A DNA stretch of 64,000 bases from contig NZ_PTLZ01000001.1 of assembly GCF_003293745.1 (NCBI RefSeq), positions 124,001-188,000 on the forward strand, read 5' to 3'. Within the stretch, counting starts at the first letter, position 1. Every line of letters begins with the position of its first letter. Below are positions 1 through 64,000 of the stretch, in pieces. Both the position numbers and the translations under genes were made by a program. Under the pieces are notes generated by a model. The model ran no database searches. It was not told where the DNA came from and saw nothing but the letters and a program-made list of their open reading frames with translations. Source of the stretch: Herminiimonas fonticola (lineage in GTDB: Bacteria > Pseudomonadota > Gammaproteobacteria > Burkholderiales > Burkholderiaceae_D).

Positions 1-1295
1 GCGAAGGGCGAATCCGACATGGCCGCACCAAGTATCAGCGGTAAGGTATTCGTGAAACGTCCGGAGTTGGCAACCAGATCCCAGTAACGCGCAAAACGCA
101 CCAGCTGTTGCATCTCATTGAAAGAGATGCGATCGGTTGCGAGAATTGTGTAGGGCGGATGCGGGTCGAAGACGAGACCGTATTCTTTGGTGTGACGAAT
201 AATCGGTGTGCCGCGCAAGCGCTTCAAAATGCCGAATTGAATTTCATGCGGCTGCAGCGCGATCAGTTTGTCGAAGCCGCGTGCAAAGCTGGCGATATCT
301 TCACCCGGCAAACCGGCAATCAAATCGACGTGCATATGTGCGTGCGAGTGTTCGCACAACCAGCGTATGTTTTCTGCAGCCTTCTCATTATTCTGTTTGC
401 GGCTGACCAGCGCCTGCACTTCAGGGTTGAAACTCTGAATGCCGATTTCGAACTGCAGCGTCCCTGGCGGGAATTTCATGATGCCTTCCTTCAAGGCATC
501 GGGCAGATGATCGGGCACCACTTCAAAATGCGCGAAGACCGGATCGTCAGGATTGGCCGCCAGTTTAGCTAGGAAGAAATCCATGATCTTCAAACTGGTT
601 TTGATATTCAGGTTGAAGGTTCTATCGACAAACTTGAACAGGCGCGCACCACGTGCATGCAGAGTCTCCAGCTCGCCGAGAAAGATATCGATATCGAAAG
701 GCCATGCAGTCTTGTCCAACGCCGATAAGCAGAACTCACATTTGAAGGGGCAGCCGCGCGATGCTTCTACATACAGCGTGCGATGTGCAATGTCTTCATC
801 GGTGTACAACTGGTACGGCATAGTCAATTCAGACAATGGCGGCTGCACACCGGCATGCGTTTTCATCAAAGGCTTGGGGCCGTTCAAAATCTGTTTGCAC
901 AAATCGGGGAAGGTGACATCGCCCCAACCGGTGATCAGATAGTCGGCCATCTGCACGATGCTTTGTTCGTTTGATTCGTAGGAAACTTCCGGCCCGCCCA
1001 GCACAATCACGACCTCGGGGGCGACGCGCTTGAGCAGCGCGACCAGCTTGGTGGTTTCTTCCACGTTCCAGATATAGACGCCGAAACCGATGATGCGCGG
1101 TTTGTGTGAAAGTAACTTTTCGACCATATCGGTGGCGCGCGCACCGAGCACGAATTCCTGCAATTGCGTCACACTTTGCAGCTCTCCCATATTCGCCAGC
1201 AGACAGCGCAAACCCAGCGAGGCATGCGTATAACGGGCGTTGAGAGTGGAAAGCAGGATGGTCATGGCAACGACAACAGGTGGGGAAGCCATCAT
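1..1295 (-). CDS. B12-binding radical SAM protein (partial, runs off left edge)
   Basis: Translating the minus strand from the double ATG at 1295/1292 gives an uninterrupted frame of about 431 codons that leaves the window at base 1. The N-terminal ~130 residues look like a cobalamin-binding Rossmann domain (IIGFGVYIWN, VIVLGGPEVSYE). Near residue 175 lies the radical SAM cluster motif in RGCPFKCEFC, that is CxxxCxxC for a 4Fe-4S cluster. The later part (FEIGIQSFNPEVQ, DLIAGLPGED) is typical of the radical SAM barrel. This is the B12-binding radical SAM class with a DUF4080-type C-terminus; the substrate is unknown. It diverges from the M15 peptidase gene across about 115 bp. Family call is strong, substrate not inferable. 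Confidence 0.85.
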   Translation of the reverse strand, partial: MMASPPVVVAMTILLSTLNARYTHASLGLRCLLANMGELQSVTQLQEFVLGARATDMVEKLLSHKPRIIGFGVYIWNVEETTKLVALLKRVAPEVVIVLGGPEVSYESNEQSIVQMADYLITGWGDVTFPDLCKQILNGPKPLMKTHAGVQPPLSELTMPYQLYTDEDIAHRTLYVEASRGCPFKCEFCLSALDKTAWPFDIDIFLGELETLHARGARLFKFVDRTFNLNIKTSLKIMDFFLAKLAANPDDPVFAHFEVVPDHLPDALKEGIMKFPPGTLQFEIGIQSFNPEVQALVSRKQNNEKAAENIRWLCEHSHAHMHVDLIAGLPGEDIASFARGFDKLIALQPHEIQFGILKRLRGTPIIRHTKEYGLVFDPHPPYTILATDRISFNEMQQLVRFARYWDLVANSGRFTNTLPLILGAAMSDSPF

Positions 1296-1410
1296 TCTAC
1301 GCTGCCCGACCTTAAAATCATTCGGATTGGCCGCCGTCTCTTCCTATAATGGACAATTCTTTCGCGCCGCACGCGTCATTCAGCGCGATCCATTTCAAAA
1401 AGAACAATTC

Positions 1411-2283
1411 ATGCCATCTTTATTCATGTCTTCATTATTTCGACTCACCGGATCTTGCCTGCTGATGTTTGCTGCGATGGCAAGTCATGCAGAGAACACA
1501 CGCCCGGCATCACATATCGCCGAAGTCGATGCTGGCATGTGCCAGACCATGCGCGAGATGGACGTACTGCATAAAAGCGCGCCTGTCAGTTGTACACAAC
1601 TGCGCGTCGTGCATTTTTCCTATCTGGGATTTGACGGCAAGGTACACGACGATGGTGCGGTGATGGTGATGGCGGCGCTGGCCGACCATGTGCAAGCGAT
1701 CTTCGCCACGCTATTGCAAAGAAAATTCGCGCTCGCCGGCGCGCAATTGATGCAGCACTATCGCGGTGACGACCTGGCGGCGATGCGCGCCAACAATACC
1801 TCCGCCTTCAACGACCGCGCGATCACGAATGGCGGCGCGCACTCGCTGCACGCCTACGGTGCCGCCATCGATATCAACCCGATACAAAATCCGTTTGTGC
1901 AATTTGAAGATGCGGGCAAAGCGAGTTATTTGCCTGCCGCCGGCAGCACCTATGCAAATCGTCTCGCGGTACGTCCGGGCAAATCTACGCGCAAAGGAAT
2001 GGCGGAAGAAGTGGTGGATGTGTTCGCAGAACACGGCTTTCTGATCTGGGGCGGCGACTGGGACGCACCCATCGATTACCAGCACTTCCAGATCAGTCGC
2101 TCGCTAGCCAAAAAATTAGCGGCTTTGCCGGTCGCGCAGGCGCAAGTCGTTTTCAATGACTATGTAAAAAATTACCGCAACTGCACACGAACGAAAAAAA
2201 CCGCAGCAGGTCTAGCAGATAACAACATTGCAAAAGCAAACACAGTGAAAGCAAGATGCGTGAACGCCGTCGACAAGCCTTAG
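1411..2283 (+). CDS. Secreted M15-family (VanY/D-Ala-D-Ala carboxypeptidase-like) peptidase
   Basis: Protein of 290 aa. The chosen ATG at 1411 (or 1426) puts a signal peptide at the N-terminus ending near ASHA, so it should act in the periplasm. The C-terminal half carries the M15C signature: SLHAYGAAIDINP supplies zinc-binding His and Asp, and the DYQHFQIS motif supplies the last zinc His. Such enzymes cleave the peptide part of peptidoglycan (L-Ala-D-Glu or D-Ala-D-Ala bonds). The frame stays open upstream of 1411 but that stretch overlaps the divergent promoter region and lacks signal-peptide character. It is followed by corA in the same direction, 160 bp away. Confidence 0.82.
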   Translation: MPSLFMSSLFRLTGSCLLMFAAMASHAENTRPASHIAEVDAGMCQTMREMDVLHKSAPVSCTQLRVVHFSYLGFDGKVHDDGAVMVMAALADHVQAIFATLLQRKFALAGAQLMQHYRGDDLAAMRANNTSAFNDRAITNGGAHSLHAYGAAIDINPIQNPFVQFEDAGKASYLPAAGSTYANRLAVRPGKSTRKGMAEEVVDVFAEHGFLIWGGDWDAPIDYQHFQISRSLAKKLAALPVAQAQVVFNDYVKNYRNCTRTKKTAAGLADNNIAKANTVKARCVNAVDKP

Positions 2284-2443
2284 GACTCGTCAACCATCTG
2301 CGCGCAGCGACGTTAGGTAGGCATGTCTGTCGCGTTTTATGCAAGCTGCACTGCATGGCAGCTTGACGAACAGATCGCGAGCATGTGTACACTCGCACAT
2401 CGACGACTAATCAAAGTCGCACCCATTCCGGAGATTGTTGCCC

Positions 2444-3409
2444 ATGCTTATCAACTGCGTCGCTTATCAGGACGGTAATAAACTATCCGATATACAGATA
2501 GGCGAAATCAGCGATTACCTGAAGCGTCCAGGCTGTTTTGTCTGGGTTGCGCTGAAGGATGCAGATCCGCTTGAACTCGAACAGATGCAGGAAGAATTCA
2601 ATCTGCATGAACTGGCAGTCGAAGATGCACGTAACGGTCATCAAAGACCAAAGGTAGAAGAATACGGCGACTCCTTGTTTGCCGTCGTCAAAACGGCGGA
2701 AATGGTCGGCGGCACAGTCCACATCGGCGAGCTCGATATCTTTGTCGGCCCCAACTACATTCTGTCGGTACGCAATCGCAGCGCACAGGGCTTCCTCGGC
2801 GTGCGCGCACGTTGCGAACAGGAGCCGGAACAATTACGCAAAGGCTCGGCCTTCGTCCTGTATGCCTTGATGGATGCCGTAGTCGATCGCTACTTCCCGG
2901 TAGTCGAAGCGCTGGAAACGGAGCTCGAATTGATCGAGGCAAAGATCTTCGACAAGGGCGCACAGCGCGCCAACATCGAACGGCTATACGAACTCAAACG
3001 CGAAGTCGTCATGCTCAAACATGTGGTCGCACCGCTGATGGAAGCAGTCGCCAAGCTGTATGGCGGCCGCGTACCGAATCTGTGCGAAAGCACGCGCGAT
3101 TACTTCCGCGACATCGGCGATCATCTGTATCGCATCAATGCCATGGCCGATGCCTTCCGCGAAACCATCGCCACGGCAATCCAGGTCAATCTGTCCATGG
3201 TGACGATTGAAGAAAGCGAAGTGAACAAACGTCTCGCTGCCTGGGCTGCGATTTTTGCGGTGGCCACCGCCTTCTTCGGTTTGTGGGGGATGAACTTCAA
3301 GTTCATGCCTGAGCTGGAATGGAAGTATGGTTATCCGGTTTCCGTCCTGATGGTAGGCAGCGTGTGCGGCTACCTTTACTACCGCTTCAAAAAATCCGGC
3401 TGGCTGTAG
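2444..3409 (+). CDS. corA: CorA-family magnesium/divalent cation channel
   Basis: Protein of 321 aa, inner membrane. It has a long soluble N-terminal domain rich in acidic helices, then two C-terminal membrane segments. The first ends with the family hallmark GMN (LWGMNFKF), the selectivity filter at the mouth of the pore. The last residues are basic (YRFKKSGWL), as usual for the cytoplasmic tail. ATG 2444 is chosen because GGAG lies 10 bases upstream; a TTG at 2435 in the same frame is less likely. A strong terminator hairpin follows the stop codon. Transport of Mg2+ or Co2+ is inferred from the family. Confidence 0.93.
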   Translation: MLINCVAYQDGNKLSDIQIGEISDYLKRPGCFVWVALKDADPLELEQMQEEFNLHELAVEDARNGHQRPKVEEYGDSLFAVVKTAEMVGGTVHIGELDIFVGPNYILSVRNRSAQGFLGVRARCEQEPEQLRKGSAFVLYALMDAVVDRYFPVVEALETELELIEAKIFDKGAQRANIERLYELKREVVMLKHVVAPLMEAVAKLYGGRVPNLCESTRDYFRDIGDHLYRINAMADAFRETIATAIQVNLSMVTIEESEVNKRLAAWAAIFAVATAFFGLWGMNFKFMPELEWKYGYPVSVLMVGSVCGYLYYRFKKSGWL

Positions 3410-3424
3410 ATTAAGCCGATAGCG

Positions 3425-3460
3425 AATAAAAAACGCCGCATGATTGCGGCGTTTTTTATT
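3425..3460. terminator. Bidirectional intrinsic terminator between corA and the FAD dehydrogenase
   Basis: AATAAAAAACGCCGCA and its complement TGCGGCGTTTTTTATT flank a TGAT loop. It has a GC-rich stem with A and T runs on both sides, so it can serve corA (+) and the convergent gene (-). Confidence 0.9.
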
Positions 3461-3495
3461 AATGCTGCTTATTCCTTCGCTTATTTATTCACTAC

Positions 3496-5121
3496 TTACT
3501 TCGTCGTGTCGCGCTTCACGTCTTCCAGCATGCTGAGCGCCAGTGCTTCCGCTACGCGTATGCCATCGATCGCCGCCGACATGATGCCGCCTGCATAACC
3601 GGCGCCTTCACCGGCAGGGAACAAGCCGCGCGTGTTGATGCTTTGCAAATCGTCGTCGTTGCGCTTGATGCTGATAGGTGAGGAGGTGCGTGTTTCCACG
3701 CCGGTCAGCACAGCATCGTTCATCGAGAAGCCCTTGATCTGCTTCTCAAACGCAGGCAATGCTTCGCGTATTGCCTCGATTACGTAGCTAGGCAACGAGG
3801 TATTCAAATCACCCAGCTTGACGCCCGGCTTGTAGGATGGAAGTACAGAGCCGAATTCAGTTGAAGGGCGGTCTGCGATGAAGTCGCCGACCAATTGGCC
3901 AGGCGCATCGTAATTGCCGCCGCCCAGCTCAAACGCGCGCTCTTCCCATTGCCTTTGAAATTCCATACCGGCCAAAGGATCGCCTGGATAATCTTTAGGC
4001 GTAATGCCGACCACGATACCGGCATTGGCATTGCGCTCGTTGCGCGAATACTGGCTCATGCCGTTAGTGACGACGCGGCCCGGCTCAGATGCAGCAGCAA
4101 CCACTGTGCCACCCGGGCACATGCAAAAGCTGTAGACCGAACGACCGTTGCTGGCGTGATAAACCAGTTTGTAATCGGCTGCGCCCAGGACCGGATGGCC
4201 GGCATTCGGGCCCAAACGACAGGCGTCGATCAGCGATTGCGGATGCTCGATGCGGAAGCCGATGGAAAACGCTTTAGGTTCCAGGTAAATGCCGCGTGCA
4301 TGCAGCATCTTGAAGGTATCGCGTGCGCTGTGACCGATGGCCAATACCACGTGATCAGTTGCGATATGCGAACCGTCAGCCAGCTTGAGGCCGCAGACCT
4401 TGCCGTCTGTTATCTCGATGTCATCGACCTTGCTTTCGAAACGGAATTCGCCGCCCAGCCTGACGATCTCTTCGCGCATCAGCTCGACCATCTTCACCAG
4501 ACGGAAGGTACCGATGTGCGGCTTGCTGACGTACATGATTTCCGGTGGCGCATCGGCCTTCACGAATTCCATCAAGACTTTGCGGCCGTAATGCTTGGGA
4601 TCTTTTACCTGGCTCCACAACTTGCCGTCGGAAAAAGTGCCGGCGCCGCCTTCACCGAATTGCACATTCGATTCCGGATTCAGTTCGCGTTTGCGCCACA
4701 GGCCGAAGGTATCCTTGGTGCGTTCACGCACTTCCTTGCCGCGTTCCAGAATGATGGGGCGAAAACCCATTTGCGCCAGAATCAGCGCAGCGAAAATACC
4801 GCAAGGCCCAAAGCCGATCACGACCGGACGCATCGCCAGATCAGCCGGTGCCTGCGCGACGAAATGGTAGCTGGTGTCGGGCGCAATGGTGACGTGGCGA
4901 TTGCCCTGCAAACGCTGCGCGTGTTTATCCTGATTGCGTATCTCGACGTCCAGCGTGTAGACCATGATGATCGCGTTTTTCTTGCGCGCATCGTAACCGC
5001 GACGAAATACCGTGTAATTGATCAGCTCGTCGGCATTGATGCCGAGGCGCGCGATGATCGCAGCCAGCAAATCTTCTTCGGCATGGTCTAAAGGGAGTTG
5101 AACGTCAGTGAGTCGCAGCAT
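3496..5121 (-). CDS. FAD-dependent dehydrogenase, COG2509 type
   Basis: Protein of 541 aa. A short N-terminal domain of ~95 residues is followed by a Rossmann dinucleotide-binding motif GFGPCGIFAA (about residue 105) and a second FAD contact ILERG. GEGGAGTFSDGKL and the C-terminal LFPAGEGAGYAGGI motif match the large family of uncharacterised FAD-dependent dehydrogenases related to HI0933 proteins. Length is normal for the family. Its physiological substrate is unknown. It stands alone, convergent with corA and followed upstream by a 430-bp gap. Confidence 0.85.
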   Translation of the reverse strand: MLRLTDVQLPLDHAEEDLLAAIIARLGINADELINYTVFRRGYDARKKNAIIMVYTLDVEIRNQDKHAQRLQGNRHVTIAPDTSYHFVAQAPADLAMRPVVIGFGPCGIFAALILAQMGFRPIILERGKEVRERTKDTFGLWRKRELNPESNVQFGEGGAGTFSDGKLWSQVKDPKHYGRKVLMEFVKADAPPEIMYVSKPHIGTFRLVKMVELMREEIVRLGGEFRFESKVDDIEITDGKVCGLKLADGSHIATDHVVLAIGHSARDTFKMLHARGIYLEPKAFSIGFRIEHPQSLIDACRLGPNAGHPVLGAADYKLVYHASNGRSVYSFCMCPGGTVVAAASEPGRVVTNGMSQYSRNERNANAGIVVGITPKDYPGDPLAGMEFQRQWEERAFELGGGNYDAPGQLVGDFIADRPSTEFGSVLPSYKPGVKLGDLNTSLPSYVIEAIREALPAFEKQIKGFSMNDAVLTGVETRTSSPISIKRNDDDLQSINTRGLFPAGEGAGYAGGIMSAAIDGIRVAEALALSMLEDVKRDTTK

Positions 5122-5554
5122 GCTTGTTTCTAGCCAATCTTGTAAAAATCATCTGCCGCCAGGGTTGGGGCGGTCGACAGCGCGCTATTTTACTCCAGTC
5201 ATTTTTATTCAAATAAACCTTGCTCAACACTGACCTAGCGGCCGGGAAAATTGAATGGGATAAATGACTTCGGGTGCCCTCGCTGCATTTAACAATTTCT
5301 TGCAATCCTGCTTTTCTCCAATCAGATTTGCGCTGAAATAGCGCAAGGTTTCTTCTGAGACAACGTCGCTTTATCGTCCGCGCAACGCATGCCTTCATAT
5401 ATGCAGTAATTAGCCTATGTTGCATTGACTCCCGGAAACTAATTGATTATGGTAAATGACGACATCGAAGTCCTGCACTGAGTTGTCGGTGTTCATCCAC
5501 TCAATAAAAGAGACGTTCTTAGAACGCATAACGGAGACTGGGAAAGGAGTGCAT
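5122..5554. other. 433-bp intergenic region upstream of cheW
   Basis: This AT-richer stretch lies between the divergent FAD dehydrogenase and cheW. I looked for a flagellar sigma-28 promoter (TAAA-N15-GCCGATAA) and found no convincing match. No small gene with a ribosome-binding site or intrinsic terminator is visible. It must hold the promoters of both flanking genes. Confidence 0.5.
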
Positions 5555-6052
5555 ATGAACGCAACCGCGAACAACGCACAATCTGTCACTGCAGCAAATA
5601 GCTCACTGGAATTTTTATCCTTCACGCTGGGCAAGGAAGAGTACGGCATCTCGATTCAAAAGGTACAGGAGTTGCGTGGTTACGATACCGTCACCCGCAT
5701 CGCCAGCGTGCCGGAGTTTGTCAAAGGCGTCGTCAATTTGCGCGGCATCATCGTGCCTATCATCGACATGCGCATCAAGTTCAATCTGGGCACGCCGACC
5801 TACGATCAATTCACCGTCGTCGTGATCCTGAACGTCACCGACCGCGTGGTCGGCATGGTGGTCGATAGTGTGTCGGACGTCATCACCTTAACGCCCGAAC
5901 AAATCAAACCCGCGCCTGACATGAACAGCACTATGACCTCCGATTATCTGGTCGGTCTGGGTACGATAGACGAACGCATGTTGATATTGATCGATATCGA
6001 CAAATTGATGTCCAGCGCCGAAATGGGCCTGGCTGATCCCAGCCTCGCCTGA
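5555..6052 (+). CDS. cheW: Chemotaxis coupling protein CheW
   Basis: Protein of 165 aa. CheW links chemoreceptors to the kinase CheA at the cell pole. The sequence has the CheW fold hallmarks: FTLGKEEYGISIQKVQEL near the start, VKGVVNLRGIIVPIIDMR in the middle, and a C-terminal MLILIDIDKLM strand-helix. ATG 5555 is supported by an AAAGGAG sequence seven bases upstream; upstream in-frame ATGs lack one. The gene is followed after 115 bp by a chemoreceptor in the same direction, so the two probably work together. cheA is not in the window, so this is a satellite pair rather than the main chemotaxis operon. Confidence 0.93.
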   Translation: MNATANNAQSVTAANSSLEFLSFTLGKEEYGISIQKVQELRGYDTVTRIASVPEFVKGVVNLRGIIVPIIDMRIKFNLGTPTYDQFTVVVILNVTDRVVGMVVDSVSDVITLTPEQIKPAPDMNSTMTSDYLVGLGTIDERMLILIDIDKLMSSAEMGLADPSLA

Positions 6053-6167
6053 CAACGCGCCCGCATCACAAGATTACAACGCAGATCATCCGCAAGGCTC
6101 CCGCACAACAATCAAAGATATACATCCCTGATTGCATTGATTCACATCTGTTTGTTTCGAGACTGAC

Positions 6168-7868
6168 ATGCTAAAAAATATCACCATCAAATCGCTGCTC
6201 TTGTTCGTCATGGCCATACTTTCCATCTTGCTGGTGGCAACCGGTGTCCTGGGATTGACTTCGCTGGATACAACCAACAAGTCATTGAAAACCGTGTATG
6301 AAGATCGCACTGTTCCCATAGGACAGTTGAATACCATCATCACACTGTCAACCATCAATCAACTCGATATTGCAGCATCCATCTATGGCGATCCCGGTTT
6401 GGTACTGCCCAAAATGGATGCGATTGAAAAACGCTCGCAGGAAATCAACAAGGCATTCGACGGCTACATGGCGACCACATTGACGCCGGAAGAAAAAATT
6501 CTTGCGGATAAATTTGCCGCCGATCGCAAGATCTTCCTCGACAAGGCATTGTTGCCGGCAATTGCAGCATCACGTGGCGGCAATGTGTTGCGCGTGACAG
6601 AAATCGTCAACGGCCCGATGGAAGAGTTGATCTTGCCGGTACGTGCCGGCGTCAGCGCGCTGATCGACCTGCAATTGCGTGTCGCAAAACAGGAATTCGA
6701 GGATGCGCAAAAGCGTTTCGTCATGGTGCGTAATATTTCCATCGCCACCATCATCTTTGGCGTATTGCTGGCCAGCTTCATGGCTTTCTGGCTGATACGC
6801 CTGATTGCACGCCCGCTGGCCGAAGCAGTGCAAATTGCAAAGAGTGTCGCGAGCGGCGATCTGACGCAGCAGATCCATGTGGATTCCACCAATGAGACCG
6901 GACAATTGCTGCAAGCGCTCAAGGACATGAACGAGAGTCTGGCGAACACAGTGTCTAGCGTGCGCCGCGGTACGGAAACCATCACCGTTGCTTCCGGCGA
7001 AATCGCTTCCGGCAATGCCGACCTGTCGAGCCGCACAGAATCGCAAGCCGGCTCACTGGAGGAAACCGCCAGCTCGATGGAAGAACTGACATCGACCGTA
7101 CGCCAGAATGCCGACAACGCGCGACAAGCAAACCAACTGGTGGTCTCTGCATCCGAAGTCGCAGTCAAGGGCGGCAGCGTAGTCAGCGAAGTCGTCACCA
7201 CCATGGGCTCGATCAAGGATAGTTCGCGCAAGATAGTCGACATCATCGGCGTCATCGACAGCATCGCCTTCCAGACCAACATCCTCGCGTTGAATGCTGC
7301 AGTAGAAGCTGCGCGTGCCGGCGAACAGGGCAGAGGTTTTGCCGTAGTGGCGAGCGAAGTGCGCAATCTGGCACAGCGTAGCGCCAGCGCCGCAAAAGAG
7401 ATCAAGGCCTTGATCGATGATTCAGTGAACAAGGTAGACGTCGGCAGCAAGCTGGTCGACCAGGCCGGCAGCACGATGGATGAAATTGTCACCTCGGTCA
7501 AGCACGTGGCCGACATCATGAGCGAGATCACCTCTGCCAGCCAGGAACAAAGCGACGGTATCGAGCAAGTGAATCAAGCCATCAGCCAGATGGATGAGAT
7601 GACTCAGCAGAACGCTGCGCTGGTCGAACAAGCTGCCGCCGCGGCGCAAAGCATGCAGGATCAGGCGGTCGAGTTGTCACGCGCCGTCAGCATCTTCCGC
7701 CTGAACGGCAACAGCGCTCCTCCGGCAGCTATCGCAAAGCGTGCAACACCGACTTTGACGCAGGCAAAACCAGCAGCCAGATTAACCACCACAGCGAAAC
7801 CGGCTCCAGCCCAAGCTCAAAAAACCATGAGTACCGAGAAAAACGGCGACGACTGGGAAGAGTTTTAA
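6168..7868 (+). CDS. Methyl-accepting chemotaxis protein, four-helix-bundle sensor
   Basis: Protein of 566 aa. The first membrane segment is at about residues 9-31, followed by a ~155-residue periplasmic helical domain of the 4HB_MCP type, a second membrane segment at about 187-213, a HAMP domain, and a cytoplasmic signalling coiled coil. The hairpin tip with [20 protein letters not shown] lies near residue 360 and is nearly invariant in the family. The tail is Ala/Pro/Thr-rich and ends in DDWEEF, which resembles the C-terminal xWxxF pentapeptide that tethers the methyltransferase CheR and CheB. The ligand cannot be predicted. It follows cheW. Confidence 0.93.
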
Positions 7869-7939
7869 ATCGAATAACTAGCCAAGGGCCGAAGACGAAT
7901 TCTTCTTCGCACCGTTCGCAAGCTTCGACGAAACACAAG

Positions 7940-7978
7940 ATGCATGCAATCCAGTCAGCCTGGCTTGCATGCATTTTT
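7940..7978 (+). terminator. Intrinsic terminator after the chemoreceptor gene
   Basis: ATGCATGCAA pairs with TTGCATGCAT around an inner CCAG/CTGG stem and TCAG loop, followed by a T run. Confidence 0.75.
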
Positions 7979-8198
7979 CATTGGAGCGCTGAATTTGCGA
8001 TGTATTGACTGCGCTTTGCCAATACCGTCGCTAAGCTGTCATCAGCGCGTAACAAGCGCTTGCTGTAATTGCAGATAAAAACCGTGGAACAATTGTTCTT
8101 GTACTGGCTTTGATAGACAATGCAAGTGGAACGCTTCTTGCAAATGACTGTTGAACTTGAATCGCTCCTCACATCTCTCATTTTTCACTGAATTGAAC
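7979..8198. other. Intergenic region upstream of the SET-domain gene
   Basis: With the terminator region before it, about 330 bp separate the two genes. No short gene or recognisable regulatory motif was seen; it presumably holds the promoter of the SET gene. Confidence 0.4.
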
Positions 8199-8732
8199 AT
8201 GACATCACCGAGCAAGAAAACCGCCACACCATCCTCCGCCAAGCCAGCGATCATCGTCAGAAATTCTCCCGTACACGGACGCGGCGTCTTTGCGACCCGC
8301 AATATTCCAGCCGATACTTTCCTGATCGAGTACGAAGGCGAGCGTATCAGCGACAAGGAAGCATCGAAACGGCATGGCCTGGATCCGGAAAATCCGTATC
8401 ACACGTTTTTCTTCAGTCTGGAAAGCGGCAAGATGATCGATGGCGGCGTCGATGGCAGCGATGCACGCTGGATCAATCACGCATGCGAACCAAACTGCGA
8501 AGCACGCGAAGAGAAAAAGCGCGTCAATATTTACGCGCTGCGCGATATCAAACGTGGTGAAGAATTGAACTACGACTATGGCCTGGTGGTGGAAGATCGC
8601 CAGACCAAGGCTTTGAAAAAAGCCTACGAATGCCGCTGCGGCGCAGAGACTTGCCGCCACACGATGCTGGCACCGCCAGAAAAAAAGAAGAGCAAGAAAA
8701 AAAGCAAAGCCAAGAAGAACAAGAAGGACTGA
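8199..8732 (+). CDS. SET-domain protein lysine methyltransferase with post-SET motif and basic tail
   Basis: Protein of 177 aa, almost entirely a SET domain. HGRGVFA at residues 26-32 binds the methyl donor AdoMet, WINHACEPNC (91-100) is the central NHxC motif, and ELNYDYG (122-128) carries the catalytic Tyr. A post-SET ECRCGAETC motif (144-152) supplies three Cys that, with Cys100, should hold a zinc ion. The last ~20 residues are almost pure Lys/Ser. Family members methylate lysines on proteins; the bacterial target here is unknown. ATG 8199 fits domain start; an upstream in-frame ATG at 8151 is possible. It stands alone between two terminators. Confidence 0.9.
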   Translation: MTSPSKKTATPSSAKPAIIVRNSPVHGRGVFATRNIPADTFLIEYEGERISDKEASKRHGLDPENPYHTFFFSLESGKMIDGGVDGSDARWINHACEPNCEAREEKKRVNIYALRDIKRGEELNYDYGLVVEDRQTKALKKAYECRCGAETCRHTMLAPPEKKKSKKKSKAKKNKKD

Positions 8733-8738
8733 TGACAT

Positions 8739-8775
8739 AAAAAGGCGGATGACTTCACAGTCATCCGCCTTTTTA
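8739..8775. terminator. Bidirectional intrinsic terminator
   Basis: AAAAAGGCGGATGACT, a TCAC loop and AGTCATCCGCCTTTTT form a 16-bp perfect stem. It separates the convergent SET and gdx genes. Confidence 0.92.
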
Positions 8776-8791
8776 GTTTTACTTCCAACAA

Positions 8792-9112
8792 TTAGCCCGG
8801 ACTAAAAACCTTCAGCCCGATAATTCCGCTGACAATCAACAGTATGCAAATAATGCGCGCTACCGTAGCCGGTTCACCCAGCAACACCATCCCCAGAATG
8901 ACCGTACCCACCGCGCCTATCCCGGTCCACACCGCATAAGCAGTCCCCACCGGGAGTGTTTTCATCGCAAAGCCCAGCAACACGATGCTGATCACCATCG
9001 CCGTCACGGTGCCGACAGTCGGCCACAACTTCGTAAAACCATCCGTGTATTTAAGCCCGATGGCCCACACCACTTCGAACAGACCTGCAATTACCAGAAT
9101 TAGCCAAGGCAT
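8792..9112 (-). CDS. gdx: Guanidinium exporter, SMR family (Gdx/SugE)
   Basis: Protein of 106 aa with four membrane helices, the standard size for small multidrug resistance proteins. The first helix contains [13 protein letters not shown], where the Glu is the essential proton and substrate binding residue, and the WAxGLKYT pattern is typical of the SugE/Gdx branch. That branch exports guanidinium. ATG 9112 is favoured over an ATG 15 bases upstream because a GGGGAA ribosome-binding site precedes it and because the protein then starts like its relatives. A guanidine-II riboswitch lies in the leader, which independently supports the substrate. Confidence 0.94.
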
Positions 9113-9122
9113 ATTTTGATTC

Positions 9123-9178
9123 CCCACATTGCCGAGGCCGTCCCCGATTGATGATGGAGAGGTGAGGTCGTCCCCACG
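9123..9178 (-). promoter_or_regulatory. Guanidine-II (mini-ykkC) riboswitch controlling gdx
   Basis: On the minus strand two short hairpins carry the family's defining ACGR loops: GTGGGG-ACGA-CCTCAC (9178-9163) and CGGGG-ACGG-CCTCG (9147-9134). Directly after them comes the ribosome-binding region GTGGGGAA (9128-9121), then ATG 9112. The hexamer GTGGGG of the Shine-Dalgarno region is identical to the 5' arm of hairpin 1, so the CCTCAC strand can pair with either. This suggests that without guanidine CCTCAC covers the ribosome-binding site, and with ligand it returns to hairpin 1. Hairpins and loops are seen; the mechanism is inferred from the known class. Confidence 0.92.
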
Positions 9179-9411
9179 TCCTTGAAAGAAATACGCGAAC
9201 CAGAAAACGTGATGTTTGCTTTACGGCAACCGACGTTACCGACGCGCAATCAAATCTTAGCAAAGAACGATTTTTTTGGCTGAGCGAAAAAATATTGCCA
9301 CAATTGAAATTTCAACGAGGGAAAGCGCCTGAAATCAGGCATCTTTGTTTATAGAGCGGCAAGAAAAGACATCATATTCATAAATTGAATACCTGATATT
9401 TGAAATCGGAA

Positions 9412-9441
9412 TTGGTGCGTCGCGTCAACAATCCCTATACT
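9412..9441 (+). promoter_or_regulatory. Sigma-70-like promoter of small RNA 1
   Basis: TTGGTG (9412-9417) and TATACT (9436-9441) are separated by 18 bases. The predicted start is near 9448, just before the conserved RNA block. Confidence 0.7.
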
Positions 9442-9447
9442 TCAGTT

Positions 9448-9511
9448 GTCTCCTCTATGTCTCCTCCTTTGATATAGATTTAGCCCGCCTTTTTTGAGCG
9501 GGCTTTTTTTT
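9448..9511 (+). ncRNA. Small RNA 1 of a tandem pair, anti-Shine-Dalgarno hairpin loop
   Basis: Predicted ~64-nt transcript. It begins after the promoter at 9436-9441, contains TGTCTCCTC, then a stem TCTAT/ATAGA that presents GTCTCCTCCTTTG in its loop, and ends in a terminator AGCCCGC/GCGGGCT with eight T (9504-9511). CUCCUC is complementary to the ribosome-binding site GAGGAG, so the RNA could block translation of many messages or act as a sponge. RNAs with such anti-SD loops are known in alpha- and betaproteobacteria; membership in a named family is not claimed. No ribosome-binding site or reading frame fits it as a gene. Confidence 0.8.
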
Positions 9512-9620
9512 GCCCATTTCTTGTGCAGCGCAGATTTTACCTGACGCAGCCGCAATACCAAGGCAATACTATTTTCAAAATGGTATTCATCAATCGCATA
9601 TCGGATATCAGAAATGAGAA

Positions 9621-9651
9621 TTGGCCTTGGTCAGGGGCGCAGCCCTATACT
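9621..9651 (+). promoter_or_regulatory. Sigma-70-like promoter of small RNA 2
   Basis: TTGGCC (9621-9626) and TATACT (9646-9651) with a 19-base spacer, in the same place relative to the transcript as in copy 1. Confidence 0.6.
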
Positions 9652-9657
9652 TCGGTT

Positions 9658-9720
9658 GTCTCCTCTATGTCTCCTCCTTTGATATAGATTCAGCCCGCTC
9701 CCGTAGCGGGCTTTTTTTTT
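9658..9720 (+). ncRNA. Small RNA 2 of a tandem pair, anti-Shine-Dalgarno hairpin loop
   Basis: Second copy. The block from 9656 to 9690 repeats copy 1 base for base (TGTCTCCTC, TCTAT stem, CTCCTCC loop, ATAGATT). The terminator AGCCCGCT/AGCGGGCT is followed by about nine T (9712-9720), with a different loop. Its own promoter makes it independently expressed. It ends about 30 bp before the convergent tagI gene, so it may also terminate or face that transcript. Confidence 0.8.
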
Positions 9721-9750
9721 GCCCGCGAACAAACTCACCTGCGTCCAGAC

Positions 9751-10323
9751 TTATATCTTGGGTGCCTGGTAGCAGAAGCAATCCTTCGCATGATCGTTCA
9801 CCATGCCGATCGCCTGCATATACGCATAGATGATGGTCGAGCCGACAAACTTGAAGCCGCGCTTGGCCAGATCTTTCGACAATTGATCCGACAAAGATGT
9901 CTTGGCCGGCGTTTCGTTGATGCTCTTGCGTGTATTCAGGAGCGGCTTGCCAGCCACGTAGGCCCACAAAAATGGATCCAGACCGCCGACTTCTTCTCGC
10001 AAGCGCAAATAGGCCTGCGCATTATTGATAGTCGCTGCCACTTTCAGGCGATTGCGGACTATGCCCGCATTGCCCAATAATTCGGCGACCTTGGTAGCGT
10101 CATAGCGTGCGATCTTTTCTGCGTCCCATTGATCGAAGGCGATGCGATAATTATCGCGTTTGTTCAATATGGTTGACCAACTCAGACCGGCTTGTGCGCC
10201 TTCCAGGTTCAACATCTCAAACAGGCGCGTTTCATCGTGGCAGGGCACGCCCCATTCTTCATCGTGATATTTCAGATAAAGAGGATTATCGGGATTGGCC
10301 CAGCTGCAGCGTTTAATCGTCAT
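9751..10323 (-). CDS. tag: DNA-3-methyladenine glycosylase I
   Basis: Protein of 190 aa, the usual length. It removes 3-methyladenine from alkylated DNA as the first step of base excision repair. The N-terminal KRCSWA Cys and YHDEEWG His, together with the C-terminal NDHAKDCFC His and Cys, form the zinc site that marks the Tag family. LEGAQAGLSWSTILNKR is the conserved region with the catalytic-pocket Glu and Trp. ATG 10323 gives the standard N-terminus MTIKRCSW; the frame stays open upstream but without family similarity. It diverges from the next flavoprotein. Confidence 0.95.
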   Translation of the reverse strand: MTIKRCSWANPDNPLYLKYHDEEWGVPCHDETRLFEMLNLEGAQAGLSWSTILNKRDNYRIAFDQWDAEKIARYDATKVAELLGNAGIVRNRLKVAATINNAQAYLRLREEVGGLDPFLWAYVAGKPLLNTRKSINETPAKTSLSDQLSKDLAKRGFKFVGSTIIYAYMQAIGMVNDHAKDCFCYQAPKI

Positions 10324-10516
10324 GATTGGAATGTGCCGAATGAATGGATCAAACATTATCACCCAGGCATGCTGCGGCAATGCATGCGCATTTAATCGCT
10401 TGTACAAATTTCTGCCTTGATCAAGAATGACGCCTTGATTCGAAAGAGTCCCGTTCGAGCAGGCCCTCATTCATCTGCACGCAGCATTCTGCCCGCTACC
10501 ATCAAATCATTTACGC

Positions 10517-11767
10517 ATGTCTTCCACACCATCAGCAACACACAAAGTAGCCATCATAGGCGGCGGGCCCGCCGGATTGATGGCGGCTGAAGTGCTGGTT
10601 GCGCAAGGCATCAAGGTAGATTTATACGATGCCATGCCATCAGTAGGTCGCAAGTTTCTGCTGGCCGGCAAGGGCGGCATGAACCTGACGCATACCGAAG
10701 CGAGCACACCCTTTTTATCGCGCTACGGTGCACGCGCAGCGCAGATTGCACCGATGCTGGACAGCTTTGGCCCTGAAGCCTTGCGCGCGTGGGTACATGA
10801 GCTGGGCATTCCAACCTTCGTCGGTTCTTCAGGTCGCGTGTTCCCGACAGATATGAAAGCTGCACCGCTGTTGCGCGCATGGCTGAAGCGCCTGCGCGAT
10901 GCCGGTGTCACTTTTCACATGCGCCATCGCTGGCTGGGTTGGGACGATAAACAGACGCTGCGTTTTTCCACACCAGCAGGTGAAATGACCGTGCCGGCCG
11001 ATGCCGTCGTATTCGCCCTAGGCGGCGCTAGTTGGGCGCGATTGGGTTCCGATGGTGCGTGGCTGCCATTGCTGGCACAGCATGGGATAGATAGCGCGCC
11101 GTTAAAACCAGCCAACTGCGGTTTCGATATCGCATGGAGCACGCACTTCCAGGAACGCTTTGCCGGACAACCCGTCAAGTCCGTCATCGCCAGCTGCACC
11201 GATATCGATGACAAGGAAATCAAACGTCAGGGTGAATGCGTCATCACATCGACAGGAATTGAAGGCGGCTTGATTTATGCGTTGTCGGCACCTCTGCGCG
11301 AACAAATTGCAAAAAACGGCAGTGCAACCTTGCATCTTGATCTGGCTCCGGGCAAAGCATACGAACGTGTATTGGCCGAAGTTGCTGCGGGTCGTGGCTC
11401 ACGCTCGATGTCCAGTCATTTGCAAAGCAAGGTTGGCATTACCGGCGTGAAGGCGGGATTACTGCGTGAATGCGCCAGCAAGGAAGATTATGCCGATTCG
11501 AAAAAACTGGCTCAGGCAATCAAGGCTTTACCCTTGAAGCTGATGGCGACACGTCCGATAGACGAAGCGATCAGCAGTGCAGGTGGCGTACTGTTTGAAG
11601 CGCTGGATAAACATCTGATGGCGCAAAAGATGCCAGGCGTATTCTGCGCCGGTGAAATGCTGGATTGGGAAGCACCGACCGGCGGTTATCTGCTTACGGC
11701 TTGTTTTGCCACCGGCCGCAATGCTGGCTTGGGTGCTGCAGCATGGCTGCAAGCAAAAGCTGATTGA
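10517..11767 (+). CDS. HI0933/YhiN-family flavoprotein (BaiN-like)
   Basis: Protein of 416 aa. The N-terminal GGGPAGLMAAE Rossmann motif and VGRKFLLAGKGGMNLTH block are typical of the HI0933-like NAD(P)/FAD oxidoreductases. The C-terminal GVFCAGEMLDWEAPTGGYLLTACFATG contacts FAD. The subgroup with this length is often annotated as TIGR03862 flavoprotein. The biological reaction is unknown. It is monocistronic and divergent from tag. Confidence 0.85.
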   Translation: MSSTPSATHKVAIIGGGPAGLMAAEVLVAQGIKVDLYDAMPSVGRKFLLAGKGGMNLTHTEASTPFLSRYGARAAQIAPMLDSFGPEALRAWVHELGIPTFVGSSGRVFPTDMKAAPLLRAWLKRLRDAGVTFHMRHRWLGWDDKQTLRFSTPAGEMTVPADAVVFALGGASWARLGSDGAWLPLLAQHGIDSAPLKPANCGFDIAWSTHFQERFAGQPVKSVIASCTDIDDKEIKRQGECVITSTGIEGGLIYALSAPLREQIAKNGSATLHLDLAPGKAYERVLAEVAAGRGSRSMSSHLQSKVGITGVKAGLLRECASKEDYADSKKLAQAIKALPLKLMATRPIDEAISSAGGVLFEALDKHLMAQKMPGVFCAGEMLDWEAPTGGYLLTACFATGRNAGLGAAAWLQAKAD

Positions 11768-11821
11768 TCATCTGCATCCAGATCTCTATCAGCACGAGTA
11801 GTTACGTCGCACAGCACAAGA

Positions 11822-12844
11822 TTACACCATTCCCTTATCCGACAATTCCTTCTTGATGTAGGCGTAGAACACCGGCGCTGCGATCACGCCCGGGATACCA
11901 AAGATCGATTCCATTAGCAGCATCGCCGCCAGCAATTCCCAGGTACGGGCATTGATATGGTGGCCGATGATTTTCGCGTTCAGGAAATATTCCAGTTTGT
12001 GTATCGTCATCAGGAACAACAAAGAAGTCATCGCTATATGGAAGGAATGCGATAGCCCGATGACCACCAGTATGGTGTTGGAAATCAGATTACCGAGCAC
12101 CGGCAACAAGCCCACAAAGAAAGTAACCGCAACCATGGTTTTGCGCAAAGGCAGCTCGACGCCTGCCATAGGCAAAATCACGATCAGGTAGATGCCGGTC
12201 AACACTGCATTGATCGCAGCGATACGCACCTGCGCAAAGACGACATTGCGAAATGCATCATGCAAGACAAGCACGCGTGCATGCAAGGAAGCAGCAAGCG
12301 GCCGGTAGACATGCGTGGTCGAGGTGGTGTCATACAAGGCGGCCATCGCGCCTATGATCATGCCTATCAATATGTGCGCCAGAATACGACCCGCTTCACG
12401 TCCCATAGAACGCGCTTCCAGTGCGTGCGTGTGCAACCAGTTGGTAATCATGTCGCGCAAGGCTGCTGCATCCACTGGAATATATGTCGCCAACCATGCC
12501 GGAATCTGACTGCGCGATGCCTCCAGAATGTCCGCCATCTTTTGCAAAAGAACGGATATGCGTCCGGCATCGCTACTGAAAAAAGTAATCGCACCCCAGA
12601 TCACGCCTGTCAGTCCGGCCACAATCAATACACTCAACAAGGCCACTGCGACGACCTGCGCTCTGCGACCCACCAGCGTTTTCCCCAGCTTGGGTGCCAA
12701 CAACTGCACCAGCGAATACACCAGCAAACCGGAGAACAATGCCGCCAGCAAACCCTGATACATGACGAGCAGCAAGGCTGCACCGGCCATGACATAAGAA
12801 GCAATTTCAACGTGAGTCAGATTGGATTTTGATGGGACGGACAT
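11822..12844 (-). CDS. AI-2E (PerM/TqsA-like) family membrane transporter
   Basis: Protein of 340 aa with about seven hydrophobic segments in the typical AI-2E arrangement: two helices close to the start, one at about 65-90, a long soluble stretch of roughly 80 residues, then a helical block containing the GLLPVLGNLISNT motif and the final helices ending FGIPGVIAAPVFYAY. Relatives export autoinducer-2 or ions, but most are uncharacterised. It may be co-transcribed with, and lies 24 bp downstream of, the creA gene on the same strand. Confidence 0.8.
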   Translation of the reverse strand: MSVPSKSNLTHVEIASYVMAGAALLLVMYQGLLAALFSGLLVYSLVQLLAPKLGKTLVGRRAQVVAVALLSVLIVAGLTGVIWGAITFFSSDAGRISVLLQKMADILEASRSQIPAWLATYIPVDAAALRDMITNWLHTHALEARSMGREAGRILAHILIGMIIGAMAALYDTTSTTHVYRPLAASLHARVLVLHDAFRNVVFAQVRIAAINAVLTGIYLIVILPMAGVELPLRKTMVAVTFFVGLLPVLGNLISNTILVVIGLSHSFHIAMTSLLFLMTIHKLEYFLNAKIIGHHINARTWELLAAMLLMESIFGIPGVIAAPVFYAYIKKELSDKGMV

Positions 12845-12868
12845 GAATGCGCCGATACAGGTAGAGAA

Positions 12869-13348
12869 TTATTTTTTCAAAGGAATAGGATTATTGTTTG
12901 GCACCGACACTGCCGCCACGCCATTCTTCGGGCTGCCTTCAATCAATTTGTCGGAATACGTCAGATAAACCAAAGTATTACGCACCGGATCAACTACCCG
13001 CACGATATGCAAGCGCTTGAATAAAATCGATTGACGCTCGGAAAACACTTCTTCCTGCCTGGGTAATTTGCCATTGAACGTGATGACGTCGCCAACCTGA
13101 CGACAGGCTATCGATGCATCTGCCGTATCTTCCGCCAGCCCGACAGTGCCACTGATGCCGCCGGTACGTGCACGCGATACAAAACAGGACACGCCTTTTA
13201 CTTTTGGATCGTCATAGGCTTCGATCACGATGCGATCATTTTTGCCGAGGAAACGAAACACTGTGCTGACTTCGCCTATCTCTTCCGCATGCAAAGGCAA
13301 GGCACATGTGGCCGCGATCAAGATGGTTACAGCAAAAATTTTCCGCAT
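12869..13348 (-). CDS. creA: CreA family periplasmic protein
   Basis: Protein of 159 aa. A signal peptide (MRKIFAVTILIAATCALPLHA) points to the periplasm. The mature part EIGEVSTVFRFLGKNDRIVIEAYDDP, then GVSCFVSRARTGG, is the conserved CreA core; the function of this family is not known. ATG 13348 is chosen for the signal peptide; a longer frame upstream is not supported. The AI-2E transporter follows at 24 bp. Confidence 0.9.
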   Translation of the reverse strand: MRKIFAVTILIAATCALPLHAEEIGEVSTVFRFLGKNDRIVIEAYDDPKVKGVSCFVSRARTGGISGTVGLAEDTADASIACRQVGDVITFNGKLPRQEEVFSERQSILFKRLHIVRVVDPVRNTLVYLTYSDKLIEGSPKNGVAAVSVPNNNPIPLKK

Positions 13349-13580
13349 GGTTTTTCTCCGTCCTTGCAAGTCACTTAACATGTGCAGACGCTGCATAGCG
13401 CCCAGCAGAACAATACCTGTGAATCAAAGCAGACAGATTACGCATATAGTCGGCAACTGACCAGTAGTGCAGCCAAACAAATTCTTCCGCAGCGCTGCGG
13501 CGGGCAATGCAGGAATCGGATGCAGCGTCTGAGCCAAAATGTAATAATTCCGCATCCATTCATCTCTACAGGAACCGATC

Positions 13581-13883
13581 ATGATTCTCGAACTCGTTGA
13601 TATCCGCATCCAGCCAGGCAAGCAAACCGAATTTGACGCCGCCGTGCAGCGTGGGCTGGAACAAGTCATTGCCAAGGCAAAAGGTTACAAGGGACACGTC
13701 ATCAACAAATGTATAGAGACGCCTGAGCGCTATGTAGTTCAGATTTACTGGGCAACGCTGGAGAATCACACCGTCGATTTCCGTGAATCGCCGGCATTCC
13801 AGGAATGGCGCGCCATCGTTGGTCCATTCTTCGCCAGCCCGCCTGCCGTTGAACATTTCAATCAATTGTCGAAATCAGCTTGA
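13581..13883 (+). CDS. Antibiotic biosynthesis monooxygenase (ABM) domain protein
   Basis: Protein of 100 aa made of a single dimeric alpha/beta-barrel ABM domain, seen in ILELVDIRIQPGKQTEFDAAV at the start and YVVQIYWATLENHTVDFRES in the second half. Such proteins are small cofactor-free monooxygenases or signal-type stress proteins; the substrate is unknown. It ends shortly before a bidirectional terminator shared with the convergent DUF3144 gene. Confidence 0.8.
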   Translation: MILELVDIRIQPGKQTEFDAAVQRGLEQVIAKAKGYKGHVINKCIETPERYVVQIYWATLENHTVDFRESPAFQEWRAIVGPFFASPPAVEHFNQLSKSA

Positions 13884-13923
13884 TGCAAACTGTGTAAAGC
13901 GCCAGTCGCTTTAAACCAGACAT

Positions 13924-13966
13924 AAAAAACCTCGCAATTGCCAAGGCAGGTGCGAGGTTTTTTTAT
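13924..13966. terminator. Bidirectional intrinsic terminator
   Basis: AAAAAACCTCGCA pairs with TGCGAGGTTTTTTT around a 14-base loop, between two convergent genes. Confidence 0.88.
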
Positions 13967-13987
13967 TAAGGCAAACAGCTTAGAGCA

Positions 13988-14326
13988 TTATTTTTTCTCG
14001 GGATGATAGCTCTTGAAGTTTTCTGCATAGTCACGGAAATTCTCACGCAACATTTTTTCATATTCAGTACGAAAATACGCAACCGCACCTTCTATCTGGT
14101 CTTTGAATGTCGCTTCCGAAGGCGCATCGCCGGAAGCGACGAACGCACCGAAACGGGCGCTCGCGTACATCATCGAAGCACATACCTGGCCCGCTACCGC
14201 ACGTTTGGAATTCTCGTTCGCCAGCTGGATGAAGGTATCAGCCATATCCCAAAATTTTTGATTTGGATCTGGCGGTGCCGGTGCTTTACGAGAAATGTCT
14301 TTGGCTTTGAAGTTGTCGTCGCTCAT
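13988..14326 (-). CDS. DUF3144 domain protein
   Basis: Protein of 112 aa. The core FWDMADTFIQLANENSKRA, then ASMMYASARFGAFVASG, matches the DUF3144 family of small cytosolic proteins common in proteobacteria; no function is known. Mostly helical, no signal peptide or membrane segment. It is a single-gene unit between a terminator and a 230-bp gap. Confidence 0.8.
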   Translation of the reverse strand: MSDDNFKAKDISRKAPAPPDPNQKFWDMADTFIQLANENSKRAVAGQVCASMMYASARFGAFVASGDAPSEATFKDQIEGAVAYFRTEYEKMLRENFRDYAENFKSYHPEKK

Positions 14327-14559
14327 GATGAATGTATGAAATAAAAATTAATAAAAATTGTATGCAACAGGATCAATGGCTTGACGTGCAGCACATGCTC
14401 AGATGCGACAGCTTGTACAAGTTCGCCTTAAACGAAGTTACCAAAGGACTTACATAGCACTGCATTTTTGCGTTTGCAGCACTATAGCGCAAAACTAAAA
14501 TGACTTAATTGACCTCGGCCGCGTTTGACCAAAGTTGTAAAAGCAGTCGCAATCAACCC

Positions 14560-15012
14560 TCAGTGAGTTTCCGTTGCAAGCGCAACAAATTCGCCCGTCA
14601 GACGCCCAACCTGCTGCCCCTCATATTCCAGCACCGCCGTTACCGCGATGCGCGCACGGCCTTTGCGCTCCAGCGTGCGTACAAAGCGCGACCAATCGCC
14701 GGCATCTTCTATAAAAGAGCGTGCGGTGAAAGTGCCGTTGATAGGCAATAGATAATTCATCGTATTGCTTTGAATGACCAGTTGGCTGTTGATGGAAGTG
14801 CTTTTCAATTTTGTATGTACTAGGGACCATGCAGCCAGAATTGCCACTGCAGAAGCGCTGCCGCCAAATACGGTTTCCTTGTGATTGATGTTAGGTGCGA
14901 GCGGTGCGCTCAGGACAACTTCATCAGCCAGAACACTCAAGACTTCTACCTGCATCGCTTTGGATAGCGGGATGTGATCATGCAAATACTGTTGCACTGC
15001 CTGTTCGTTCAA
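14560..15012 (-). CDS. Hotdog-fold thioesterase (YiiD C-terminal type)
   Basis: Protein of 150 aa. LSAPLAPNINHKETVFGGSASAVAILAAW is the conserved helix and loop of the YiiD-C/putative thioesterase family, which adopts a hotdog fold. GRARIAVTAVLEYEGQQVGRLTGEFVAL forms the later beta strands. Unlike E. coli YiiD there is no N-terminal acetyltransferase domain. The acyl-CoA substrate is unknown. It lies 39 bp downstream of the DUF1003 gene on the same strand. Confidence 0.8.
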   Translation of the reverse strand: MNEQAVQQYLHDHIPLSKAMQVEVLSVLADEVVLSAPLAPNINHKETVFGGSASAVAILAAWSLVHTKLKSTSINSQLVIQSNTMNYLLPINGTFTARSFIEDAGDWSRFVRTLERKGRARIAVTAVLEYEGQQVGRLTGEFVALATETH

Positions 15013-15051
15013 AGTCTGTCTCCTTACACTCTGTGAGCACTGGTTTTGCGG

Positions 15052-15606
15052 CTACTTCAATTTTCTGGATTCGGTCAAACGAATCAACAAGGCTAGCTGT
15101 TCTTTTTGCAGTTCCAGCAAGGTATTCCATTGTCCTTCTCTGAGCACATCCAGCTTCTCGTGCAGCAACATGATTTCCAACTCGGCCTTCAAGTTCACTT
15201 CGTAATCGTGTTTTGCATTCAGGCGGTCTTTTTCTGCCTGCCGGTTTTGCGACATCAGAATCACAGGTGCCTGAATCGCGGCCAGCATGGATAAAACCAG
15301 ATTCAATAAAATATACGGATAGGGATCGAAGGCCTTGTCGTAGTGCAGCAGGATAAAGGAATTCAACAATACCCATGTGAACATGATCGCGCCAAACAAG
15401 CCGATAAAAGCCCATGAGCCGCCGAATGCAGCTACCGCATCAGCAGCGCGCTGGCCCCGACTGGCCTTCTCGTCATAATCCTTACCGGTATCGCGCGCGA
15501 TGTGAGTGCGCGCAGCGACGTGATGCGTAACTTTCTGGGCACTCTCATCCAACTGCTCGTAAGGCTTGCCAAATAATTTCTTGGCGGCTTCATCGTGCTT
15601 GTGCAT
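15052..15606 (-). CDS. DUF1003 membrane protein
   Basis: Protein of 184 aa. Two membrane segments (about residues 60-82 and 92-113, around FGGSWAFIGLFGAIMFTWV and PYILLNLVLSMLAAIQAP) are followed by NRQAEKDRLNAKHDYEVNLKAE, the hallmark of DUF1003, and a helical, coiled tail. ATG 15606 has AGGA seven bases upstream; an ATG at 15636 is an alternative. No function is established for the family. It may form an operon with the flanking VOC and thioesterase genes. Confidence 0.85.
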   Translation of the reverse strand: MHKHDEAAKKLFGKPYEQLDESAQKVTHHVAARTHIARDTGKDYDEKASRGQRAADAVAAFGGSWAFIGLFGAIMFTWVLLNSFILLHYDKAFDPYPYILLNLVLSMLAAIQAPVILMSQNRQAEKDRLNAKHDYEVNLKAELEIMLLHEKLDVLREGQWNTLLELQKEQLALLIRLTESRKLK

Positions 15607-15636
15607 GGTTTTTTCCTGATGTTCTTTATTAGGCAA

Positions 15637-16056
15637 TCACCAAGGATCATAGGTACCGATACTCCACAATCGACCTTCCAGATCCAGACAGCTAAAACCG
15701 CGTCCGCCATAATCCTCGAACTTGATGTCGATGACAATTTTTGCGCCTGCAGCTTTTACCCGTTCGTAAACAGCATCGGCATCTTTCACGACCAGATAGG
15801 AACTTTGCGTTTCCGCACCGCCAATCTGGTCCGGCTGTTTGATGAATTTCCCCCATTCACCTTCAGAGCCGACCGATCCAATCATGATCATCCCGCTACC
15901 CAAAGTCAGCTGTGCATGCGCGATGCTGCCGTCCGGGTTTGGATAAATCGCGTGTTTTTCAAAACCGAAATTTGTACACAACCACTCAATCGCGGCCGGC
16001 GCATCACGGTAACGCAGACAGGGGATGATGCTGGATTTCGTTTCTTCTAATGACAT
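15637..16056 (-). CDS. VOC superfamily (glyoxalase/bleomycin-resistance-like) protein
   Basis: Protein of 139 aa with two beta-alpha-beta-beta-beta repeats: IIPCLRYRDAPAAIEWLCTNFGFE begins the first and SSYLVVKDADAVYERVKAAGA begins the second; RGFSCLDLEGRLWSIGTYDP is the usual end with the metal-binding Glu. Related proteins are often labelled PhnB or glyoxalase-like. Substrate unknown. It precedes the DUF1003 gene by about 30 bp on the same strand. Confidence 0.82.
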   Translation of the reverse strand: MSLEETKSSIIPCLRYRDAPAAIEWLCTNFGFEKHAIYPNPDGSIAHAQLTLGSGMIMIGSVGSEGEWGKFIKQPDQIGGAETQSSYLVVKDADAVYERVKAAGAKIVIDIKFEDYGGRGFSCLDLEGRLWSIGTYDPW

Positions 16057-16106
16057 GGCGATCTCCTTTTATGCATAAGTATTACGCTACATACGATGCG
16101 ACATCA

Positions 16107-16769
16107 TCACTTTTCAACAGTTCCGGATATCGGCAAGTAGCGCTGCAATTGTCGGCTGTGCAAACGACCGAGCAACACCATCGCAACCGTTGCGCCAAGG
16201 AATGCCAGCCACATATCGGATTGCGTATCCCATTGATCTCCTTGCGTACCGAGGAATTCATCAGCGCCCTGCCCCATGATCAGCGCCGCCCACCATTCGA
16301 TCAGTTCGTACCAGGCGCTGATTGCCATCGCGACGCAGATGGACAGGAAGGCGACCATTTTTTTGCCAACCACATAATTGCCGCGCACGAAAATTTCCTT
16401 CGCTACCAGGGCCGGCACCAAACCTTGCCAAAAATGTCCTAGCTTGTCGTAGGGATTGCGCGCCAGCGACAAGTAGTCCTGCACCCAATTACCGATCGGC
16501 ACGCGCGCATAGGTATACGTGCCGCCGCCAATCAGGATCAGCGCATGCAAAAAAATCAGGCAGTACAACAATGTCGTCAGCGGAAAACGCTGGTAAGTAA
16601 ATGCCAACACCGGCAGTGCGATCAGCACAGGCATGACTTCCATAAGCCACGTCGCTCTATCGTAGGGACGAATCGCCGAAATACATAAGGCAATAATCAG
16701 AATCGCCGCAGCAATCAGCAATTGCTTGCGTTGTGCAGGATCGGCAGGATTAGATGATTCGATTTGCAT
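16107..16769 (-). CDS. DUF2238 (YjdF-like) inner membrane protein
   Basis: Protein of 220 aa with about six membrane helices. The signature region NPYDKLGHFWQGLVPALVAKE and the later EWWAALIMGQGADEFLGTQGDQWDTQ, with buried Asp, His and Glu residues, match DUF2238, an uncharacterised inner membrane family of which E. coli YjdF is a member. Divergent from the DUF2946 gene. Confidence 0.85.
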   Translation of the reverse strand: MQIESSNPADPAQRKQLLIAAAILIIALCISAIRPYDRATWLMEVMPVLIALPVLAFTYQRFPLTTLLYCLIFLHALILIGGGTYTYARVPIGNWVQDYLSLARNPYDKLGHFWQGLVPALVAKEIFVRGNYVVGKKMVAFLSICVAMAISAWYELIEWWAALIMGQGADEFLGTQGDQWDTQSDMWLAFLGATVAMVLLGRLHSRQLQRYLPISGTVEK

Positions 16770-16991
16770 GAGCTCAGGTTTCCAGAAAATATGGGCAGGA
16801 ACGATAAATCGTTAGCGTTCATATTACGATAGTGCAGCAATCACGCGACACATTGGACAATTCGTCCTGCCATTTTGCATACAAGCCCGGCTATAATCGG
16901 CCGCGGAGACACACCAGTAGCCCATGCATTTGTACATACGTGAAGCTAATCCATAGCCTCCATTAAACACTCATCCGGGTAAACCGCTGCA

Positions 16992-17390
16992 ATGAGAATG
17001 ACGAAAGCCACGCATAGATTTGCTAGCTGGATCGCCTGTTTTGCGATCCTGATGGCATCGCTTGCGCCTTCGATTTCTCACGCAGTAGCCGCGGCAAAAA
17101 ATGTACCTAATGCGTGGATGGAAATTTGTACCGTTACCGGCAGCAAGATGGTAATGGTCGATGCAGAGCAGAATACCCAGACACAGGCACCTGTAGAAAA
17201 GGCGATGCACTTCGAGCATTGTCCGTTTTGCCTGAACCATGCTGTGTCGGCAGGCATGCCGCCTTCACCAGATTTCATCATGCCGGTAGTCGCCGGCGAT
17301 CACGTTCTTCCTTCCCTGTTTTATCAGTCATCGCGCCCGCTGTTTGCATGGGCCGTTGCACAACCTCGCGCTCCTCCAGCTTTCTCCTGA
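16992..17390 (+). CDS. DUF2946 family exported protein, possible copper-related
   Basis: Protein of 132 aa. A signal peptide of ~33 residues ends near SISHA. The mature part contains HFEHCPFCLNHA, a His/Cys cluster typical of DUF2946, and several Met and His residues downstream. DUF2946 genes commonly stand beside TonB-dependent receptors and are often linked to copper; here a TonB receptor lies 390 bp downstream, with one small gene between them. Metal binding by the CxxC/His cluster is inference. The start may be ATG 16992 or 16998. Confidence 0.75.
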   Translation: MRMTKATHRFASWIACFAILMASLAPSISHAVAAAKNVPNAWMEICTVTGSKMVMVDAEQNTQTQAPVEKAMHFEHCPFCLNHAVSAGMPPSPDFIMPVVAGDHVLPSLFYQSSRPLFAWAVAQPRAPPAFS

Positions 17391-17474
17391 TCTTCGCTGA
17401 GTACCGATAGTCGCGCTTGCCGATGGCAAGCAGCCGCCTGTCGGCGTTTGTCTCTATCGAAACAGGAGCTTGTC

Positions 17475-17699
17475 ATGTCTACCCGACGCAAGTTTGTCAT
17501 CGCCCTGAATGTCATTGCCGTCTGCATTGCATCTTTGTCTTACGCTGTACATCGCTACGTGCAGATGCAAACTCCGGCTGCGCCACCTGCAATTGAAATG
17601 CAGTTGCTTCCTATCCAGAACCTGACTGCTGCGCAGCATTCCACATGCGGGCTGTCATGCGTAATCACGAGCCGCTCTGCGCTCGGCATCACGCACTGA
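17475..17699 (+). CDS. Small membrane-anchored protein, unknown function
   Basis: Protein of 74 aa. One hydrophobic segment at residues 6-26 (FVIALNVIAVCIASLSYAV) follows a basic start, then a periplasmic Pro/Ala/Gln-rich stretch with two Cys (STCGLSCV). ATG 17475 follows a GGAG sequence (AACAGGAGCTTGTC). I do not recognise a family. It sits between the DUF2946 gene and a TonB receptor in the same direction, and the paired Cys suggest it may share their (metal) role. Confidence 0.6.
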   Translation: MSTRRKFVIALNVIAVCIASLSYAVHRYVQMQTPAAPPAIEMQLLPIQNLTAAQHSTCGLSCVITSRSALGITH

Positions 17700-17778
17700 T
17701 GAAACGCGACTGTCGCTCAAACGTACGCTCCGCAACTGCGCCAAGCCGTTGCCCACTCCGAACAGCCAAGAGATAAAA

Positions 17779-20061
17779 ATGAGATTTCGATTCAATCCAA
17801 TTTACACAGCCTTGCTAGTTGCACTCTCGACTGGCTCTTATGCCGAAGATGCACAAGACTCGGTAGTCAAAACACTCGGCACGATTACCGTTACCAGTGG
17901 CCGGCCGACATCGCTGCCGACACAAATACCAACTACGTTTGAAAGCATCACCAAGGAGCAAATCCAGCAAACGATCAACGCCACCGACAGCGAAGACGCG
18001 TTGAAATATTTTCCGAGTCTACTGGTGCGCAAGCGCTATATCGGCGACTACGATCATGCGGTGCTCGCCAGCCGTGCATCCGGCACCGGCAACAGTGCAC
18101 GCTCGCTGGTATATGCAGATGGCATCCTGTTATCGAACCTGCTCGGCAACGGTGCCAGCTTCACACCGCGATGGGGCATGGTGACGCCGGAAGAAATTGA
18201 ACGCGTCGATGTGCTGTACGGACCGTTCTCTGCCGCATATCCAGGGAACTCGGCCGGTGCAGTCGTCGATTACGTGACACGCATGCCGGACAAGTTTGAA
18301 GGACATGCCAAGGTCAGCGGCTTTACGCAAAACTACGATCTGTATGGCACGCATTCGACTTTTTCTGGCCATCAGGAAAGCGTATCGCTGGGCGATCGGC
18401 GCGGTGCATGGTCATGGTGGATCAACGCCAGCCATCTCGACAGCGACGGCCAACCGATAGTGATCGTCAGCAAACCGCTGAGCACAACGGCGAGTGCGGC
18501 GAACCCGGTGACCGGTGCAGTGGCCGGCAAGGATACAAAGAATAATCCGACGCAGATTCTCGGCACCACCGGCCAGACGCAGACGACGCAGGATCAGGGC
18601 AAGATCAAGCTGGCTTACGATTTTTCGCCGACACTGCGCGCCAGCTATCTGCTCGGCTGGTGGCAAAACAATACGACCAGAACACCCGAAACCTATCTGC
18701 GTGATGCGGCGGGCAATCCTGTCTACAGCGGCCCCGTCAGCATTGACGGCCGTGCATACACACTAGGGCAAACCGACTTTTCGGCAAGCCGCGCCGATCA
18801 GAATCACGTCATGCAGGCGCTGTCGGTCAAAAGCAATACACGCAGCACATGGGATTGGGAAGTAGCGGCTAGCGTGTACGATTATCAGAAGGATCAAGTC
18901 CGGGCATCCGGCACTGCCTATCCGAATGCGGCATTTGGCGGCGCAGGAACGCTGACAGATATGAGCGGCACCGGATGGAATACGCTTGCGTTGAAAGGTA
19001 CATGGCGGCCTGACGGCACCAAGGGTGCACATATCGTCGACTTCGGTTACCAACGCGATGCCTACCAATTGCGCACGTCGACTTTCAGTACCAGTAATTG
19101 GATAACTGCAAATGCCGGCGCTCGCTCATCGTCTTTTAATGGCGATACGAATTTGCAAAGTCTGTATGCACAAGATTCATGGCGCATTGCAAAAGACTGG
19201 AAGACAACGTTGGGAGGACGACTTGAACAATGGCAGGCAAGCAATGGTTCTCTGTCAAACAGCAATACGACGGTCGCCTTCAGCGATAGAAATGAAAATT
19301 ATTTTTCACCCAAAGCTGCAGTTGCCTATCAAGCTACTCCGCAGTGGGCATTGAAGGCGTCTTTAGGTAGAGCGATACGCTTCCCAACTGTTTCCGAGCT
19401 CTATCAAGGCTCGTTGGATCCCGCGACAAACATACTGTCTAGAAATGATCCAAATCTAAAACCGGAAAAATCCTGGACCAGCGAACTCACTGCAGAGCGC
19501 GATCTAGGCAAGGGATTGTTGCGCACGACCATCTTTCATGAAGATACGAAAGACGCACTATATTCCCAGCTCAATGTCGCAACCAACGTTACCAACATTC
19601 AAAACGTCGATCAGATGCGCACCACCGGGCTGGAAGTCGCGTATCAGGAAAACGATGTCGCACTACTCGGACTGGATTTATCAGGCAGCGTGACCTTTGC
19701 CGATTCGAAAACCATCAAGAATGCCAACAATCCTGCAAGCGTCGGCAAATGGCAACCGCGTGTGCCGAAATGGCGCGCCAGTGCGCTTGCTACTTATCGT
19801 CCTGACGAGCGCTGGGCCTACACTTTTGGCGCGCGTTACAGCGGCCGTCAATACAGCCAACTCGATAACAGTGACGTTAACGGTTTTGCGTACACCGGTG
19901 TCAGCAGCTTCTTCGTGACCGATATACGCGTGCGCTATCAAATCGCCAAGCAATGGAGCGCATCACTTGGAATCGACAATCTCAACAACAAGAAATACTG
20001 GAATTTTCATCCCTACCCGCAACGTACCATCCTCGCCGAGTTGAAATTTGATCTGGATTAA
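17779..20061 (+). CDS. TonB-dependent outer membrane receptor
   Basis: Protein of 760 aa. A signal peptide ends near TGSYA. The plug domain follows (KTLGTITVTSGRP, then SEDALKYFPSLLVRKR, SLVYADGILL, IERVDVLYGPFSAAYPGNSAGAVV) and a C-terminal ~590-residue barrel ending in an aromatic-rich, charged strand. TonB energises uptake through such 22-strand barrels. The ligand cannot be read from sequence; the DUF2946 neighbour suggests a metal, possibly copper. ATG 17779 is chosen for the signal peptide (RBS AAGAG upstream); earlier in-frame ATG 17749 is possible. Confidence 0.88.
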   Translation: MRFRFNPIYTALLVALSTGSYAEDAQDSVVKTLGTITVTSGRPTSLPTQIPTTFESITKEQIQQTINATDSEDALKYFPSLLVRKRYIGDYDHAVLASRASGTGNSARSLVYADGILLSNLLGNGASFTPRWGMVTPEEIERVDVLYGPFSAAYPGNSAGAVVDYVTRMPDKFEGHAKVSGFTQNYDLYGTHSTFSGHQESVSLGDRRGAWSWWINASHLDSDGQPIVIVSKPLSTTASAANPVTGAVAGKDTKNNPTQILGTTGQTQTTQDQGKIKLAYDFSPTLRASYLLGWWQNNTTRTPETYLRDAAGNPVYSGPVSIDGRAYTLGQTDFSASRADQNHVMQALSVKSNTRSTWDWEVAASVYDYQKDQVRASGTAYPNAAFGGAGTLTDMSGTGWNTLALKGTWRPDGTKGAHIVDFGYQRDAYQLRTSTFSTSNWITANAGARSSSFNGDTNLQSLYAQDSWRIAKDWKTTLGGRLEQWQASNGSLSNSNTTVAFSDRNENYFSPKAAVAYQATPQWALKASLGRAIRFPTVSELYQGSLDPATNILSRNDPNLKPEKSWTSELTAERDLGKGLLRTTIFHEDTKDALYSQLNVATNVTNIQNVDQMRTTGLEVAYQENDVALLGLDLSGSVTFADSKTIKNANNPASVGKWQPRVPKWRASALATYRPDERWAYTFGARYSGRQYSQLDNSDVNGFAYTGVSSFFVTDIRVRYQIAKQWSASLGIDNLNNKKYWNFHPYPQRTILAELKFDLD

Positions 20062-20072
20062 ACCGCAAAAAA

Positions 20073-20091
20073 TGGGAGCCACAAGCTCCCA
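20073..20091. terminator. Weak hairpin after the TonB receptor
   Basis: TGGGAGC, loop CACAA, GCTCCCA. There is no T run on the plus side (an A run precedes it), so it could only act as a terminator on the minus strand or as a transcript-end stabiliser. Confidence 0.35.
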
Positions 20092-20264
20092 ATCAAGAAT
20101 GCCAAATCGCTAGCGTCAGGATGTTACTATTCTGAAACTACCTGTGCGTCGTCGTCCATCACACGAATAGTGCGACGTTGTAATCCTGTAGTTGAAACCT
20201 GGCATAAGCCATCCGGTATCGCCTCTATAGATGTTGATGCGCAAGCGTCGAACTCAGGAAGCTT

Positions 20265-21074
20265 ATGACGATAGTCACGGTATTCAACCAGAAGGGCGGC
20301 GTGGGGAAAACCACGACAGCCCTGAATCTCGCCGCTGCATTAATGCGCCGCGGATGCTTACCCTACGGCATCGATCTGGATCCGCAAGCGCATTTGAGCT
20401 CCATCGCCAACGTCGTAGCCAGTTCTGGCGACGACACGATACTCAGCTTGTTTCAGCGCAATCGACCTTTGCGCGAGTTGGTACGTATCTCGCCGAATAA
20501 CGATATCCGCATTATTCCCGCCCATCTTGAATTATCTAAAGTCGATACCTTGTTTGGCAAAGGCTATGACGTCGTCAATATGCTGAACGCGCATTTGCGC
20601 GCTGAAAAACTGGATAACGAACTCACGCCGGTGATGATCGATTGCTGTCCGTTAATCGGCGTGTTGTCCCTGAACGCAATCTTCGCCTGCGATTGCATGA
20701 TCGTGCCGGTGTCAGCCGACCATCTATCGGCAAAAGGCGCGATGCAGATCGACAAGACCTTGAAGGCACTGGAGCCGGTATTAAAACGTCGTATCAACAG
20801 GCGTTATCTGCTGACGCGTTTCGACGGCAGGCGCAAGATGTCGTGGGAAGTGTTGAAGATACTGGAAGATAAATTTGGTGCAGACGTATGTCGCACGCAT
20901 ATCTCGGAAAATGTCAGCCTGGCGGAGAGCCCTGCGCATAACAAAACCATTTTCGAACACGCGCCAAACAGCCGCGGCGCGCAGGACTATGACACCCTGC
21001 TCGATGAGTTACTGGCGGACGGCTTTATCAAAATCAAAGAAACAGAAGAATCCGAATTAGCGCGAGATGAGTGA
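20265..21074 (+). CDS. Orphan ParA-type ATPase
   Basis: Protein of 269 aa. The deviant Walker A KGGVGKTTTALNLAAAL at residues ~11-27 and the IDLDPQAHLSS block identify a ParA/MinD-like ATPase that dimerises on ATP and positions cargo such as DNA, chemosensory arrays or pili. VMIDCCPLIGVLSLNAI is the Walker B region. An AGGAAGCTT sequence precedes ATG 20265. No parB or DNA-binding partner is next to it, so it is not the usual chromosome partition pair. Its stop overlaps by 18 bp the end of a convergent small gene. Confidence 0.88.
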   Translation: MTIVTVFNQKGGVGKTTTALNLAAALMRRGCLPYGIDLDPQAHLSSIANVVASSGDDTILSLFQRNRPLRELVRISPNNDIRIIPAHLELSKVDTLFGKGYDVVNMLNAHLRAEKLDNELTPVMIDCCPLIGVLSLNAIFACDCMIVPVSADHLSAKGAMQIDKTLKALEPVLKRRINRRYLLTRFDGRRKMSWEVLKILEDKFGADVCRTHISENVSLAESPAHNKTIFEHAPNSRGAQDYDTLLDELLADGFIKIKETEESELARDE

Positions 21075-21266
21075 CAGAATATCGTCAACTGAATGAGCTA
21101 TTCCCGGGCGCATAACCTGCCCTTTGATATCGCAGCGCAGTATTTCGCAATGACGATACATCTGTTTTAATTTACGTTCGGCATCTGCGCGATCCATCCC
21201 ACCGATCACGATACTTTCTATTTTCTGACCTTCGCGCGTCTTCACTGAAAAATCAAATTTCAACAT
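21057..21266 (-). CDS. Small conserved-looking protein, unknown
   Basis: Protein of 69 aa (MLKFDFSVKTREGQKIE..). A good ribosome-binding site AGAGGT lies five bases before the ATG. Composition is balanced and globular with an alternating helix (MDRADAERKLKQMYRHCEI) and two Cys. I do not recognise a family. It overlaps the 3' end of the convergent parA-like gene by 18 bp, so the two transcripts can pair. Confidence 0.65.
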   Translation of the reverse strand: MLKFDFSVKTREGQKIESIVIGGMDRADAERKLKQMYRHCEILRCDIKGQVMRPGIAHSVDDILSLISR

Positions 21267-21605
21267 GAATACCTCTCACAGAATCGAATAGTTCGCATTA
21301 CCCCTCCTAGAATGTCAGCAACACCACTATGGTGCAAGACTTTCATTGTCTGGATGTAACGTTTCTTTATAAAAAGACACCATTTTTGTCATATAAAGTG
21401 TCCATCTACGTGCAAAATGTATGAAATTCGTCACATTTCCCGGATTTTCACGCAGTCGTGACAACAAATTAATGTCAGCGCTGGCTCTAAGGCAAGATCC
21501 AGGCCACTGCATGTCATCCATACAAATTTCGATTTGGGCTTCACGCAATCATTCTGTCGATGTACAGTCACAAAAGGTCATCCTCCACTTTTCCAAGGAT
21601 TTCTC
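21267..21605. other. 339-bp intergenic region
   Basis: Between two divergent small genes. A possible promoter element TTTGTCATATAAAGTG lies near 21387-21402, but -35 and -10 spacing is not convincing. No terminator, repeat or further small gene was seen. Confidence 0.4.
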
Positions 21606-21836
21606 ATGCGCATAGATATTTATAGAAGAGCAGAACACGCCGGTCACTTTTCCTATCTCGCAGTACCCGAAGGCAAGCTGATTCCGGAAGAAGTCGTCAA
21701 CACGGATTGGGAACCCACAGATCGCGCAGTCGATCTGGCAGATGGCGCAACGCATCTGGAGGATTTCGCGATTAACAATCCGCTAGGGCAAATCAAAGCC
21801 AAGGGATACGCAATCACCAGCATCAAAGATCTATAG
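21606..21836 (+). CDS. Small conserved protein (DUF6139-like)
   Basis: Protein of 76 aa beginning MRIDIYRRAEHAGHFSYLAV, with an acidic helix-rich tail (DLADGATHLEDFAINNP). It resembles the short, uncharacterised proteins annotated DUF6139 in Burkholderiales; recognition is from memory and not certain. AAGGAT precedes ATG 21606. The first 20 bases upstream in-frame are not coding-like. It is followed 39 bp later by the PQQ dehydrogenase gene. Confidence 0.7.
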   Translation: MRIDIYRRAEHAGHFSYLAVPEGKLIPEEVVNTDWEPTDRAVDLADGATHLEDFAINNPLGQIKAKGYAITSIKDL

Positions 21837-21953
21837 ATCTACGCAGTATTGTTAGTTCACAACCGGCCATAGCTCATGCACATGAGCAGCCGGGTTTTAG
21901 CTATCGCTGATAAAAATATGCACGCATCCGCTACGATTAGTGCGTCAGTCTGC

Positions 21954-23099
21954 ATGCGCATGTGCAAAAGCGCAGTGCTGCTAATTACGTACGCCACCAT
22001 CATTTCTGCAACGGCGCAAGATGCCGGCAAAGCCAACACCAGCAGCGTGCGCACCGAAGTCATTGCGCAGGATCTCGATCATCCATGGGCAGTTGCATTC
22101 ATCGACAAACAGCGCATGCTGGTCACAGAAAGGTCCGGCAATCTGCGCGTGGTGCAGGCTGGCTCACCACCATCCGCGCCGATTACCGGTTTACCAAGAA
22201 TAGATGCAGGTAGCCAGGGCGGTTTACTAGACGTGATTACCGATAGCAAATTCGCCAGCAACCGCACCATCTACTTTTGTTACAGCGAAGAAGCGAATGC
22301 AAAAACTGGCGGCAATGGCAATTCAACTGCGCTTGCATCTGCACGCTTGTCTGACGATGCCAAGAAGCTGGAACAGATAAAAGTACTATTCAGCCAGCAG
22401 CCCAAGTTCAACAGCCGTGCGCACTTCGGTTGTCGCATTGTTGAAAATACCGATGGCAGTTTATTTCTGACGCTGGGTGATCGCTTCAGTCGCATGCAGG
22501 ATGCGCAAACCCTGAACACGCATCACGGAAAAATCATACGCATCAACAAGGATGGTTCAACGCCATCGAATAATCCGTATGTAGGCAAGGCTGGCGCGCT
22601 ACCGGAAATCTGGAGCATAGGCCATCGCAACGTACAAGGCGCCACGCTGGGCACTGATGGACAGCTATGGACGCACGAACATGGCCCGCAAGGCGGCGAT
22701 GAAATCAATAAGCCGCAAGCAGGCAAGAATTACGGTTGGCCGGTGATTACTTACGGCGAAAATTACGGCGGCGGGAAAATAGGCGAAGGGCTGACGGCCA
22801 AGGCTGGCATGGAACAACCGCTGCATCAATGGACGCCATCGATTGCACCTTCCGGCATGACATTTTTGCGCAGCGATAAATACGGCAAGGCCTGGCAGGG
22901 AAATCTGTTCGTCGGTTCGCTCAAGTTCCGTTATCTGGCGCGACTGGAAATCAAGGATGGCAAGGTAGTGCGCGAAGAACGCTTGCTGCAGAATCTTGAG
23001 CAACGCATACGCGATGTGCGTGAAGGACCGGATGGATTGCTGTATGTATTAACGGATGAGGGACGCGGGCAGCTGTTGCGTTTGCTACCCGTGCAATAA
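21954..23099 (+). CDS. PQQ-dependent aldose sugar dehydrogenase (YliI-like), periplasmic
   Basis: The mature protein (~355 aa) is a six-bladed propeller of the soluble PQQ glucose/aldose dehydrogenase type. LDHPWAVAFIDKQRMLVTER begins the first blade, LRVV.. then RIDAGSQGGLLDV and HFGCRI carry the conserved residues, including the catalytic His in RAHFG, and HEHGPQGGDEIN is the Ca/PQQ region. ATG 21954 gives a clean signal peptide; ATGs at 21876 and 21918 in the same frame are alternatives. It oxidises sugars in the periplasm and needs PQQ; no PQQ biosynthesis genes are in the window. Confidence 0.85.
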   Translation: MRMCKSAVLLITYATIISATAQDAGKANTSSVRTEVIAQDLDHPWAVAFIDKQRMLVTERSGNLRVVQAGSPPSAPITGLPRIDAGSQGGLLDVITDSKFASNRTIYFCYSEEANAKTGGNGNSTALASARLSDDAKKLEQIKVLFSQQPKFNSRAHFGCRIVENTDGSLFLTLGDRFSRMQDAQTLNTHHGKIIRINKDGSTPSNNPYVGKAGALPEIWSIGHRNVQGATLGTDGQLWTHEHGPQGGDEINKPQAGKNYGWPVITYGENYGGGKIGEGLTAKAGMEQPLHQWTPSIAPSGMTFLRSDKYGKAWQGNLFVGSLKFRYLARLEIKDGKVVREERLLQNLEQRIRDVREGPDGLLYVLTDEGRGQLLRLLPVQ

Positions 23100-23105
23100 A
23101 TACGC

Positions 23106-24011
23106 TCAAGCGGTTTCTGAAATCGTATTCAGGCTGCTCGCCGTACTCGCGACACTCTGATCGAACTGGCCGTAAGTCTGCGTCAGTTGCGCCATGATTT
23201 TCATGACGGCCTTCATACTGTTTTGTGCATCGCTCTCTGTCGTTGTTGCAGTCGGATGACTCGCCTGATACGCCACCAGTTCCTGCAAGCTGACAGTGCC
23301 ATCCTTGTTCGCATCAGCAGCTTCGTAAGAAGTACTGTCCGATTCGGATGCGTCACCCGAGCCGGAGCCGGATGGCCGTGCACCACCGGCCGGCTTCGCC
23401 GATGCGGTCGCTGCGCTTGCATCTACACCACCGACTGCACTGTCGGCCTGCTGCTCTGGCCCGCCCATTTGTTGCAGGCCTGCGCCCAGTTCAGCCTTGG
23501 TGATCTTGTTATCGCCATCCGCATCCAGCGTTTTGAAAATTTGATCAACCTTCTCTGCATTCGCAGCCGTATCAGTTGATTTGGCATCGAAAGCCGCCTG
23601 CAATTCTTCCTTGTCGAGATAGCCTTGATTCTTGGTATCCAGGCTGGCGAAAATATCATCAGTCGAAGGTGGAGGTGGCGGCGGTTGATCGCCACCAGCG
23701 CGCGCGATACGCGAACTGTCGAATTGCGCATCCAGCGCATCGGCCAGCTGCTTCACGCCATCGGTCAGTTCCTGCTTGGTGATCTTGCCATCACTATCGG
23801 AATCAATCTGACTGAAAAGTTCATCGACATCAGACGCAGAGTCCGCGGCGCTCGACCCCAGCGCCGATTGCAGACTTGCTTTGTCGATATAACCCTGGTT
23901 GGTGGTGTCCACCTTGGCGAACAAGTCGTTCGCTATTTTTGTCGCGTCAGGACGCTGCACTGTCCATGCGCTGCTGCCGCTGCTGCTTCCACCTAAGCCG
24001 CTGATTGCCAT
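23106..24011 (-). CDS. EF-hand protein with five calcium-binding loops
   Basis: Protein of 301 aa. EF-hand loops begin at residues 35 (DTTNQGYIDKAS), 70 (DSDSDGKITKQE), 125 (DTKNQGYLDKEE), 163 (DADGDNKITKAE) and 233 (DANKDGTVSLQE). Loop 1 ends in Ser in place of the usual Glu, and loops 1 and 3 look alike, so they likely arose by duplication of a two-hand unit. A run of six Pro (110-115) and a Gly/Ser/Ala-rich linker separate the pairs. No classical signal peptide is visible. Calcium sensing is inferred. Its stop lies beside the convergent sugar dehydrogenase stop; a two-component system follows upstream on the same strand. Confidence 0.88.
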   Translation of the reverse strand: MAISGLGGSSSGSSAWTVQRPDATKIANDLFAKVDTTNQGYIDKASLQSALGSSAADSASDVDELFSQIDSDSDGKITKQELTDGVKQLADALDAQFDSSRIARAGGDQPPPPPPSTDDIFASLDTKNQGYLDKEELQAAFDAKSTDTAANAEKVDQIFKTLDADGDNKITKAELGAGLQQMGGPEQQADSAVGGVDASAATASAKPAGGARPSGSGSGDASESDSTSYEAADANKDGTVSLQELVAYQASHPTATTTESDAQNSMKAVMKIMAQLTQTYGQFDQSVASTASSLNTISETA

Positions 24012-24157
24012 GTGATTCCCCTTTGATTGACGCCGGCAGAGACAGCTATTCCCATGCAGGCGAACTCAGGATGTCAGGTTAATGTATCCATGGCATGTGC
24101 ACTTTGTATCGAGATTGATACATTCGGCAAAGCAACAACAAAGAAGCGCTAGTCGCT

Positions 24158-25237
24158 TCAGCGCGTGATTGCAATGCTGGCTATCAATCCGCCGTCAGGC
24201 GCATTGCGCAAAGTCAGATGACCGTCGCATTGAATGGCGGCTTCGCGCGCAATCGACAATCCGAGACCGACACCACCCAGCGCCTTGTTGCGCGAAGGAT
24301 CAAGCCGAACGAAAGGTTCGAATACCGCCTCCATTTTTTCAGGCGGAATACCCGGGCCGTGATCACGCACTTCAATCAGCAGCGTAGTCGGCGTATCGAT
24401 CAAGGACACCACGGCATCACCGCCATAACGCAAGGCATTTTCCACCAGATTCATCAAGCAACGGCGCAAGGCGATCGGCTTGGTGAACAAAGGTTCGGTA
24501 TTACCCAGCATGCGCACGCTATCGCCGTTTGCACGTGCATCTTCCACGATGACTTCTATCAAGGCCTGCACGTCTAGCAATTGCAAATCTTCGTTCGACA
24601 CTCGTCCGCGCAAATAATCCAGCGTCGCGTCCAACATCACCGCCATCTCACTGATATCGTCGCGCAATTTTGGCTTGGCATAATTTTCGGCCAGATTTTC
24701 TATGCGTAACTTCATACGCGTCAGTGGCGTACGCAAGTCGTGCGACACCGCGGCCAGAAAACGCTCACGTTCTTCGATCTGCTCCCGTACTTTACGCTGC
24801 ATGTCATTGAACACACTCGCAGTCTGGCGCACTTCATCAGGGCCTTGCACGGCCATAGGCACACTGTACAAATTGTTCGCCAACTGAGCCGACGCGTGCG
24901 CAATCTGCTGCATAGGCCGCGCAAGGAATCGTGCGCCAAACCATGCAGTCGCGGTCAACGTCAATAGCTGCATGATCAAGCCTATCCATAGTCCCGGCGG
25001 CAAGTGCGGCACGTTATATCCGGCAATCTGCAAGCTTGGCGGCGGCGGGCGATTCACAGAGAACTCTACCGATCTGGAATCCGCATGTGCACTGAACTGC
25101 GGTGGTGGCGGCGGTGGAAAATCGCGGCCAAAAAAATTCACGACCAAAATAAAAGTCATCACGTGACTGACGATAATCGCCAGCACGATCAACGCAAACA
25201 AGCGCGAAAAAATGGTGTTGGGCAGCAATCGTTTCAT
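24158..25237 (-). CDS. Sensor histidine kinase, EnvZ-like
   Basis: Protein of 359 aa. Membrane segments lie near residues 12-32 and 80-100, enclosing a short periplasmic loop rich in Pro (PPPPPPQF and RPPPPS). HAMP follows, then the His-box VSHDLRTPLTRMKLRIE (the phospho-accepting His) and the catalytic N, G1 and G2 boxes (NLVENALRYG, VRDHGPGIPPE, GGVGLGLSIAREA). It overlaps the upstream response regulator gene by four bases (ATGA), so translation is coupled. The signal is unknown. Confidence 0.92.
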   Translation of the reverse strand: MKRLLPNTIFSRLFALIVLAIIVSHVMTFILVVNFFGRDFPPPPPPQFSAHADSRSVEFSVNRPPPPSLQIAGYNVPHLPPGLWIGLIMQLLTLTATAWFGARFLARPMQQIAHASAQLANNLYSVPMAVQGPDEVRQTASVFNDMQRKVREQIEERERFLAAVSHDLRTPLTRMKLRIENLAENYAKPKLRDDISEMAVMLDATLDYLRGRVSNEDLQLLDVQALIEVIVEDARANGDSVRMLGNTEPLFTKPIALRRCLMNLVENALRYGGDAVVSLIDTPTTLLIEVRDHGPGIPPEKMEAVFEPFVRLDPSRNKALGGVGLGLSIAREAAIQCDGHLTLRNAPDGGLIASIAITR

Positions 25238-25956
25238 CGTACGACCTTGGCATCAAACAGATAACCTTCGCCACGCACCGTCTTCAGAAATTTCGGATCT
25301 TTCGGGTCTTCTTCCAGCTTTTGTCGCAGGCGCGAAACCAGCAAATCAATACTGCGATCAAACGCAGTCGCGTTATGGCCGCGCGCTGCATCCATCAGTT
25401 GATCGCGACTCAACACACGATGCGGTCGCTCGATGAAGACGCTCAACAAACGGTATTCTGCATTCGATAAAGGCACCACCATTTTTTGCGGCGTGACCAG
25501 CTGACGTGCCAGGCGATTGATGGTCCATCCTTCGAAATGCCATTGATCATCACTGCCGTCCGCTGCCTGTTCGCGCTTTTTGCCATCCTTGGTCCTGCGC
25601 AAAATCGTGTGTATGCGTGCCACCAGCTCTCTAGGGTCAAACGGCTTCATCACGTAATCGTCAGCACCCAGTTCCAGGCCTACCACGCGATCGATCGATT
25701 CGCCACGTGCGGTCAGGATGATGATGGGAATATCTGTGCTCGCGCGCAGTTGACGGCACAGTGACAAACCATCTTCGCCAGGTAACATCAGATCGAGGAT
25801 GATGGCATCGAAGTGGCCTGTCTCCATCGCACTGCGCATCGCTGCGCCGTCGCCCACCGCCTGCGCCTGGATGGAAAATCCAGCCAGATAGTTCGCCAGC
25901 AAATCGCGAATTTCCTCGTCGTCATCGACGATCAGCACAGTTGTCGTTTCGCTCAT
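25234..25956 (-). CDS. OmpR-family response regulator
   Basis: Protein of 240 aa. The receiver domain has LIVDDDEEIRDLL with acidic pocket Asp, the phosphorylation site in DAIILDLMLPGEDG and the Lys of VMKPFDP. A winged-helix DNA-binding domain follows (NAEYRLLSVFIERPHRVLSRDQLM, then DRSIDLLVSRLRQKLE). ATG 25956 is chosen as the family start (MSETTTVLIVDDD); an ATG 30 bases upstream is possible. It forms a four-base overlap with the kinase gene. Its target genes are unknown; the EF-hand gene lies downstream on the same strand. Confidence 0.93.
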   Translation of the reverse strand: MSETTTVLIVDDDEEIRDLLANYLAGFSIQAQAVGDGAAMRSAMETGHFDAIILDLMLPGEDGLSLCRQLRASTDIPIIILTARGESIDRVVGLELGADDYVMKPFDPRELVARIHTILRRTKDGKKREQAADGSDDQWHFEGWTINRLARQLVTPQKMVVPLSNAEYRLLSVFIERPHRVLSRDQLMDAARGHNATAFDRSIDLLVSRLRQKLEEDPKDPKFLKTVRGEGYLFDAKVVR

Positions 25957-26144
25957 TCCACATTCCATCTTCTGTTGTGCCGACATATTTTGCCGAGCAT
26001 TAATGGAGCGGATAATCTCACAAGCGCGTTCGGCTTGCCAAACCGCCTGCCAATTTTTTGCAGCGCACGCAGATAAAAATATGCTGATAAATGATGTCTG
26101 TCGCCTTACTCACTTACAATAACGGCACATCAAATGGAGCTCAT

Positions 26145-26426
26145 ATGTTTTCTGGACAAACTTTCGAACAAATTCTTCAAAAGAAGAGCACACGCCTGGT
26201 TCTTGCCGCACTTTGCGTGTATCTGGCACTGGCTGGCGCGCATCAATTATTGACTGGTACCGGGCAAGCCGACTGGCTGCGCGGTGGTGGCAATTTGCTT
26301 TTGTGGGGCGGCTTTGCAGTAATGAATTTACTCAAGGCGTATGGTCGCGCGACGAAGGGTATCAATATCCCTATCAATATCGGCCTGGTATTGGTTGTTG
26401 GCAGCTGGATCGCAAAAATGGAATGA
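26145..26426 (+). CDS. Small membrane protein, unknown function
   Basis: Protein of 93 aa with two or three hydrophobic segments (LVLAALCVYLALAGA, GGGNLLLWGGFAVMNLL, INIGLVLVVGSWIA). GGAG lies six bases before ATG 26145, while upstream frames lack one. I do not recognise a family. It is followed by the DUF1653 gene after ~30 bp in the same direction. Confidence 0.7.
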   Translation: MFSGQTFEQILQKKSTRLVLAALCVYLALAGAHQLLTGTGQADWLRGGGNLLLWGGFAVMNLLKAYGRATKGINIPINIGLVLVVGSWIAKME

Positions 26427-26457
26427 CGTGTTGTCATCAATTTCGGGGATAAAAATT

Positions 26458-26652
26458 ATGCAATTCAGACATTACAAAGGCGGCATCTATGATTTTGTCT
26501 GCGCCGCCAAACTCGAATCGAATCCGGAAACAGTCATGATCGTGTACACCGCGGCCGACGGCTCATTCTGGACGCGTCCGGAAGAAGTGTTTTTTGAAAT
26601 GATCGAGCACGACGGCAAAACCGTGCAACGCTTTATCGCAATCGACGCATAA
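26458..26652 (+). CDS. DUF1653 family small protein
   Basis: Protein of 64 aa. The sequence HYKGGIYDFVCAAKLESNPET..MIVYTAADGSFWTRPEEVFFE is the DUF1653 core, short beta-rich proteins that are widespread and uncharacterised. GGGGAT precedes ATG 26458. It precedes the pmrA-like regulator by 61 bp and could share its transcript. Confidence 0.85.
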   Translation: MQFRHYKGGIYDFVCAAKLESNPETVMIVYTAADGSFWTRPEEVFFEMIEHDGKTVQRFIAIDA

Positions 26653-26713
26653 ACAGATAGGCAGATACCTGGGCAGCGCGACTTTCAATGAATCGCTTGA
26701 ATGGAAAGATAAC

Positions 26714-27397
26714 GTGTACGCACTGATCATCGAAGATAATCCGGACATCGTCGCCAATCTGTATGGCTTTCTCGAACCTTTGGGTTACACACTGGATGTG
26801 GCACTCACAGGTCCAGCCGGTGTCGCGCGTGCCATCGAGTCGCACTACGACGTCATCGTGCTGGATCTGGAATTGCCCGGCCTCGACGGCATTGAAGTCT
26901 GTCGTCAATTGCGCAAGGATAGACGACTCGCCACCCCCATCCTGATGCTGACTGCCCGCGACACGGTCAAGGACAAACTGACTGGCTTTGAAGTGGGTGC
27001 CGATGACTATCTGGTCAAACCATTTTCACTGGTTGAACTTGAAGCACGTTTGAAGGCACTCGTGCGCCGCGCCCGCAATGAAACGGTAGAACACATCCTC
27101 GAATTCGGCGAACTGCGTTTCGATCTCAGTCGTTATGAAGCCACGCGCGCCGGTCATAAACTTGTACTCACACCTACCGGCTACAAATTACTCGAATCGC
27201 TGATGCGCAAGGCACCGGCATTGATCACGCGCGAAGAATTACTGCGCGAAATCTGGGGCGATGATCCACCGGATAGCGATGCATTGCGTACGCATATACA
27301 TGCGCTGCGCCAGGCCATGGATAGACCGTTTGTTACGCCTATGCTGCGCACCTTGCCCGGCAGCGGTTACCGCCTGGTGAATGAAAATGAAAAGTAA
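26714..27397 (+). CDS. pmrA: OmpR-family response regulator, PmrA-like
   Basis: Protein of 227 aa starting at GTG 26714 with GGAAAG upstream. The receiver begins YALIIEDNPDIVANLYG with the acidic pocket, VLDLELPGLDG is the phosphorylation site and YLVKPFSL holds the Lys. The C-terminal winged helix has KLVLTPTGYKLLESLMRKA and a final RTLPGSGYRLV. The PmrA assignment rests on context: it overlaps a kinase gene by 17 bp, and the next gene, a lipid A phosphoethanolamine transferase, has a matching PmrA box in its promoter. It is a strong candidate for control of polymyxin resistance. Confidence 0.85.
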   Translation: MYALIIEDNPDIVANLYGFLEPLGYTLDVALTGPAGVARAIESHYDVIVLDLELPGLDGIEVCRQLRKDRRLATPILMLTARDTVKDKLTGFEVGADDYLVKPFSLVELEARLKALVRRARNETVEHILEFGELRFDLSRYEATRAGHKLVLTPTGYKLLESLMRKAPALITREELLREIWGDDPPDSDALRTHIHALRQAMDRPFVTPMLRTLPGSGYRLVNENEK

Positions 27398-28625
27398 GCA
27401 ATCGCTCAGACGCCGCATCGCCGGCGCATTCATCTTGATGGCATTCATTTTATGCAGCTTTTTTTCGCTTGCATCTTATGTGGCCGTCGAAATGGCAGAA
27501 GCCAAACTGATCGATCACAACCTCGATAAATTAACAAACCAGATCATCGGTCAGTATTTAAGCAAGCAAGAATACGAACTGCCGCCCGACATGAATTTTT
27601 ATGTCGATGACGATATTCCCGAGACCTTCCGCAAACTGCCTAATGGCACGCATGAAATTGAAATTGGCGAAACGAGATTTCATGTCGTCGTGCGCACCAT
27701 GAATGCGCATCGCTTTGCACTCAGCGATGACACTACCGATTTTGAAGATACCGAATTATTGATTTTCAGTGCGGTGACAGCAGGATTTTTCGCCAGTATG
27801 TTGTTGTCCGTCTTGTTGGGGCTGACCTCTTCAAAACTCATCATTGCACCAGTGACGGCACTGGCCGAAGCGGTGGAGCGCAATGATGAACCATCCAAAT
27901 TACCCTCGCTGGATACACCAAATGAAATCGGTACACTGGCACGCGCCTTCGCCAAACGTACTGATCAGCTACAGCATTTTCTCGCTGATGAAAGATTGTT
28001 TACCGGGGATGTCAGCCACGAACTGCGCACCCCCCTGACCATCGTGCTGGGCGCGGCGGAGTTGTTGAAAGTGCAACTCGCAGAATCACCGGAGCAACTA
28101 GCAGTCGCCGAACGCATACGCCGCGTTGCCGCAGAAGCAGCCGAACGCGTAGGCGCATTACTGCTGTTGTCGCAATCGCCGGAAACATTAGGGGGCAGTC
28201 AGCTATCTCTCACGCATTTGATCGAACGCGAGATTGAACGCTGCCAGCAATTATTGGGCGATAAACCGGTGCAGATAGTGTTCGAAGATGCGGGTGACGT
28301 ATGGGTCTATGCGCGCACCGAACTGGCTGGGGTCGCGATCGGCAATCTGTTACGCAATGCCTGCCAGTACACCGAGCAAGGCACGGTGAAAATCGTGCTG
28401 ACTCCGCAACAGTTGACGATAGAAGACAATGGCCCCGGCATTCCGGAAAACGTGCGCGAACGATTATTCGAACGCTTCGTGCGCGGCAAGGAAAATCCTT
28501 ACGTCGGCTCTGGCCTCGGTCTGGCGATAGTCAAACGTGTCGCCGACCATCTTGCCTGGAAAATTGAGCATGAAGCGCCTGAGAATGGTGGCAGTCGTTT
28601 CATTCTGACTTTTCCAGCCAATTAG
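27381..28625 (+). CDS. pmrB: Sensor histidine kinase, PmrB-like
   Basis: Protein of 414 aa. Membrane segments at about 13-36 and 135-160 flank a ~100-residue periplasmic domain rich in acidic residues (FYVDDDIPETF, DTTDFEDTE), which fits a metal- or pH-responsive sensor. A HAMP-like region precedes the His box GDVSHELRTPLTIVLGAAE and the catalytic boxes NLLRNACQYT, IEDNGPGIPE, GSGLGLAIVK. It overlaps the regulator gene by 17 bp, so translation is probably coupled. The signal is unproved; start may be ATG 27381 or 27387. Confidence 0.87.
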   Translation: MKMKSKQSLRRRIAGAFILMAFILCSFFSLASYVAVEMAEAKLIDHNLDKLTNQIIGQYLSKQEYELPPDMNFYVDDDIPETFRKLPNGTHEIEIGETRFHVVVRTMNAHRFALSDDTTDFEDTELLIFSAVTAGFFASMLLSVLLGLTSSKLIIAPVTALAEAVERNDEPSKLPSLDTPNEIGTLARAFAKRTDQLQHFLADERLFTGDVSHELRTPLTIVLGAAELLKVQLAESPEQLAVAERIRRVAAEAAERVGALLLLSQSPETLGGSQLSLTHLIEREIERCQQLLGDKPVQIVFEDAGDVWVYARTELAGVAIGNLLRNACQYTEQGTVKIVLTPQQLTIEDNGPGIPENVRERLFERFVRGKENPYVGSGLGLAIVKRVADHLAWKIEHEAPENGGSRFILTFPAN

Positions 28626-28734
28626 CGCGCAACATCTGCTTAAAATGACAAGAATTGGCCATCCAGACAAGTTTTACGGCAATCCATTCTTTTAATATCA
28701 CTTTGCTCGCGGTAGTTTTGCCCCGCTTTTGACT

Positions 28735-28751
28735 CTTAACGCACACTTAAC
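28735..28751 (+). promoter_or_regulatory. PmrA box upstream of the lipid A transferase gene
   Basis: Direct repeat CTTAAC-N5-CTTAAC (28735-28740 and 28746-28751) with 11-bp period, the arrangement known for PmrA-bound promoters (CTTAA(K)-N5-CTTAA). It sits about 40 bp before the GTG start, with an AT-poor GATAGC near 28760 as a possible -10. That the neighbouring regulator binds here is inferred. Confidence 0.82.
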
Positions 28752-28791
28752 GGCGCCCTCGATAGCGTAGCGACTTCTATTACAGAAGTCA

Positions 28792-30492
28792 GTGTGCGCC
28801 TTGAAAACCTCTCCCGTTGCAAGTAGCCCGACTGCCATTCCACGCGATGGCAGCCACGCGTCCTTTTCCCTGTTTGATCGTCTCCCCGCCGTAGGCGTTG
28901 AAAGACTAGCGATTCTTGCTAGTCTGTTTTTTTCGATCACCTGCAATCATCTTTTTTTCTCCGCCGCATTGGCGCAGCGCGACTGGTCGCATGCTGCTTC
29001 ATGGCTGTTCGCTATTGTGATTTTCGTCGCGATCACGGCTTTGCAAAGCATAGGCTTGTTCATCGCACTCAATCGCTGGAGCGCGAAGCCGTTCTTGACT
29101 GTGCTGCTGATCGTCACTGCAGCCGCGACGTATTACATGGACAAGTACACCGTTTTCTTCAACTCGGAAATGGTCAGAAACATCCTGCGCACTGACGTCA
29201 AGGAAGCCAGCGAACTGTTCTCGCTGAACTTCTGTATACATATGCTGGTATATGGCGTCTTGCCGTCATTGCTGGTTTGGAAATTGCGCTTGAAGAGAAC
29301 ACCATTGCGCCGAGCCACACTGATACGCATCGCTTACCTTGTCGGCGCACTCGTCATCACCGGCGGTTCCATCATGCTGGTATTTCAGGATTTTTCTTCG
29401 TTGATGCGCAATCAAAAAGAAGTGCGTTTCCTGATCACGCCGAGTAATTACCTGTTCTCACTGGCACGCGTTGTCGCAGCCGACACCGCACAGGCCAACA
29501 CACCTAAAATTCCTATCAGCGCGGATGCGCATATGGCCGCTGGCTGGAAGCAACGTAGCAAGCCTATGCTTTTTGTGCTGGTTGTCGGCGAAACCACGCG
29601 CGCCGCGAACTGGGGCATGAACGGTTACGCGCATCAAACAACACCTGAGTTAAGTAAGCTCGATGTCATCAACTTCGCGCACGCAACGTCATGCGGCACC
29701 AACACCGAAGTGTCAGTGCCATGCATGTTCTCAACCTATGGCCGTCACAACTACGATGAAACAGCCATACGCGCACATGAATCGCTGTTACATGTCATCG
29801 ACCACGCCGGCGTAAAAACCTTATGGCGCGACAATCAGGCAGGTTGCAAAGGTGTCTGCGATGGTTTGGAAGAACAACATCTAGACAACAGCAAGAACGC
29901 TGCCTTGTGCGATAGCGAACGCTGCCTCGATGAAATCCTGCTGGATGGTATGGATGGAGAGATACAGAAAGCGAAGAACGGCAATCTGTTCGTCGTCCTG
30001 CATCAGCTTGCCAACCACGGGCCGGCTTATTACAAACGTTATCCCGCGGCTATGCGCGTCTTCACCCCGACTTGCGATACGGCCGATCTGAGCAAATGCA
30101 CGAAGGAAGAAATCGTCAACACCTATGACAATGGCGTGCTGTACACCGATCATTTTCTGGCGAAGACCATCAATTATTTGAAAACGCAAACCACCTACGA
30201 TACGGCAATGCTGTATCTGTCAGATCATGGTGAATCGCTGGGCGAACATGGGATTTATCTGCATGGCTTGCCTTACTCGATCGCGCCTAAAGAACAGACG
30301 CAAATTCCGATGGTGATGTGGATGTCGCAAGGATTTGCATCCAGCTTTGGCGTCAGCAAGGATTGCATGGGTAAATTGGCCAACACACCGGTCAGCCAGG
30401 ACAATCTGTTTCACTCCATCCTGGGCATGCTGCAAATCGAATCCAAACATTACGACAAAGCACTGGATCTGAGCGCAGGCTGCAAGGCCTGA
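28792..30492 (+). CDS. eptA: Phosphoethanolamine--lipid A transferase (EptA/PmrC)
   Basis: Protein of 566 aa, inner membrane. N-terminal ~190 residues contain five membrane helices; the periplasmic alkaline-phosphatase-like domain begins with MLFVLVVGETTRAANWG, whose Thr is the catalytic nucleophile, followed by HATSCGTNTEVSVPCMFS and several paired Cys, and LSDHGESLGEHGIY, which holds zinc ligands. It adds phosphoethanolamine to lipid A and lowers binding of polymyxins. The GTG 28792 start is chosen for frame; TTG 28801 or a later start is possible. The PmrA box lies in its promoter, and pmrAB is upstream in the same direction. Confidence 0.93.
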   Translation: MCALKTSPVASSPTAIPRDGSHASFSLFDRLPAVGVERLAILASLFFSITCNHLFFSAALAQRDWSHAASWLFAIVIFVAITALQSIGLFIALNRWSAKPFLTVLLIVTAAATYYMDKYTVFFNSEMVRNILRTDVKEASELFSLNFCIHMLVYGVLPSLLVWKLRLKRTPLRRATLIRIAYLVGALVITGGSIMLVFQDFSSLMRNQKEVRFLITPSNYLFSLARVVAADTAQANTPKIPISADAHMAAGWKQRSKPMLFVLVVGETTRAANWGMNGYAHQTTPELSKLDVINFAHATSCGTNTEVSVPCMFSTYGRHNYDETAIRAHESLLHVIDHAGVKTLWRDNQAGCKGVCDGLEEQHLDNSKNAALCDSERCLDEILLDGMDGEIQKAKNGNLFVVLHQLANHGPAYYKRYPAAMRVFTPTCDTADLSKCTKEEIVNTYDNGVLYTDHFLAKTINYLKTQTTYDTAMLYLSDHGESLGEHGIYLHGLPYSIAPKEQTQIPMVMWMSQGFASSFGVSKDCMGKLANTPVSQDNLFHSILGMLQIESKHYDKALDLSAGCKA

Positions 30493-30505
30493 AGCAACGC
30501 TGAAA

Positions 30506-31609
30506 TTAACTGACTTGCTGCGCCGCCAGCATGCCACTGACCAGAAAACCGGTAGGCGCCAGCAGACGCTTTCTGTTGCTCAGCGGCCGGCTTTCCACCC
30601 ATTTGAACAAGAGCGCACCGCCGACTATGCTTGCCGCTAATGCGACCATCATGCCTATCAAATTGGCGGCCGGCTGTTCCGGAAAGAAGTGAAAAAATAC
30701 TGCGTTCACGACCATGCACAAAGGAAAGTGAATCAGGAAAACCGAATACGAAATACGTCCCAGATAAACCAGGAAGCGCGGCATAGGCATCGCCTCCATT
30801 GCCCCGGTTTGACGCGCAATACCCAACATCAGCATCACACCGCCTGCCACCAGAATGCGTGAGCGGAAATCAAACAGCAAAGCCGCCATCACCGCGGTCG
30901 TCAACAGCGCCAACCACCACATGCCATCCTGGCGACGCGTAGCCCAGTAAGCGAGCGCTCCCAAACCGTAAGAGCCAAAGAAGTAGAACGCGGTCGTATC
31001 CAGCTCTTTGTGCAGATTAAAGAAGAACAGCGATGCTGCAGTCAGCAAGGCGATCGCGATCGGTCCCAGCAAACGCAATTTTGCATAGCGCACCTCCATC
31101 CGGCCGGCACCCCACATCAGCAATGCCGCCAGCGAAAAGAGTTGCAGATCAATCGCCACATACCAGACCCCAGCTGACAGTGCATCTTGCCCCGCCAGAT
31201 CCTGCAGGAAAAACACATGCGGCAGTAATTGCATCCAGGTCGGCGCATCCGGAATCGAATCATGCGTCAGCCACTCCCGCGCCAACGCGGCGCACACGAT
31301 GGCGCACACCAGAGCTACCAGATATGGAATCGCCAGACGAAGATAGCGCTGATAAATCACCTGCGCCGGCTGAGTCGGCAAGGCCTTGCCATGCGGCGCG
31401 AATTTCGCGGCCATCAAAAATCCTGCGACCACAAAGAAAGCCTGCACCGCCATCCGGCCATATTGGTAGAACAGATCGATCAAAGTCGGCACGAGTGTAT
31501 AGGCAGCATCCGACATCGGGCCGTAAAACGCGAGGTGATGCAATACGATTAACAAACAGGCAATCGCCTTGAGTGCATCCACACAAGGCATTCTTGAGGT
31601 AGTACGCAT
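30506..31609 (-). CDS. Acyltransferase 3 family membrane protein (OafA/NolL-like)
   Basis: Protein of 367 aa. The N-terminus CVDALKAIACLLIVLHHLAFYG contains the typical Arg-poor acyltransferase-3 start with the His-His motif; about ten membrane helices follow, with VYLGRISYSVFLIHFPL near the end. Such proteins O-acetylate polysaccharides, peptidoglycan or lipids. The substrate is unknown. It converges with eptA after only 13 bp; no terminator hairpin was seen between them. The envelope role fits its neighbour. Confidence 0.85.
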   Translation of the reverse strand: MRTTSRMPCVDALKAIACLLIVLHHLAFYGPMSDAAYTLVPTLIDLFYQYGRMAVQAFFVVAGFLMAAKFAPHGKALPTQPAQVIYQRYLRLAIPYLVALVCAIVCAALAREWLTHDSIPDAPTWMQLLPHVFFLQDLAGQDALSAGVWYVAIDLQLFSLAALLMWGAGRMEVRYAKLRLLGPIAIALLTAASLFFFNLHKELDTTAFYFFGSYGLGALAYWATRRQDGMWWLALLTTAVMAALLFDFRSRILVAGGVMLMLGIARQTGAMEAMPMPRFLVYLGRISYSVFLIHFPLCMVVNAVFFHFFPEQPAANLIGMMVALAASIVGGALLFKWVESRPLSNRKRLLAPTGFLVSGMLAAQQVS

Positions 31610-31866
31610 GAAATTCTGACTTCTAGGAGTATGGTTCTTGACGCCGTCGGCGTGTGTGGCAGGCTGATCTTATGACCGACAAGCTGCGCAAGGGCGCAAG
31701 TCTACACGCAGTTGGCGCATTTTGCAGGCCCAAGCCGCTCCCAGACTCATTCTGCCCTTGTTTTGTGTGCAATCTGTCCATACCCCGCGACCTGAAACGC
31801 TCGCATACAGCCCGCACAAAAGCCACTATGATATGCACCCTGAACAGACGAAACCAAATACGCCCA

Positions 31867-32382
31867 ATGAGCAACGATGTAATCAATGCAGATGTAATTC
31901 AGGATGATTCCGAACAGAATCAAAAGGACTCAATTCACGAAGCACGCTTGTGGCGCGACGATGGCTGGACCGCGCGCGTAATCAAGAATGATGACGATGA
32001 AGGCTGGGCAGTCGAAATGATCAAGGATGGCGAAGCCGAACCAGCGCTGGTTGGTCCGTGGACTATGGGACGCGACAAGAAAAATCCCAAGCCGCTGGAT
32101 ACACCGGCCTTTCATACGCTGGTCAAGACCGCATCGGAAGTCTTGCGCCGTCATGAACAACAACTGCATGCGACTTTGCACAAGAGTGTCGTCGTGAATA
32201 CAGCGTCGGCAACGATTACCGTTAATCTGGATATCGTGCCCGATGAAGATGATCCATATGCGGTATTGAGCGCGCTCGATGAAAGCAGCGATCAAATCGC
32301 AGAAGTACGTGTCGCACCCAATTTCAAGCTGACGCGTGCGAGTGCAGAGCAGTGGATAGAAAACGAATTTCGCAGGCCGTAA
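31867..32382 (+). CDS. Hypothetical acidic protein
   Basis: Protein of 171 aa, very acidic (NDDDEGWAVEM, DEDDPYAVL), without signal peptide or membrane segment. The N-terminal ~25 residues are low-complexity and Asp-rich; the remainder alternates strands and helices. ATG 31867 is the natural start; the upstream frame lacks coding character. I do not recognise the family. It is co-directional with a downstream ABM-domain gene, 66 bp away. Confidence 0.6.
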   Translation: MSNDVINADVIQDDSEQNQKDSIHEARLWRDDGWTARVIKNDDDEGWAVEMIKDGEAEPALVGPWTMGRDKKNPKPLDTPAFHTLVKTASEVLRRHEQQLHATLHKSVVVNTASATITVNLDIVPDEDDPYAVLSALDESSDQIAEVRVAPNFKLTRASAEQWIENEFRRP

Positions 32383-32448
32383 GTTGAGACAATTCGCGAA
32401 AATATCTGTCGCATAACTTTGCTACAGAAATCATCAAGGAGCGCCCAT

Positions 32449-32796
32449 ATGATTGCCGTTATCTTTGAAGTCATTCCACACGACGATCACAAGCAAGACT
32501 ATATGGATGCAGCGGCATCATTGCGACCGCTACTGGATGAAATAGATGGCTTTATTTCCATCGAACGATTTCAGAGCCTGAGCCAGCCCAACAAGATTTT
32601 ATCCTTGTCTTACTGGCGTGATGAAGAAGCGGTAAAGCAGTGGCGCAATCTGGAAGAACATCGCCAGGTACAGGCGGCCGGAAGAGCAAATATCTTTGCC
32701 GATTACCGGCTACGTGTTGCGCATGTGCTGCGCGATTACGGACTCAATGAAAGAGCCGAAGCGCCTACGGATTCACGTCAGGCGCATAAAGCCTAG
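32449..32796 (+). CDS. Antibiotic biosynthesis monooxygenase-like protein
   Basis: Protein of 115 aa. MIAVIFEVIPHDDHKQDYMDAAASLRPLLDEIDGFISIERFQSL is a typical ABM start with a strand-helix-strand pattern, and ILSLSYWRDEEAVKQWRNLEEHRQVQ forms the second half. A tail of 15 charged residues follows. AAGGAG lies about seven bases before ATG 32449. Substrate unknown; distinct in sequence from the ABM protein at 13.6 kb. Confidence 0.85.
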   Translation: MIAVIFEVIPHDDHKQDYMDAAASLRPLLDEIDGFISIERFQSLSQPNKILSLSYWRDEEAVKQWRNLEEHRQVQAAGRANIFADYRLRVAHVLRDYGLNERAEAPTDSRQAHKA

Positions 32797-32824
32797 GCCA
32801 CGAAAAGCAGGGCGCTTACGGCTA

Positions 32825-33064
32825 TCACTCGTCGGCAAGTTTTGCGTACAAGCGATCGAATTCTTCATCCAGCGTATTCTTCGGCAAACTGCTTTTGCCG
32901 CGGCTATACCAGTAACTGGCATTACCCAGATCGCCTTCAACTCTATGCAGATAGCCGTGTATCTGGCACGACAACACATCGCCATGCACTTGCACCAAGG
33001 CATGCGCCTCTTCCCAGTTTCCCGCTTTTGCAAGATCGAGTACTTCTTTGTGATTACAAGCCAT
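32825..33064 (-). CDS. Hypothetical small protein, helical repeat-like
   Basis: Protein of 79 aa (MACNHKEVLDLAKAGNWEEAHALVQVHGDVLSCQIHGYLHR..) that looks like two TPR-type helical hairpins: AKAGNWEEAHAL and EGDLGNASYWYSRG. No family is recognised. It lies 41 bp downstream of the PIG-L deacetylase gene on the same strand and could be in the same operon. Confidence 0.7.
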   Translation of the reverse strand: MACNHKEVLDLAKAGNWEEAHALVQVHGDVLSCQIHGYLHRVEGDLGNASYWYSRGKSSLPKNTLDEEFDRLYAKLADE

Positions 33065-33105
33065 TTCAAATCCTCTATTGCTATTCTTTGCTGCAAATTT
33101 TTTAG

Positions 33106-33858
33106 TTAGCCGAAACGTTCCAGCTCAAAGCATTCTGCATATTCTGCGTCATCAAGATTCAGAACTAAGGCGCTTTTTCGATTGATAGTCAGCACGCGTT
33201 CGTCGAAACCATGGCCGCGTGTATTCAGATTACGCTGATGTTGTGACTGATGCAGGCGCAACATCTCGGCTTTCCATGTCGCAGTCGCCGCATCAAAGGT
33301 CGTGACAAGATCGGTGCGCATCGCAAGTGTTTTCGCATCCTGATTCAATACTGCCCACAGCTGCAGATTTTCCGCCAAGGCTACGGCGCGAAACAAGGCG
33401 TAGGTGCGCTGATGAGTAACATTGCTGTCGTTTCCGTGCGGCATGAAGACCAGATCCGGTTTACGTTGCAGCAGATAATCGCGAATGCTTTCGTGATTGG
33501 CAGTGTCCAGGCGCGGATTACCTTTTTCATCCGGTGGCAAACGCAGGAAGCTCACACGCTCCACTGGCAAACCAAAAAATGCACAGCTTGCGGTTTGCTC
33601 CTGCTCACGCAAGGCCGCCTTGTCCGCATCAGTATGCGCACCGGCATAACCATCTTCAACACCACTGACACCAGTCGTCAATACCGCCAGATGTAGCGCA
33701 TCGCCACGCTGATGAAAAAACTGCAGCGTCGCTGCGATTGCATCGAAATCATCCGGATGCGGTGCCAGCACCACTATTGTGAGTGGCGATGGCAAAGACA
33801 ACTGACGCAGATTCAGCGGAACGTCTTTAGTCGCTGTCTGTAATGATGAAAACATCAT
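33106..33858 (-). CDS. PIG-L family deacetylase
   Basis: Protein of 250 aa. VVLAPHPDDFDAIAATLQFF contains the AHPDD motif in which His and Asp bind zinc in N-acetylglucosamine deacetylases of the PIG-L/MshB/LmbE family. PDLVFMPHGNDSNVTHQRTY is the second conserved block with His ligands. The substrate is unknown; relatives deacetylate GlcNAc-based lipids or thiols. It lies 10 bp downstream of the glutaredoxin-like gene on the same strand. Confidence 0.85.
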   Translation of the reverse strand: MMFSSLQTATKDVPLNLRQLSLPSPLTIVVLAPHPDDFDAIAATLQFFHQRGDALHLAVLTTGVSGVEDGYAGAHTDADKAALREQEQTASCAFFGLPVERVSFLRLPPDEKGNPRLDTANHESIRDYLLQRKPDLVFMPHGNDSNVTHQRTYALFRAVALAENLQLWAVLNQDAKTLAMRTDLVTTFDAATATWKAEMLRLHQSQHQRNLNTRGHGFDERVLTINRKSALVLNLDDAEYAECFELERFG

Positions 33859-33868
33859 GGCACCTCTA

Positions 33869-34225
33869 TCACTTGGCGATCGTACCGGCCTTCAATGCCG
33901 CTACTGTTTCCTTGAAACCACCTATCAGTTTTCCATCGACAAAAACTTGCGGGAAGGTAGGCCAGCCACTCCACATCTTGATTGCCAGACGCGGCTTCCA
34001 CATCGAAAAGTAATTACCGTATTCAAGATATTTGAAAGTTACACCAGCTTCCGTTAACGCCGCACGCGCTTTTTTTACAAAAGGATTAATTCCCATGCCA
34101 ACCACCACAACCTTGTTTGTGGTGACTGCACTCGCTACTTCATTGACGGTTTTTTGATGATAGCCAGCAATGTATGCAGCAACTTCCGGCGACAATTTGT
34201 CCGAGCTTAAAACAGGGCGATTCAT
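33869..34225 (-). CDS. Glutaredoxin-like protein lacking the active-site cysteines
   Basis: Protein of 118 aa. Strands and helices of a glutaredoxin are visible: VVVVGMGINPFVKKARAALTEAGVTFKYLEYGN, then WSGWPTFPQVFVDGKLIGGFKE, which is the standard GSH-binding TxPQ(V/I)F and GG region. The usual CPFC site is NPFV, so both redox Cys are missing. This may be a scaffold or GSH-binding role, or Fe-S related; function is unknown. Its family resemblance is clear, but activity as a dithiol oxidoreductase is unlikely. It lies 38 bp downstream of the RND pump gene. Confidence 0.8.
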   Translation of the reverse strand: MNRPVLSSDKLSPEVAAYIAGYHQKTVNEVASAVTTNKVVVVGMGINPFVKKARAALTEAGVTFKYLEYGNYFSMWKPRLAIKMWSGWPTFPQVFVDGKLIGGFKETVAALKAGTIAK

Positions 34226-34263
34226 GCGATTCCTTAAAAATTTTAATCAAGCAGCATCTGCAA

Positions 34264-37200
34264 TTATTTTTCCAGCGCGATTTGTGGTGATGCTGATGCG
34301 TCGTGTTTAATACCACGCGCCTTGCGCATCATCCGTTTCAACCAGTGCTCCAGATCATCGATGTAAGTAAATACTGCAGGCACCACCAGCAGACTCAACA
34401 GAGTCGAGGTAATCAAACCACCGATCACGGTAATCGCCATCGGCGAACGGAAACTAGGATCCGCCCCCCAACCCAAAGCCAGCGGCAACATGCCGGCACC
34501 CATCGCAATCGTCGTCATGATGATAGGGCGGCTACGTTTGTGGCAGGCATCAACCAGTGCATCGAAACGATTCATGCCTGCCTGGCGCGCAAGAATTGCG
34601 TAATCGACCAGCAAAATCGAGTTCTTCGTCACGATACCCATCAACATGATCAGACCGATCATGGATGGCATCGACAAGGCGCGACCGGTAATCAGCAAGG
34701 CGACAAAGGCACCGCCGATGGACAAAGGCAACGCGGCCAGAATCGTGACCGGTTGCATGAAATCCTTGAACAACAACACCAGTACGCCGTAAATACACAG
34801 CACACCTATCAGCATTGCCAGGCCAAAGCTTTCAAACAGCAGCAACATCTCTTGCGCATCACCCAGTTCGGCAATCTTCACCGATGGTGGCAAATTAAGC
34901 ATCGATGGCAGTGCGCGTGCTTCGGCATTCAGATCGCCCAGGGAACGGCTGCCGAGTTCAACATCGAGGGTGACGTTACGACTGCGATTCAAGCGATCGA
35001 TCTGCGCCGGGCCACTTTCCATCGTGACGCTAGCCACGGTACCCAACATGACAGGACCGTTCTTGCCCGGCACCGTCAAGCGTTCTATTGCCGACAGATC
35101 GGCGCGTACGTTATCCGGCAATTTGACGAGGATGGGCACCTGACGCTGACTCAAATTAAGCTTGGGCAAGTTCATATCGTAATCGCCAGCCGTCGCCACG
35201 CGTACCGTTTCTCCTATGCTGGCCGCCGTCACGCCCAGATCTGCCGCACGTGCGGAGTCGGGACGCACGATGATTTCCGGACGCACCAGCGATGCACTGG
35301 AACTCACGTTACCGATACCTTTCAAAGTACGCAACTCGCGTTCGACTTTTTGCGCAGCCTGCTGCAAGGCAACCGGATCTTCACTACGCAAGACCAATTG
35401 CATCTTGACGCCGGTATCCGGCGGACCCACGTTGAAGCGTGCACCCGGTATGTCTGCAATATTGGCGCGTATGCCAGACTCGATAGTCGCCATCGTTTCT
35501 TTTCTGTCGTTGCGATGCGTAGTCGTCAGCGTCAACACGGCACGGCGCGCTTCCGCTGATGCGCCTGGCGCAAATGCATCACCACTGGAGCCACCACCAA
35601 CCGAACTGAAGATACTGGTGATGTTCTTGTCTTTCGATACTGCGAGACGTACGCGTTCGGTCACCGCTGTAGTTTCTGCCAGCGTGCTGCCCGGCGGCAG
35701 TTCGATATTGATTTGCGTTTGTCCTCGATCGGCCGGCGGTACAAAACCGGTAGGTAGCAAAGGCACCAGCATGATGGAAGCGATAAAGAACACGCCAGAA
35801 GCAATCGCCGTAAACAGGCGATGATTCAATGCCCATTTCATCACGACCATATAGCGTCGCATCAACCAGCTGTCTTTTTCTTCATGTACCTTCGCGGGCT
35901 TCAGAATGTAAGCGGCCATCATGGGCGTCAACAAACGCGCGACCAATAGTGAAGCCAGAATCGCCAGCACTGCAGTCCAACCGAACTGCTTGAAGAACAA
36001 ACCCGGAATACCCGCCATGAATGCAGTCGGCAAGAACACCGCAACCAATGCGAATGTCGTCGCGATCACCGCCATACCAATTTCATCGGCTGCTTCCATC
36101 GCCGCCTGCATAGGCGTCTTGCCCATGCGCAGATGGCGCGAAATGTTTTCAATCTCGACAATCGCATCATCGACCAGCACGCCAACCACCAGCGCGAGTG
36201 ACAGCAAGGTCACGGTATTGAGTGTGTAGCCAAAGTATTTCAAGCCGAGGAAGGTCGGAATGACGGACAAGGGCAACGCAGCCGCTGCAACCAGCGTCGC
36301 GCGCCAGTCGCGCAAGAACCACCAGACCACCAGCACTGCCAGCAACGCGCCTTCATACAGCAACTCCATTGAGCCATCGAAGTTTTCTTCTACCGGTTTC
36401 GCATTGTCGATGGCCTGTTTGAAAACGATGTTGCGGTTCGCGGCCTGCAGTTCTGCGATTGCAGCTTGCGTGCCTTTTGCTACATCCAGTTCACTCGCGC
36501 CTTTGGTACGGAATACTTCGAAGCCGACTACTGTTTTGCCATCCTGCGATGCCGACGAGCGACGTTCAGCTATCGTGTCGATCACATTTGCAACTTGATC
36601 GAGCCGGATGTGATGACCGTCTGCCAAGGGAATATCCATTTGTGCCAGTTCGGCGGCACTCTTGACCGTACCGATGGTGCGCACTGCCTGTTCGGCACCG
36701 CTGACATCGCCGCGTCCGCCCGGCGCTTCCTGCTGCACCAGTCGCAGACGACGCGACACATCAACGGCCGCGACATTCAAGGCGGCCATTTTTGCGGCAT
36801 CCAATTCAATCCGAACTTCGCGATTGACGCCGCCTACACGCTTGAATGCACCGACGCCAGGCACACTGAGTACACGCTTCGATACTGTGTTGTCGACGAA
36901 CCAGCTGAGTTCCTGTTCATCCATCTTACTGCCCGCAGCGGGCGCAGCAGTGAAGGTCAGCACGACGCGACCGGCGGTCGATACTTTAGTAACTGAAGGG
37001 TCGCGCAATTCGCTAGGCAAGTCGGCACGTATCAGTGCCACTGCATCGCGCACATCATTCACTGCATCGGAAATATTTTTTTCCAATACGAACTCGACCG
37101 TGACGGTCACCAGACCATCGAGTACTTTGGTGTAAATGTTCTTGATACCTTGCAGCGTCGCGACCGAATCCTCGATCTTGCGTGCGACTTCCGTTTCCAG

Positions 37201-37374
37201 CTGTGCCGGTGCCGCACCAGGCAAGGATGCAGTAACCGTAACAATCGGCAATTCGATATCGGGGAAATCCTGCACCGCGCTCGATTTGAACGACAGCAGG
37301 CCGCCTAATCCCAGCAGCACAAACAGCATGATGGCCGGGATCGGATTCTTGATGGAAAGCGAAGAAAAATTCAC
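34264..37374 (-). CDS. RND efflux pump inner membrane transporter (HAE1/AcrB type)
   Basis: Protein of 1036 aa. Membrane helix 1 is at the start, followed by a large periplasmic porter domain (DFPDIELPIVTVTASLPGAAPAQLE), helices 2-6 with the proton relay pair in VVGVLVDDAIVEIENISRHL, a second porter domain and helices 7-12. PPGSTLAET and the GPIMLGTVASV region are typical. It exports antibiotics, dyes or other toxic compounds by proton antiport. The gene is third in an operon: tetR, outer membrane factor, adaptor, pump, all on the minus strand. Substrate unproved. Confidence 0.93.
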   Translation of the reverse strand: MNFSSLSIKNPIPAIMLFVLLGLGGLLSFKSSAVQDFPDIELPIVTVTASLPGAAPAQLETEVARKIEDSVATLQGIKNIYTKVLDGLVTVTVEFVLEKNISDAVNDVRDAVALIRADLPSELRDPSVTKVSTAGRVVLTFTAAPAAGSKMDEQELSWFVDNTVSKRVLSVPGVGAFKRVGGVNREVRIELDAAKMAALNVAAVDVSRRLRLVQQEAPGGRGDVSGAEQAVRTIGTVKSAAELAQMDIPLADGHHIRLDQVANVIDTIAERRSSASQDGKTVVGFEVFRTKGASELDVAKGTQAAIAELQAANRNIVFKQAIDNAKPVEENFDGSMELLYEGALLAVLVVWWFLRDWRATLVAAAALPLSVIPTFLGLKYFGYTLNTVTLLSLALVVGVLVDDAIVEIENISRHLRMGKTPMQAAMEAADEIGMAVIATTFALVAVFLPTAFMAGIPGLFFKQFGWTAVLAILASLLVARLLTPMMAAYILKPAKVHEEKDSWLMRRYMVVMKWALNHRLFTAIASGVFFIASIMLVPLLPTGFVPPADRGQTQINIELPPGSTLAETTAVTERVRLAVSKDKNITSIFSSVGGGSSGDAFAPGASAEARRAVLTLTTTHRNDRKETMATIESGIRANIADIPGARFNVGPPDTGVKMQLVLRSEDPVALQQAAQKVERELRTLKGIGNVSSSASLVRPEIIVRPDSARAADLGVTAASIGETVRVATAGDYDMNLPKLNLSQRQVPILVKLPDNVRADLSAIERLTVPGKNGPVMLGTVASVTMESGPAQIDRLNRSRNVTLDVELGSRSLGDLNAEARALPSMLNLPPSVKIAELGDAQEMLLLFESFGLAMLIGVLCIYGVLVLLFKDFMQPVTILAALPLSIGGAFVALLITGRALSMPSMIGLIMLMGIVTKNSILLVDYAILARQAGMNRFDALVDACHKRSRPIIMTTIAMGAGMLPLALGWGADPSFRSPMAITVIGGLITSTLLSLLVVPAVFTYIDDLEHWLKRMMRKARGIKHDASASPQIALEK

Positions 37375-37382
37375 GCTTGCTC

Positions 37383-38642
37383 CTATTTAGTCGTCTGTGG
37401 TGCGCCAACTGTAGGCGCAGCTGGCACGCTGCCGGCCTTTTTGACAGTTGCAGCATCCTGCGAAATAGCTGGTTTGCCTGCAGCAGGAACATCTGAGGCC
37501 ACAGTTGGCGTTGCTACAGGTGCTGTGGCGGGAACCACTTTCACCAAATCGCCATCATTGAGAAAGCCGGCACCATTTGCAACCACGACTGCATTCGCAT
37601 CTATGCCGGACACCACTTCAATACTGTCCAGCAAACGACGGCCTGGTTGAATCTTGATTTGCGTGACGCGATTATCTGTATTCAAACGGAATACATAGCT
37701 GAAGCCATCGCGAATCACAATCGCCTGTTGCGGTACGGTAATCGCCGACGACATGCCGAGATCGAATTCACCGGTTGCGAACATGCCGGCACGCGCAGGC
37801 GATGCGCCTGTTGGGGCTGGTGACAGATCGACGTACACGATGGCGGAACGGTTCTGTGTATCTACAGTAGGCGCAATCATTCTGACCTTCCCTTTGACCT
37901 TGGTGCCATTCGCTGCCGTGATTAAAGCGGCAGTGCCAGCAGCCAGGCTGCCAAGCTCCGTCGAGGTCACTTCTGCACGCCACTCGAGTCGACCCTGACG
38001 AATCAGACGGAACAACTCAGTACCCGCGCCAACCACTGCACCGACTGTTGCATTACGAGCCGAAATGACACCATCGTCCGGTGCCAGTACCTGCGTTTGC
38101 GACAAACGAAGTTCTTGCGCAGACAAAGTTGCGCGCGCTGCATCGGCTTTGGCTTTGGCAGTTTGTTCGGTGGTCAGATACTGATTGATCTGCTGTGTAC
38201 TCAATGCGCCGCTGCTTTCCAGAGTACGTGCACGTTCGGCATTATTCTTTGCATCGGCCGCATTGGCTTCGGCTTCCATCACGCTGGCGCGTGCCTGCAA
38301 TACATCGGCTTGCGTAGACGCGGCAAAGAAGGTTGCCAGCACCTGACCCTTGCGTACGGCATCACCAACGTTGACGCGCACATCGGTCAGGCGCAAGCCA
38401 TTCGACTCGCTACCGACAATTGCTTCCTGCCATGCAGTGATCGTGCCGTTGGCGCTCATCTTGATCGGCAAACGCGCCTGTGATGGCTGCGCGGTGGTGA
38501 CAGTCAACGCCGGTTTAGGCCCAGCGTCTTCCTTCTTTTTTCCCGCGTCGGCTTTTCCGCCGATCAGCATGACGATGCTCGCAATCAATACGACCAGCAC
38601 GATGGCGGCGATGACGATGGTTTTAGTTTTGAAACGTTTCAT
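37383..38642 (-). CDS. RND periplasmic adaptor (membrane fusion protein)
   Basis: Protein of 419 aa. An N-terminal membrane anchor (residues 6-29) is followed by Lys-rich linker, the lipoyl/biotinyl-like part (NGTITAWQEAIVGSESNGLRL, VNVGDAVRKGQVLATF), a coiled-coil hairpin (QARASVMEAEANAADAKNNAERARTL) and the second half-lipoyl DGVISARNATVGAVV. The C-terminal tail is Ala/Pro-rich with repeated VAT/VPA. It links the RND transporter to the outer membrane channel. Spacing to the pump gene is 8 bp, so it is the same operon. Confidence 0.93.
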   Translation of the reverse strand: MKRFKTKTIVIAAIVLVVLIASIVMLIGGKADAGKKKEDAGPKPALTVTTAQPSQARLPIKMSANGTITAWQEAIVGSESNGLRLTDVRVNVGDAVRKGQVLATFFAASTQADVLQARASVMEAEANAADAKNNAERARTLESSGALSTQQINQYLTTEQTAKAKADAARATLSAQELRLSQTQVLAPDDGVISARNATVGAVVGAGTELFRLIRQGRLEWRAEVTSTELGSLAAGTAALITAANGTKVKGKVRMIAPTVDTQNRSAIVYVDLSPAPTGASPARAGMFATGEFDLGMSSAITVPQQAIVIRDGFSYVFRLNTDNRVTQIKIQPGRRLLDSIEVVSGIDANAVVVANGAGFLNDGDLVKVVPATAPVATPTVASDVPAAGKPAISQDAATVKKAGSVPAAPTVGAPQTTK

Positions 38643-38667
38643 ATTTTTGTTCCGTTATTGTTTCGCG

Positions 38668-40149
38668 TTATTTTTGTGCGTTCGTGCTGATATTGGAGTC
38701 AGGATTTGACGCTGCTGCAGAATCCGGATTGACCCAGCCACCACCGGCAGCGCGATACAGCGCTATCCATGCCGCCATGCGTTCGCGCTCCAGTGCTACT
38801 GCGTTCAACTCCGACGCCAGGCGCAGACGGCGCGCATCTTCCAGATCCAACAAACTGGCCAGACCATTTTTATACAGCGCATCAAAACCGTTGAACGATG
38901 CGCGATAGCCTTCTACCGAAACACGCGCATCCTCACTACGCGCAGCCGTGCTTTGCAGATTGACCAAGGCTTCTTCCACTTCCCGCACTGCCTGTCGCAC
39001 GCTGCTGCGATAGCTGATTACTGCTGCGTCGTATTGTGCTTCTGCTGCGGTGACGTTTGCTCTACGCGCACCGCCATCGAACAGTGGCAAGGTCAAGGAA
39101 ACCGGGCCCACCGACCAGGTATCCATATTCGTCGTCACACCACCTGAACGGAAACTCGCCACGCCAATTGAGCCACTCAAACTCAAGCGTGGATAACGTT
39201 GCGCCTGCGCGTTACCGACTTCGGCACTGGCTGCAGCAACTTCGCGCTCTGCAATGAAAACGTCAGGGCGTTGTGTCAGTGTTTGTGCCGGTAGACTGGC
39301 AATATCCAGCACCGTTGCCGAAGTATCCGGCGCAGGCGTATCGCTGATTTTCTTGCGCAGAGCAGGCTCATCAATCGCCGTCAGTGCAACCAAGGCTTTC
39401 ACATCCAGATCGCACAATGCAGTTTGTTGAGTCGCACGACCGCGACCTTCCGCCGCACTGGCGCGCGCCAATGCGGCAGTTGCCGGCGCCTGGAATCCAG
39501 CCTTGGCGCTCAGGTCAGACAAGCGCGAGGTTTCTGCACGCGAAGCGGTATCTTCCATTGTGACGAGCGCGAGCTTGTTGCAGGTACGCAGACTGTAATA
39601 ACGATTTGCAACTTCCGCTGCAACCGAGACGCGCGCGTCATGCCAGTTCGCTTGTGCACCTTGCAAACGCGCCAGCGCCGCTCTACTAGTCGCGCGATTG
39701 CCGCCAAATAAATCCGCTTCCCACGATGGCTGCAAGGCAGCTTGCGTAGTTGTTCCCATTGGCAATGGCGCTTGCATATTGCTGCGACTGGAGCTGGCTG
39801 TTGCATCAAGCTTCGGGATCAATGCTGCTTCTGCAGCAACCCGCGATGCACGCGATTGTTCGATGCGCGACACTGCGGTAGCGACAGTCGGGCTCACGGT
39901 TTGTGCGGACTGTATCAATTCCACTAACAACGGATCGTTCTGTTGTTGCCACCATTGCGACAAATCGGTCAGCGTACCGTGATGCGGCAAACCGGCAGCG
40001 CTGCTGTCCGCAGGCTGCGCTTTTGGCAACGGCGAATACCACTGCGATGGCGCAGTAACTGACACTTTTTCAGGTGGCGCATTAAGAGCGCACGCACTCA
40101 GCAGTACAGGCAGGCTGACGTAAAGGATGAGGTGAGTTTTTTTCATCAT
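38668..40149 (-). CDS. Outer membrane efflux lipoprotein (NodT/OprM type)
   Basis: Protein of 493 aa. A lipoprotein signal ends with LSACAL (lipobox Cys), so it is attached to the outer membrane. The body has the two TolC-type repeats, with PTVATAVSRIEQSRASRVAAEAALIPKL and EVGNAQAQRYPRLSLSGS as conserved strand-helix motifs. ATG 40149 overlaps the tetR stop (ATGA), so they are translationally coupled. It forms the outer part of the pump encoded by the next two genes. Confidence 0.92.
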   Translation of the reverse strand: MMKKTHLILYVSLPVLLSACALNAPPEKVSVTAPSQWYSPLPKAQPADSSAAGLPHHGTLTDLSQWWQQQNDPLLVELIQSAQTVSPTVATAVSRIEQSRASRVAAEAALIPKLDATASSSRSNMQAPLPMGTTTQAALQPSWEADLFGGNRATSRAALARLQGAQANWHDARVSVAAEVANRYYSLRTCNKLALVTMEDTASRAETSRLSDLSAKAGFQAPATAALARASAAEGRGRATQQTALCDLDVKALVALTAIDEPALRKKISDTPAPDTSATVLDIASLPAQTLTQRPDVFIAEREVAAASAEVGNAQAQRYPRLSLSGSIGVASFRSGGVTTNMDTWSVGPVSLTLPLFDGGARRANVTAAEAQYDAAVISYRSSVRQAVREVEEALVNLQSTAARSEDARVSVEGYRASFNGFDALYKNGLASLLDLEDARRLRLASELNAVALERERMAAWIALYRAAGGGWVNPDSAAASNPDSNISTNAQK

Positions 40150-40919
40150 AATTTTTTTGCTTTTTTGGCAAAAGGCGCCGGTGCGATAGCGCCAGCCAAG
40201 GTCTGCCGGCGCGCGATTTCCATCGCGACCATGGCTTCGCCATAATCGACCAGACGCGTCGCCCATTGATCGACAGCTGACGGCGTGTTGATCAACTTGG
40301 GACGGATCGCATCGATCACGTCCTGACAAATGAAGAGTTGCAACGCGAGGCCGGCCAGCGAGAACGCCAGTCTATGCACGTCATCATCCGCCTTGGATAA
40401 GTTCAGATGACGCAACAACACAGCAACCAACCCCGCATGCGATGGCTTGATGTGATTGTCGATTTCTTCCATCCATAAACCAGTCGGCTCCAGCATCTCG
40501 CGGTAATGCATGCGCACTGCGAGTTGCACGACGTCGCCATGCTTGAGCGGCGCAACAAAATCTTCGAAGAAGATGCGCAACACATCACGCAAACTCAAGG
40601 TCGGATCGGACAGATCAACGCTCTCGCAAGCAGTGCCCAACGGTTCGCTGAAGACCACGCGATACAGGCCCGCTTTGTCTCCGAAATAATATTTGATCGC
40701 AGCAAGATTGACGCCGGCCGCTTGCGCGATTTCGCGCGTCGAGGTCTTGGCAAAGCCTTTTTCGGCGAACAGTCGCAAGGCCGCCAGCAGCAGCCGACTG
40801 CGTGCTTCGGCCCCATCGGAGCGCGGCTTGCGTGTGTCACTGCTATCAGCAGCCTTCGCAGAGGCACGCGCACGGGGTACAGACGGATTGGGTTTGATGG
40901 CAGGTTTCATGAACGACAT
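40146..40919 (-). CDS. TetR-family repressor with CerR-type C-terminal domain
   Basis: Protein of 257 aa. Residues ~40-85 form the TetR helix-turn-helix: RSRLLLAALRLFAEKGFAKTSTREIAQAAGVNLAAIKYYFGDKAGLY. The C-terminal part (SLRDVLRIFFEDFVAPLKHGD, MHYREMLEPTGLWMEEI) resembles DUF1956/CerR-like ligand domains. It is the first gene of the efflux operon and probably binds the perfect palindrome at 40934-40965 just upstream, repressing itself and the pump. The N-terminal ~35 residues are Ala/Arg/Lys-rich and disordered; start may be ATG 40919 or 40910. Confidence 0.9.
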   Translation of the reverse strand: MSFMKPAIKPNPSVPRARASAKAADSSDTRKPRSDGAEARSRLLLAALRLFAEKGFAKTSTREIAQAAGVNLAAIKYYFGDKAGLYRVVFSEPLGTACESVDLSDPTLSLRDVLRIFFEDFVAPLKHGDVVQLAVRMHYREMLEPTGLWMEEIDNHIKPSHAGLVAVLLRHLNLSKADDDVHRLAFSLAGLALQLFICQDVIDAIRPKLINTPSAVDQWATRLVDYGEAMVAMEIARRQTLAGAIAPAPFAKKAKKL

Positions 40920-40933
40920 TAAAACACATAAAT

Positions 40934-40965
40934 CAATCAGATGATTTAATTAAATCATCTGATTG
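40934..40965. promoter_or_regulatory. 32-bp perfect palindromic operator in front of the tetR-pump operon
   Basis: The dyad has its centre at 40949/40950. Each half reads CAATCAGATGATTTAA in opposite directions, with all 16 base pairs matching. It lies 15 bp before the tetR start, fits a TetR-family dimer-of-dimers operator and is far more AT-rich than its surroundings. Binding by the adjacent TetR is inferred; chance palindromes of this length are not expected. Confidence 0.88.
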
Positions 40966-41279
40966 CATTAAATCAATTGAAGCCTGCAATTGGCGGGAAT
41001 TTGACCAAGCCAAACCGGCAGGATTTAGTATTGCTTGTTTGAAACGTCAGTCAGCGCGGTGGTTTTCTGTGCTTGACTGCGCTAACCGGCCTACCGATTT
41101 GAGCGAGCAGGTAGAAATCAAACTCTAGTGTGTCGAAAAAAATCTGATGATTTTATGTATTCGGCATCCATGCACAACGCAGCATTTCATTCCCATGCTG
41201 CGCCGGATGTTTTTCTCTATACTGCGAGATCCCGGCACGCATGTGCCGACTAACATTCAATCTCGATCTGCAGTTCTGC
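40966..41279. other. Region between the tetR operator and pnuC-like gene
   Basis: 314 bp without a gene. A half-site like the tetR operator, AATCTGATGATTTTAT, stands at 41141-41156. A short inverted repeat GGCACGCATGTGCC is seen near 41233-41246. I did not find TPP or other riboswitch signals in front of the pnuC-like gene. Confidence 0.4.
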
Positions 41280-41888
41280 ATGAATGACTCCTTCTCCCTG
41301 TTCAACCTGATCGATACCTCGCCGCTCGAAATACTTTCGTTTGCACTCGCGATTGCAATGGTGTTGCTCAATATTCGGCAATCGCCGTGGGCATGGCTGT
41401 TTGCGATCACATCGGCGGGACTGTATGCGATCGTGTTCTGTGAAGCAAAAATCTACGGCGACATGGCGCTGCAATTTGTCTTTGTCGCGATCTCTGTATG
41501 GGGCTGGTACCAGTGGCTGTTCGGCGGCAGCAATCGGCAGGGCGTCACCGTTTCGCGCTTGAACGCAAGAGCCTGGGCCATGGTCGCGCTCACCTGGGCG
41601 CTTGCTTATGCCATCGTCGCCACAATTCTGCGCACGCTGACGGATACCGATGTCCCGCATATCGATGCTTTCCTGACCGCAGGCAGTCTGGTCGCGCAGT
41701 ATCTGTTGACGCGCAAGATGCTGGAGAACTGGCACTTGTGGATCATCATCGATCTGCTCTACATTGGTTTGTATCTGCACAAGAACTTGTATCTCACCGC
41801 CGTGCTGTACGGGCTGTTCGCGATCCTCGCATTCGTCGGCCTGCTTGCGTGGAAGAAATCGCTGACTGCAAAAGAACCAATAGCATGA
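41280..41888 (+). CDS. PnuC-family vitamin transporter, probably thiamine (PnuT) or nicotinamide riboside
   Basis: Protein of 202 aa with seven or eight membrane helices. SISVWGWYQWLFGG-like motif (AISVWGWYQWLFG), LLTRKMLENWHLWIIIDLLYIGLYLHKNLYLTAVLYG is the conserved second half typical of PnuC transporters. These take up nicotinamide riboside, thiamine or riboflavin by facilitated diffusion, made unidirectional by a kinase. The next gene encodes such a kinase (four-base overlap), and the convergent TonB receptor is under a TPP riboswitch, which favours thiamine. ATG 41280 is chosen for family length. Confidence 0.88.
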   Translation: MNDSFSLFNLIDTSPLEILSFALAIAMVLLNIRQSPWAWLFAITSAGLYAIVFCEAKIYGDMALQFVFVAISVWGWYQWLFGGSNRQGVTVSRLNARAWAMVALTWALAYAIVATILRTLTDTDVPHIDAFLTAGSLVAQYLLTRKMLENWHLWIIIDLLYIGLYLHKNLYLTAVLYGLFAILAFVGLLAWKKSLTAKEPIA

Positions 41889-42415
41889 GCACGTCCATAC
41901 AGCGCGTTGTCATCCTGGGCGCAGAATCGACCGGCAAATCAACCCTGGCAGCAGCGCTCGCCATACATTACCAAACAGTGTGGGTCCCCGAATATCTGCG
42001 CGAGTTTGTCGAGTCGCGACAACGCACGCCGTGGACCGAAGAACAACTACCCATCGCCATCACGCAACGCGAGCGCGAAACAGAAAACGAAGCACGCGCG
42101 CATCGTTTTCTGTTCTGCGACACTTCGCCGCTGATGACCGCCGTGTATAGCGAATACTATTTTGGGCAGGCCGATGCGGAATTGAATGCGCTGGCCAGTC
42201 GACATGATTATGCCGCGACCATCGTAACGGCACCCACCACACCATGGATGCCGGATGGTTTGCAGCGAGAATCAGATGCGGTGCGTCAACAGATCCACGC
42301 CAGATTGGTGCGCAAACTGGATGATGGCAGCATCACGTACTTGCTGGTAAATGGCGATACGCAACAACGGATTGCACAGGTAGATGCCTATCTCACACAA
42401 CGCAAAGTTACTTGA
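41885..42415 (+). CDS. NadR-like P-loop kinase (AAA_28 type)
   Basis: Protein of 176 aa. The P-loop ILGAESTGKSTLAAALA at residues ~9-25 has the GxESTGKST form of the NadR/ribosylnicotinamide kinase family. PEYLREFVESRQRTPWTEEQL and LFCDTSPLMTAVYSEYYFG are further conserved blocks; the latter includes the Walker B Asp. There is no NMN adenylyltransferase domain as in full NadR. Four-base overlap with the transporter gene links it to vitamin trapping. It may be a thiamine kinase or ribosylnicotinamide kinase; unresolved. Confidence 0.8.
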   Translation: MSTSIQRVVILGAESTGKSTLAAALAIHYQTVWVPEYLREFVESRQRTPWTEEQLPIAITQRERETENEARAHRFLFCDTSPLMTAVYSEYYFGQADAELNALASRHDYAATIVTAPTTPWMPDGLQRESDAVRQQIHARLVRKLDDGSITYLLVNGDTQQRIAQVDAYLTQRKVT

Positions 42416-42422
42416 ACCGGGC

Positions 42423-42458
42423 AATAAAAAACGCCGCACTAAGGCGGCGTTTTTTATT
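42423..42458. terminator. Bidirectional intrinsic terminator
   Basis: AATAAAAAACGCCGC, an ACTAAG loop and GCGGCGTTTTTTATT, between the kinase gene and the convergent TonB receptor. Confidence 0.92.
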
Positions 42459-42471
42459 CTGGAGTCGCTCT

Positions 42472-44664
42472 TTAGAAATCGAACTGCGTCGACAAGCGGA
42501 ATACTCGCGGCGCGCCCGGAATCAGGTAACCACCAAATGCATTCGAGGTATCTCCCCAATAGAATTTGTTGAAGACGTTATCGACACCGAAGCGGAAGGT
42601 CGTTGCCGTGTTGCCGAACTTGGTTGCATAGCGCGCGCCCAGATTCAACACATGATAGCCATCGACCTTTTTGTCCAACGATGCAATTTGACTGTTTGGT
42701 GCAAACACCTTGCTCGTCGAGTAAATCCATGTGGCATTCAGCTTTACCGCTGGCATTTGCGGCAATGCGTAGTCCATGTAAACCGCCGACTTGAATTTCG
42801 GCACGTTACCAATGCGTTTACCTTCAATATCAGGATCGCCTGTGCCTTCTGCCTTGGCTTGCAAAGCGACGAAACTTGCGCCCAACATCAGATTGCGTGT
42901 AGCGCGACCTTGCGCAGCAAATTCAATACCACGATTGACTTGCTCACCTGCGGTTAGATAAGCATCAATGGCTGCCGTCGCATCGTTTGTCGATGCATGC
43001 GCATATTCGTTATGACGTTTGATTTGAAACAAGGCAGCGGACACACTCAGGTCAGGCGAAATATCCGCCTTTACACCAAATTCCAGTTGTTTGGACTTGT
43101 ACGGATCCAAAACAGATTCTGCATTAGGCAGGCCAGATGGAACTTCGCCGCCCGGCTCCAGGCCTTGTGAAGCAGATGCATAGAACGACAAGGTTTTACT
43201 TGGGCTATAGACCAATGCAACGTTCGGCAAGACATAGTCATCATCCGTGGTGCGTATCAAACCACCACCAGAATTAAACTGAACACGCTTGAGTTTTGTA
43301 TAACGTGCACCTGCATGCAATTTGAACTGTTCGTTCAATGCCATCACATCTTGCACAAAGAAAGATTGCTCTTCTTCTTTGCGACGCAAGCCTACTGGAT
43401 TGGTTGGCTGAAGAACCAAATCTCTTTGTGGTGTTGTGTAGATGTTGCCTTGCAAGCCACCCACTGTCGGATTGAACAAATAATCAGCAAAATTATCTCT
43501 TCTGTTCAAGGTCGACAAACCAGTTGTCAGTTCATGGCCAATACTTCCGGTCGCAAATTTACCTTGCAACATGGCCTGCGTGGTCATCACAGAACGTTTG
43601 TCGTTGTCCCTGCGCAAATCGTACAAACCGAAATCGCCGTTAGCACAGTAGCCAAAATTTAAGATTTCGCCTGGCGTTGTACATCCTGAAGACAACGCGA
43701 CCGCATCATCACGACGCAATTCAAATTTGTTTGCCTGCAACGTGGTACGCCAGTTGTCATTCAACTCATACTCGAATTTAACGCCCAGATTATTGCTGTC
43801 ATCAGTAACCGGCAAACTCCAGGTTTGATTATTCAACATGGTCTTGCCACTCACACTTGTCGGCAGGCGCTGATCCAGACCCAGCAATTGAAAACCTGGA
43901 ACGGTCAGCTGCGACTTGTGTTGATAATCCATGTCGACCGACAGCAAGGCGCGCGAACTCAAGCGCCAGTCGAACGCACCGGAGACAAACTTGCGATCGC
44001 CGTTCGATCCCTGCACGTAGGACTTGGTATCTTCTGCCGCAGCGTTGATGCGATAGCCGAATACGCCATTGTCCGAACGACCACCGAGATCGATCGCGCC
44101 GTAAATCGAACCACGCTCGCGCACTTCAAACGTAACCGAACGTAATGGCGTATCGGTTGGACGCCTGGTTACATAATTCAGAATGCCGCCTGAGGATGCA
44201 ATGCCTGCCTGCAAACCGGCCAGGCCTTTGAGGATTTCCAGCCGCTCCTTGTTTTCCATCGGGATAGCAGAGTGCGCAAGAATCACCATGCCATCCTTGC
44301 GGTAATTGCTTCCCATGTCTAGCGTAAAGCCGCGAATCGCAAACCAGTCAGACAAACCTACGGCGTTATACGAGTTCTGCACGCTGGCATCGTATTTGAC
44401 CGCATCAGTCGCTGTGCGAATGCTGCGTTCCTGCATTTGCTCAAGAGTGATGACGCTGATCGAAGCCGGCGTTTCACGCAACGGTGCTTCGGAAAAGCCG
44501 CCTACGCTTGCGTTGCGTGCGATGCCGTCAGCAGGTGCCGATGTGACGACGACCTCAGGCAAAACGTTATCGGACTTGTCAGCGGTCTGTGCAAAGGCAG
44601 CGGGCGCAAATGCGCAGGCAACGGCCAAGGCTATCAGTTTGTGACGGGAAGGAAATGCGGACAT
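42472..44664 (-). CDS. TonB-dependent receptor under TPP riboswitch, probable thiamine uptake
   Basis: Protein of 730 aa. A signal peptide ends at AAFAQ. The plug has LPEVVVTSAPADG, ETPASISVITLEQMQERS, SDWFAIRGFTLDMG and ILKGLAGLQAGIASSGGILNYVTRRPT, then a long barrel ends in VFRLSTQFDF, a standard TonB receptor C-terminus. By architecture alone it would be called a siderophore receptor; the TPP riboswitch in its leader indicates a thiamine role. ATG 44664 is chosen for the signal peptide. Together with the PnuC-like transporter and kinase it would form an import route. Confidence 0.9.
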   Translation of the reverse strand: MSAFPSRHKLIALAVACAFAPAAFAQTADKSDNVLPEVVVTSAPADGIARNASVGGFSEAPLRETPASISVITLEQMQERSIRTATDAVKYDASVQNSYNAVGLSDWFAIRGFTLDMGSNYRKDGMVILAHSAIPMENKERLEILKGLAGLQAGIASSGGILNYVTRRPTDTPLRSVTFEVRERGSIYGAIDLGGRSDNGVFGYRINAAAEDTKSYVQGSNGDRKFVSGAFDWRLSSRALLSVDMDYQHKSQLTVPGFQLLGLDQRLPTSVSGKTMLNNQTWSLPVTDDSNNLGVKFEYELNDNWRTTLQANKFELRRDDAVALSSGCTTPGEILNFGYCANGDFGLYDLRRDNDKRSVMTTQAMLQGKFATGSIGHELTTGLSTLNRRDNFADYLFNPTVGGLQGNIYTTPQRDLVLQPTNPVGLRRKEEEQSFFVQDVMALNEQFKLHAGARYTKLKRVQFNSGGGLIRTTDDDYVLPNVALVYSPSKTLSFYASASQGLEPGGEVPSGLPNAESVLDPYKSKQLEFGVKADISPDLSVSAALFQIKRHNEYAHASTNDATAAIDAYLTAGEQVNRGIEFAAQGRATRNLMLGASFVALQAKAEGTGDPDIEGKRIGNVPKFKSAVYMDYALPQMPAVKLNATWIYSTSKVFAPNSQIASLDKKVDGYHVLNLGARYATKFGNTATTFRFGVDNVFNKFYWGDTSNAFGGYLIPGAPRVFRLSTQFDF

Positions 44665-44749
44665 AGTTTGCTCACTCAACAATCGCGTTATGGACAAGCG
44701 CGCGAAGGAACGAACAAAGAGTCTCTGGGGGAATAACCTTGAGTGGCTT

Positions 44750-44832
44750 TGCGCTTCCCTACGCTGGCATTATCCAGGTCAGGTTCAAGGGTTTCATCTC
44801 ACCCAAAGACATTTGTCTTCAGGACCCCTAGC
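44750..44832 (-). promoter_or_regulatory. TPP (thiamine pyrophosphate) riboswitch
   Basis: On the minus strand the leader contains GGGGTCCTGAAGAC, then GGGTGAGATGA, then ACCCTTGAACCTGACCTGG, ATAATGCCAGCGTAGGGAA: the conserved THI-element core in the right order. Downstream CCACTCAA (44747-44739 region) can pair with TTGAGTGAG (44679-44671) close to the start codon, a plausible switch that hides the ribosome-binding site when TPP is bound. The aptamer call is strong; the expression mechanism is inference. Confidence 0.95.
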
Positions 44833-45086
44833 GTGGACCGCATACTAACATGGAAAAAGTAGCGTACGGAACGGCATTTTTACCGAAAGTTGCAGCAAAT
44901 ATCGCCGATCTTAACCGAGATCAATTTATGCAGGTGGGCGATGAATGCCGCGCTGGATTTATCCCACTGGCATGCATAGCGCTACGTCAGAATGATGAGG
45001 GGGGTGCAATAGGGATCGCGACCTTGTTGCCAGATTTGGAGGTTGACTGGGTGAACAGATCTTGTTTTTAATGCAAGGTAGCAAAT

Positions 45087-45524
<438 letters not shown>

Positions 45525-45570
45525 TCAATGACTTGATTACTGACATAGTCACTTGTAAATACATGCGTAT

Positions 45571-46140
45571 TTATTCAACGCCCTTGCTGGTAAGACCGGT
45601 GGAATCCGCATCCAGTTCAACGATGGGTGGATAAAGCACAGTCAACACGTGCAACTCCTCATCGCCTGACGGACCTTTCAGCGTCACGCTATCGCCTTCA
45701 AATGCCTTGAGCAGAGCTTGTGCAACCGGCGACAACCAGCTGATCTTGCCGTTGGCCGGATCCAGTTCATCCAGCCCAACGATAGTCACCGTGTGTTGCT
45801 CGCCATGTTCATGCCGATAAGTAACAGTCGCACCGAAAAAGATTTGCTGCTCGCCGGCATGTACTGAGGGATCAACAATTTCTGCCATTTCCAACCGTGT
45901 TTGCAGGTAGTGAATACGCCGTTCGATTTCACGCACTTGCATTTCAGATGAGCCGCCTGCCAAATCCGTATTGCGCTCATCGCCCTTCGTCGCCATGCGC
46001 AGTGATTCCAGCAAATGCTGCAACTCGATTTGCAGATGCTGATAGCCGGCGGGCGTTATGTAATTGCGCACACCTGTCGGCATTTCCGGCAGGATTGACA
46101 GTGGTTCGTCGCCGCTCTCTTTTACGAATGCCTTGTTCAT
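45571..46140 (-). CDS. GreA/GreB-family transcription factor, atypical
   Basis: Protein of 189 aa. An N-terminal coiled-coil (YITPAGYQHLQIELQHLLESL, then EMQVREIERRIHYLQTRLEMAEIVDP) and the C-terminal FKBP-like domain (VTYRHEHGEQHTVTIVGLDELDP, ISWLSPVAQALLKAFEGDSVTL) match GreA/B. The tip normally reads DLSENAEY with catalytic acidic residues; here it reads TDLAGGSSEM, so the second acidic residue is displaced. It may be a Gre-like factor binding RNA polymerase secondary channel without strong cleavage activity. ATG 46140 is chosen; 46149 is possible. Confidence 0.85.
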   Translation of the reverse strand: MNKAFVKESGDEPLSILPEMPTGVRNYITPAGYQHLQIELQHLLESLRMATKGDERNTDLAGGSSEMQVREIERRIHYLQTRLEMAEIVDPSVHAGEQQIFFGATVTYRHEHGEQHTVTIVGLDELDPANGKISWLSPVAQALLKAFEGDSVTLKGPSGDEELHVLTVLYPPIVELDADSTGLTSKGVE

Positions 46141-46277
46141 GATGTGCACCGAATGCGCAGGGATATAGATATAAGACTAACAGCATCGCCGCAAGGCCGT
46201 GCGATGTCAGTACGCTACATCACATAAGGGCTTGCGTAGAGGGAAGGTTTATTGAGAACCGACTTTAATGCAAAATT

Positions 46278-46688
46278 TCAGAGTGGGATTTTGCCGCGCA
46301 TGACCTTGGTTTGGCCGCGAGCATTTTTGGTATCCAGACGTTTGCGTTGAGAACCGTAAGTAGGCTTGGTAGCGCGTCGCGTTTTCGGCAGGATGGTGAC
46401 GTTGGCAATGATTTCTTGCAGCCGTCGCAACGCTTCTTCGCGACTTTGCTCCTGGCTGCGACCTTCCTGCGCCTTGATGACGATCACGCCTTCTTTGGTG
46501 ATGCGCTGATCGTTCAGCAGCAACAAGCGTTCTTTCAGATAATCCGGCAATGAAGAAGCGCCTATATCGAAGCGCAAGTGAATGGCGGTCGCCACTTTAT
46601 TCACATTCTGTCCGCCCGGGCCTTGCGCCCGGATGGCTGTCAGATCGATTTCGCTATCGTCGATAGCGAGGGTGCCAGTGATCTGCAT
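46278..46688 (-). CDS. arfB: Alternative ribosome-rescue factor ArfB (peptidyl-tRNA hydrolase, YaeJ type)
   Basis: Protein of 136 aa. The N-terminal domain contains the GGQ motif in RAQGPGGQNVNKVATAIHLRFD, which cleaves the nascent peptide from tRNA on stalled ribosomes. The C-terminal tail is rich in Lys and Arg (RATKPTYGSQRKRLDTKNARGQTK), as needed to enter the empty mRNA channel. Length fits ArfB and is too short for a release factor. It stands alone between two small genes. Confidence 0.95.
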   Translation of the reverse strand: MQITGTLAIDDSEIDLTAIRAQGPGGQNVNKVATAIHLRFDIGASSLPDYLKERLLLLNDQRITKEGVIVIKAQEGRSQEQSREEALRRLQEIIANVTILPKTRRATKPTYGSQRKRLDTKNARGQTKVMRGKIPL

Positions 46689-46759
46689 GTTATTGATGGC
46701 ACGCCGACGTGCTCATCGCAAGCTGCCGTTTATAACAGCAACTTGCATTATTGATTGAA

Positions 46760-46945
46760 TCAGACGTCGGACCACAACTTGCCACCGGTTGACCAGTTCT
46801 CGCGCTTCACATCTTCGATGATGATATCGACCGATTCAGCGCTGGAACCGAGAGTTGCGACGGTTGCTTCGGTCACTGCTTTGACGAATGCACGTTTTTG
46901 TTCGACTGTGCGGCCTTCGAATAATTGAACATTGATAGTTGGCAT
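46760..46945 (-). CDS. 4-oxalocrotonate tautomerase family protein
   Basis: Protein of 61 aa. MPTINVQLFEGRTVEQKRAFV starts with the Met-Pro in which Pro1, after Met removal, is the catalytic base of the tautomerase superfamily. It probably forms a hexamer and may interconvert enol and keto acids. GGAAAATCC precedes the start. Arg in GRT and the tail NWSTGGKLWSDV are normal for the family. Its substrate is unknown; it lies on the same strand as ArfB and upstream of it. Confidence 0.9.
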   Translation of the reverse strand: MPTINVQLFEGRTVEQKRAFVKAVTEATVATLGSSAESVDIIIEDVKRENWSTGGKLWSDV

Positions 46946-47010
46946 GGATTTTCCTTTTTAGTTAATCAATAAATTCTGAAACAAAGTGAATGAGTTGAAT
47001 TGCCTGGCCA

Positions 47011-47787
47011 TTAATGACGATAGGACGGCGATACTGCATCAAGCCTGCGCAGTAAAGCTGGCCATTCGAGTATGCCTTCCGGCGAACCGTCACCCAGCAA
47101 TTCCTTGTAAGTCTTGGCACAAACTTCAGGCGCCGGAATATTCAACGGACCACCACCGGATTGCGCTTTCAACTGGAAGGAACAGGCTTTATCCAGCGTA
47201 TCCATCAGCACATAAGCTTCGGCTATCGTGCGGCCGCTGATCAGCGTGCCGTGATTGCGTAATAGCATCGCCGGATAATCACCCAGGCGTTCAATCAATC
47301 TTGTTTGCTCGACTGGCGACAGCGCCAAGCCTTCGTAATCGTGATAACCCATTTGCTGATAGAAGCGCATTGCATGTTGCGACAAAGGCAGCAAACCGCC
47401 TTGCTGCATGCCGACCGCCACACCGTTTTCATTATGCAAATGCATCACGCACATCGCATCCTTGCGTGCGCTGTGTACCGCACCGTGGATCGCAAAGCCG
47501 GTCACGTTCACACGCACGTTTTGATCGCCGATGATCTTGCCTTGCAAATCAATTTTGACCAGATTCGACGCGGTAATTTCTTCGAAACGCAAGCCGAATG
47601 GATTGATCAAGAAATGATTTTCTTCGCCGGGCACTGTCGCCGAGATATGCGTGTAGATCAGGTCATCCCAATTTTTCAGCGCGCAGAGGTGATAGCAGGC
47701 CGCGAGATCGACGCGCACTTGCCATTCGGCATCGCTGATACCAGCCGGTGCAGCTTTAACAACGGAATTATTCATATTGCCTTGCAT
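47011..47787 (-). CDS. Class II aldolase/adducin domain protein
   Basis: Protein of 258 aa. HLHNENGVAVGM contains the zinc-binding HxH, and LLRNHGTLISG supplies a later His and the conserved turn, as in class II aldolases such as fuculose phosphate aldolase. LCALKNWDDLIYTHISATVPGEENHFLINPFGLRFEEI is the standard N-terminal block. Many of these cytosolic proteins have unknown substrates. Start at ATG 47787 or 47775. A stem-loop terminator lies 130 bp upstream. Confidence 0.87.
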   Translation of the reverse strand: MQGNMNNSVVKAAPAGISDAEWQVRVDLAACYHLCALKNWDDLIYTHISATVPGEENHFLINPFGLRFEEITASNLVKIDLQGKIIGDQNVRVNVTGFAIHGAVHSARKDAMCVMHLHNENGVAVGMQQGGLLPLSQHAMRFYQQMGYHDYEGLALSPVEQTRLIERLGDYPAMLLRNHGTLISGRTIAEAYVLMDTLDKACSFQLKAQSGGGPLNIPAPEVCAKTYKELLGDGSPEGILEWPALLRRLDAVSPSYRH

Positions 47788-47923
47788 TGAAATCTGAATT
47801 TGGATGCGCTTTGCACGTCTGTATGCAAACGCAAATTATAAAGTCATTAGCTGCGCCATGTCCGGCTTGAACACGGGAGATTCGTATGAATGCCGGCATC
47901 GAAGCACACGAAGAGACGCTTCG

Positions 47924-47970
47924 GAAAAAGAAAAGTCATGCAGACAAAACGCCGCATGACTTTTCTTTTA
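47924..47970. terminator. Bidirectional intrinsic terminator
   Basis: GAAAAAGAAAAGTCATGC pairs with GCATGACTTTTCTTTT around a loop ACAAAACGCC-like spacer, between the aldolase and pirin genes. Confidence 0.85.
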
Positions 47971-47977
47971 CACAGAA

Positions 47978-48844
47978 TCAGACAGGAATCTGCGCAAAGC
48001 GACCGCTATTGAAATCATCGATGGCTTGAATGATTTCAGCCTGGCTATTCATCACGAAAGGGCCGTGACCAACGATTTCTTCATTGATCGCTTCACCACT
48101 GAGTATCAGGAAAACCGCATCGCTATTCGCTTCTATCGCCACCTTGCTGCCCGCGCTATCCAGCAAGACCATCTGCGCCTCGCGCGCGACACTTTCGCCA
48201 TTGACCAAGACCGTACCGTGTAACACGATCAATGCCGAGTTCCAGCCATCGGTCAGCGAGAACTCAGTCGCTTGGCCTTGCTTCAGATTCACATCCCACA
48301 CTTGCATGGGCGTGAAAGTATGCGCTGGCCCGGCATGACCGTCATAGTCGCCAGCGATGACACGCAAGCTGCCTGCATCATTCGGCAAAGCCACGACCGG
48401 AATATCGTTGCCAACAATTGCTTGATAACCGGGCGGCGCCATCTTGTCTTTCGCTGGCAGATTGACCCATAGCTGCACCATCTCCAGCGTACCGCCGGAA
48501 CGCGTGAACGCTTCCGAATGAAATTCCTGATGCAGGATGCCGGAGCCCGCCGTCATCCATTGCACATCGCCAGGGCCAATCACACCGCCTTTACCAGTGG
48601 AGTCGCGATGCTCGACCTCGCCCTTGTAGACGATAGTGACAGTCTCAAACCCGCGATGCGGATGCGAACCCACGCCAGGCGGGTGATCTGCCGCCGCAAA
48701 TTCTGCCGGGCCGGCATAATCAAGCAACAAGAAGGGGCTGAGTTGCTTGCCGTGACTGTGATACGAAAACATGGAGCGCACCGGGAAGCCGTCACCTACC
48801 CAATGTGGGCGAGGAGCGTCAGATACATTGATGACTTTTTTCAT
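47978..48844 (-). CDS. Pirin family protein
   Basis: Protein of 288 aa with two cupin domains. The metal site of the first is in SHPHRGFETVTIVYKGEVEHRDSTG (His, His, His and Glu), and the second block GPGDVQWMTAGSGILHQEFHSE carries further ligands. Bacterial pirins are often quercetin dioxygenase-like or regulate redox genes. No direct neighbour in an operon. It ends just next to a terminator; its start is in the 369-bp gap preceding ahpC. Confidence 0.92.
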   Translation of the reverse strand: MKKVINVSDAPRPHWVGDGFPVRSMFSYHSHGKQLSPFLLLDYAGPAEFAAADHPPGVGSHPHRGFETVTIVYKGEVEHRDSTGKGGVIGPGDVQWMTAGSGILHQEFHSEAFTRSGGTLEMVQLWVNLPAKDKMAPPGYQAIVGNDIPVVALPNDAGSLRVIAGDYDGHAGPAHTFTPMQVWDVNLKQGQATEFSLTDGWNSALIVLHGTVLVNGESVAREAQMVLLDSAGSKVAIEANSDAVFLILSGEAINEEIVGHGPFVMNSQAEIIQAIDDFNSGRFAQIPV

Positions 48845-49213
48845 GAAACTGTCCTTTCGGTAAGCTTCTTATATGCGGTCTGACACCACGTAAAGCAAGA
48901 GTAGCCAGACTTTTCAGGCGTTCCTTCGTACGTCAAATTATTGAATTTGCACACTGCAAACCCAATGTATTCAAGGCTGACAACAAGGAAAATTACGCTC
49001 AACGCTGATTGCACAAGCAATTCCTGGCACCACCGACAACAATAAAAACGGTAAGCCTGCATAATAGCCAATTCGCTATTAAGTCCGACTAGCTAGCTGC
49101 CGTGTCGATAGCTAAAACAAATTGAAGTTCTAAAGTAAATCAATTATACAAATGATGGACGCCAGTCTATTATTCGTACTCACACCAATTTTTAACCCTG
49201 AAGGAAACACGAC
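48845..49213. other. 369-bp region between pirin and ahpC
   Basis: Contains the divergent promoters for pirin (minus) and ahpC (plus). The only clear element is an inverted repeat at 49063-49080 (AATAGC-N6-GCTATT); no small gene was seen. Confidence 0.5.
49063..49080. promoter_or_regulatory. Dyad AATAGC-N6-GCTATT in the ahpC upstream region
   Basis: A perfect six-base inverted repeat about 135 bp upstream of the ahpC start. It has a vague resemblance to the OxyR ATAG-N7-CTAT pattern but with one extra base in the spacer. It is offered only as a candidate operator. Confidence 0.3.
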
Positions 49214-49777
49214 ATGTCCCTTATCAACACCCAAGTCCAACCCTTTAAGACCCAGGCTTTCCATAACGGCAAGTTCATTGAAGTCACCGAGCAATCGTTG
49301 AAGGGTAAATGGTCTGTACTGATTTTCATGCCAGCAGCGTTCACATTCAACTGCCCTACCGAAGTTGAAGATGCAGCTGACAGCTATGCAGAATTCCAAA
49401 AACTGGGCGCAGAAGTCTACATCGTCACAACCGATACACACTTCTCGCACAAAGTTTGGCACGAAACATCGCCAGCAGTTGGCAAAGCTAAATTCCCATT
49501 GGTTGGTGACCCAACCCACACATTGACCAACGCATTCGGCGTGCACATCCCTGAAGCTGGTTTGGCACTGCGCGGTACTTTCGTCATCAATCCAGACGGC
49601 GTCATCAAAACTCTGGAAATCCATGACAACGCAATCGCTCGTGACGTTTCCGAAACACTGCGCAAGCTGAAAGCTGCTCAATACGTTGCGGCTCATCCGA
49701 ACGAAGTTTGCCCAGCTAAATGGAAAGAAGGCGAAAAAACCATCGCTCCATCGCTGGACCTGGTTGGCAAGATCTAA
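49214..49777 (+). CDS. ahpC: Alkyl hydroperoxide reductase AhpC (2-Cys peroxiredoxin)
   Basis: Protein of 187 aa. FTFNCPTEVED contains the peroxidatic Cys and HPNEVCPAKW the resolving Cys, with the usual Trp and GG motifs between. It reduces H2O2 and organic peroxides with electrons from AhpF, encoded 96 bp downstream. GAAGGAAACACGAC precedes ATG 49214, giving a good ribosome-binding site. Length equals E. coli AhpC. Expressed under peroxide stress in most proteobacteria; control by OxyR is not shown here. Confidence 0.97.
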   Translation: MSLINTQVQPFKTQAFHNGKFIEVTEQSLKGKWSVLIFMPAAFTFNCPTEVEDAADSYAEFQKLGAEVYIVTTDTHFSHKVWHETSPAVGKAKFPLVGDPTHTLTNAFGVHIPEAGLALRGTFVINPDGVIKTLEIHDNAIARDVSETLRKLKAAQYVAAHPNEVCPAKWKEGEKTIAPSLDLVGKI

Positions 49778-49873
49778 GTAGTCGTTATAAGTAGTAGCTA
49801 AGCAATACCGTCCGGGCCACGTGGTCCGGACGTGCAAGACCTCTATCAAACTGTAAAGAAAGCAGGGACCATC

Positions 49874-51469
49874 ATGTTGGATGCCAATCTCAAAACCCAA
49901 TTAACAGCTTACTTGGAAAAGATCGTGCAACCGATCGAGATCGTCGCGTCACTCGATGGCAGCGACAAATCTCGTGAATTGCAGGAGCTGCTGCAAGAAA
50001 TCGTTGCGTTGACCGACAAGATCACTCTGATCGAACGCACCGACGACAACGAGCGCAAACCGTCTTTCCAAATTAAACGTCCAGATGCACACGCAGGCAT
50101 TCAGTTCGCCGCGATTCCTATGGGCCACGAATTCACTTCACTGGTACTGGCATTGCTGCAAACCGGCGGCCATCCATTGAAACTCGAAGACTCGGTCATT
50201 GAACAAATCCGTAATCTGGACGGCGACTACACCTTCGAGACCTATATGTCCTTGTCGTGCCATAACTGCCCGGAAGTCGTGCAAGCGTTTAACGTCATGG
50301 CCTTGATCAACCCACGCATCCGTGCTGTCACGATCGATGGTGGTTTGTTCCAGGACGAAGTGAAAGAACGCGAAATCATGGCCGTGCCGACAACCTTCCT
50401 GAACGGACAAGCGTTCGAATCAGGTCGCGTCAGCATCGAACAGATTCTTGCCAAACTCGACACCGGCGGTAACAAGCGCAAGCAGGAAGAGCTCAGCGCA
50501 AAAGCACCCTACGATGTATTGATCGTAGGCGGCGGACCTGCGGGTGCAGCAGCTGCGATTTATGCAGCACGCAAAGGGATTCGTACCGGCGTAGTGGCAG
50601 AACGTTTCGGCGGTCAAGTGCTGGATACTTTGTCGATCGAAAACTTCGTGTCCGTACAAGAAACCGACGGTCCGAAATTTGCGGTCGCACTGGAACAGCA
50701 CGTACGCAGCTATGAAGTCGACATCATGAACGTGCAACTCGCTTCCGAGTTGGTTCCGGGCAAGCTGATCGAAGTCAAACTGAAAGATGGCGGCTCGCTG
50801 AAAAGCAAAACCGTGATCCTCGCCACCGGCGCACGCTGGAGAACCATCAACGTGCCGGGTGAAAACGAGTACCGTAACAAAGGTGTTGCGTATTGCCCGC
50901 ACTGCGACGGTCCGTTGTTCAAAGGCAAACGTGTGGCAGTCGTTGGCGGCGGCAACTCGGGTGTTGAAGCAGCAATCGATCTGGCTGGTATCGTCGGTCA
51001 CGTCACTTTGATCGAATACGATTCAGCCTTGCGTGCAGACGCAGTGTTGCAACGCAAGTTGCACAGCCTGGCTAACGTTACCGTGATCACGTCAGCACAA
51101 ACGACGGAAATCACTGGCGACGGCAAACGCGTCAACGGTTTGGTCTACAAGGATAGAAAATCCGAAGAGATCAACACAGTTGAACTGGAAGGCGTCTTCA
51201 TCCAGATCGGCTTGGTGCCAAACACCGAATGGCTGAAAGGTACGGTTGCCTTGTCGCGTCATGGCGAAATCGAAGTCGATGCACGTGGCCAGACTTCAGT
51301 GCCAGGCGTGTTTGCTGCAGGCGATGTCACGACTGTGCCGTACAAGCAGATCGTGATTGCAGTCGGCGAAGGCTCGAAAGCAGCGTTGAGCGCATTCGAT
51401 CATCTGATCCGTACTCCGGATACTGATGAAGAAGTCGTGGCAGTCAAAGGTGAAGCAGTTCCTGCCTAA
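49874..51469 (+). CDS. ahpF: Alkyl hydroperoxide reductase subunit F (AhpF)
   Basis: Protein of 531 aa, close to the E. coli length. The N-terminal domain (~200 aa) has the CHNCPEV disulfide site (CxxC) that donates to AhpC. The C-terminal part is thioredoxin reductase-like: [19 protein letters not shown] (FAD), [23 protein letters not shown] with the redox CxxC and NAD(P) binding. ATG 49874 has AGGGA upstream; a longer start lacks one. A terminator follows. Confidence 0.97.
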
Positions 51470-51483
51470 ACTTCGATCGCACA

Positions 51484-51514
51484 CAAAAAAGCCGCAGAGA
51501 TGCGGCTTTTTTAT
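51484..51514. terminator. Intrinsic terminator after ahpF
   Basis: AAAAAAGCCGCA, GAGA loop, TGCGGCTTTTTT. Symmetric A/T runs let it serve the convergent gene too. Confidence 0.93.
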
Positions 51515-51527
51515 TGGGCTACGTTTT

Positions 51528-51893
51528 TCAGAAACTGTATTCGCCGAATACATATTTATCGAAACTGAACTTGCTGCCACCTGGCAGCGAGTCGACCAGC
51601 CGCTTTGCATTCTTTGCCGAGATAAAGACATCCGCTGTTTGATCCTTGCTGCGGAACCTGGTCGCAGGACTCAAAATGGTATTGGCCTTGATTCTGATGT
51701 GACGGATGACCTTGGCTCTTTCACTGCAAAGCAAAAAATGCTGCTCTTGCCGAAAACCGGACAGCGGAATATTCAGCCACCATCCTTCATCACCGGCGTA
51801 AGGCACGATCGTGGACCATATCGTGTTGCGCTCGTTCAGCAGGTTGGCGTGCAGGTCTTGATTGACCAGCTTGATTGCTTCTATCTTGTTCAT
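51528..51893 (-). CDS. Hypothetical protein
   Basis: Protein of 121 aa, starting MNKIEAIKLVNQDLHANLL. It has an alternating pattern (WWLNIPLSGFRQEQHFLLC, KVIRHIRIKANTILSP) suggestive of a small beta-rich domain and no signal peptide. No family is recognised. The chosen ATG 51893 is in a region with weak ribosome-binding site. It converges with ahpF across a terminator; a second terminator lies upstream of it. Confidence 0.65.
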   Translation of the reverse strand: MNKIEAIKLVNQDLHANLLNERNTIWSTIVPYAGDEGWWLNIPLSGFRQEQHFLLCSERAKVIRHIRIKANTILSPATRFRSKDQTADVFISAKNAKRLVDSLPGGSKFSFDKYVFGEYSF

Positions 51894-51966
51894 GGTGACT
51901 TTATCGAATGCGGTGGATGCGCAAGGCATCTATAGGCGAGAGGATAAAGCAAATCATGGTGCGCCA

Positions 51967-52001
51967 TAAAAAATACCGTCTATAGACGGTATTTTTTATT
52001 T
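51967..52001. terminator. Hairpin with T/A tails upstream of the hypothetical gene
   Basis: AAAAAATACCGTC, loop TATA, GACGGTATTTTTT. It could terminate plus-strand readthrough. The minus-strand gene starts at 51893 just beyond it. Confidence 0.8.
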
Positions 52002-52289
52002 CCAGAACAAGATTGATTTCAATATCAAAAAAGCACGATGATGACGAGCAGAGTTCCTATCCCAATATACATTTGATTCTGTTTGAGTAAAAACGCGATA
52101 TCAAAACATGTTGCGTACAAACCAATCCGTGCAATACATCACATGCAAGTTCAAAAAATCAGGCTATTATTTCAAAACACGTGGCAACCCGAACGTGAAA
52201 AATATCAGCGTTATATAAGTTGTTAACTACGAGACTGCATCGTTGCAAGAGGCGATGTATAGGTTGGCCCATAAAAGGAGACTAGTTAT

Positions 52290-53030
52290 ATGAAAACGCC
52301 TTTGCCTTTCCGTGTATTGTCAAAAATCGCCGCCCTTTCACTAGCCGCGGCTTTTTCTTTGCCTGCTGCAGCACAAAGCGCTGGCGATAATATCGTCAAT
52401 GTTGGCTGGTTTCATTTATATACGGATGATTCTAGTCAGACTCTCATGCGAACCTTCCCAGGATCTGCGCCATTTGCCGGCAGCAGCGCCAGCGTCGGTA
52501 ATGCTGACACGCTAGGCATAGCTTTCACGCACTTTTTCACCGATAACTTTGCACTTACTGCAGATTTGGGCATTCCGCCAAAATTTCATCTTGACGGTGG
52601 TGGCTCGCTCGCAGGTTTGGGCGAGATCGGCACTGCCAAACAATGGAGTCCGGCACTGATTGCAAAATGGTACTTCGGTGATAAAACTTCGAAGCTGCGT
52701 CCTTTCGTAGGCTTGGGTGCGACACGCGTCTGGTATAGCGACGTTCAATTATCCCGTTCACTGCAAAATCAGGTAACAGTTCCTTTCGGTGTTGTAGGAG
52801 GATCTGCTAGTGCCGAACTTAGTTCATCGTGGGCTCCTGTCTACAACGTCGGCCTGACCTACAACATCGACGCGAAATGGTCACTTGGTTTCTCCCTTGC
52901 CTATATCCCTCTTGATACTGATGCATATATCACGGGTAGAAATTCAGCAGGTACCGTCGTTTCAAGATTCCAAACCAACCTGACTCTTGATCCTTACGTA
53001 ACCTTCCTCTCGCTGGGTTATAAGTTCTAA
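52290..53030 (+). CDS. ompW: OmpW-family outer membrane protein
   Basis: Protein of 246 aa. A signal peptide ends near PAAAQS. The mature part forms an eight-strand barrel: NIVNVGWFHLYTDDSSQ, LGIAFTHFFTDNFALTADLGIPPKFHLDG, WSPALIAKWYFGDK and ending FLSLGYKF with the terminal Phe required for assembly. OmpW forms small hydrophobic channels and is often oxygen- or stress-regulated. GGAG precedes the start at 52290. A perfect hairpin terminator follows. Confidence 0.93.
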   Translation: MKTPLPFRVLSKIAALSLAAAFSLPAAAQSAGDNIVNVGWFHLYTDDSSQTLMRTFPGSAPFAGSSASVGNADTLGIAFTHFFTDNFALTADLGIPPKFHLDGGGSLAGLGEIGTAKQWSPALIAKWYFGDKTSKLRPFVGLGATRVWYSDVQLSRSLQNQVTVPFGVVGGSASAELSSSWAPVYNVGLTYNIDAKWSLGFSLAYIPLDTDAYITGRNSAGTVVSRFQTNLTLDPYVTFLSLGYKF

Positions 53031-53048
53031 ACTATTTTTAGCAACACA

Positions 53049-53089
53049 ACAAAAAGCGGCGTGCCTGATATCAGGCACGCCGCTTTTTT
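53049..53089. terminator. Strong intrinsic terminator after ompW
   Basis: AAAAAGCGGCGTGCCTGAT and its perfect complement ATCAGGCACGCCGCTTTTTT, one of the longest stems in the window (18 bp, almost no loop). Confidence 0.95.
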
Positions 53090-53095
53090 CACTCC

Positions 53096-53288
53096 TATTG
53101 CGACGCGCCACAATTGCATAACGCCTTTTATCGCGACCCAGATTAGGCTGATTCATGAACTCCGCAATCACGATTTCAAATCCCTGCTTGCGCAGCAATT
53201 CCAACACCTGCTCCGGTGGGTGCGAATCTTAAAAGAAGATTGCGCCAAACATCATGTCCTCGAACGCCCATAAAATGCCGTTCGCGTT
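53096..53288 (-). pseudogene. Possible remnant of a SAM-dependent methyltransferase C-terminus
   Basis: In one minus-strand frame, two pieces read like a natural protein: NANGILWAFEDMMFGAIFF, then a TAA stop, then DSHPPEQVLELLRKQGFEIV followed by IAEFMNQPNLGRDKRRYAIVARR. The second piece resembles the last helix-strand of class I methyltransferases (..PEEVLELLRKAGFEIV..). It has no start codon in context, an internal stop and runs into the ompW terminator, so it may be a degraded fragment. A short chance frame is not excluded. Confidence 0.4.
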
Positions 53289-53590
53289 TTAGCCCATAGC
53301 CCGCCACTCAAGCACTATTGTTTTCTCGGAACTGGTCGATATAGAAGTAGAGACATCAAATGTTAAACGATTATAAAAAATTAATTCTGCCGGAATGCAT
53401 AGCCCTGCGAGCTTCCGTGCAAGTGATTCTGTAACAGAGTTGCTCTACCTTGGTGCGAGTACACAACAGTTCACTTTCTACGGGGGGCCGTTACGGCAAA
53501 AATCACTTGTATACAGTTATGATGTTTCCATCGGGAATGATCGCCGCCAGGCAATCTTTCGATCACCACATTCATGGATGGAAGTAAGCG
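53289..53590. other. 302-bp region upstream of the second chemoreceptor
   Basis: AT-rich; holds no convincing gene. A TAAA-GCCG pair is present (53364 and 53389) but spacing does not fit the flagellar sigma factor. Confidence 0.4.
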
Positions 53591-55486
53591 ATGAACAGCG
53601 TTAAGCGTTATCTAGCAAGGCTTGGTGTCGGAGTTAAATTAGCCGCCATCTCTTTTGTATTGATTGCCATCGTCTTTGGCATTTTTGTATGGGCCACCGG
53701 GCAGGCAACTTCCAACATGCTGGAACAGCGTGCTGCAGAAGAAGTCACCGCGAAAAGCAAACTTGTAGTCGGCATGAGTAACGATGTCGCATTAATCAAG
53801 AGCAAACTGCTGTCACTCAAAGTCGGCACCACCGGCGGCTATTACGTACTTGATGCGAATGCTGGCGCAAATTACGGCAAGTTGATCATCGCTGCGCAAA
53901 AAGAAGGCCAGAACGTCCTTGCAGACAAGGCAACTGACGGCCGCGAATACATCAAGGAAATCCTCAGCAAAAAAGACGGCGTGATTCACTATCGCTCAGA
54001 TGCCGGCGCGCCAGAACGCGTAGCCGCATTCACTTACGTGCAGGATAAGAACTGGGTAATCGTCGGCGACACTTACGCCAACGAATTCACACGCGAAGCC
54101 ACCGCCTTGCGCAATATGTCCGGCGCAGCCGCGCTCCTTGCCTTGCTGATTTTGGCTGCGCTGTTGTACACCGTCATACGCAAAACCGTTACCGGCCCGC
54201 TCGGCCAGGCAACAAAAGTGGCACGGCAACTTGCCAGCGGCGATCTGACTGCACGACTCGAAACAAAACGCGTGGATGAGATCGGCCATTTGCTGTCTGC
54301 CATCAACGGCATAGGCCAGGGTCTGGCCAATGTCGTGTGGAATATCCGTCACGGCACAGAAACCTTATCGACCGCCACATCCGAGATCGCCGCCGGCAAT
54401 CTGGATCTGTCATCGCGCACCGAACAACAAGCCAGTTCACTGGAAGAAACTGCTTCCGCGATGGAAGAGATGACTTCTACCGTCAAGGAAAATGCCGCCA
54501 ATGCAATCCAGGCAAATGAATTGGCCAGAACCGCTACACAAGTCGCCATCAAAGGCGGCGGCGTAGTGGCAGAAGTCGTCAACACGATGGACTCGATCAA
54601 TCAATCGTCGAAAAAAATTGTCGACATCATCAGCGTCATCGACAGCATTGCTTTCCAAACCAACATCCTTGCATTGAATGCTGCAGTAGAAGCAGCACGC
54701 GCCGGCGAACAGGGTCGCGGTTTTGCGGTCGTCGCAGGCGAAGTACGCAATCTCGCGCAACGCAGCTCGGCTGCTGCACGCGAGATCAAGGCGCTGATCG
54801 AAGACTCGGTCAACAAAGTACAAAGCGGCAGCAAGCTGGTGGCGCACGCAGGTACCACGATGGATGAAGTCGTTTCCAGCATCAAACGCGTCGACGACAT
54901 CATGACCGAGATCAGTTCGGCCAGTCGCGAACAAAGCATAGGCATTGAGCAGGTCAATCAAGCCATTGCGCAAATGGATCAGGTCACGCAGCAAAATGCA
55001 GCGCTGGTAGAACAAGCTGCCGCTTCAGCCGAAGCGCTGCAAAGCCAAACCACTGAATTGATCAACGTCGTCAGTATCTTCACGATCAAGAGCGGCAGCC
55101 ACGGCTCAACGACTGAAGCAAAAGAAATGGTGAGCAAAGCCATAGAAGCCATGCGTGAAATCGGCACGGAAAAAACCTTTGCAGAAATCAACAACAAGCT
55201 CGGCCAATTCTGCGACCGCGATTTGTACGTCGTCGTCTATGACATGAACGGCCGCAATCTGGCACACGGTGCCAATCCGAGTAATGCCGGCAAGGACATG
55301 ATCGACGCCAAAGATGGTGCCGGCAACCTGTACATTCGGGAACGCGTCGCCATCATCCAGAACACCGGTAAAGGCTGGCAAGACTATATGTTCCTCAACC
55401 CGATTTCGAAACAGGTAGAAGCAAAATCGATGTATCTGGATCGATATCAAAACCTGATTATCGGTTGTGGCGTCTACAAGGTATAA
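53591..55486 (+). CDS. Chemoreceptor with periplasmic Cache and extra C-terminal cytoplasmic Cache domain
   Basis: Protein of 631 aa. First membrane helix ~14-36, a periplasmic Cache-type domain (GGYYVLDANAGANYGKLI, then VAAFTYVQDKNWVIVGDTY), second helix ~174-197, HAMP, then the signalling domain with [20 protein letters not shown] at the tip. After the MA domain, from ~residue 508, another Cache-like domain appears: EMVSKAIEAMREIGTEKTFAEIN, VVYDMNGRNLAHGANPSNAGK, SKQVEAKSMYLDRYQNLIIGCGVYKV. Cache domains are normally outside the membrane, so a cytoplasmic one is unusual; it may sense an internal metabolite. There is no CheR-binding pentapeptide at the end. Confidence 0.92.
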   Translation: MNSVKRYLARLGVGVKLAAISFVLIAIVFGIFVWATGQATSNMLEQRAAEEVTAKSKLVVGMSNDVALIKSKLLSLKVGTTGGYYVLDANAGANYGKLIIAAQKEGQNVLADKATDGREYIKEILSKKDGVIHYRSDAGAPERVAAFTYVQDKNWVIVGDTYANEFTREATALRNMSGAAALLALLILAALLYTVIRKTVTGPLGQATKVARQLASGDLTARLETKRVDEIGHLLSAINGIGQGLANVVWNIRHGTETLSTATSEIAAGNLDLSSRTEQQASSLEETASAMEEMTSTVKENAANAIQANELARTATQVAIKGGGVVAEVVNTMDSINQSSKKIVDIISVIDSIAFQTNILALNAAVEAARAGEQGRGFAVVAGEVRNLAQRSSAAAREIKALIEDSVNKVQSGSKLVAHAGTTMDEVVSSIKRVDDIMTEISSASREQSIGIEQVNQAIAQMDQVTQQNAALVEQAAASAEALQSQTTELINVVSIFTIKSGSHGSTTEAKEMVSKAIEAMREIGTEKTFAEINNKLGQFCDRDLYVVVYDMNGRNLAHGANPSNAGKDMIDAKDGAGNLYIRERVAIIQNTGKGWQDYMFLNPISKQVEAKSMYLDRYQNLIIGCGVYKV

Positions 55487-55574
55487 GCGCTATCAGAATG
55501 AACTCCGGCACGCGTCTGTGCTCGAACAGAATATGTCAGCGTGCTAAGATAAATTATTCTTTGAGGAGGTCATC

Positions 55575-55796
55575 ATGGCTGGAAAGTTAACACCGCAAGA
55601 ATTTCTGGATGAACTCAATCGCAACCTGAAAGATCATCCAGGCTACGAAGACTGGATGCAATTTGTACCGCCGCCTGAAGGCGTGGAGCCGGATACGGTA
55701 GAAGGATTTGAACGTGCCGGCCCGCAACCGCGACATTCACTGTACGACCTGGTCGCACTGAAAGTCGGCGAAGCGTTCGATATGTTTCCGAAATAA
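55575..55796 (+). CDS. Small acidic protein, unknown function
   Basis: Protein of 73 aa (MAGKLTPQEFLDELNRNLKDHPGYEDWMQF..). A full GAGGAGGT Shine-Dalgarno sequence lies six bases before ATG 55575. Sequence is charged, with two Pro-rich turns; no family is recognised. Single gene between a chemoreceptor and a convergent small gene. Confidence 0.75.
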   Translation: MAGKLTPQEFLDELNRNLKDHPGYEDWMQFVPPPEGVEPDTVEGFERAGPQPRHSLYDLVALKVGEAFDMFPK

Positions 55797-55910
55797 GTAA
55801 CTCGATCCAAATCCACGATCGACGCTTTGCAGAAGTAATCCTGTAATCAAGCAATCCACATCTAGCGCGCCTGAAAATCGGCGCGCTTACTTCACCGGCA
55901 ACATCACCAA

Positions 55911-56129
55911 TTAACGCAACATCCCGCGCGCATAAAACCAGCCATCCTTGGGATGCGGTCGCGGCTCGCCTTCATCCATCAGGTAAGCTTGCGTCACTTC
56001 CAGCGGAAAAAATTCCATGTGTAGCCAAAAGTTAAGCGTCTTGCCGCCTATGCCGGACGACATCGTTTCACCGGAAATGGAATCCTGGTACCAGACGATC
56101 TGTATTTGATCCAATGGAATAGGTTTCAT
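55911..56129 (-). CDS. Small conserved-looking protein
   Basis: Protein of 72 aa starting MKPIPLDQIQIVWYQDSISGET. It is rich in aromatic residues (NFWLHMEFFPLEVTQAYLMDEG), suggesting a small folded beta domain. No signal peptide. A family is not recognised. It is convergent with the preceding small gene. Confidence 0.65.
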   Translation of the reverse strand: MKPIPLDQIQIVWYQDSISGETMSSGIGGKTLNFWLHMEFFPLEVTQAYLMDEGEPRPHPKDGWFYARGMLR

Positions 56130-56374
56130 GGTGATTTCTTGCCTGTAATTAATGTGATTATTTTACGTGGCTTTGTAGCCAAATCTTCCGCCACATTTGG
56201 CAAATATGCCACCCATATATTGGGACGATATAGGTCATTCGCACGTTCCGATTATCCTGACCGCAAGCTCTGCGCACTTGGTGTAATCTTTCATAAAAAC
56301 GGATCATACGAATCCGTTTACACAAAAGAAACAACCGTCGAACTGCAAGAGTTCAAACGGTTTATGGAGGGGAC

Positions 56375-56947
56375 ATGAAGAAGGTAGCTTGCGCCGTATT
56401 GGCGCTCTGTTTGGTCGCATGCAGCAAAAGCAACGACGTCAAGACCTCATCATCTGAGGTGATGGAATTGCCTGCCAAAGCAGTCAGCATCACCAAGGAA
56501 GTTGAATTCACATTTAATGCTGAACAATTTGTTGATGCATTCAATGCGGCTGCCAAATCATCCGGGCAATCATTTCGCATCGGCAAATTCGACGTCAAGC
56601 ACGGTGCGGTGCATGACTATTTTAAACAGAATTTTGCGGATAAAACTTCACTCACTGTCAGCGTATCGAAAGAGACCGGACGCATCATCAGTGTCACAGC
56701 TGTCGTCGCCGGTAATCCGGATGCGATAGACCGTGGCACTGTTCTAGCAATCTCGGAAGTCATCGCCGAAGCGACCAATCCCAAGCTGAGTCAAAAGAAA
56801 GCATCAGCATTGGCAAGCGACATGATGCAAGAATCCGGCAGCAATCACGAAGCAGGAAGATTCCCGCAGCGCTTTGTCAATAATGTGCGCTACGTGCTGC
56901 GCAGCGATAGCGGCATCGGTTATTGGTGGATGGCGAATCCGGTTTGA
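56375..56947 (+). CDS. Predicted lipoprotein, unknown function
   Basis: Protein of 190 aa. A lipoprotein signal (MKKVACAVLALCLVACS, lipobox LVAC) places it in the membrane as a lipoprotein. The mature part contains VEFTFNAEQFVDAFNAAAKSS and SLTVSVSKETGRIISVTAVV, a compact alpha/beta domain. GGAGGGG precedes ATG 56375. No family is recognised. It converges with fecR across a 68-bp hairpin-containing gap. Confidence 0.75.
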   Translation: MKKVACAVLALCLVACSKSNDVKTSSSEVMELPAKAVSITKEVEFTFNAEQFVDAFNAAAKSSGQSFRIGKFDVKHGAVHDYFKQNFADKTSLTVSVSKETGRIISVTAVVAGNPDAIDRGTVLAISEVIAEATNPKLSQKKASALASDMMQESGSNHEAGRFPQRFVNNVRYVLRSDSGIGYWWMANPV

Positions 56948-56973
56948 CGTAACTCCGCAAGGCAGCTCTAGTA

Positions 56974-57005
56974 CAAGTCACTCCCTTTATTAAAGGAACG
57001 ACTTG
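56974..57005. terminator. Hairpin between the lipoprotein gene and the convergent fecR-like gene
   Basis: CAAGTC/GACTTG and an inner CCTTTA/TAAAGG form an imperfect stem. No T run follows, so a terminator role is doubtful. Confidence 0.35.
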
Positions 57006-57015
57006 CATGCAGCAC

Positions 57016-57882
57016 TTATCGTACTTCGCAGTCGACAGTATTCGATTTATTCGGGCCTGTATTGGAAGCTGGACCTGTGGACTGACTGAATGCGGGCGGC
57101 GGCGTGAACGGTATCCCAGGATTCGCCGGCAAAAGGACAGGGGGCTGTTTGAAGTTTGGGGTATAGCCGAACTGCCCGGCGGAAAAATTCGAGGTACCAG
57201 CTGGATTAGTGACATGAATCAAACCATCGAGCACCTGCACATACAAACCAGGTGCCCGGGCGGCAGTCGGTGAAGGGAGCGTAAGTTGCGCCAGCATCAA
57301 GGGCTGAATAGCTGAGGGCATAGACATATCGCTGCGCGTAGCTTGCATGGAAAGATCCAACGCCGCTGTACTTGCCAGCAGATAAGCCTGGCGCGCAGCC
57401 GCGACCGCTTCCTCATTCGGCTTGATATATTGCACGACCACATTCGCCGCCTGCATGCTGATGTTTGCGGCTGGCGTCACCAATTGCACACTGTCCTTGC
57501 TGCGCTTGCCGAGCAAGCCCGTATTTGACCGCACGCCGCCCTGAATCAAGGTAAACGCAATACTATCGGCAGCCGGCTTGCCTGCTTCATACGAAAACTT
57601 ATCGATAGTAAGCACTGTATCTGGCTGCAGAATCAACACGCTGTCATCGCTGAACTTGATTTGCGCATAAGCCCTGCCTTGCGTCGATAGCGTATCGCCC
57701 GGCTCAACCACTGATTTCATACCGAGCACGCGTACGCTTCCGTTCGCCTTCTTCGCCAACAGCGGACCGCTCAGATGCGTCACCGTACCGATTGCAGGTG
57801 CTGCTTGAACCACTGTTGCCGCGCACAAGGCTGCCAGCAACAGCAGCGATTTAATTGCAGTACATTTTTTTGGTTGGTTCAT
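57016..57882 (-). CDS. Secreted FecR-domain protein, third gene of a two-partner secretion operon
   Basis: Protein of 288 aa. A signal peptide ends near VVQA, so the FecR domain is exported and not the anti-sigma type with a membrane helix. VTHLSGPLLAKKANGSVRVLGMKSVVEPGDTL and AYAQIKFSDDSVLILQPDTVL are the FecR core. The C-terminal third is Pro/Ser/Gly-rich (GIPFTPPPAFSQSTGPASNTGP). It begins inside the last 32 bp of the tpsA gene on the same strand, so the genes are translationally coupled. Possible role: cell-surface or peptidoglycan partner of the TpsA protein. Confidence 0.85.
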   Translation of the reverse strand: MNQPKKCTAIKSLLLLAALCAATVVQAAPAIGTVTHLSGPLLAKKANGSVRVLGMKSVVEPGDTLSTQGRAYAQIKFSDDSVLILQPDTVLTIDKFSYEAGKPAADSIAFTLIQGGVRSNTGLLGKRSKDSVQLVTPAANISMQAANVVVQYIKPNEEAVAAARQAYLLASTAALDLSMQATRSDMSMPSAIQPLMLAQLTLPSPTAARAPGLYVQVLDGLIHVTNPAGTSNFSAGQFGYTPNFKQPPVLLPANPGIPFTPPPAFSQSTGPASNTGPNKSNTVDCEVR

Positions 57883-59878
57883 TTTTTGTTCCACTCTTGT
57901 CATTTGACGCGACTTCTTTGGTGTCGGATTTATCGGCTGGTTTGTCAGCTGTCTTGTCGCTTTTCGTATCATCGGGGGTAGTCGACGTTGCACTTGATCC
58001 ACCCGATGTACCACCACTCGATGTAGTGGTAGTTTTCTTTGTATCTAGAAATGCCACTTGGTCGAAATCAGTTTTTGGTGCCGCTGTGGTGACAGTCTTG
58101 ATCACCTCATTACTTGCTTGTTGAACTGGTTTATTCGGCTCACTTGCAGTTGGTGGTGACAAGACCTGACACAAGGCCGAGTTGGGGGCAATGGTACAAA
58201 TATCGGCAGATGGCGGTGCCGAGATGGAATCTCTTTTGGTAACGCTGCCACCATTTGCGTTAACAGAACCACCCGAATTAATAATTATTCGTCCACTGCG
58301 GCTCGCAGTGCCCGCACTGTTATCATTTGCTGACAAAACAATGGCTCCACCATTTGTAGCAATCGAGGTATTCACAACAATGTTATTGCCGGCCTGCGCC
58401 GTTAATCCAACACCGGCAGCTGCGATATTGACCGAACTGTAAAAAGTAATATCGTTCGTTGCCTGCAATGTTATGTTCGCGGTTGCACTTGATATTGCTG
58501 AAGACAGAATGTTGGATTCTGTAGGGCCGGAATCATCAGCAAAAGCGACAAAACCTGAGCCAGGAAGTGGGATGACATTCATGCCATCCGAGGCGACAAC
58601 AATATTCAGAGGATCAAGCAACCACTGACCATTTTTCCCATTTGCGGCACCGGCATTCACACGTATACCTGCCACGTCCAGATAGTGCCCCGAGGTCTCA
58701 ACAAACCCACCGTTACCGGACAACGCGCCACCGAGCGCAAATATAGAACCGTAAACCTGTGCGGTCTTATTGCCCCAGACGATAACTTTGCCGCCGTCAC
58801 CACTGGCAATCGCATCCGCCTTGATAACCGCATCCTTATCGACAAAAGTTTGTTCCGCATTCATCACCGCAGAATTTTTACCCTGGTAATCACCGCCTAT
58901 CAGTGCGGTACCGCCGCCGCTCTGTCCACTGACATCGACCAAGGCATTGCCCATCAGACCAACCTGCTCACCAAGCACCTGTACTTCGCCGCCACTGCCA
59001 GCACCCGTCGCGGTCGTCACACTGCCTGCTTCCAGCAATGTGGTGCGCGTAGACTTCAAGATTATCTTGCCGTTCTCGCCGACCACTGCGCTGTTGGCAT
59101 TGAGCGTACCGCGTTGATTAACCACCGCGCCGTAGATACCGATCTTGCCGCCTTGCGCGATGACTTGACCGATATTGATGGCGCTATTGGTCGGCGCCGA
59201 CAGCACTACATGCATCGCAGGATTGGATGAGTCCGCCAATTGCACGCTATGTCCCGCCGCCAATACAACTTCACCTTGCGGCGAAGTGATGATGCCGCTG
59301 TTGGTGACATCAGGTGCGATCAGAAAAACCTTGCCGCCCGATGGCGTCGTAATCTCACCTTCGTTGACCACGCTGCCTGCGGTGACACCGGAAAAGAATT
59401 TGTTTTTACCAGCGAGGAAATCTGCATTCGCGATATCCAGCGTTGACGCAATCAAACCATTCACGTTCACTTGTGCGCCCGCACCGAACACAATGCCATT
59501 CGGATTGATCAGGTAGACGCGGCCATTCGACTGCAGCGCACCCATGATGCGACTTGGGTCCTGCCCTGTGATGCGATTGAGCACGCTGCTGTTGCTGCTT
59601 TGTTGCAGGAAGCGCACAACCTCGCCCTGCGAGATCGAAAAGCTGCCCCAATTGATAATCGCGTTCGGACTGTTGGTAATCGAGAAGACATTACCGTCTT
59701 GAGAAAACGTCACCTGCCCATTCACTACAGTTGGATTTATCGGTGCCGCATAAGCAGCACTTGTTGCGCCCAGACAAGCGGCTAGCAATAAAGGCAAAAT
59801 TTTAGGCTGCATGGATTTGATCCGTAGTGCTGGGGTCGTCGCTAGTTTACGAGTCATATTCGTTGGAGTGATTTTCAT
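57851..59878 (-). CDS. Two-partner secretion exoprotein (TpsA, filamentous hemagglutinin N-terminal domain)
   Basis: Protein of 675 aa. An extended signal peptide ends near AYAAP, then the TPS domain: NAIINWGSFSISQGEVVRF, LNRITGQDPSRIMGALQSNGRVYLINPNGIVFG is the hallmark NPNG motif. The long middle part is repetitive, beta-helical (SGGKVFLIAPDVTNSGIITSPQGEVVLAAGH..). Two Cys near ICTIAPNSALCQ and a Thr/Ser/Asp/Lys-rich tail end it; the final residues are KKMYCN. The small size means a modest adhesin or fibre. ATG 59878 has GAGGAC upstream; it lies seven bp after tpsB. Confidence 0.9.
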   Translation of the reverse strand: MKITPTNMTRKLATTPALRIKSMQPKILPLLLAACLGATSAAYAAPINPTVVNGQVTFSQDGNVFSITNSPNAIINWGSFSISQGEVVRFLQQSSNSSVLNRITGQDPSRIMGALQSNGRVYLINPNGIVFGAGAQVNVNGLIASTLDIANADFLAGKNKFFSGVTAGSVVNEGEITTPSGGKVFLIAPDVTNSGIITSPQGEVVLAAGHSVQLADSSNPAMHVVLSAPTNSAINIGQVIAQGGKIGIYGAVVNQRGTLNANSAVVGENGKIILKSTRTTLLEAGSVTTATGAGSGGEVQVLGEQVGLMGNALVDVSGQSGGGTALIGGDYQGKNSAVMNAEQTFVDKDAVIKADAIASGDGGKVIVWGNKTAQVYGSIFALGGALSGNGGFVETSGHYLDVAGIRVNAGAANGKNGQWLLDPLNIVVASDGMNVIPLPGSGFVAFADDSGPTESNILSSAISSATANITLQATNDITFYSSVNIAAAGVGLTAQAGNNIVVNTSIATNGGAIVLSANDNSAGTASRSGRIIINSGGSVNANGGSVTKRDSISAPPSADICTIAPNSALCQVLSPPTASEPNKPVQQASNEVIKTVTTAAPKTDFDQVAFLDTKKTTTTSSGGTSGGSSATSTTPDDTKSDKTADKPADKSDTKEVASNDKSGTKNEPTKKMYCN

Positions 59879-59885
59879 GATGTCC

Positions 59886-61469
59886 TCAGAAAGACAAGCT
59901 GAGACGGGCATGCAAACGGTCATCGCCTTTTTGCGTAGCCGTCGCTTCCGCATGCAGCACATGACCGTAATCCATCTGGAAGTTGACGTTGTTACGCAGT
60001 TGCAGGCGCACACCTACACCGATGCTGCTGATAGCAATACTCTTGAACTCACCCGGCAAAGCATGATTGCGTGTCAGATAAGCCGTGTCGTAAAACGCCA
60101 GCACGCGGCATTGCCAATCCGTATTGCGGCATAAAGGCGATGAATACACTTCAAAGTTAGCCGTCATACCGGAATCATTCGACACTTCACGCTCGTCAAA
60201 GCCGCGCACTGAACTCGCACCGCCGGCACCGAACTGCTCACCCGGAATCAGCGCATCCTTCGTATATTGACCATTGACGATAGCGCGTGCCAGCCACTCT
60301 TGCGGTAAAGCCTGTGTTGCACTTGCAGCAAAACGCAACGCCGTGTAATCGGCATCAGCCTCAAAGCGCATCGCGTCAAAATCCGGCTGACGTCCGCGTG
60401 AACCGCCGGAAATGTTATGCAGCAATGTCACGCCAAAATTCGCATCGCCATTCGGCAATGCCCAACTTCCAAAATAACCAGCACTGAGCGGATGCACGGT
60501 CACGTCATTGCCCAGCTCGACGCCCAAGGTTTGCATACTATTCTTGAATTCCTTGTAGTCCAAACCATAGACCACTTTCGATTCGTAGTTGCCGACTGTC
60601 GCCAGATTCTGGTTATAACGTGCGCCGTACATCGAACCTTTACCGCTCACCGCAATATCAAGAATCCCTGCCGTAACCGTACCCGCGTTCACGTCCGAAT
60701 GACTCGCGAAAAAATCCAGCGAATCGCCTAGCGCATACAAAGGCACGTGATACCCAATGCCATACACGCTCACGCTACTCGGTTCTTCCAGTGTCGTCGT
60801 GTACTGCAGACTCAACACGTGATCAAGTCCGAACAGATTTGCATTCTGCAGCACGACACCGGCATGCGTCCTGCCAGTCGCGACAGTGCCGGTATTGTCG
60901 AGATTGACGGTAGTGCTCCAGATCGATTCGTCGACGACCGCCAGCGTTGCATCAACCTCGCCATCCACTGCACCGGACTTCATTTTCATGACAGTCTTTT
61001 TAACGGGATTTTCATTCGCCAGTTTCAGGCTTTTCGAAATCTTCTTCAGATCGGGAATTTCCCCCTCGCGCAAACCCGGCAAACTGTTGCGGATATTCGC
61101 GTCGGTGAAATTCTGATTGCCTTCAACAACCACATTGCCGATTTTGGTTTGCACCACATTCAAAATCACCACGCCCTGATTCAATTCTTGTTCAGGCAAA
61201 TCGATGCGCACCAGTTCATAGCCGCGCGCTTGATACGCAGCTTCCAGCGCCTCCAGCGCACCCATCACATCGGCAAAATCGCGTTGCTTGCCAACGAAAG
61301 GGGCGACGGTGTTATCGACGGTTTGTGCCGACAGCAAAGTATTGCCGCGTACGTCAAAACGGTTGATATCGAAATGAGGGGAAGTATTGTCCGCATCAGC
61401 TGCGATGGAGATGGAGCCGACGGCCGTCAACAATGCGCCGACCAGCATAGGTATTAAACGGTGTTTCAT
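59886..61469 (-). CDS. Two-partner secretion transporter TpsB (ShlB/FhaC family)
   Basis: Protein of 527 aa. A signal peptide ends near ISIAA. A short helix and two POTRA domains (FDINRFDVRGNTLLSAQTVDNTVAPFVGK, IGNVVVEGNQNFTDANIRNSLPGLREGE) precede a 16-strand barrel. SSVRGFDEREVSNDSG is the L6 motif that is conserved in Omp85-type transporters, and the last residue is Phe (LSLSF). It exports the TpsA protein encoded directly downstream with seven bp spacing. The gene order tpsB-tpsA-fecR on one strand is typical of some families, but the FecR partner is unusual. Confidence 0.95.
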   Translation of the reverse strand: MKHRLIPMLVGALLTAVGSISIAADADNTSPHFDINRFDVRGNTLLSAQTVDNTVAPFVGKQRDFADVMGALEALEAAYQARGYELVRIDLPEQELNQGVVILNVVQTKIGNVVVEGNQNFTDANIRNSLPGLREGEIPDLKKISKSLKLANENPVKKTVMKMKSGAVDGEVDATLAVVDESIWSTTVNLDNTGTVATGRTHAGVVLQNANLFGLDHVLSLQYTTTLEEPSSVSVYGIGYHVPLYALGDSLDFFASHSDVNAGTVTAGILDIAVSGKGSMYGARYNQNLATVGNYESKVVYGLDYKEFKNSMQTLGVELGNDVTVHPLSAGYFGSWALPNGDANFGVTLLHNISGGSRGRQPDFDAMRFEADADYTALRFAASATQALPQEWLARAIVNGQYTKDALIPGEQFGAGGASSVRGFDEREVSNDSGMTANFEVYSSPLCRNTDWQCRVLAFYDTAYLTRNHALPGEFKSIAISSIGVGVRLQLRNNVNFQMDYGHVLHAEATATQKGDDRLHARLSLSF

Positions 61470-61843
61470 TCTTGCGCCCTGGGTGCGTAATTATTATGTT
61501 TTTGAATGGCCGCACCCTTGAGCAACAAACTGGGGATGGCACAAGCGCAAGTGTACCGATTTTGCATTTCGGCAAGGGAATTTTCAAAGATAAAAGAGGG
61601 GAATGCGGCAGGAACGCCACAGTAGTTCGACAAGCATTCAATTCGCCGAAACGGCGCACCGATCAAGTGCATCCGAGCTCATCGTTTAGTCATTTAATAC
61701 GAAGACAGGGCGCCAGCCCTCATGACGTATTGATGACACCAAGTGTCAGCCAAGTAACTGCTAACGTTTGCCTGATCGATTCTTCAGTTTTTAGAAAAGT
61801 CGCAATGCGACTATGTCTGCAGCACGCATAAAACTGGGCTCTG
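61470..61843. other. 374-bp region upstream of tpsB
   Basis: No gene with a proper start and Shine-Dalgarno sequence is seen on either strand. It holds the promoter of the tps operon (minus strand) and the end of the small lipoprotein transcript. No clear repeat or riboswitch was found. Confidence 0.4.
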
Positions 61844-62005
61844 TTAGCGACTGTCGTGTTGCACACCCACATCAATCACGCCATACATTTCCACGCCTGA
61901 ACTGCTGTTGGGTGTGCGTGCATAACCACCGCAACCACCAAGAATTGAAGAGACCAGCAATAACAAGGTCAGGCGGCTGGCGAAATATTTTGCAGATCGT
62001 TTCAT
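61844..62005 (-). CDS. Tiny predicted lipoprotein (53 aa)
   Basis: On the minus strand, ATG 62005 (AAGG just upstream) opens a 53-codon frame: MKRSAKYFASRLTLLLLVSS, ILGGCGGYARTPNSSSGVEM, YGVIDVGVQHDSR. The basic start, hydrophobic run and GGCG lipobox fit an exported lipoprotein. Codon use and clear signal features argue against chance. The end, EMYGVIDVG, resembles a strand found at the start of many Burkholderiales porins (..VYGVIDVG..), which is curious but may be coincidence. It lies upstream of the tps operon in the same direction. Confidence 0.7.
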   Translation of the reverse strand: MKRSAKYFASRLTLLLLVSSILGGCGGYARTPNSSSGVEMYGVIDVGVQHDSR

Positions 62006-62077
62006 TGCCTTGCTTTCAGATTACATAAAACTCTTGCAACAAAATTGTGCTCTGCTGCAGATGTTAACTATCAATCG

Positions 62078-62452
62078 CTAACCAACTTCAATCGCATCCA
62101 CACGATCGGGATAAAACGCGACATATTCCTTGATCGCTGCAACTGCAGGATAAGGCATCTCATACGTCCACACTGCATGCGCTGAACGCTCGCCACCTGC
62201 AGGTATGCCGTAATAGGAGCAATCGCCTTTGAACGGGCAATACGTCACATGATTGCTACGTTCCAGCAGCAACATGTCTACGTCCCTGCGCGGGATGTAT
62301 TGCACCGCTGGGTACGACGCCTCTTGCAAGGTCAGTGCTGCCGTCGTATCGGCGACGATGCGGCCCGCTACTGTGACTTTGACGCGTGCGGGATTAGGTG
62401 TAATCGTGATCGGATGATCGGGGCCGGGGATTCTGACTAGCTTGTCTTCCAT
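62078..62452 (-). CDS. DUF427 domain protein
   Basis: Protein of 124 aa. PARVKVTVAGRIVADTTAALTLQEASYPAVQYIPRRDVDM is the DUF427 core, followed by HVTYCPFKGDCSYYGI, the conserved Cys-Cys turn, and WTYEMPYPAVAAIKEYVAFYPDRVDAIEV at the end. Enzymatic role unknown. It is 72 bp from the tiny lipoprotein gene on the same strand. An inverted repeat sits just upstream. Confidence 0.9.
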   Translation of the reverse strand: MEDKLVRIPGPDHPITITPNPARVKVTVAGRIVADTTAALTLQEASYPAVQYIPRRDVDMLLLERSNHVTYCPFKGDCSYYGIPAGGERSAHAVWTYEMPYPAVAAIKEYVAFYPDRVDAIEVG

Positions 62453-62485
62453 GATTTCTATTCCTTCTTTCGTTGGCGTGAAATA

Positions 62486-62518
62486 TTGGTTTCATCAAGT
62501 GACGCAAGATGAAACCAA
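62486..62518. promoter_or_regulatory. 11-bp inverted repeat upstream of the DUF427 gene
   Basis: TTGGTTTCATC (62486-62496) and GATGAAACCAA (62508-62518) with an 11-base spacer. All eleven pairs match. It lies 34 bp upstream of the DUF427 start and has no T run, so it is more likely an operator or hairpin in the leader than a terminator. Confidence 0.5.
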
Positions 62519-62625
62519 AACGGAAAAGCCTCTGAAGAAACAGCTTAACGCTTATTGTCATTCAGAGTTTGAAGCGATTTTTTTTGTTGTCGCTCCGCAA
62601 GCTCTGCAATTCGTCACCCGAAAAT

Positions 62626-63738
62626 TCAACGCCCACCGAAAACCGTATCGCCAAATATCTTGTTCTGACCATGCGGTGCCGAGCGCCAGTATTGCGGTGG
62701 CGCTTCTATCGTTGCGCCAAGCGCAACCGCTGCATGCCAAGGCCAGCGCGGGTCATACAAAATGCCGCGGGCCAATGCGATGAAGTCGGCCTTGCCGCTA
62801 GCGATGATTTCTTCCGCGTGTTGCGGCTCGGTGATCAGGCCGACTGCCATCGTGTTCACACCAGTCGCTTCTTTCACACCTTGTGCAAAGGCCACTTGAT
62901 AACCCGGCCCAATAGTAATTTTCTGCAAAGGTGAAATGCCACCCGACGACACATCGATCCAATCGACATCGCGCTTCTTCAACTCAGCGGCAAAGGCGAT
63001 AGTCTGTTCCAGATTCCAGCCGTTCTCCATCCAGTCAGTTGCCGACACGCGAATACCAACCGGTTTATCTGCCGGAAAAACAGCACGCACCGCATCGAAT
63101 ACTTCCAGCGGAAAGCGCATGCGATTTTCCAGCGAGCCGCCGTATTCATCGGTGCGTTGATTGGCAATCGGCGATAGAAACTGATGCAGCAAGTAACCAT
63201 GCGCGGCATGTACTTCAAGTCCATCGATACCCAGGCGTGCGGCGCGCTTGGCCGCCAACACAAACGCATCACGCACGCGACGCAAACCTGCTGCATCCAG
63301 CGCCAGCGGTTCGACATCGCCTTCCTTCTGCGGCACAGCCGACGGCGCATACGATATCCAGCCACCTTCCTCGACCGGCAACTGTTGCCCGCCTTCCCAC
63401 GGCGACTTGCTCGATGCCTTACGTCCCGCGTGCCCAAGCTGCATGACCACGGCGATCCTGGAATGCTTGCGGATCGCAGCAAGGATAGGTACCAGCGCCG
63501 CCTCGGTAGCGTCATTCCACAAACCCAGATCCGTCGGCGTGATACGTCCCTCCGGCTCAACAGCCGTCGCCTCGATCATCAACATGCCGGCACCCGACAA
63601 GGCAAGATGGCCGAGATGAATCATGTGCCATGCAGTTGCCGCACCGTTATCGGCGGAGTACTGACACATGGGGGAAACGACGATGCGGTTGGGGAGGGTA
63701 AGGCCGCGGAGGGAGTAGGGTGAAAACAGTTGGCTCAT
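62626..63738 (-). CDS. Old yellow enzyme family NADH:flavin oxidoreductase (YqjM/XenA-like)
   Basis: Protein of 370 aa. The N-terminus LFSPYSLRGLTLPNRIVVSPMCQYS contains the Cys (SPMCQYS) and Tyr typical of YqjM-like enzymes. GLEVHAAHGYLLHQFLSPIANQRTDEYGGSLENRMRF carries the substrate and FMN contacts (HAAHGYL, DEYGGS), and ISPLQKITIGPGYQVAF and RGILYDPRWPWHAA close the barrel. It reduces activated double bonds or nitro compounds with NAD(P)H. A single gene at the right end. Confidence 0.94.
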   Translation of the reverse strand: MSQLFSPYSLRGLTLPNRIVVSPMCQYSADNGAATAWHMIHLGHLALSGAGMLMIEATAVEPEGRITPTDLGLWNDATEAALVPILAAIRKHSRIAVVMQLGHAGRKASSKSPWEGGQQLPVEEGGWISYAPSAVPQKEGDVEPLALDAAGLRRVRDAFVLAAKRAARLGIDGLEVHAAHGYLLHQFLSPIANQRTDEYGGSLENRMRFPLEVFDAVRAVFPADKPVGIRVSATDWMENGWNLEQTIAFAAELKKRDVDWIDVSSGGISPLQKITIGPGYQVAFAQGVKEATGVNTMAVGLITEPQHAEEIIASGKADFIALARGILYDPRWPWHAAVALGATIEAPPQYWRSAPHGQNKIFGDTVFGGR

Positions 63739-64000
63739 GATTGATCCGATTGATGGATGAGCGAATCAGAGTAGCAGACCCACGAACTTGCTGCAGATGC
63801 TGCGTGAATCTACGCAAGCGCATTCAACCTGCCATACGGATTTATCGCAGGGATCGTTCTACGTCTCTCACATCCCACAATATCTTCGCTATGTTCGTCA
63901 GCGTACCGTACTGCCGTATCAAGCAAGCTATACTCGGCGCGCGGAAAGGCTCTTATATCAATCACCTCATCGTATTGATACAAGCACACGCCCGTCAGAC
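63739..64000. other. Right edge, no gene seen
   Basis: 262 bp. TATACT occurs at 63929-63934, a possible -10 box for a gene beyond the window. Nothing else was seen. Confidence 0.35.

Follow-up and report, generated by a model that had tools for sequence, protein, structure and literature searches.

A stretch of 64,000 nucleotides from Herminiimonas fonticola, referred to here as the window, carries between positions 9375 and 9722 one small unit in two copies, each composed of an upstream box, a -10 element, an RNA of ~65 nt, and a terminator, and the locus raises the question of what these RNAs are, what they act on, and why there are two of them. An earlier note on this DNA had described two near-identical promoter, RNA, and terminator units 210 bp apart, a description borne out by a 56-nt direct repeat, 96% identical and starting at 9433 and 9643 (spacing 210), by matches to an RNA family, and by the predicted folds. 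All parts lie on the forward strand. In the first copy, the upstream box occupies 9375..9415, the -10 element TATACT 9436..9441, and the sRNA 9447..9511, within which are a 5′ hairpin (9454..9478) and a terminator hairpin with U tract (9482..9511); the corresponding positions in the second copy are 9584..9624, 9646..9651, 9657..9719, 9664..9688, and 9692..9719. The boxes were delimited by an alignment of 26 copies from 13 genomes of the host genus and by a pattern search of the H. fonticola genome, and the -10 elements by the alignment, where TATACTT is kept in 25 of 26 copies. The sRNAs were assigned by family-model score and fold, both 5′ hairpins by folding (the first also by family-wide changes on both sides of its pairs), the first terminator by fold and model match, and the second by terminator scan and fold. 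A generic consensus promoter scan detected neither sRNA promoter, and of the sRNA terminators a generic terminator scan detected the second but not the first; alignment and folding are therefore the basis for both promoters and for the first terminator. The terminator scan also reported one unrelated terminator-like site at 9327-9340. The start of the first unit, earlier placed at 9382, is moved by the shared promoter box to ~9375.

The earlier note knew of no named family for these RNAs, but both are members of Rfam RF02278, "Betaproteobacteria toxic sRNA," matching its covariance model over the full length (model positions 1-64) with 70.2 and 72.0 bits against a cut-off of 50 (E values of 3.9e-12 and 1.4e-12 for the window). 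The founding paper of RF02278 is reportedly Kimelman 2012, and for other members inhibition of E. coli growth upon overexpression is reported. In a permissive scan, all other Rfam families scored below their own cut-offs and were rejected (Trp_leader, 34.1 bits; suhB/mmgR, 28.6; anti-hemB, 27.7; NmsRb, 27.2; GcvB, 22.5; and two lower). According to the available passages on Herbaspirillum, a member of the host family, predicted RF02278 sRNAs there start 24-47 nt before the model match, and for this reason the RNA starts at 9447 and 9657 are not certain. The covariance-model search across relatives that had been proposed for the pair gave matches in 107 of 116 host-family genomes (102 above the cut-off) and in 128 of 200 genomes of the order (75 above it), both counts being likely lower bounds owing to stricter filters, and none in 14 control genomes. 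The nine host-family genomes with no match comprise five of genus g7, three of g41, and one of g28, and their sizes are 1.7-2.6 Mb; no genome of g7 or g41 has a match and some other small genomes retain the RNA, which leaves loss accompanying genome reduction as a suggestion only.

The H. fonticola genome (3.1 Mb, 11 contigs) contains five RF02278 matches at E ≤ 0.001, three of them above the cut-off. The third copy lies elsewhere (locus L003, 1501-1564); its 5′ end still reads UGUCUCCUCC, but its loop is CUUCUCAAG and no upstream box precedes it. Similar third copies occur in the four relatives examined (L153-L156), three of them with CUCC in the loop. Two weak matches (L004 and L005, around position 1501; 34.8 and 29.3 bits) bear UCUCAAG or UCCUCAAG in the first hairpin and, judging from these sequences, perhaps represent another group of double-hairpin RNAs.

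Bases 1-34 are identical between the two RNAs of the window and their terminator loops and -35/-10 spacers differ, as the earlier note had read the two copies. Each RNA contains the 9-mer TGTCTCCTC two times, at positions 1-9 and 12-20, and the complement of this 9-mer, GAGGAGACA, has four matches in the window, all within the sRNA pair, where 0.18 would be expected. The predicted structure of each RNA consists of a 5′ hairpin, whose loop UCCUCCUUU comprises nine unpaired nucleotides, and a terminator hairpin leading into a U tract; bases 1-7 and 16-24 are unpaired. The minimum free energies are -21.8 kcal/mol for copy 1 and -22.1 kcal/mol for copy 2 (z scores of -5.24 and -5.76), and for each RNA none of 200 shuffles folded as well. 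The loop UCCUCCUUU, present in both folds, holds the general anti-Shine-Dalgarno (anti-SD) core, in agreement with the earlier observation of a loop complementary to ribosome-binding sequences.

Covariation was assessed in 19 distinct RNAs hand-chosen from 46 to span the hairpin types, with 12 pairs counted. Two hairpins whose helices are backed by changes on both sides, the structure expected of an RF02278 member, were found: both-side changes occur in 5 of the 12 pairs, a count reached by 2 of 500 shuffles, and across the wider family they fall in both helices, including two of the five counted pairs of the 5′ helix. Among the 19 RNAs, 99.1% of cells are paired compared with a shuffle mean of 90.2%, and the covariation score was reached by none of 500 shuffles, although related sequences can beat shuffles without structure, a caveat on the test as a whole. 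The number of further pair types among the same 19 RNAs was no higher than in shuffles, 149 of 500 reaching the observed value. Three helix 1 pairs are invariant across the 19, partly because these RNAs had been chosen by a fixed 5′ core; all 46 RNAs carry this core, so that some helix 1 pairs could hardly vary.

The tandem pair is found at the same place in all 13 genomes of the host genus with a spacing of 206-228 bp. A SET-domain-like gene and a glycosylase-like gene are present at all 13 loci and sugE at nine; the four loci without sugE have the SET-domain-like gene and no sugE match between it and the pair. In the window, a sugE-like gene, named by eye, lies upstream of the pair on the reverse strand (8792-9127) with a Guanidine-II riboswitch directly upstream of it (9133-9179, reverse strand; 43 bits), and downstream of the pair, convergent to it, is a gene that by eye resembles 3-methyladenine DNA glycosylase I. 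Far from the pair, the window also contains a TPP riboswitch (44739-44839, reverse strand; 62 bits). All 26 copies from the 13 genomes agree at RNA bases 1-32, a count in which bases 1-9 and 11 were fixed by the pattern TGTCTCCTC[CT]A used to locate the copies; the family model alone recovers the same 26, so none was lost through the pattern filter. The conservation of the core in related genomes for which the earlier note had called, with helices that covary, is thus present. In the -35/-10 spacer, by comparison, 0.53-0.64 of positions differ between copies across the genus.

Close pairs also occur beyond the host genus, in at least three genomes among the matches listed: two of genus g13, with copies 190 bp (G076) and 223 bp (G095) apart, and one in the order set, with copies 378 bp apart (G028). 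Genus g6 of the host family has looser clusters, one with five TGTCTCCTC-core copies in 19 kb (L232, 3972-18868) and one with four in 15 kb (L233, 2861-12870), in which neighboring genes look unrelated and loops change from copy to copy. The literature searched, which covered few subscription journals, contained no description of a tandem RF02278 pair or of sRNAs from the host genus. The pair is a known RNA family in an unusual and well-kept tandem form.

The 41-bp box precedes each of the 26 copies without gaps and reads TATTC-N7-GAATA, then ATAnCnGATAT, GAAA, and AATTGG; the dyad ATTC-N7-GAAT is exact in only 11 of 26 copies and ATAnCnGATAT in 22 of 26. The box is a possible activator site overlapping the -35 region. 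LysR-type promoters have a T-N11-A dyad near -65 and a second site near -35, and our guess from the layout is that the box resembles such a site. A 20-base box pattern allowing up to three mismatches matched the H. fonticola genome at the two sRNA copies only. Over the 13 genomes it matched 25 of the 26 tandem copies and also hit 12 places elsewhere, one of which overlaps a tandem box on the opposite strand, and the search did not reveal the activator. One box-like sequence with three mismatches recurs in three genomes; in two of them (L183 and L185, near position 1500) it lies between ORFs that by eye are TetR- and AcrA-like, and it is probably an unrelated operator.

A weight matrix built from the 26 copies was applied to the 24 best-scoring copies from other genera of the host family. 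The box was found at -72/-73 in all 11 copies of hairpin type A, the type of the 26 copies themselves (six genera), and both copies of the related type C (one genus), above all 200 shuffles in each case, and in none of the 11 copies of type B (seven genera); the shuffles were of single bases, and hairpin type tracks genus, which makes the copies interdependent. Of the 28 loci in the order-wide set, 23 were scored and five excluded because the core was not located at the expected place. The box is present in the sole scored copy from the host family and in none of the 22 from outside it, where one type A copy has no box; 19 of the 23 are type B. None of five third copies in the genus scored positive, one being marginally above its own shuffles. 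By these sequence comparisons, the box has so far been seen only in one bacterial family. We lean, with modest confidence, towards a sub-branch of RF02278 in the host family with its own activator-driven promoter, the 41-bp box fixed at -72/-73 and tied to hairpin types A and C, with the tandem pair fixed in one genus; the commoner, boxless type B RNAs may arise by processing like the Bordetella sRNA S17.

Candidate targets were sought as AGGAGACA-N(1-10)-ATG, which occurs at 15 places in the H. fonticola genome, 14 of them with an ORF of at least 60 aa. This is not clearly commoner than the mean of four control tails in the same genome (15 vs. 13.25), and the full 9-mer GAGGAGACA precedes ATG nowhere in that genome. 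Eight of the 14 genes serve carbon uptake or catabolism, compared with one (strict) or four (lenient) of 26 controls (one-sided Fisher, 0.0003 strict and 0.009 lenient, with classes set post hoc); the controls were the first 30 of 53 AGGAGWWA places less four with ORFs under 60 aa. The eight candidates are a 2-methylcitrate/citrate synthase, an acyl-CoA dehydrogenase, two TRAP receptors, an FAA hydrolase, a TctC receptor, an AceE-like protein (cut by the locus end), and an acetoacetyl-CoA reductase. Solute-binding proteins alone were not significantly enriched (3 of 14 vs. 1 of 26 controls; p 0.11). Predicted duplex energies with the 5′ seed are -12.7 to -14.6 for 13 of the 14 sites and -6.7 to -12.1 for 8 of the 26 controls, a gap that follows from the sites having been picked for complementarity.

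Some of these sites are conserved. Of the eight genomes with a close prpC, seven have AGGAGACA at the prpC site and one has CGGAGACA; in the other five of the 13 genus genomes only a distant citrate synthase is present. Seven of the 14 site-bearing genes have an ortholog (at least 90% identity, starting at the ATG of the site) among 37 GGAGACA-ATG stretches of G116, compared with none of the 26 controls, for which one 86% match is a downstream neighbor; this comparison is descriptive only, the control genes being without the site from the outset. A genus-wide count of GGAGACA-N-ATG had a reversed-pattern control only, with Shine-Dalgarno content uncontrolled, and was not used as evidence.

Several described systems resemble the pair. 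In a study of Burkholderia cenocepacia (PMC5688073), RF02278 RNAs are short double-hairpin RNAs (ncS03, ncS05, ncS27, and ncS62); biofilm, starvation, and glucose medium go with a greater abundance of ncS03, ncS05, and ncS27, binding is predicted at the ribosome-binding sites of genes for transport and carbon metabolism, and ncS27 overexpression attenuates growth. A review adds that ncS27 affects growth with phenylalanine, tyrosine, glycerol, and galactose (PMC10987360). The H. fonticola RNAs share with these the sequence and structure of the whole model, the CU-rich 5′ end and loop complementary to ribosome-binding sites, the terminator, and the several copies per genome. They differ in being tandem, the Burkholderia copies being reported as not tandem in that study, in repeating the whole 9-nt seed in the first hairpin, and in the upstream box common to the copies; a common upstream motif is also reported for three Burkholderia copies (PMC5688073).

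S17 of Bordetella pertussis (PMC11722255) is compared to RF02278 by its authors, is Hfq dependent, and has one regulator as a direct target of repression. About 90 genes are affected by it (the text gives 91 or 92), and of the roughly 90 raised on its deletion, 70 match its single-stranded sites at or near the ribosome-binding site. Set beside the pair by its description, S17 appears closely similar to RF02278 RNAs: it has a conserved 5′ region, its Sites 1 and 2 pair at ribosome-binding sites, and transporters are prominent among the genes it is described as affecting. S17S is described there as cut by RNase E from a 190-nt precursor, whereas here each RNA has a -10 element immediately before it, and primary transcripts are therefore to be expected. 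PrrF1/PrrF2 of Pseudomonas aeruginosa likewise share one intergenic region in tandem and have very similar sRNA genes; they are iron-regulated sRNAs of another kind.

From these observations we infer how the pair would be transcribed, activated, and used, and a pair of tandem RF02278 double-hairpin sRNAs, acting in trans from their own promoters to block a limited set of carbon genes, is probably the right reading. Each unit would be transcribed from its own promoter, the common upstream box likely being bound by one transcription activator. Each ~65-nt RNA would present the seed UGUCUCCUC twice, at the 5′ end (bases 1-7, unpaired) and in the first hairpin (the last five bases in the loop), and, probably with Hfq, would pair to AGGAGACA-type ribosome-binding sites and so block translation. 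The physiological role would lie in a limited target set for carbon-compound uptake and breakdown, for example prpC, aceE, phaB, and TRAP or TctC receptors, and the two copies would raise dosage and be kept alike by selection and partial gene conversion.

The earlier note had proposed a broad translational repressor or sponge. Its basis, complementarity to ribosome-binding sequences, stands, but such breadth is less likely than an mRNA-specific repressor, since the Burkholderia RNAs and S17 target the ribosome-binding sites of genes for transport and catabolism. The broad version would be a general anti-Shine-Dalgarno decoy or growth brake that mimics the 16S rRNA tail or covers ribosome-binding sites at large. 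The loop does contain the general anti-SD core, and its CCUCCUUU is the usual 16S rRNA end. According to the passages available, RF02278 was named for toxicity in E. coli and ncS27 overexpression slows growth (PMC5688073), both of which such a decoy would explain; however, the invariant seed reaches beyond the SD complement, S17S overexpression is described as sparing exponential growth of E. coli BL21 with only entry into stationary phase modestly impaired, and the roughly 90 genes raised by S17 deletion likewise speak for something other than a general brake, which we regard as quite improbable. By arrangement, the pair would work most like NmsRA/NmsRB of Neisseria, sibling sRNAs in tandem that are under stringent-response control and use their anti-SD segments to repress prpC and genes of the TCA cycle (PMC5362039), and the tandem sibling layout is present in all 13 genomes of the host genus. 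That the pair is their orthologous counterpart, under the stringent response, would account for this layout and for prpC being a target there and having a candidate site here, but the NmsRb model (RF02877) gives 27.2 bits (E 0.065) against a cut-off of 52, and the genomic place is another, lrp being described as adjoining the Neisseria pair. By membership the pair belongs to RF02278, and orthology with the Neisseria siblings is very unlikely.

Duplication and gene conversion might by themselves account for the likeness of the two copies, being a pair then having no special role, a reading compatible for each single RNA with trans-acting repression of carbon genes. Between the -10 element and +1, copies differ by 0.069 within a genome and by 0.149 between genomes, with none of 5,000 permutations as low, and within-genome likeness is weaker in the spacer (p 0.018) and the terminator part (p 0.021) and gives p 0.064 in the upstream box; neither the region far upstream (0.76) nor the T tract (0.92) shows homogenisation. 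The two copies thus appear to exchange sequence within a genome, the homogenisation being partial, and to judge from this pattern the likeness of the window's copies is partly due to gene conversion. The likeness of the two copies, which the earlier note had taken as a sign of selection on the RNA, is for that reason no proof of it alone; its conclusion survives through the invariance of bases 1-32 in 26 copies across 13 genomes, a real sign of selection on the RNA core in these alignments, and through covariation. With the pair present in all 13 genomes with diverged spacers, and therefore old, and its core invariant across genomes, conversion as the whole explanation seems unlikely.

RF02278 is widespread, yet carries a name that implies toxicity, and the passages on the family address its transcriptional control mainly for S17, through a Bvg effect. 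If the box-bearing sub-branch is real, the making and control of the sRNA would have changed there with the seed left unchanged, and a box at a fixed distance in one branch would offer a direct handle on the signal that switches these RNAs on; this branch deserves follow-up. The tandem pair, with its invariant RNA and drifting spacers, offers a clean example in nature in which to ask why such siblings stay duplicated.
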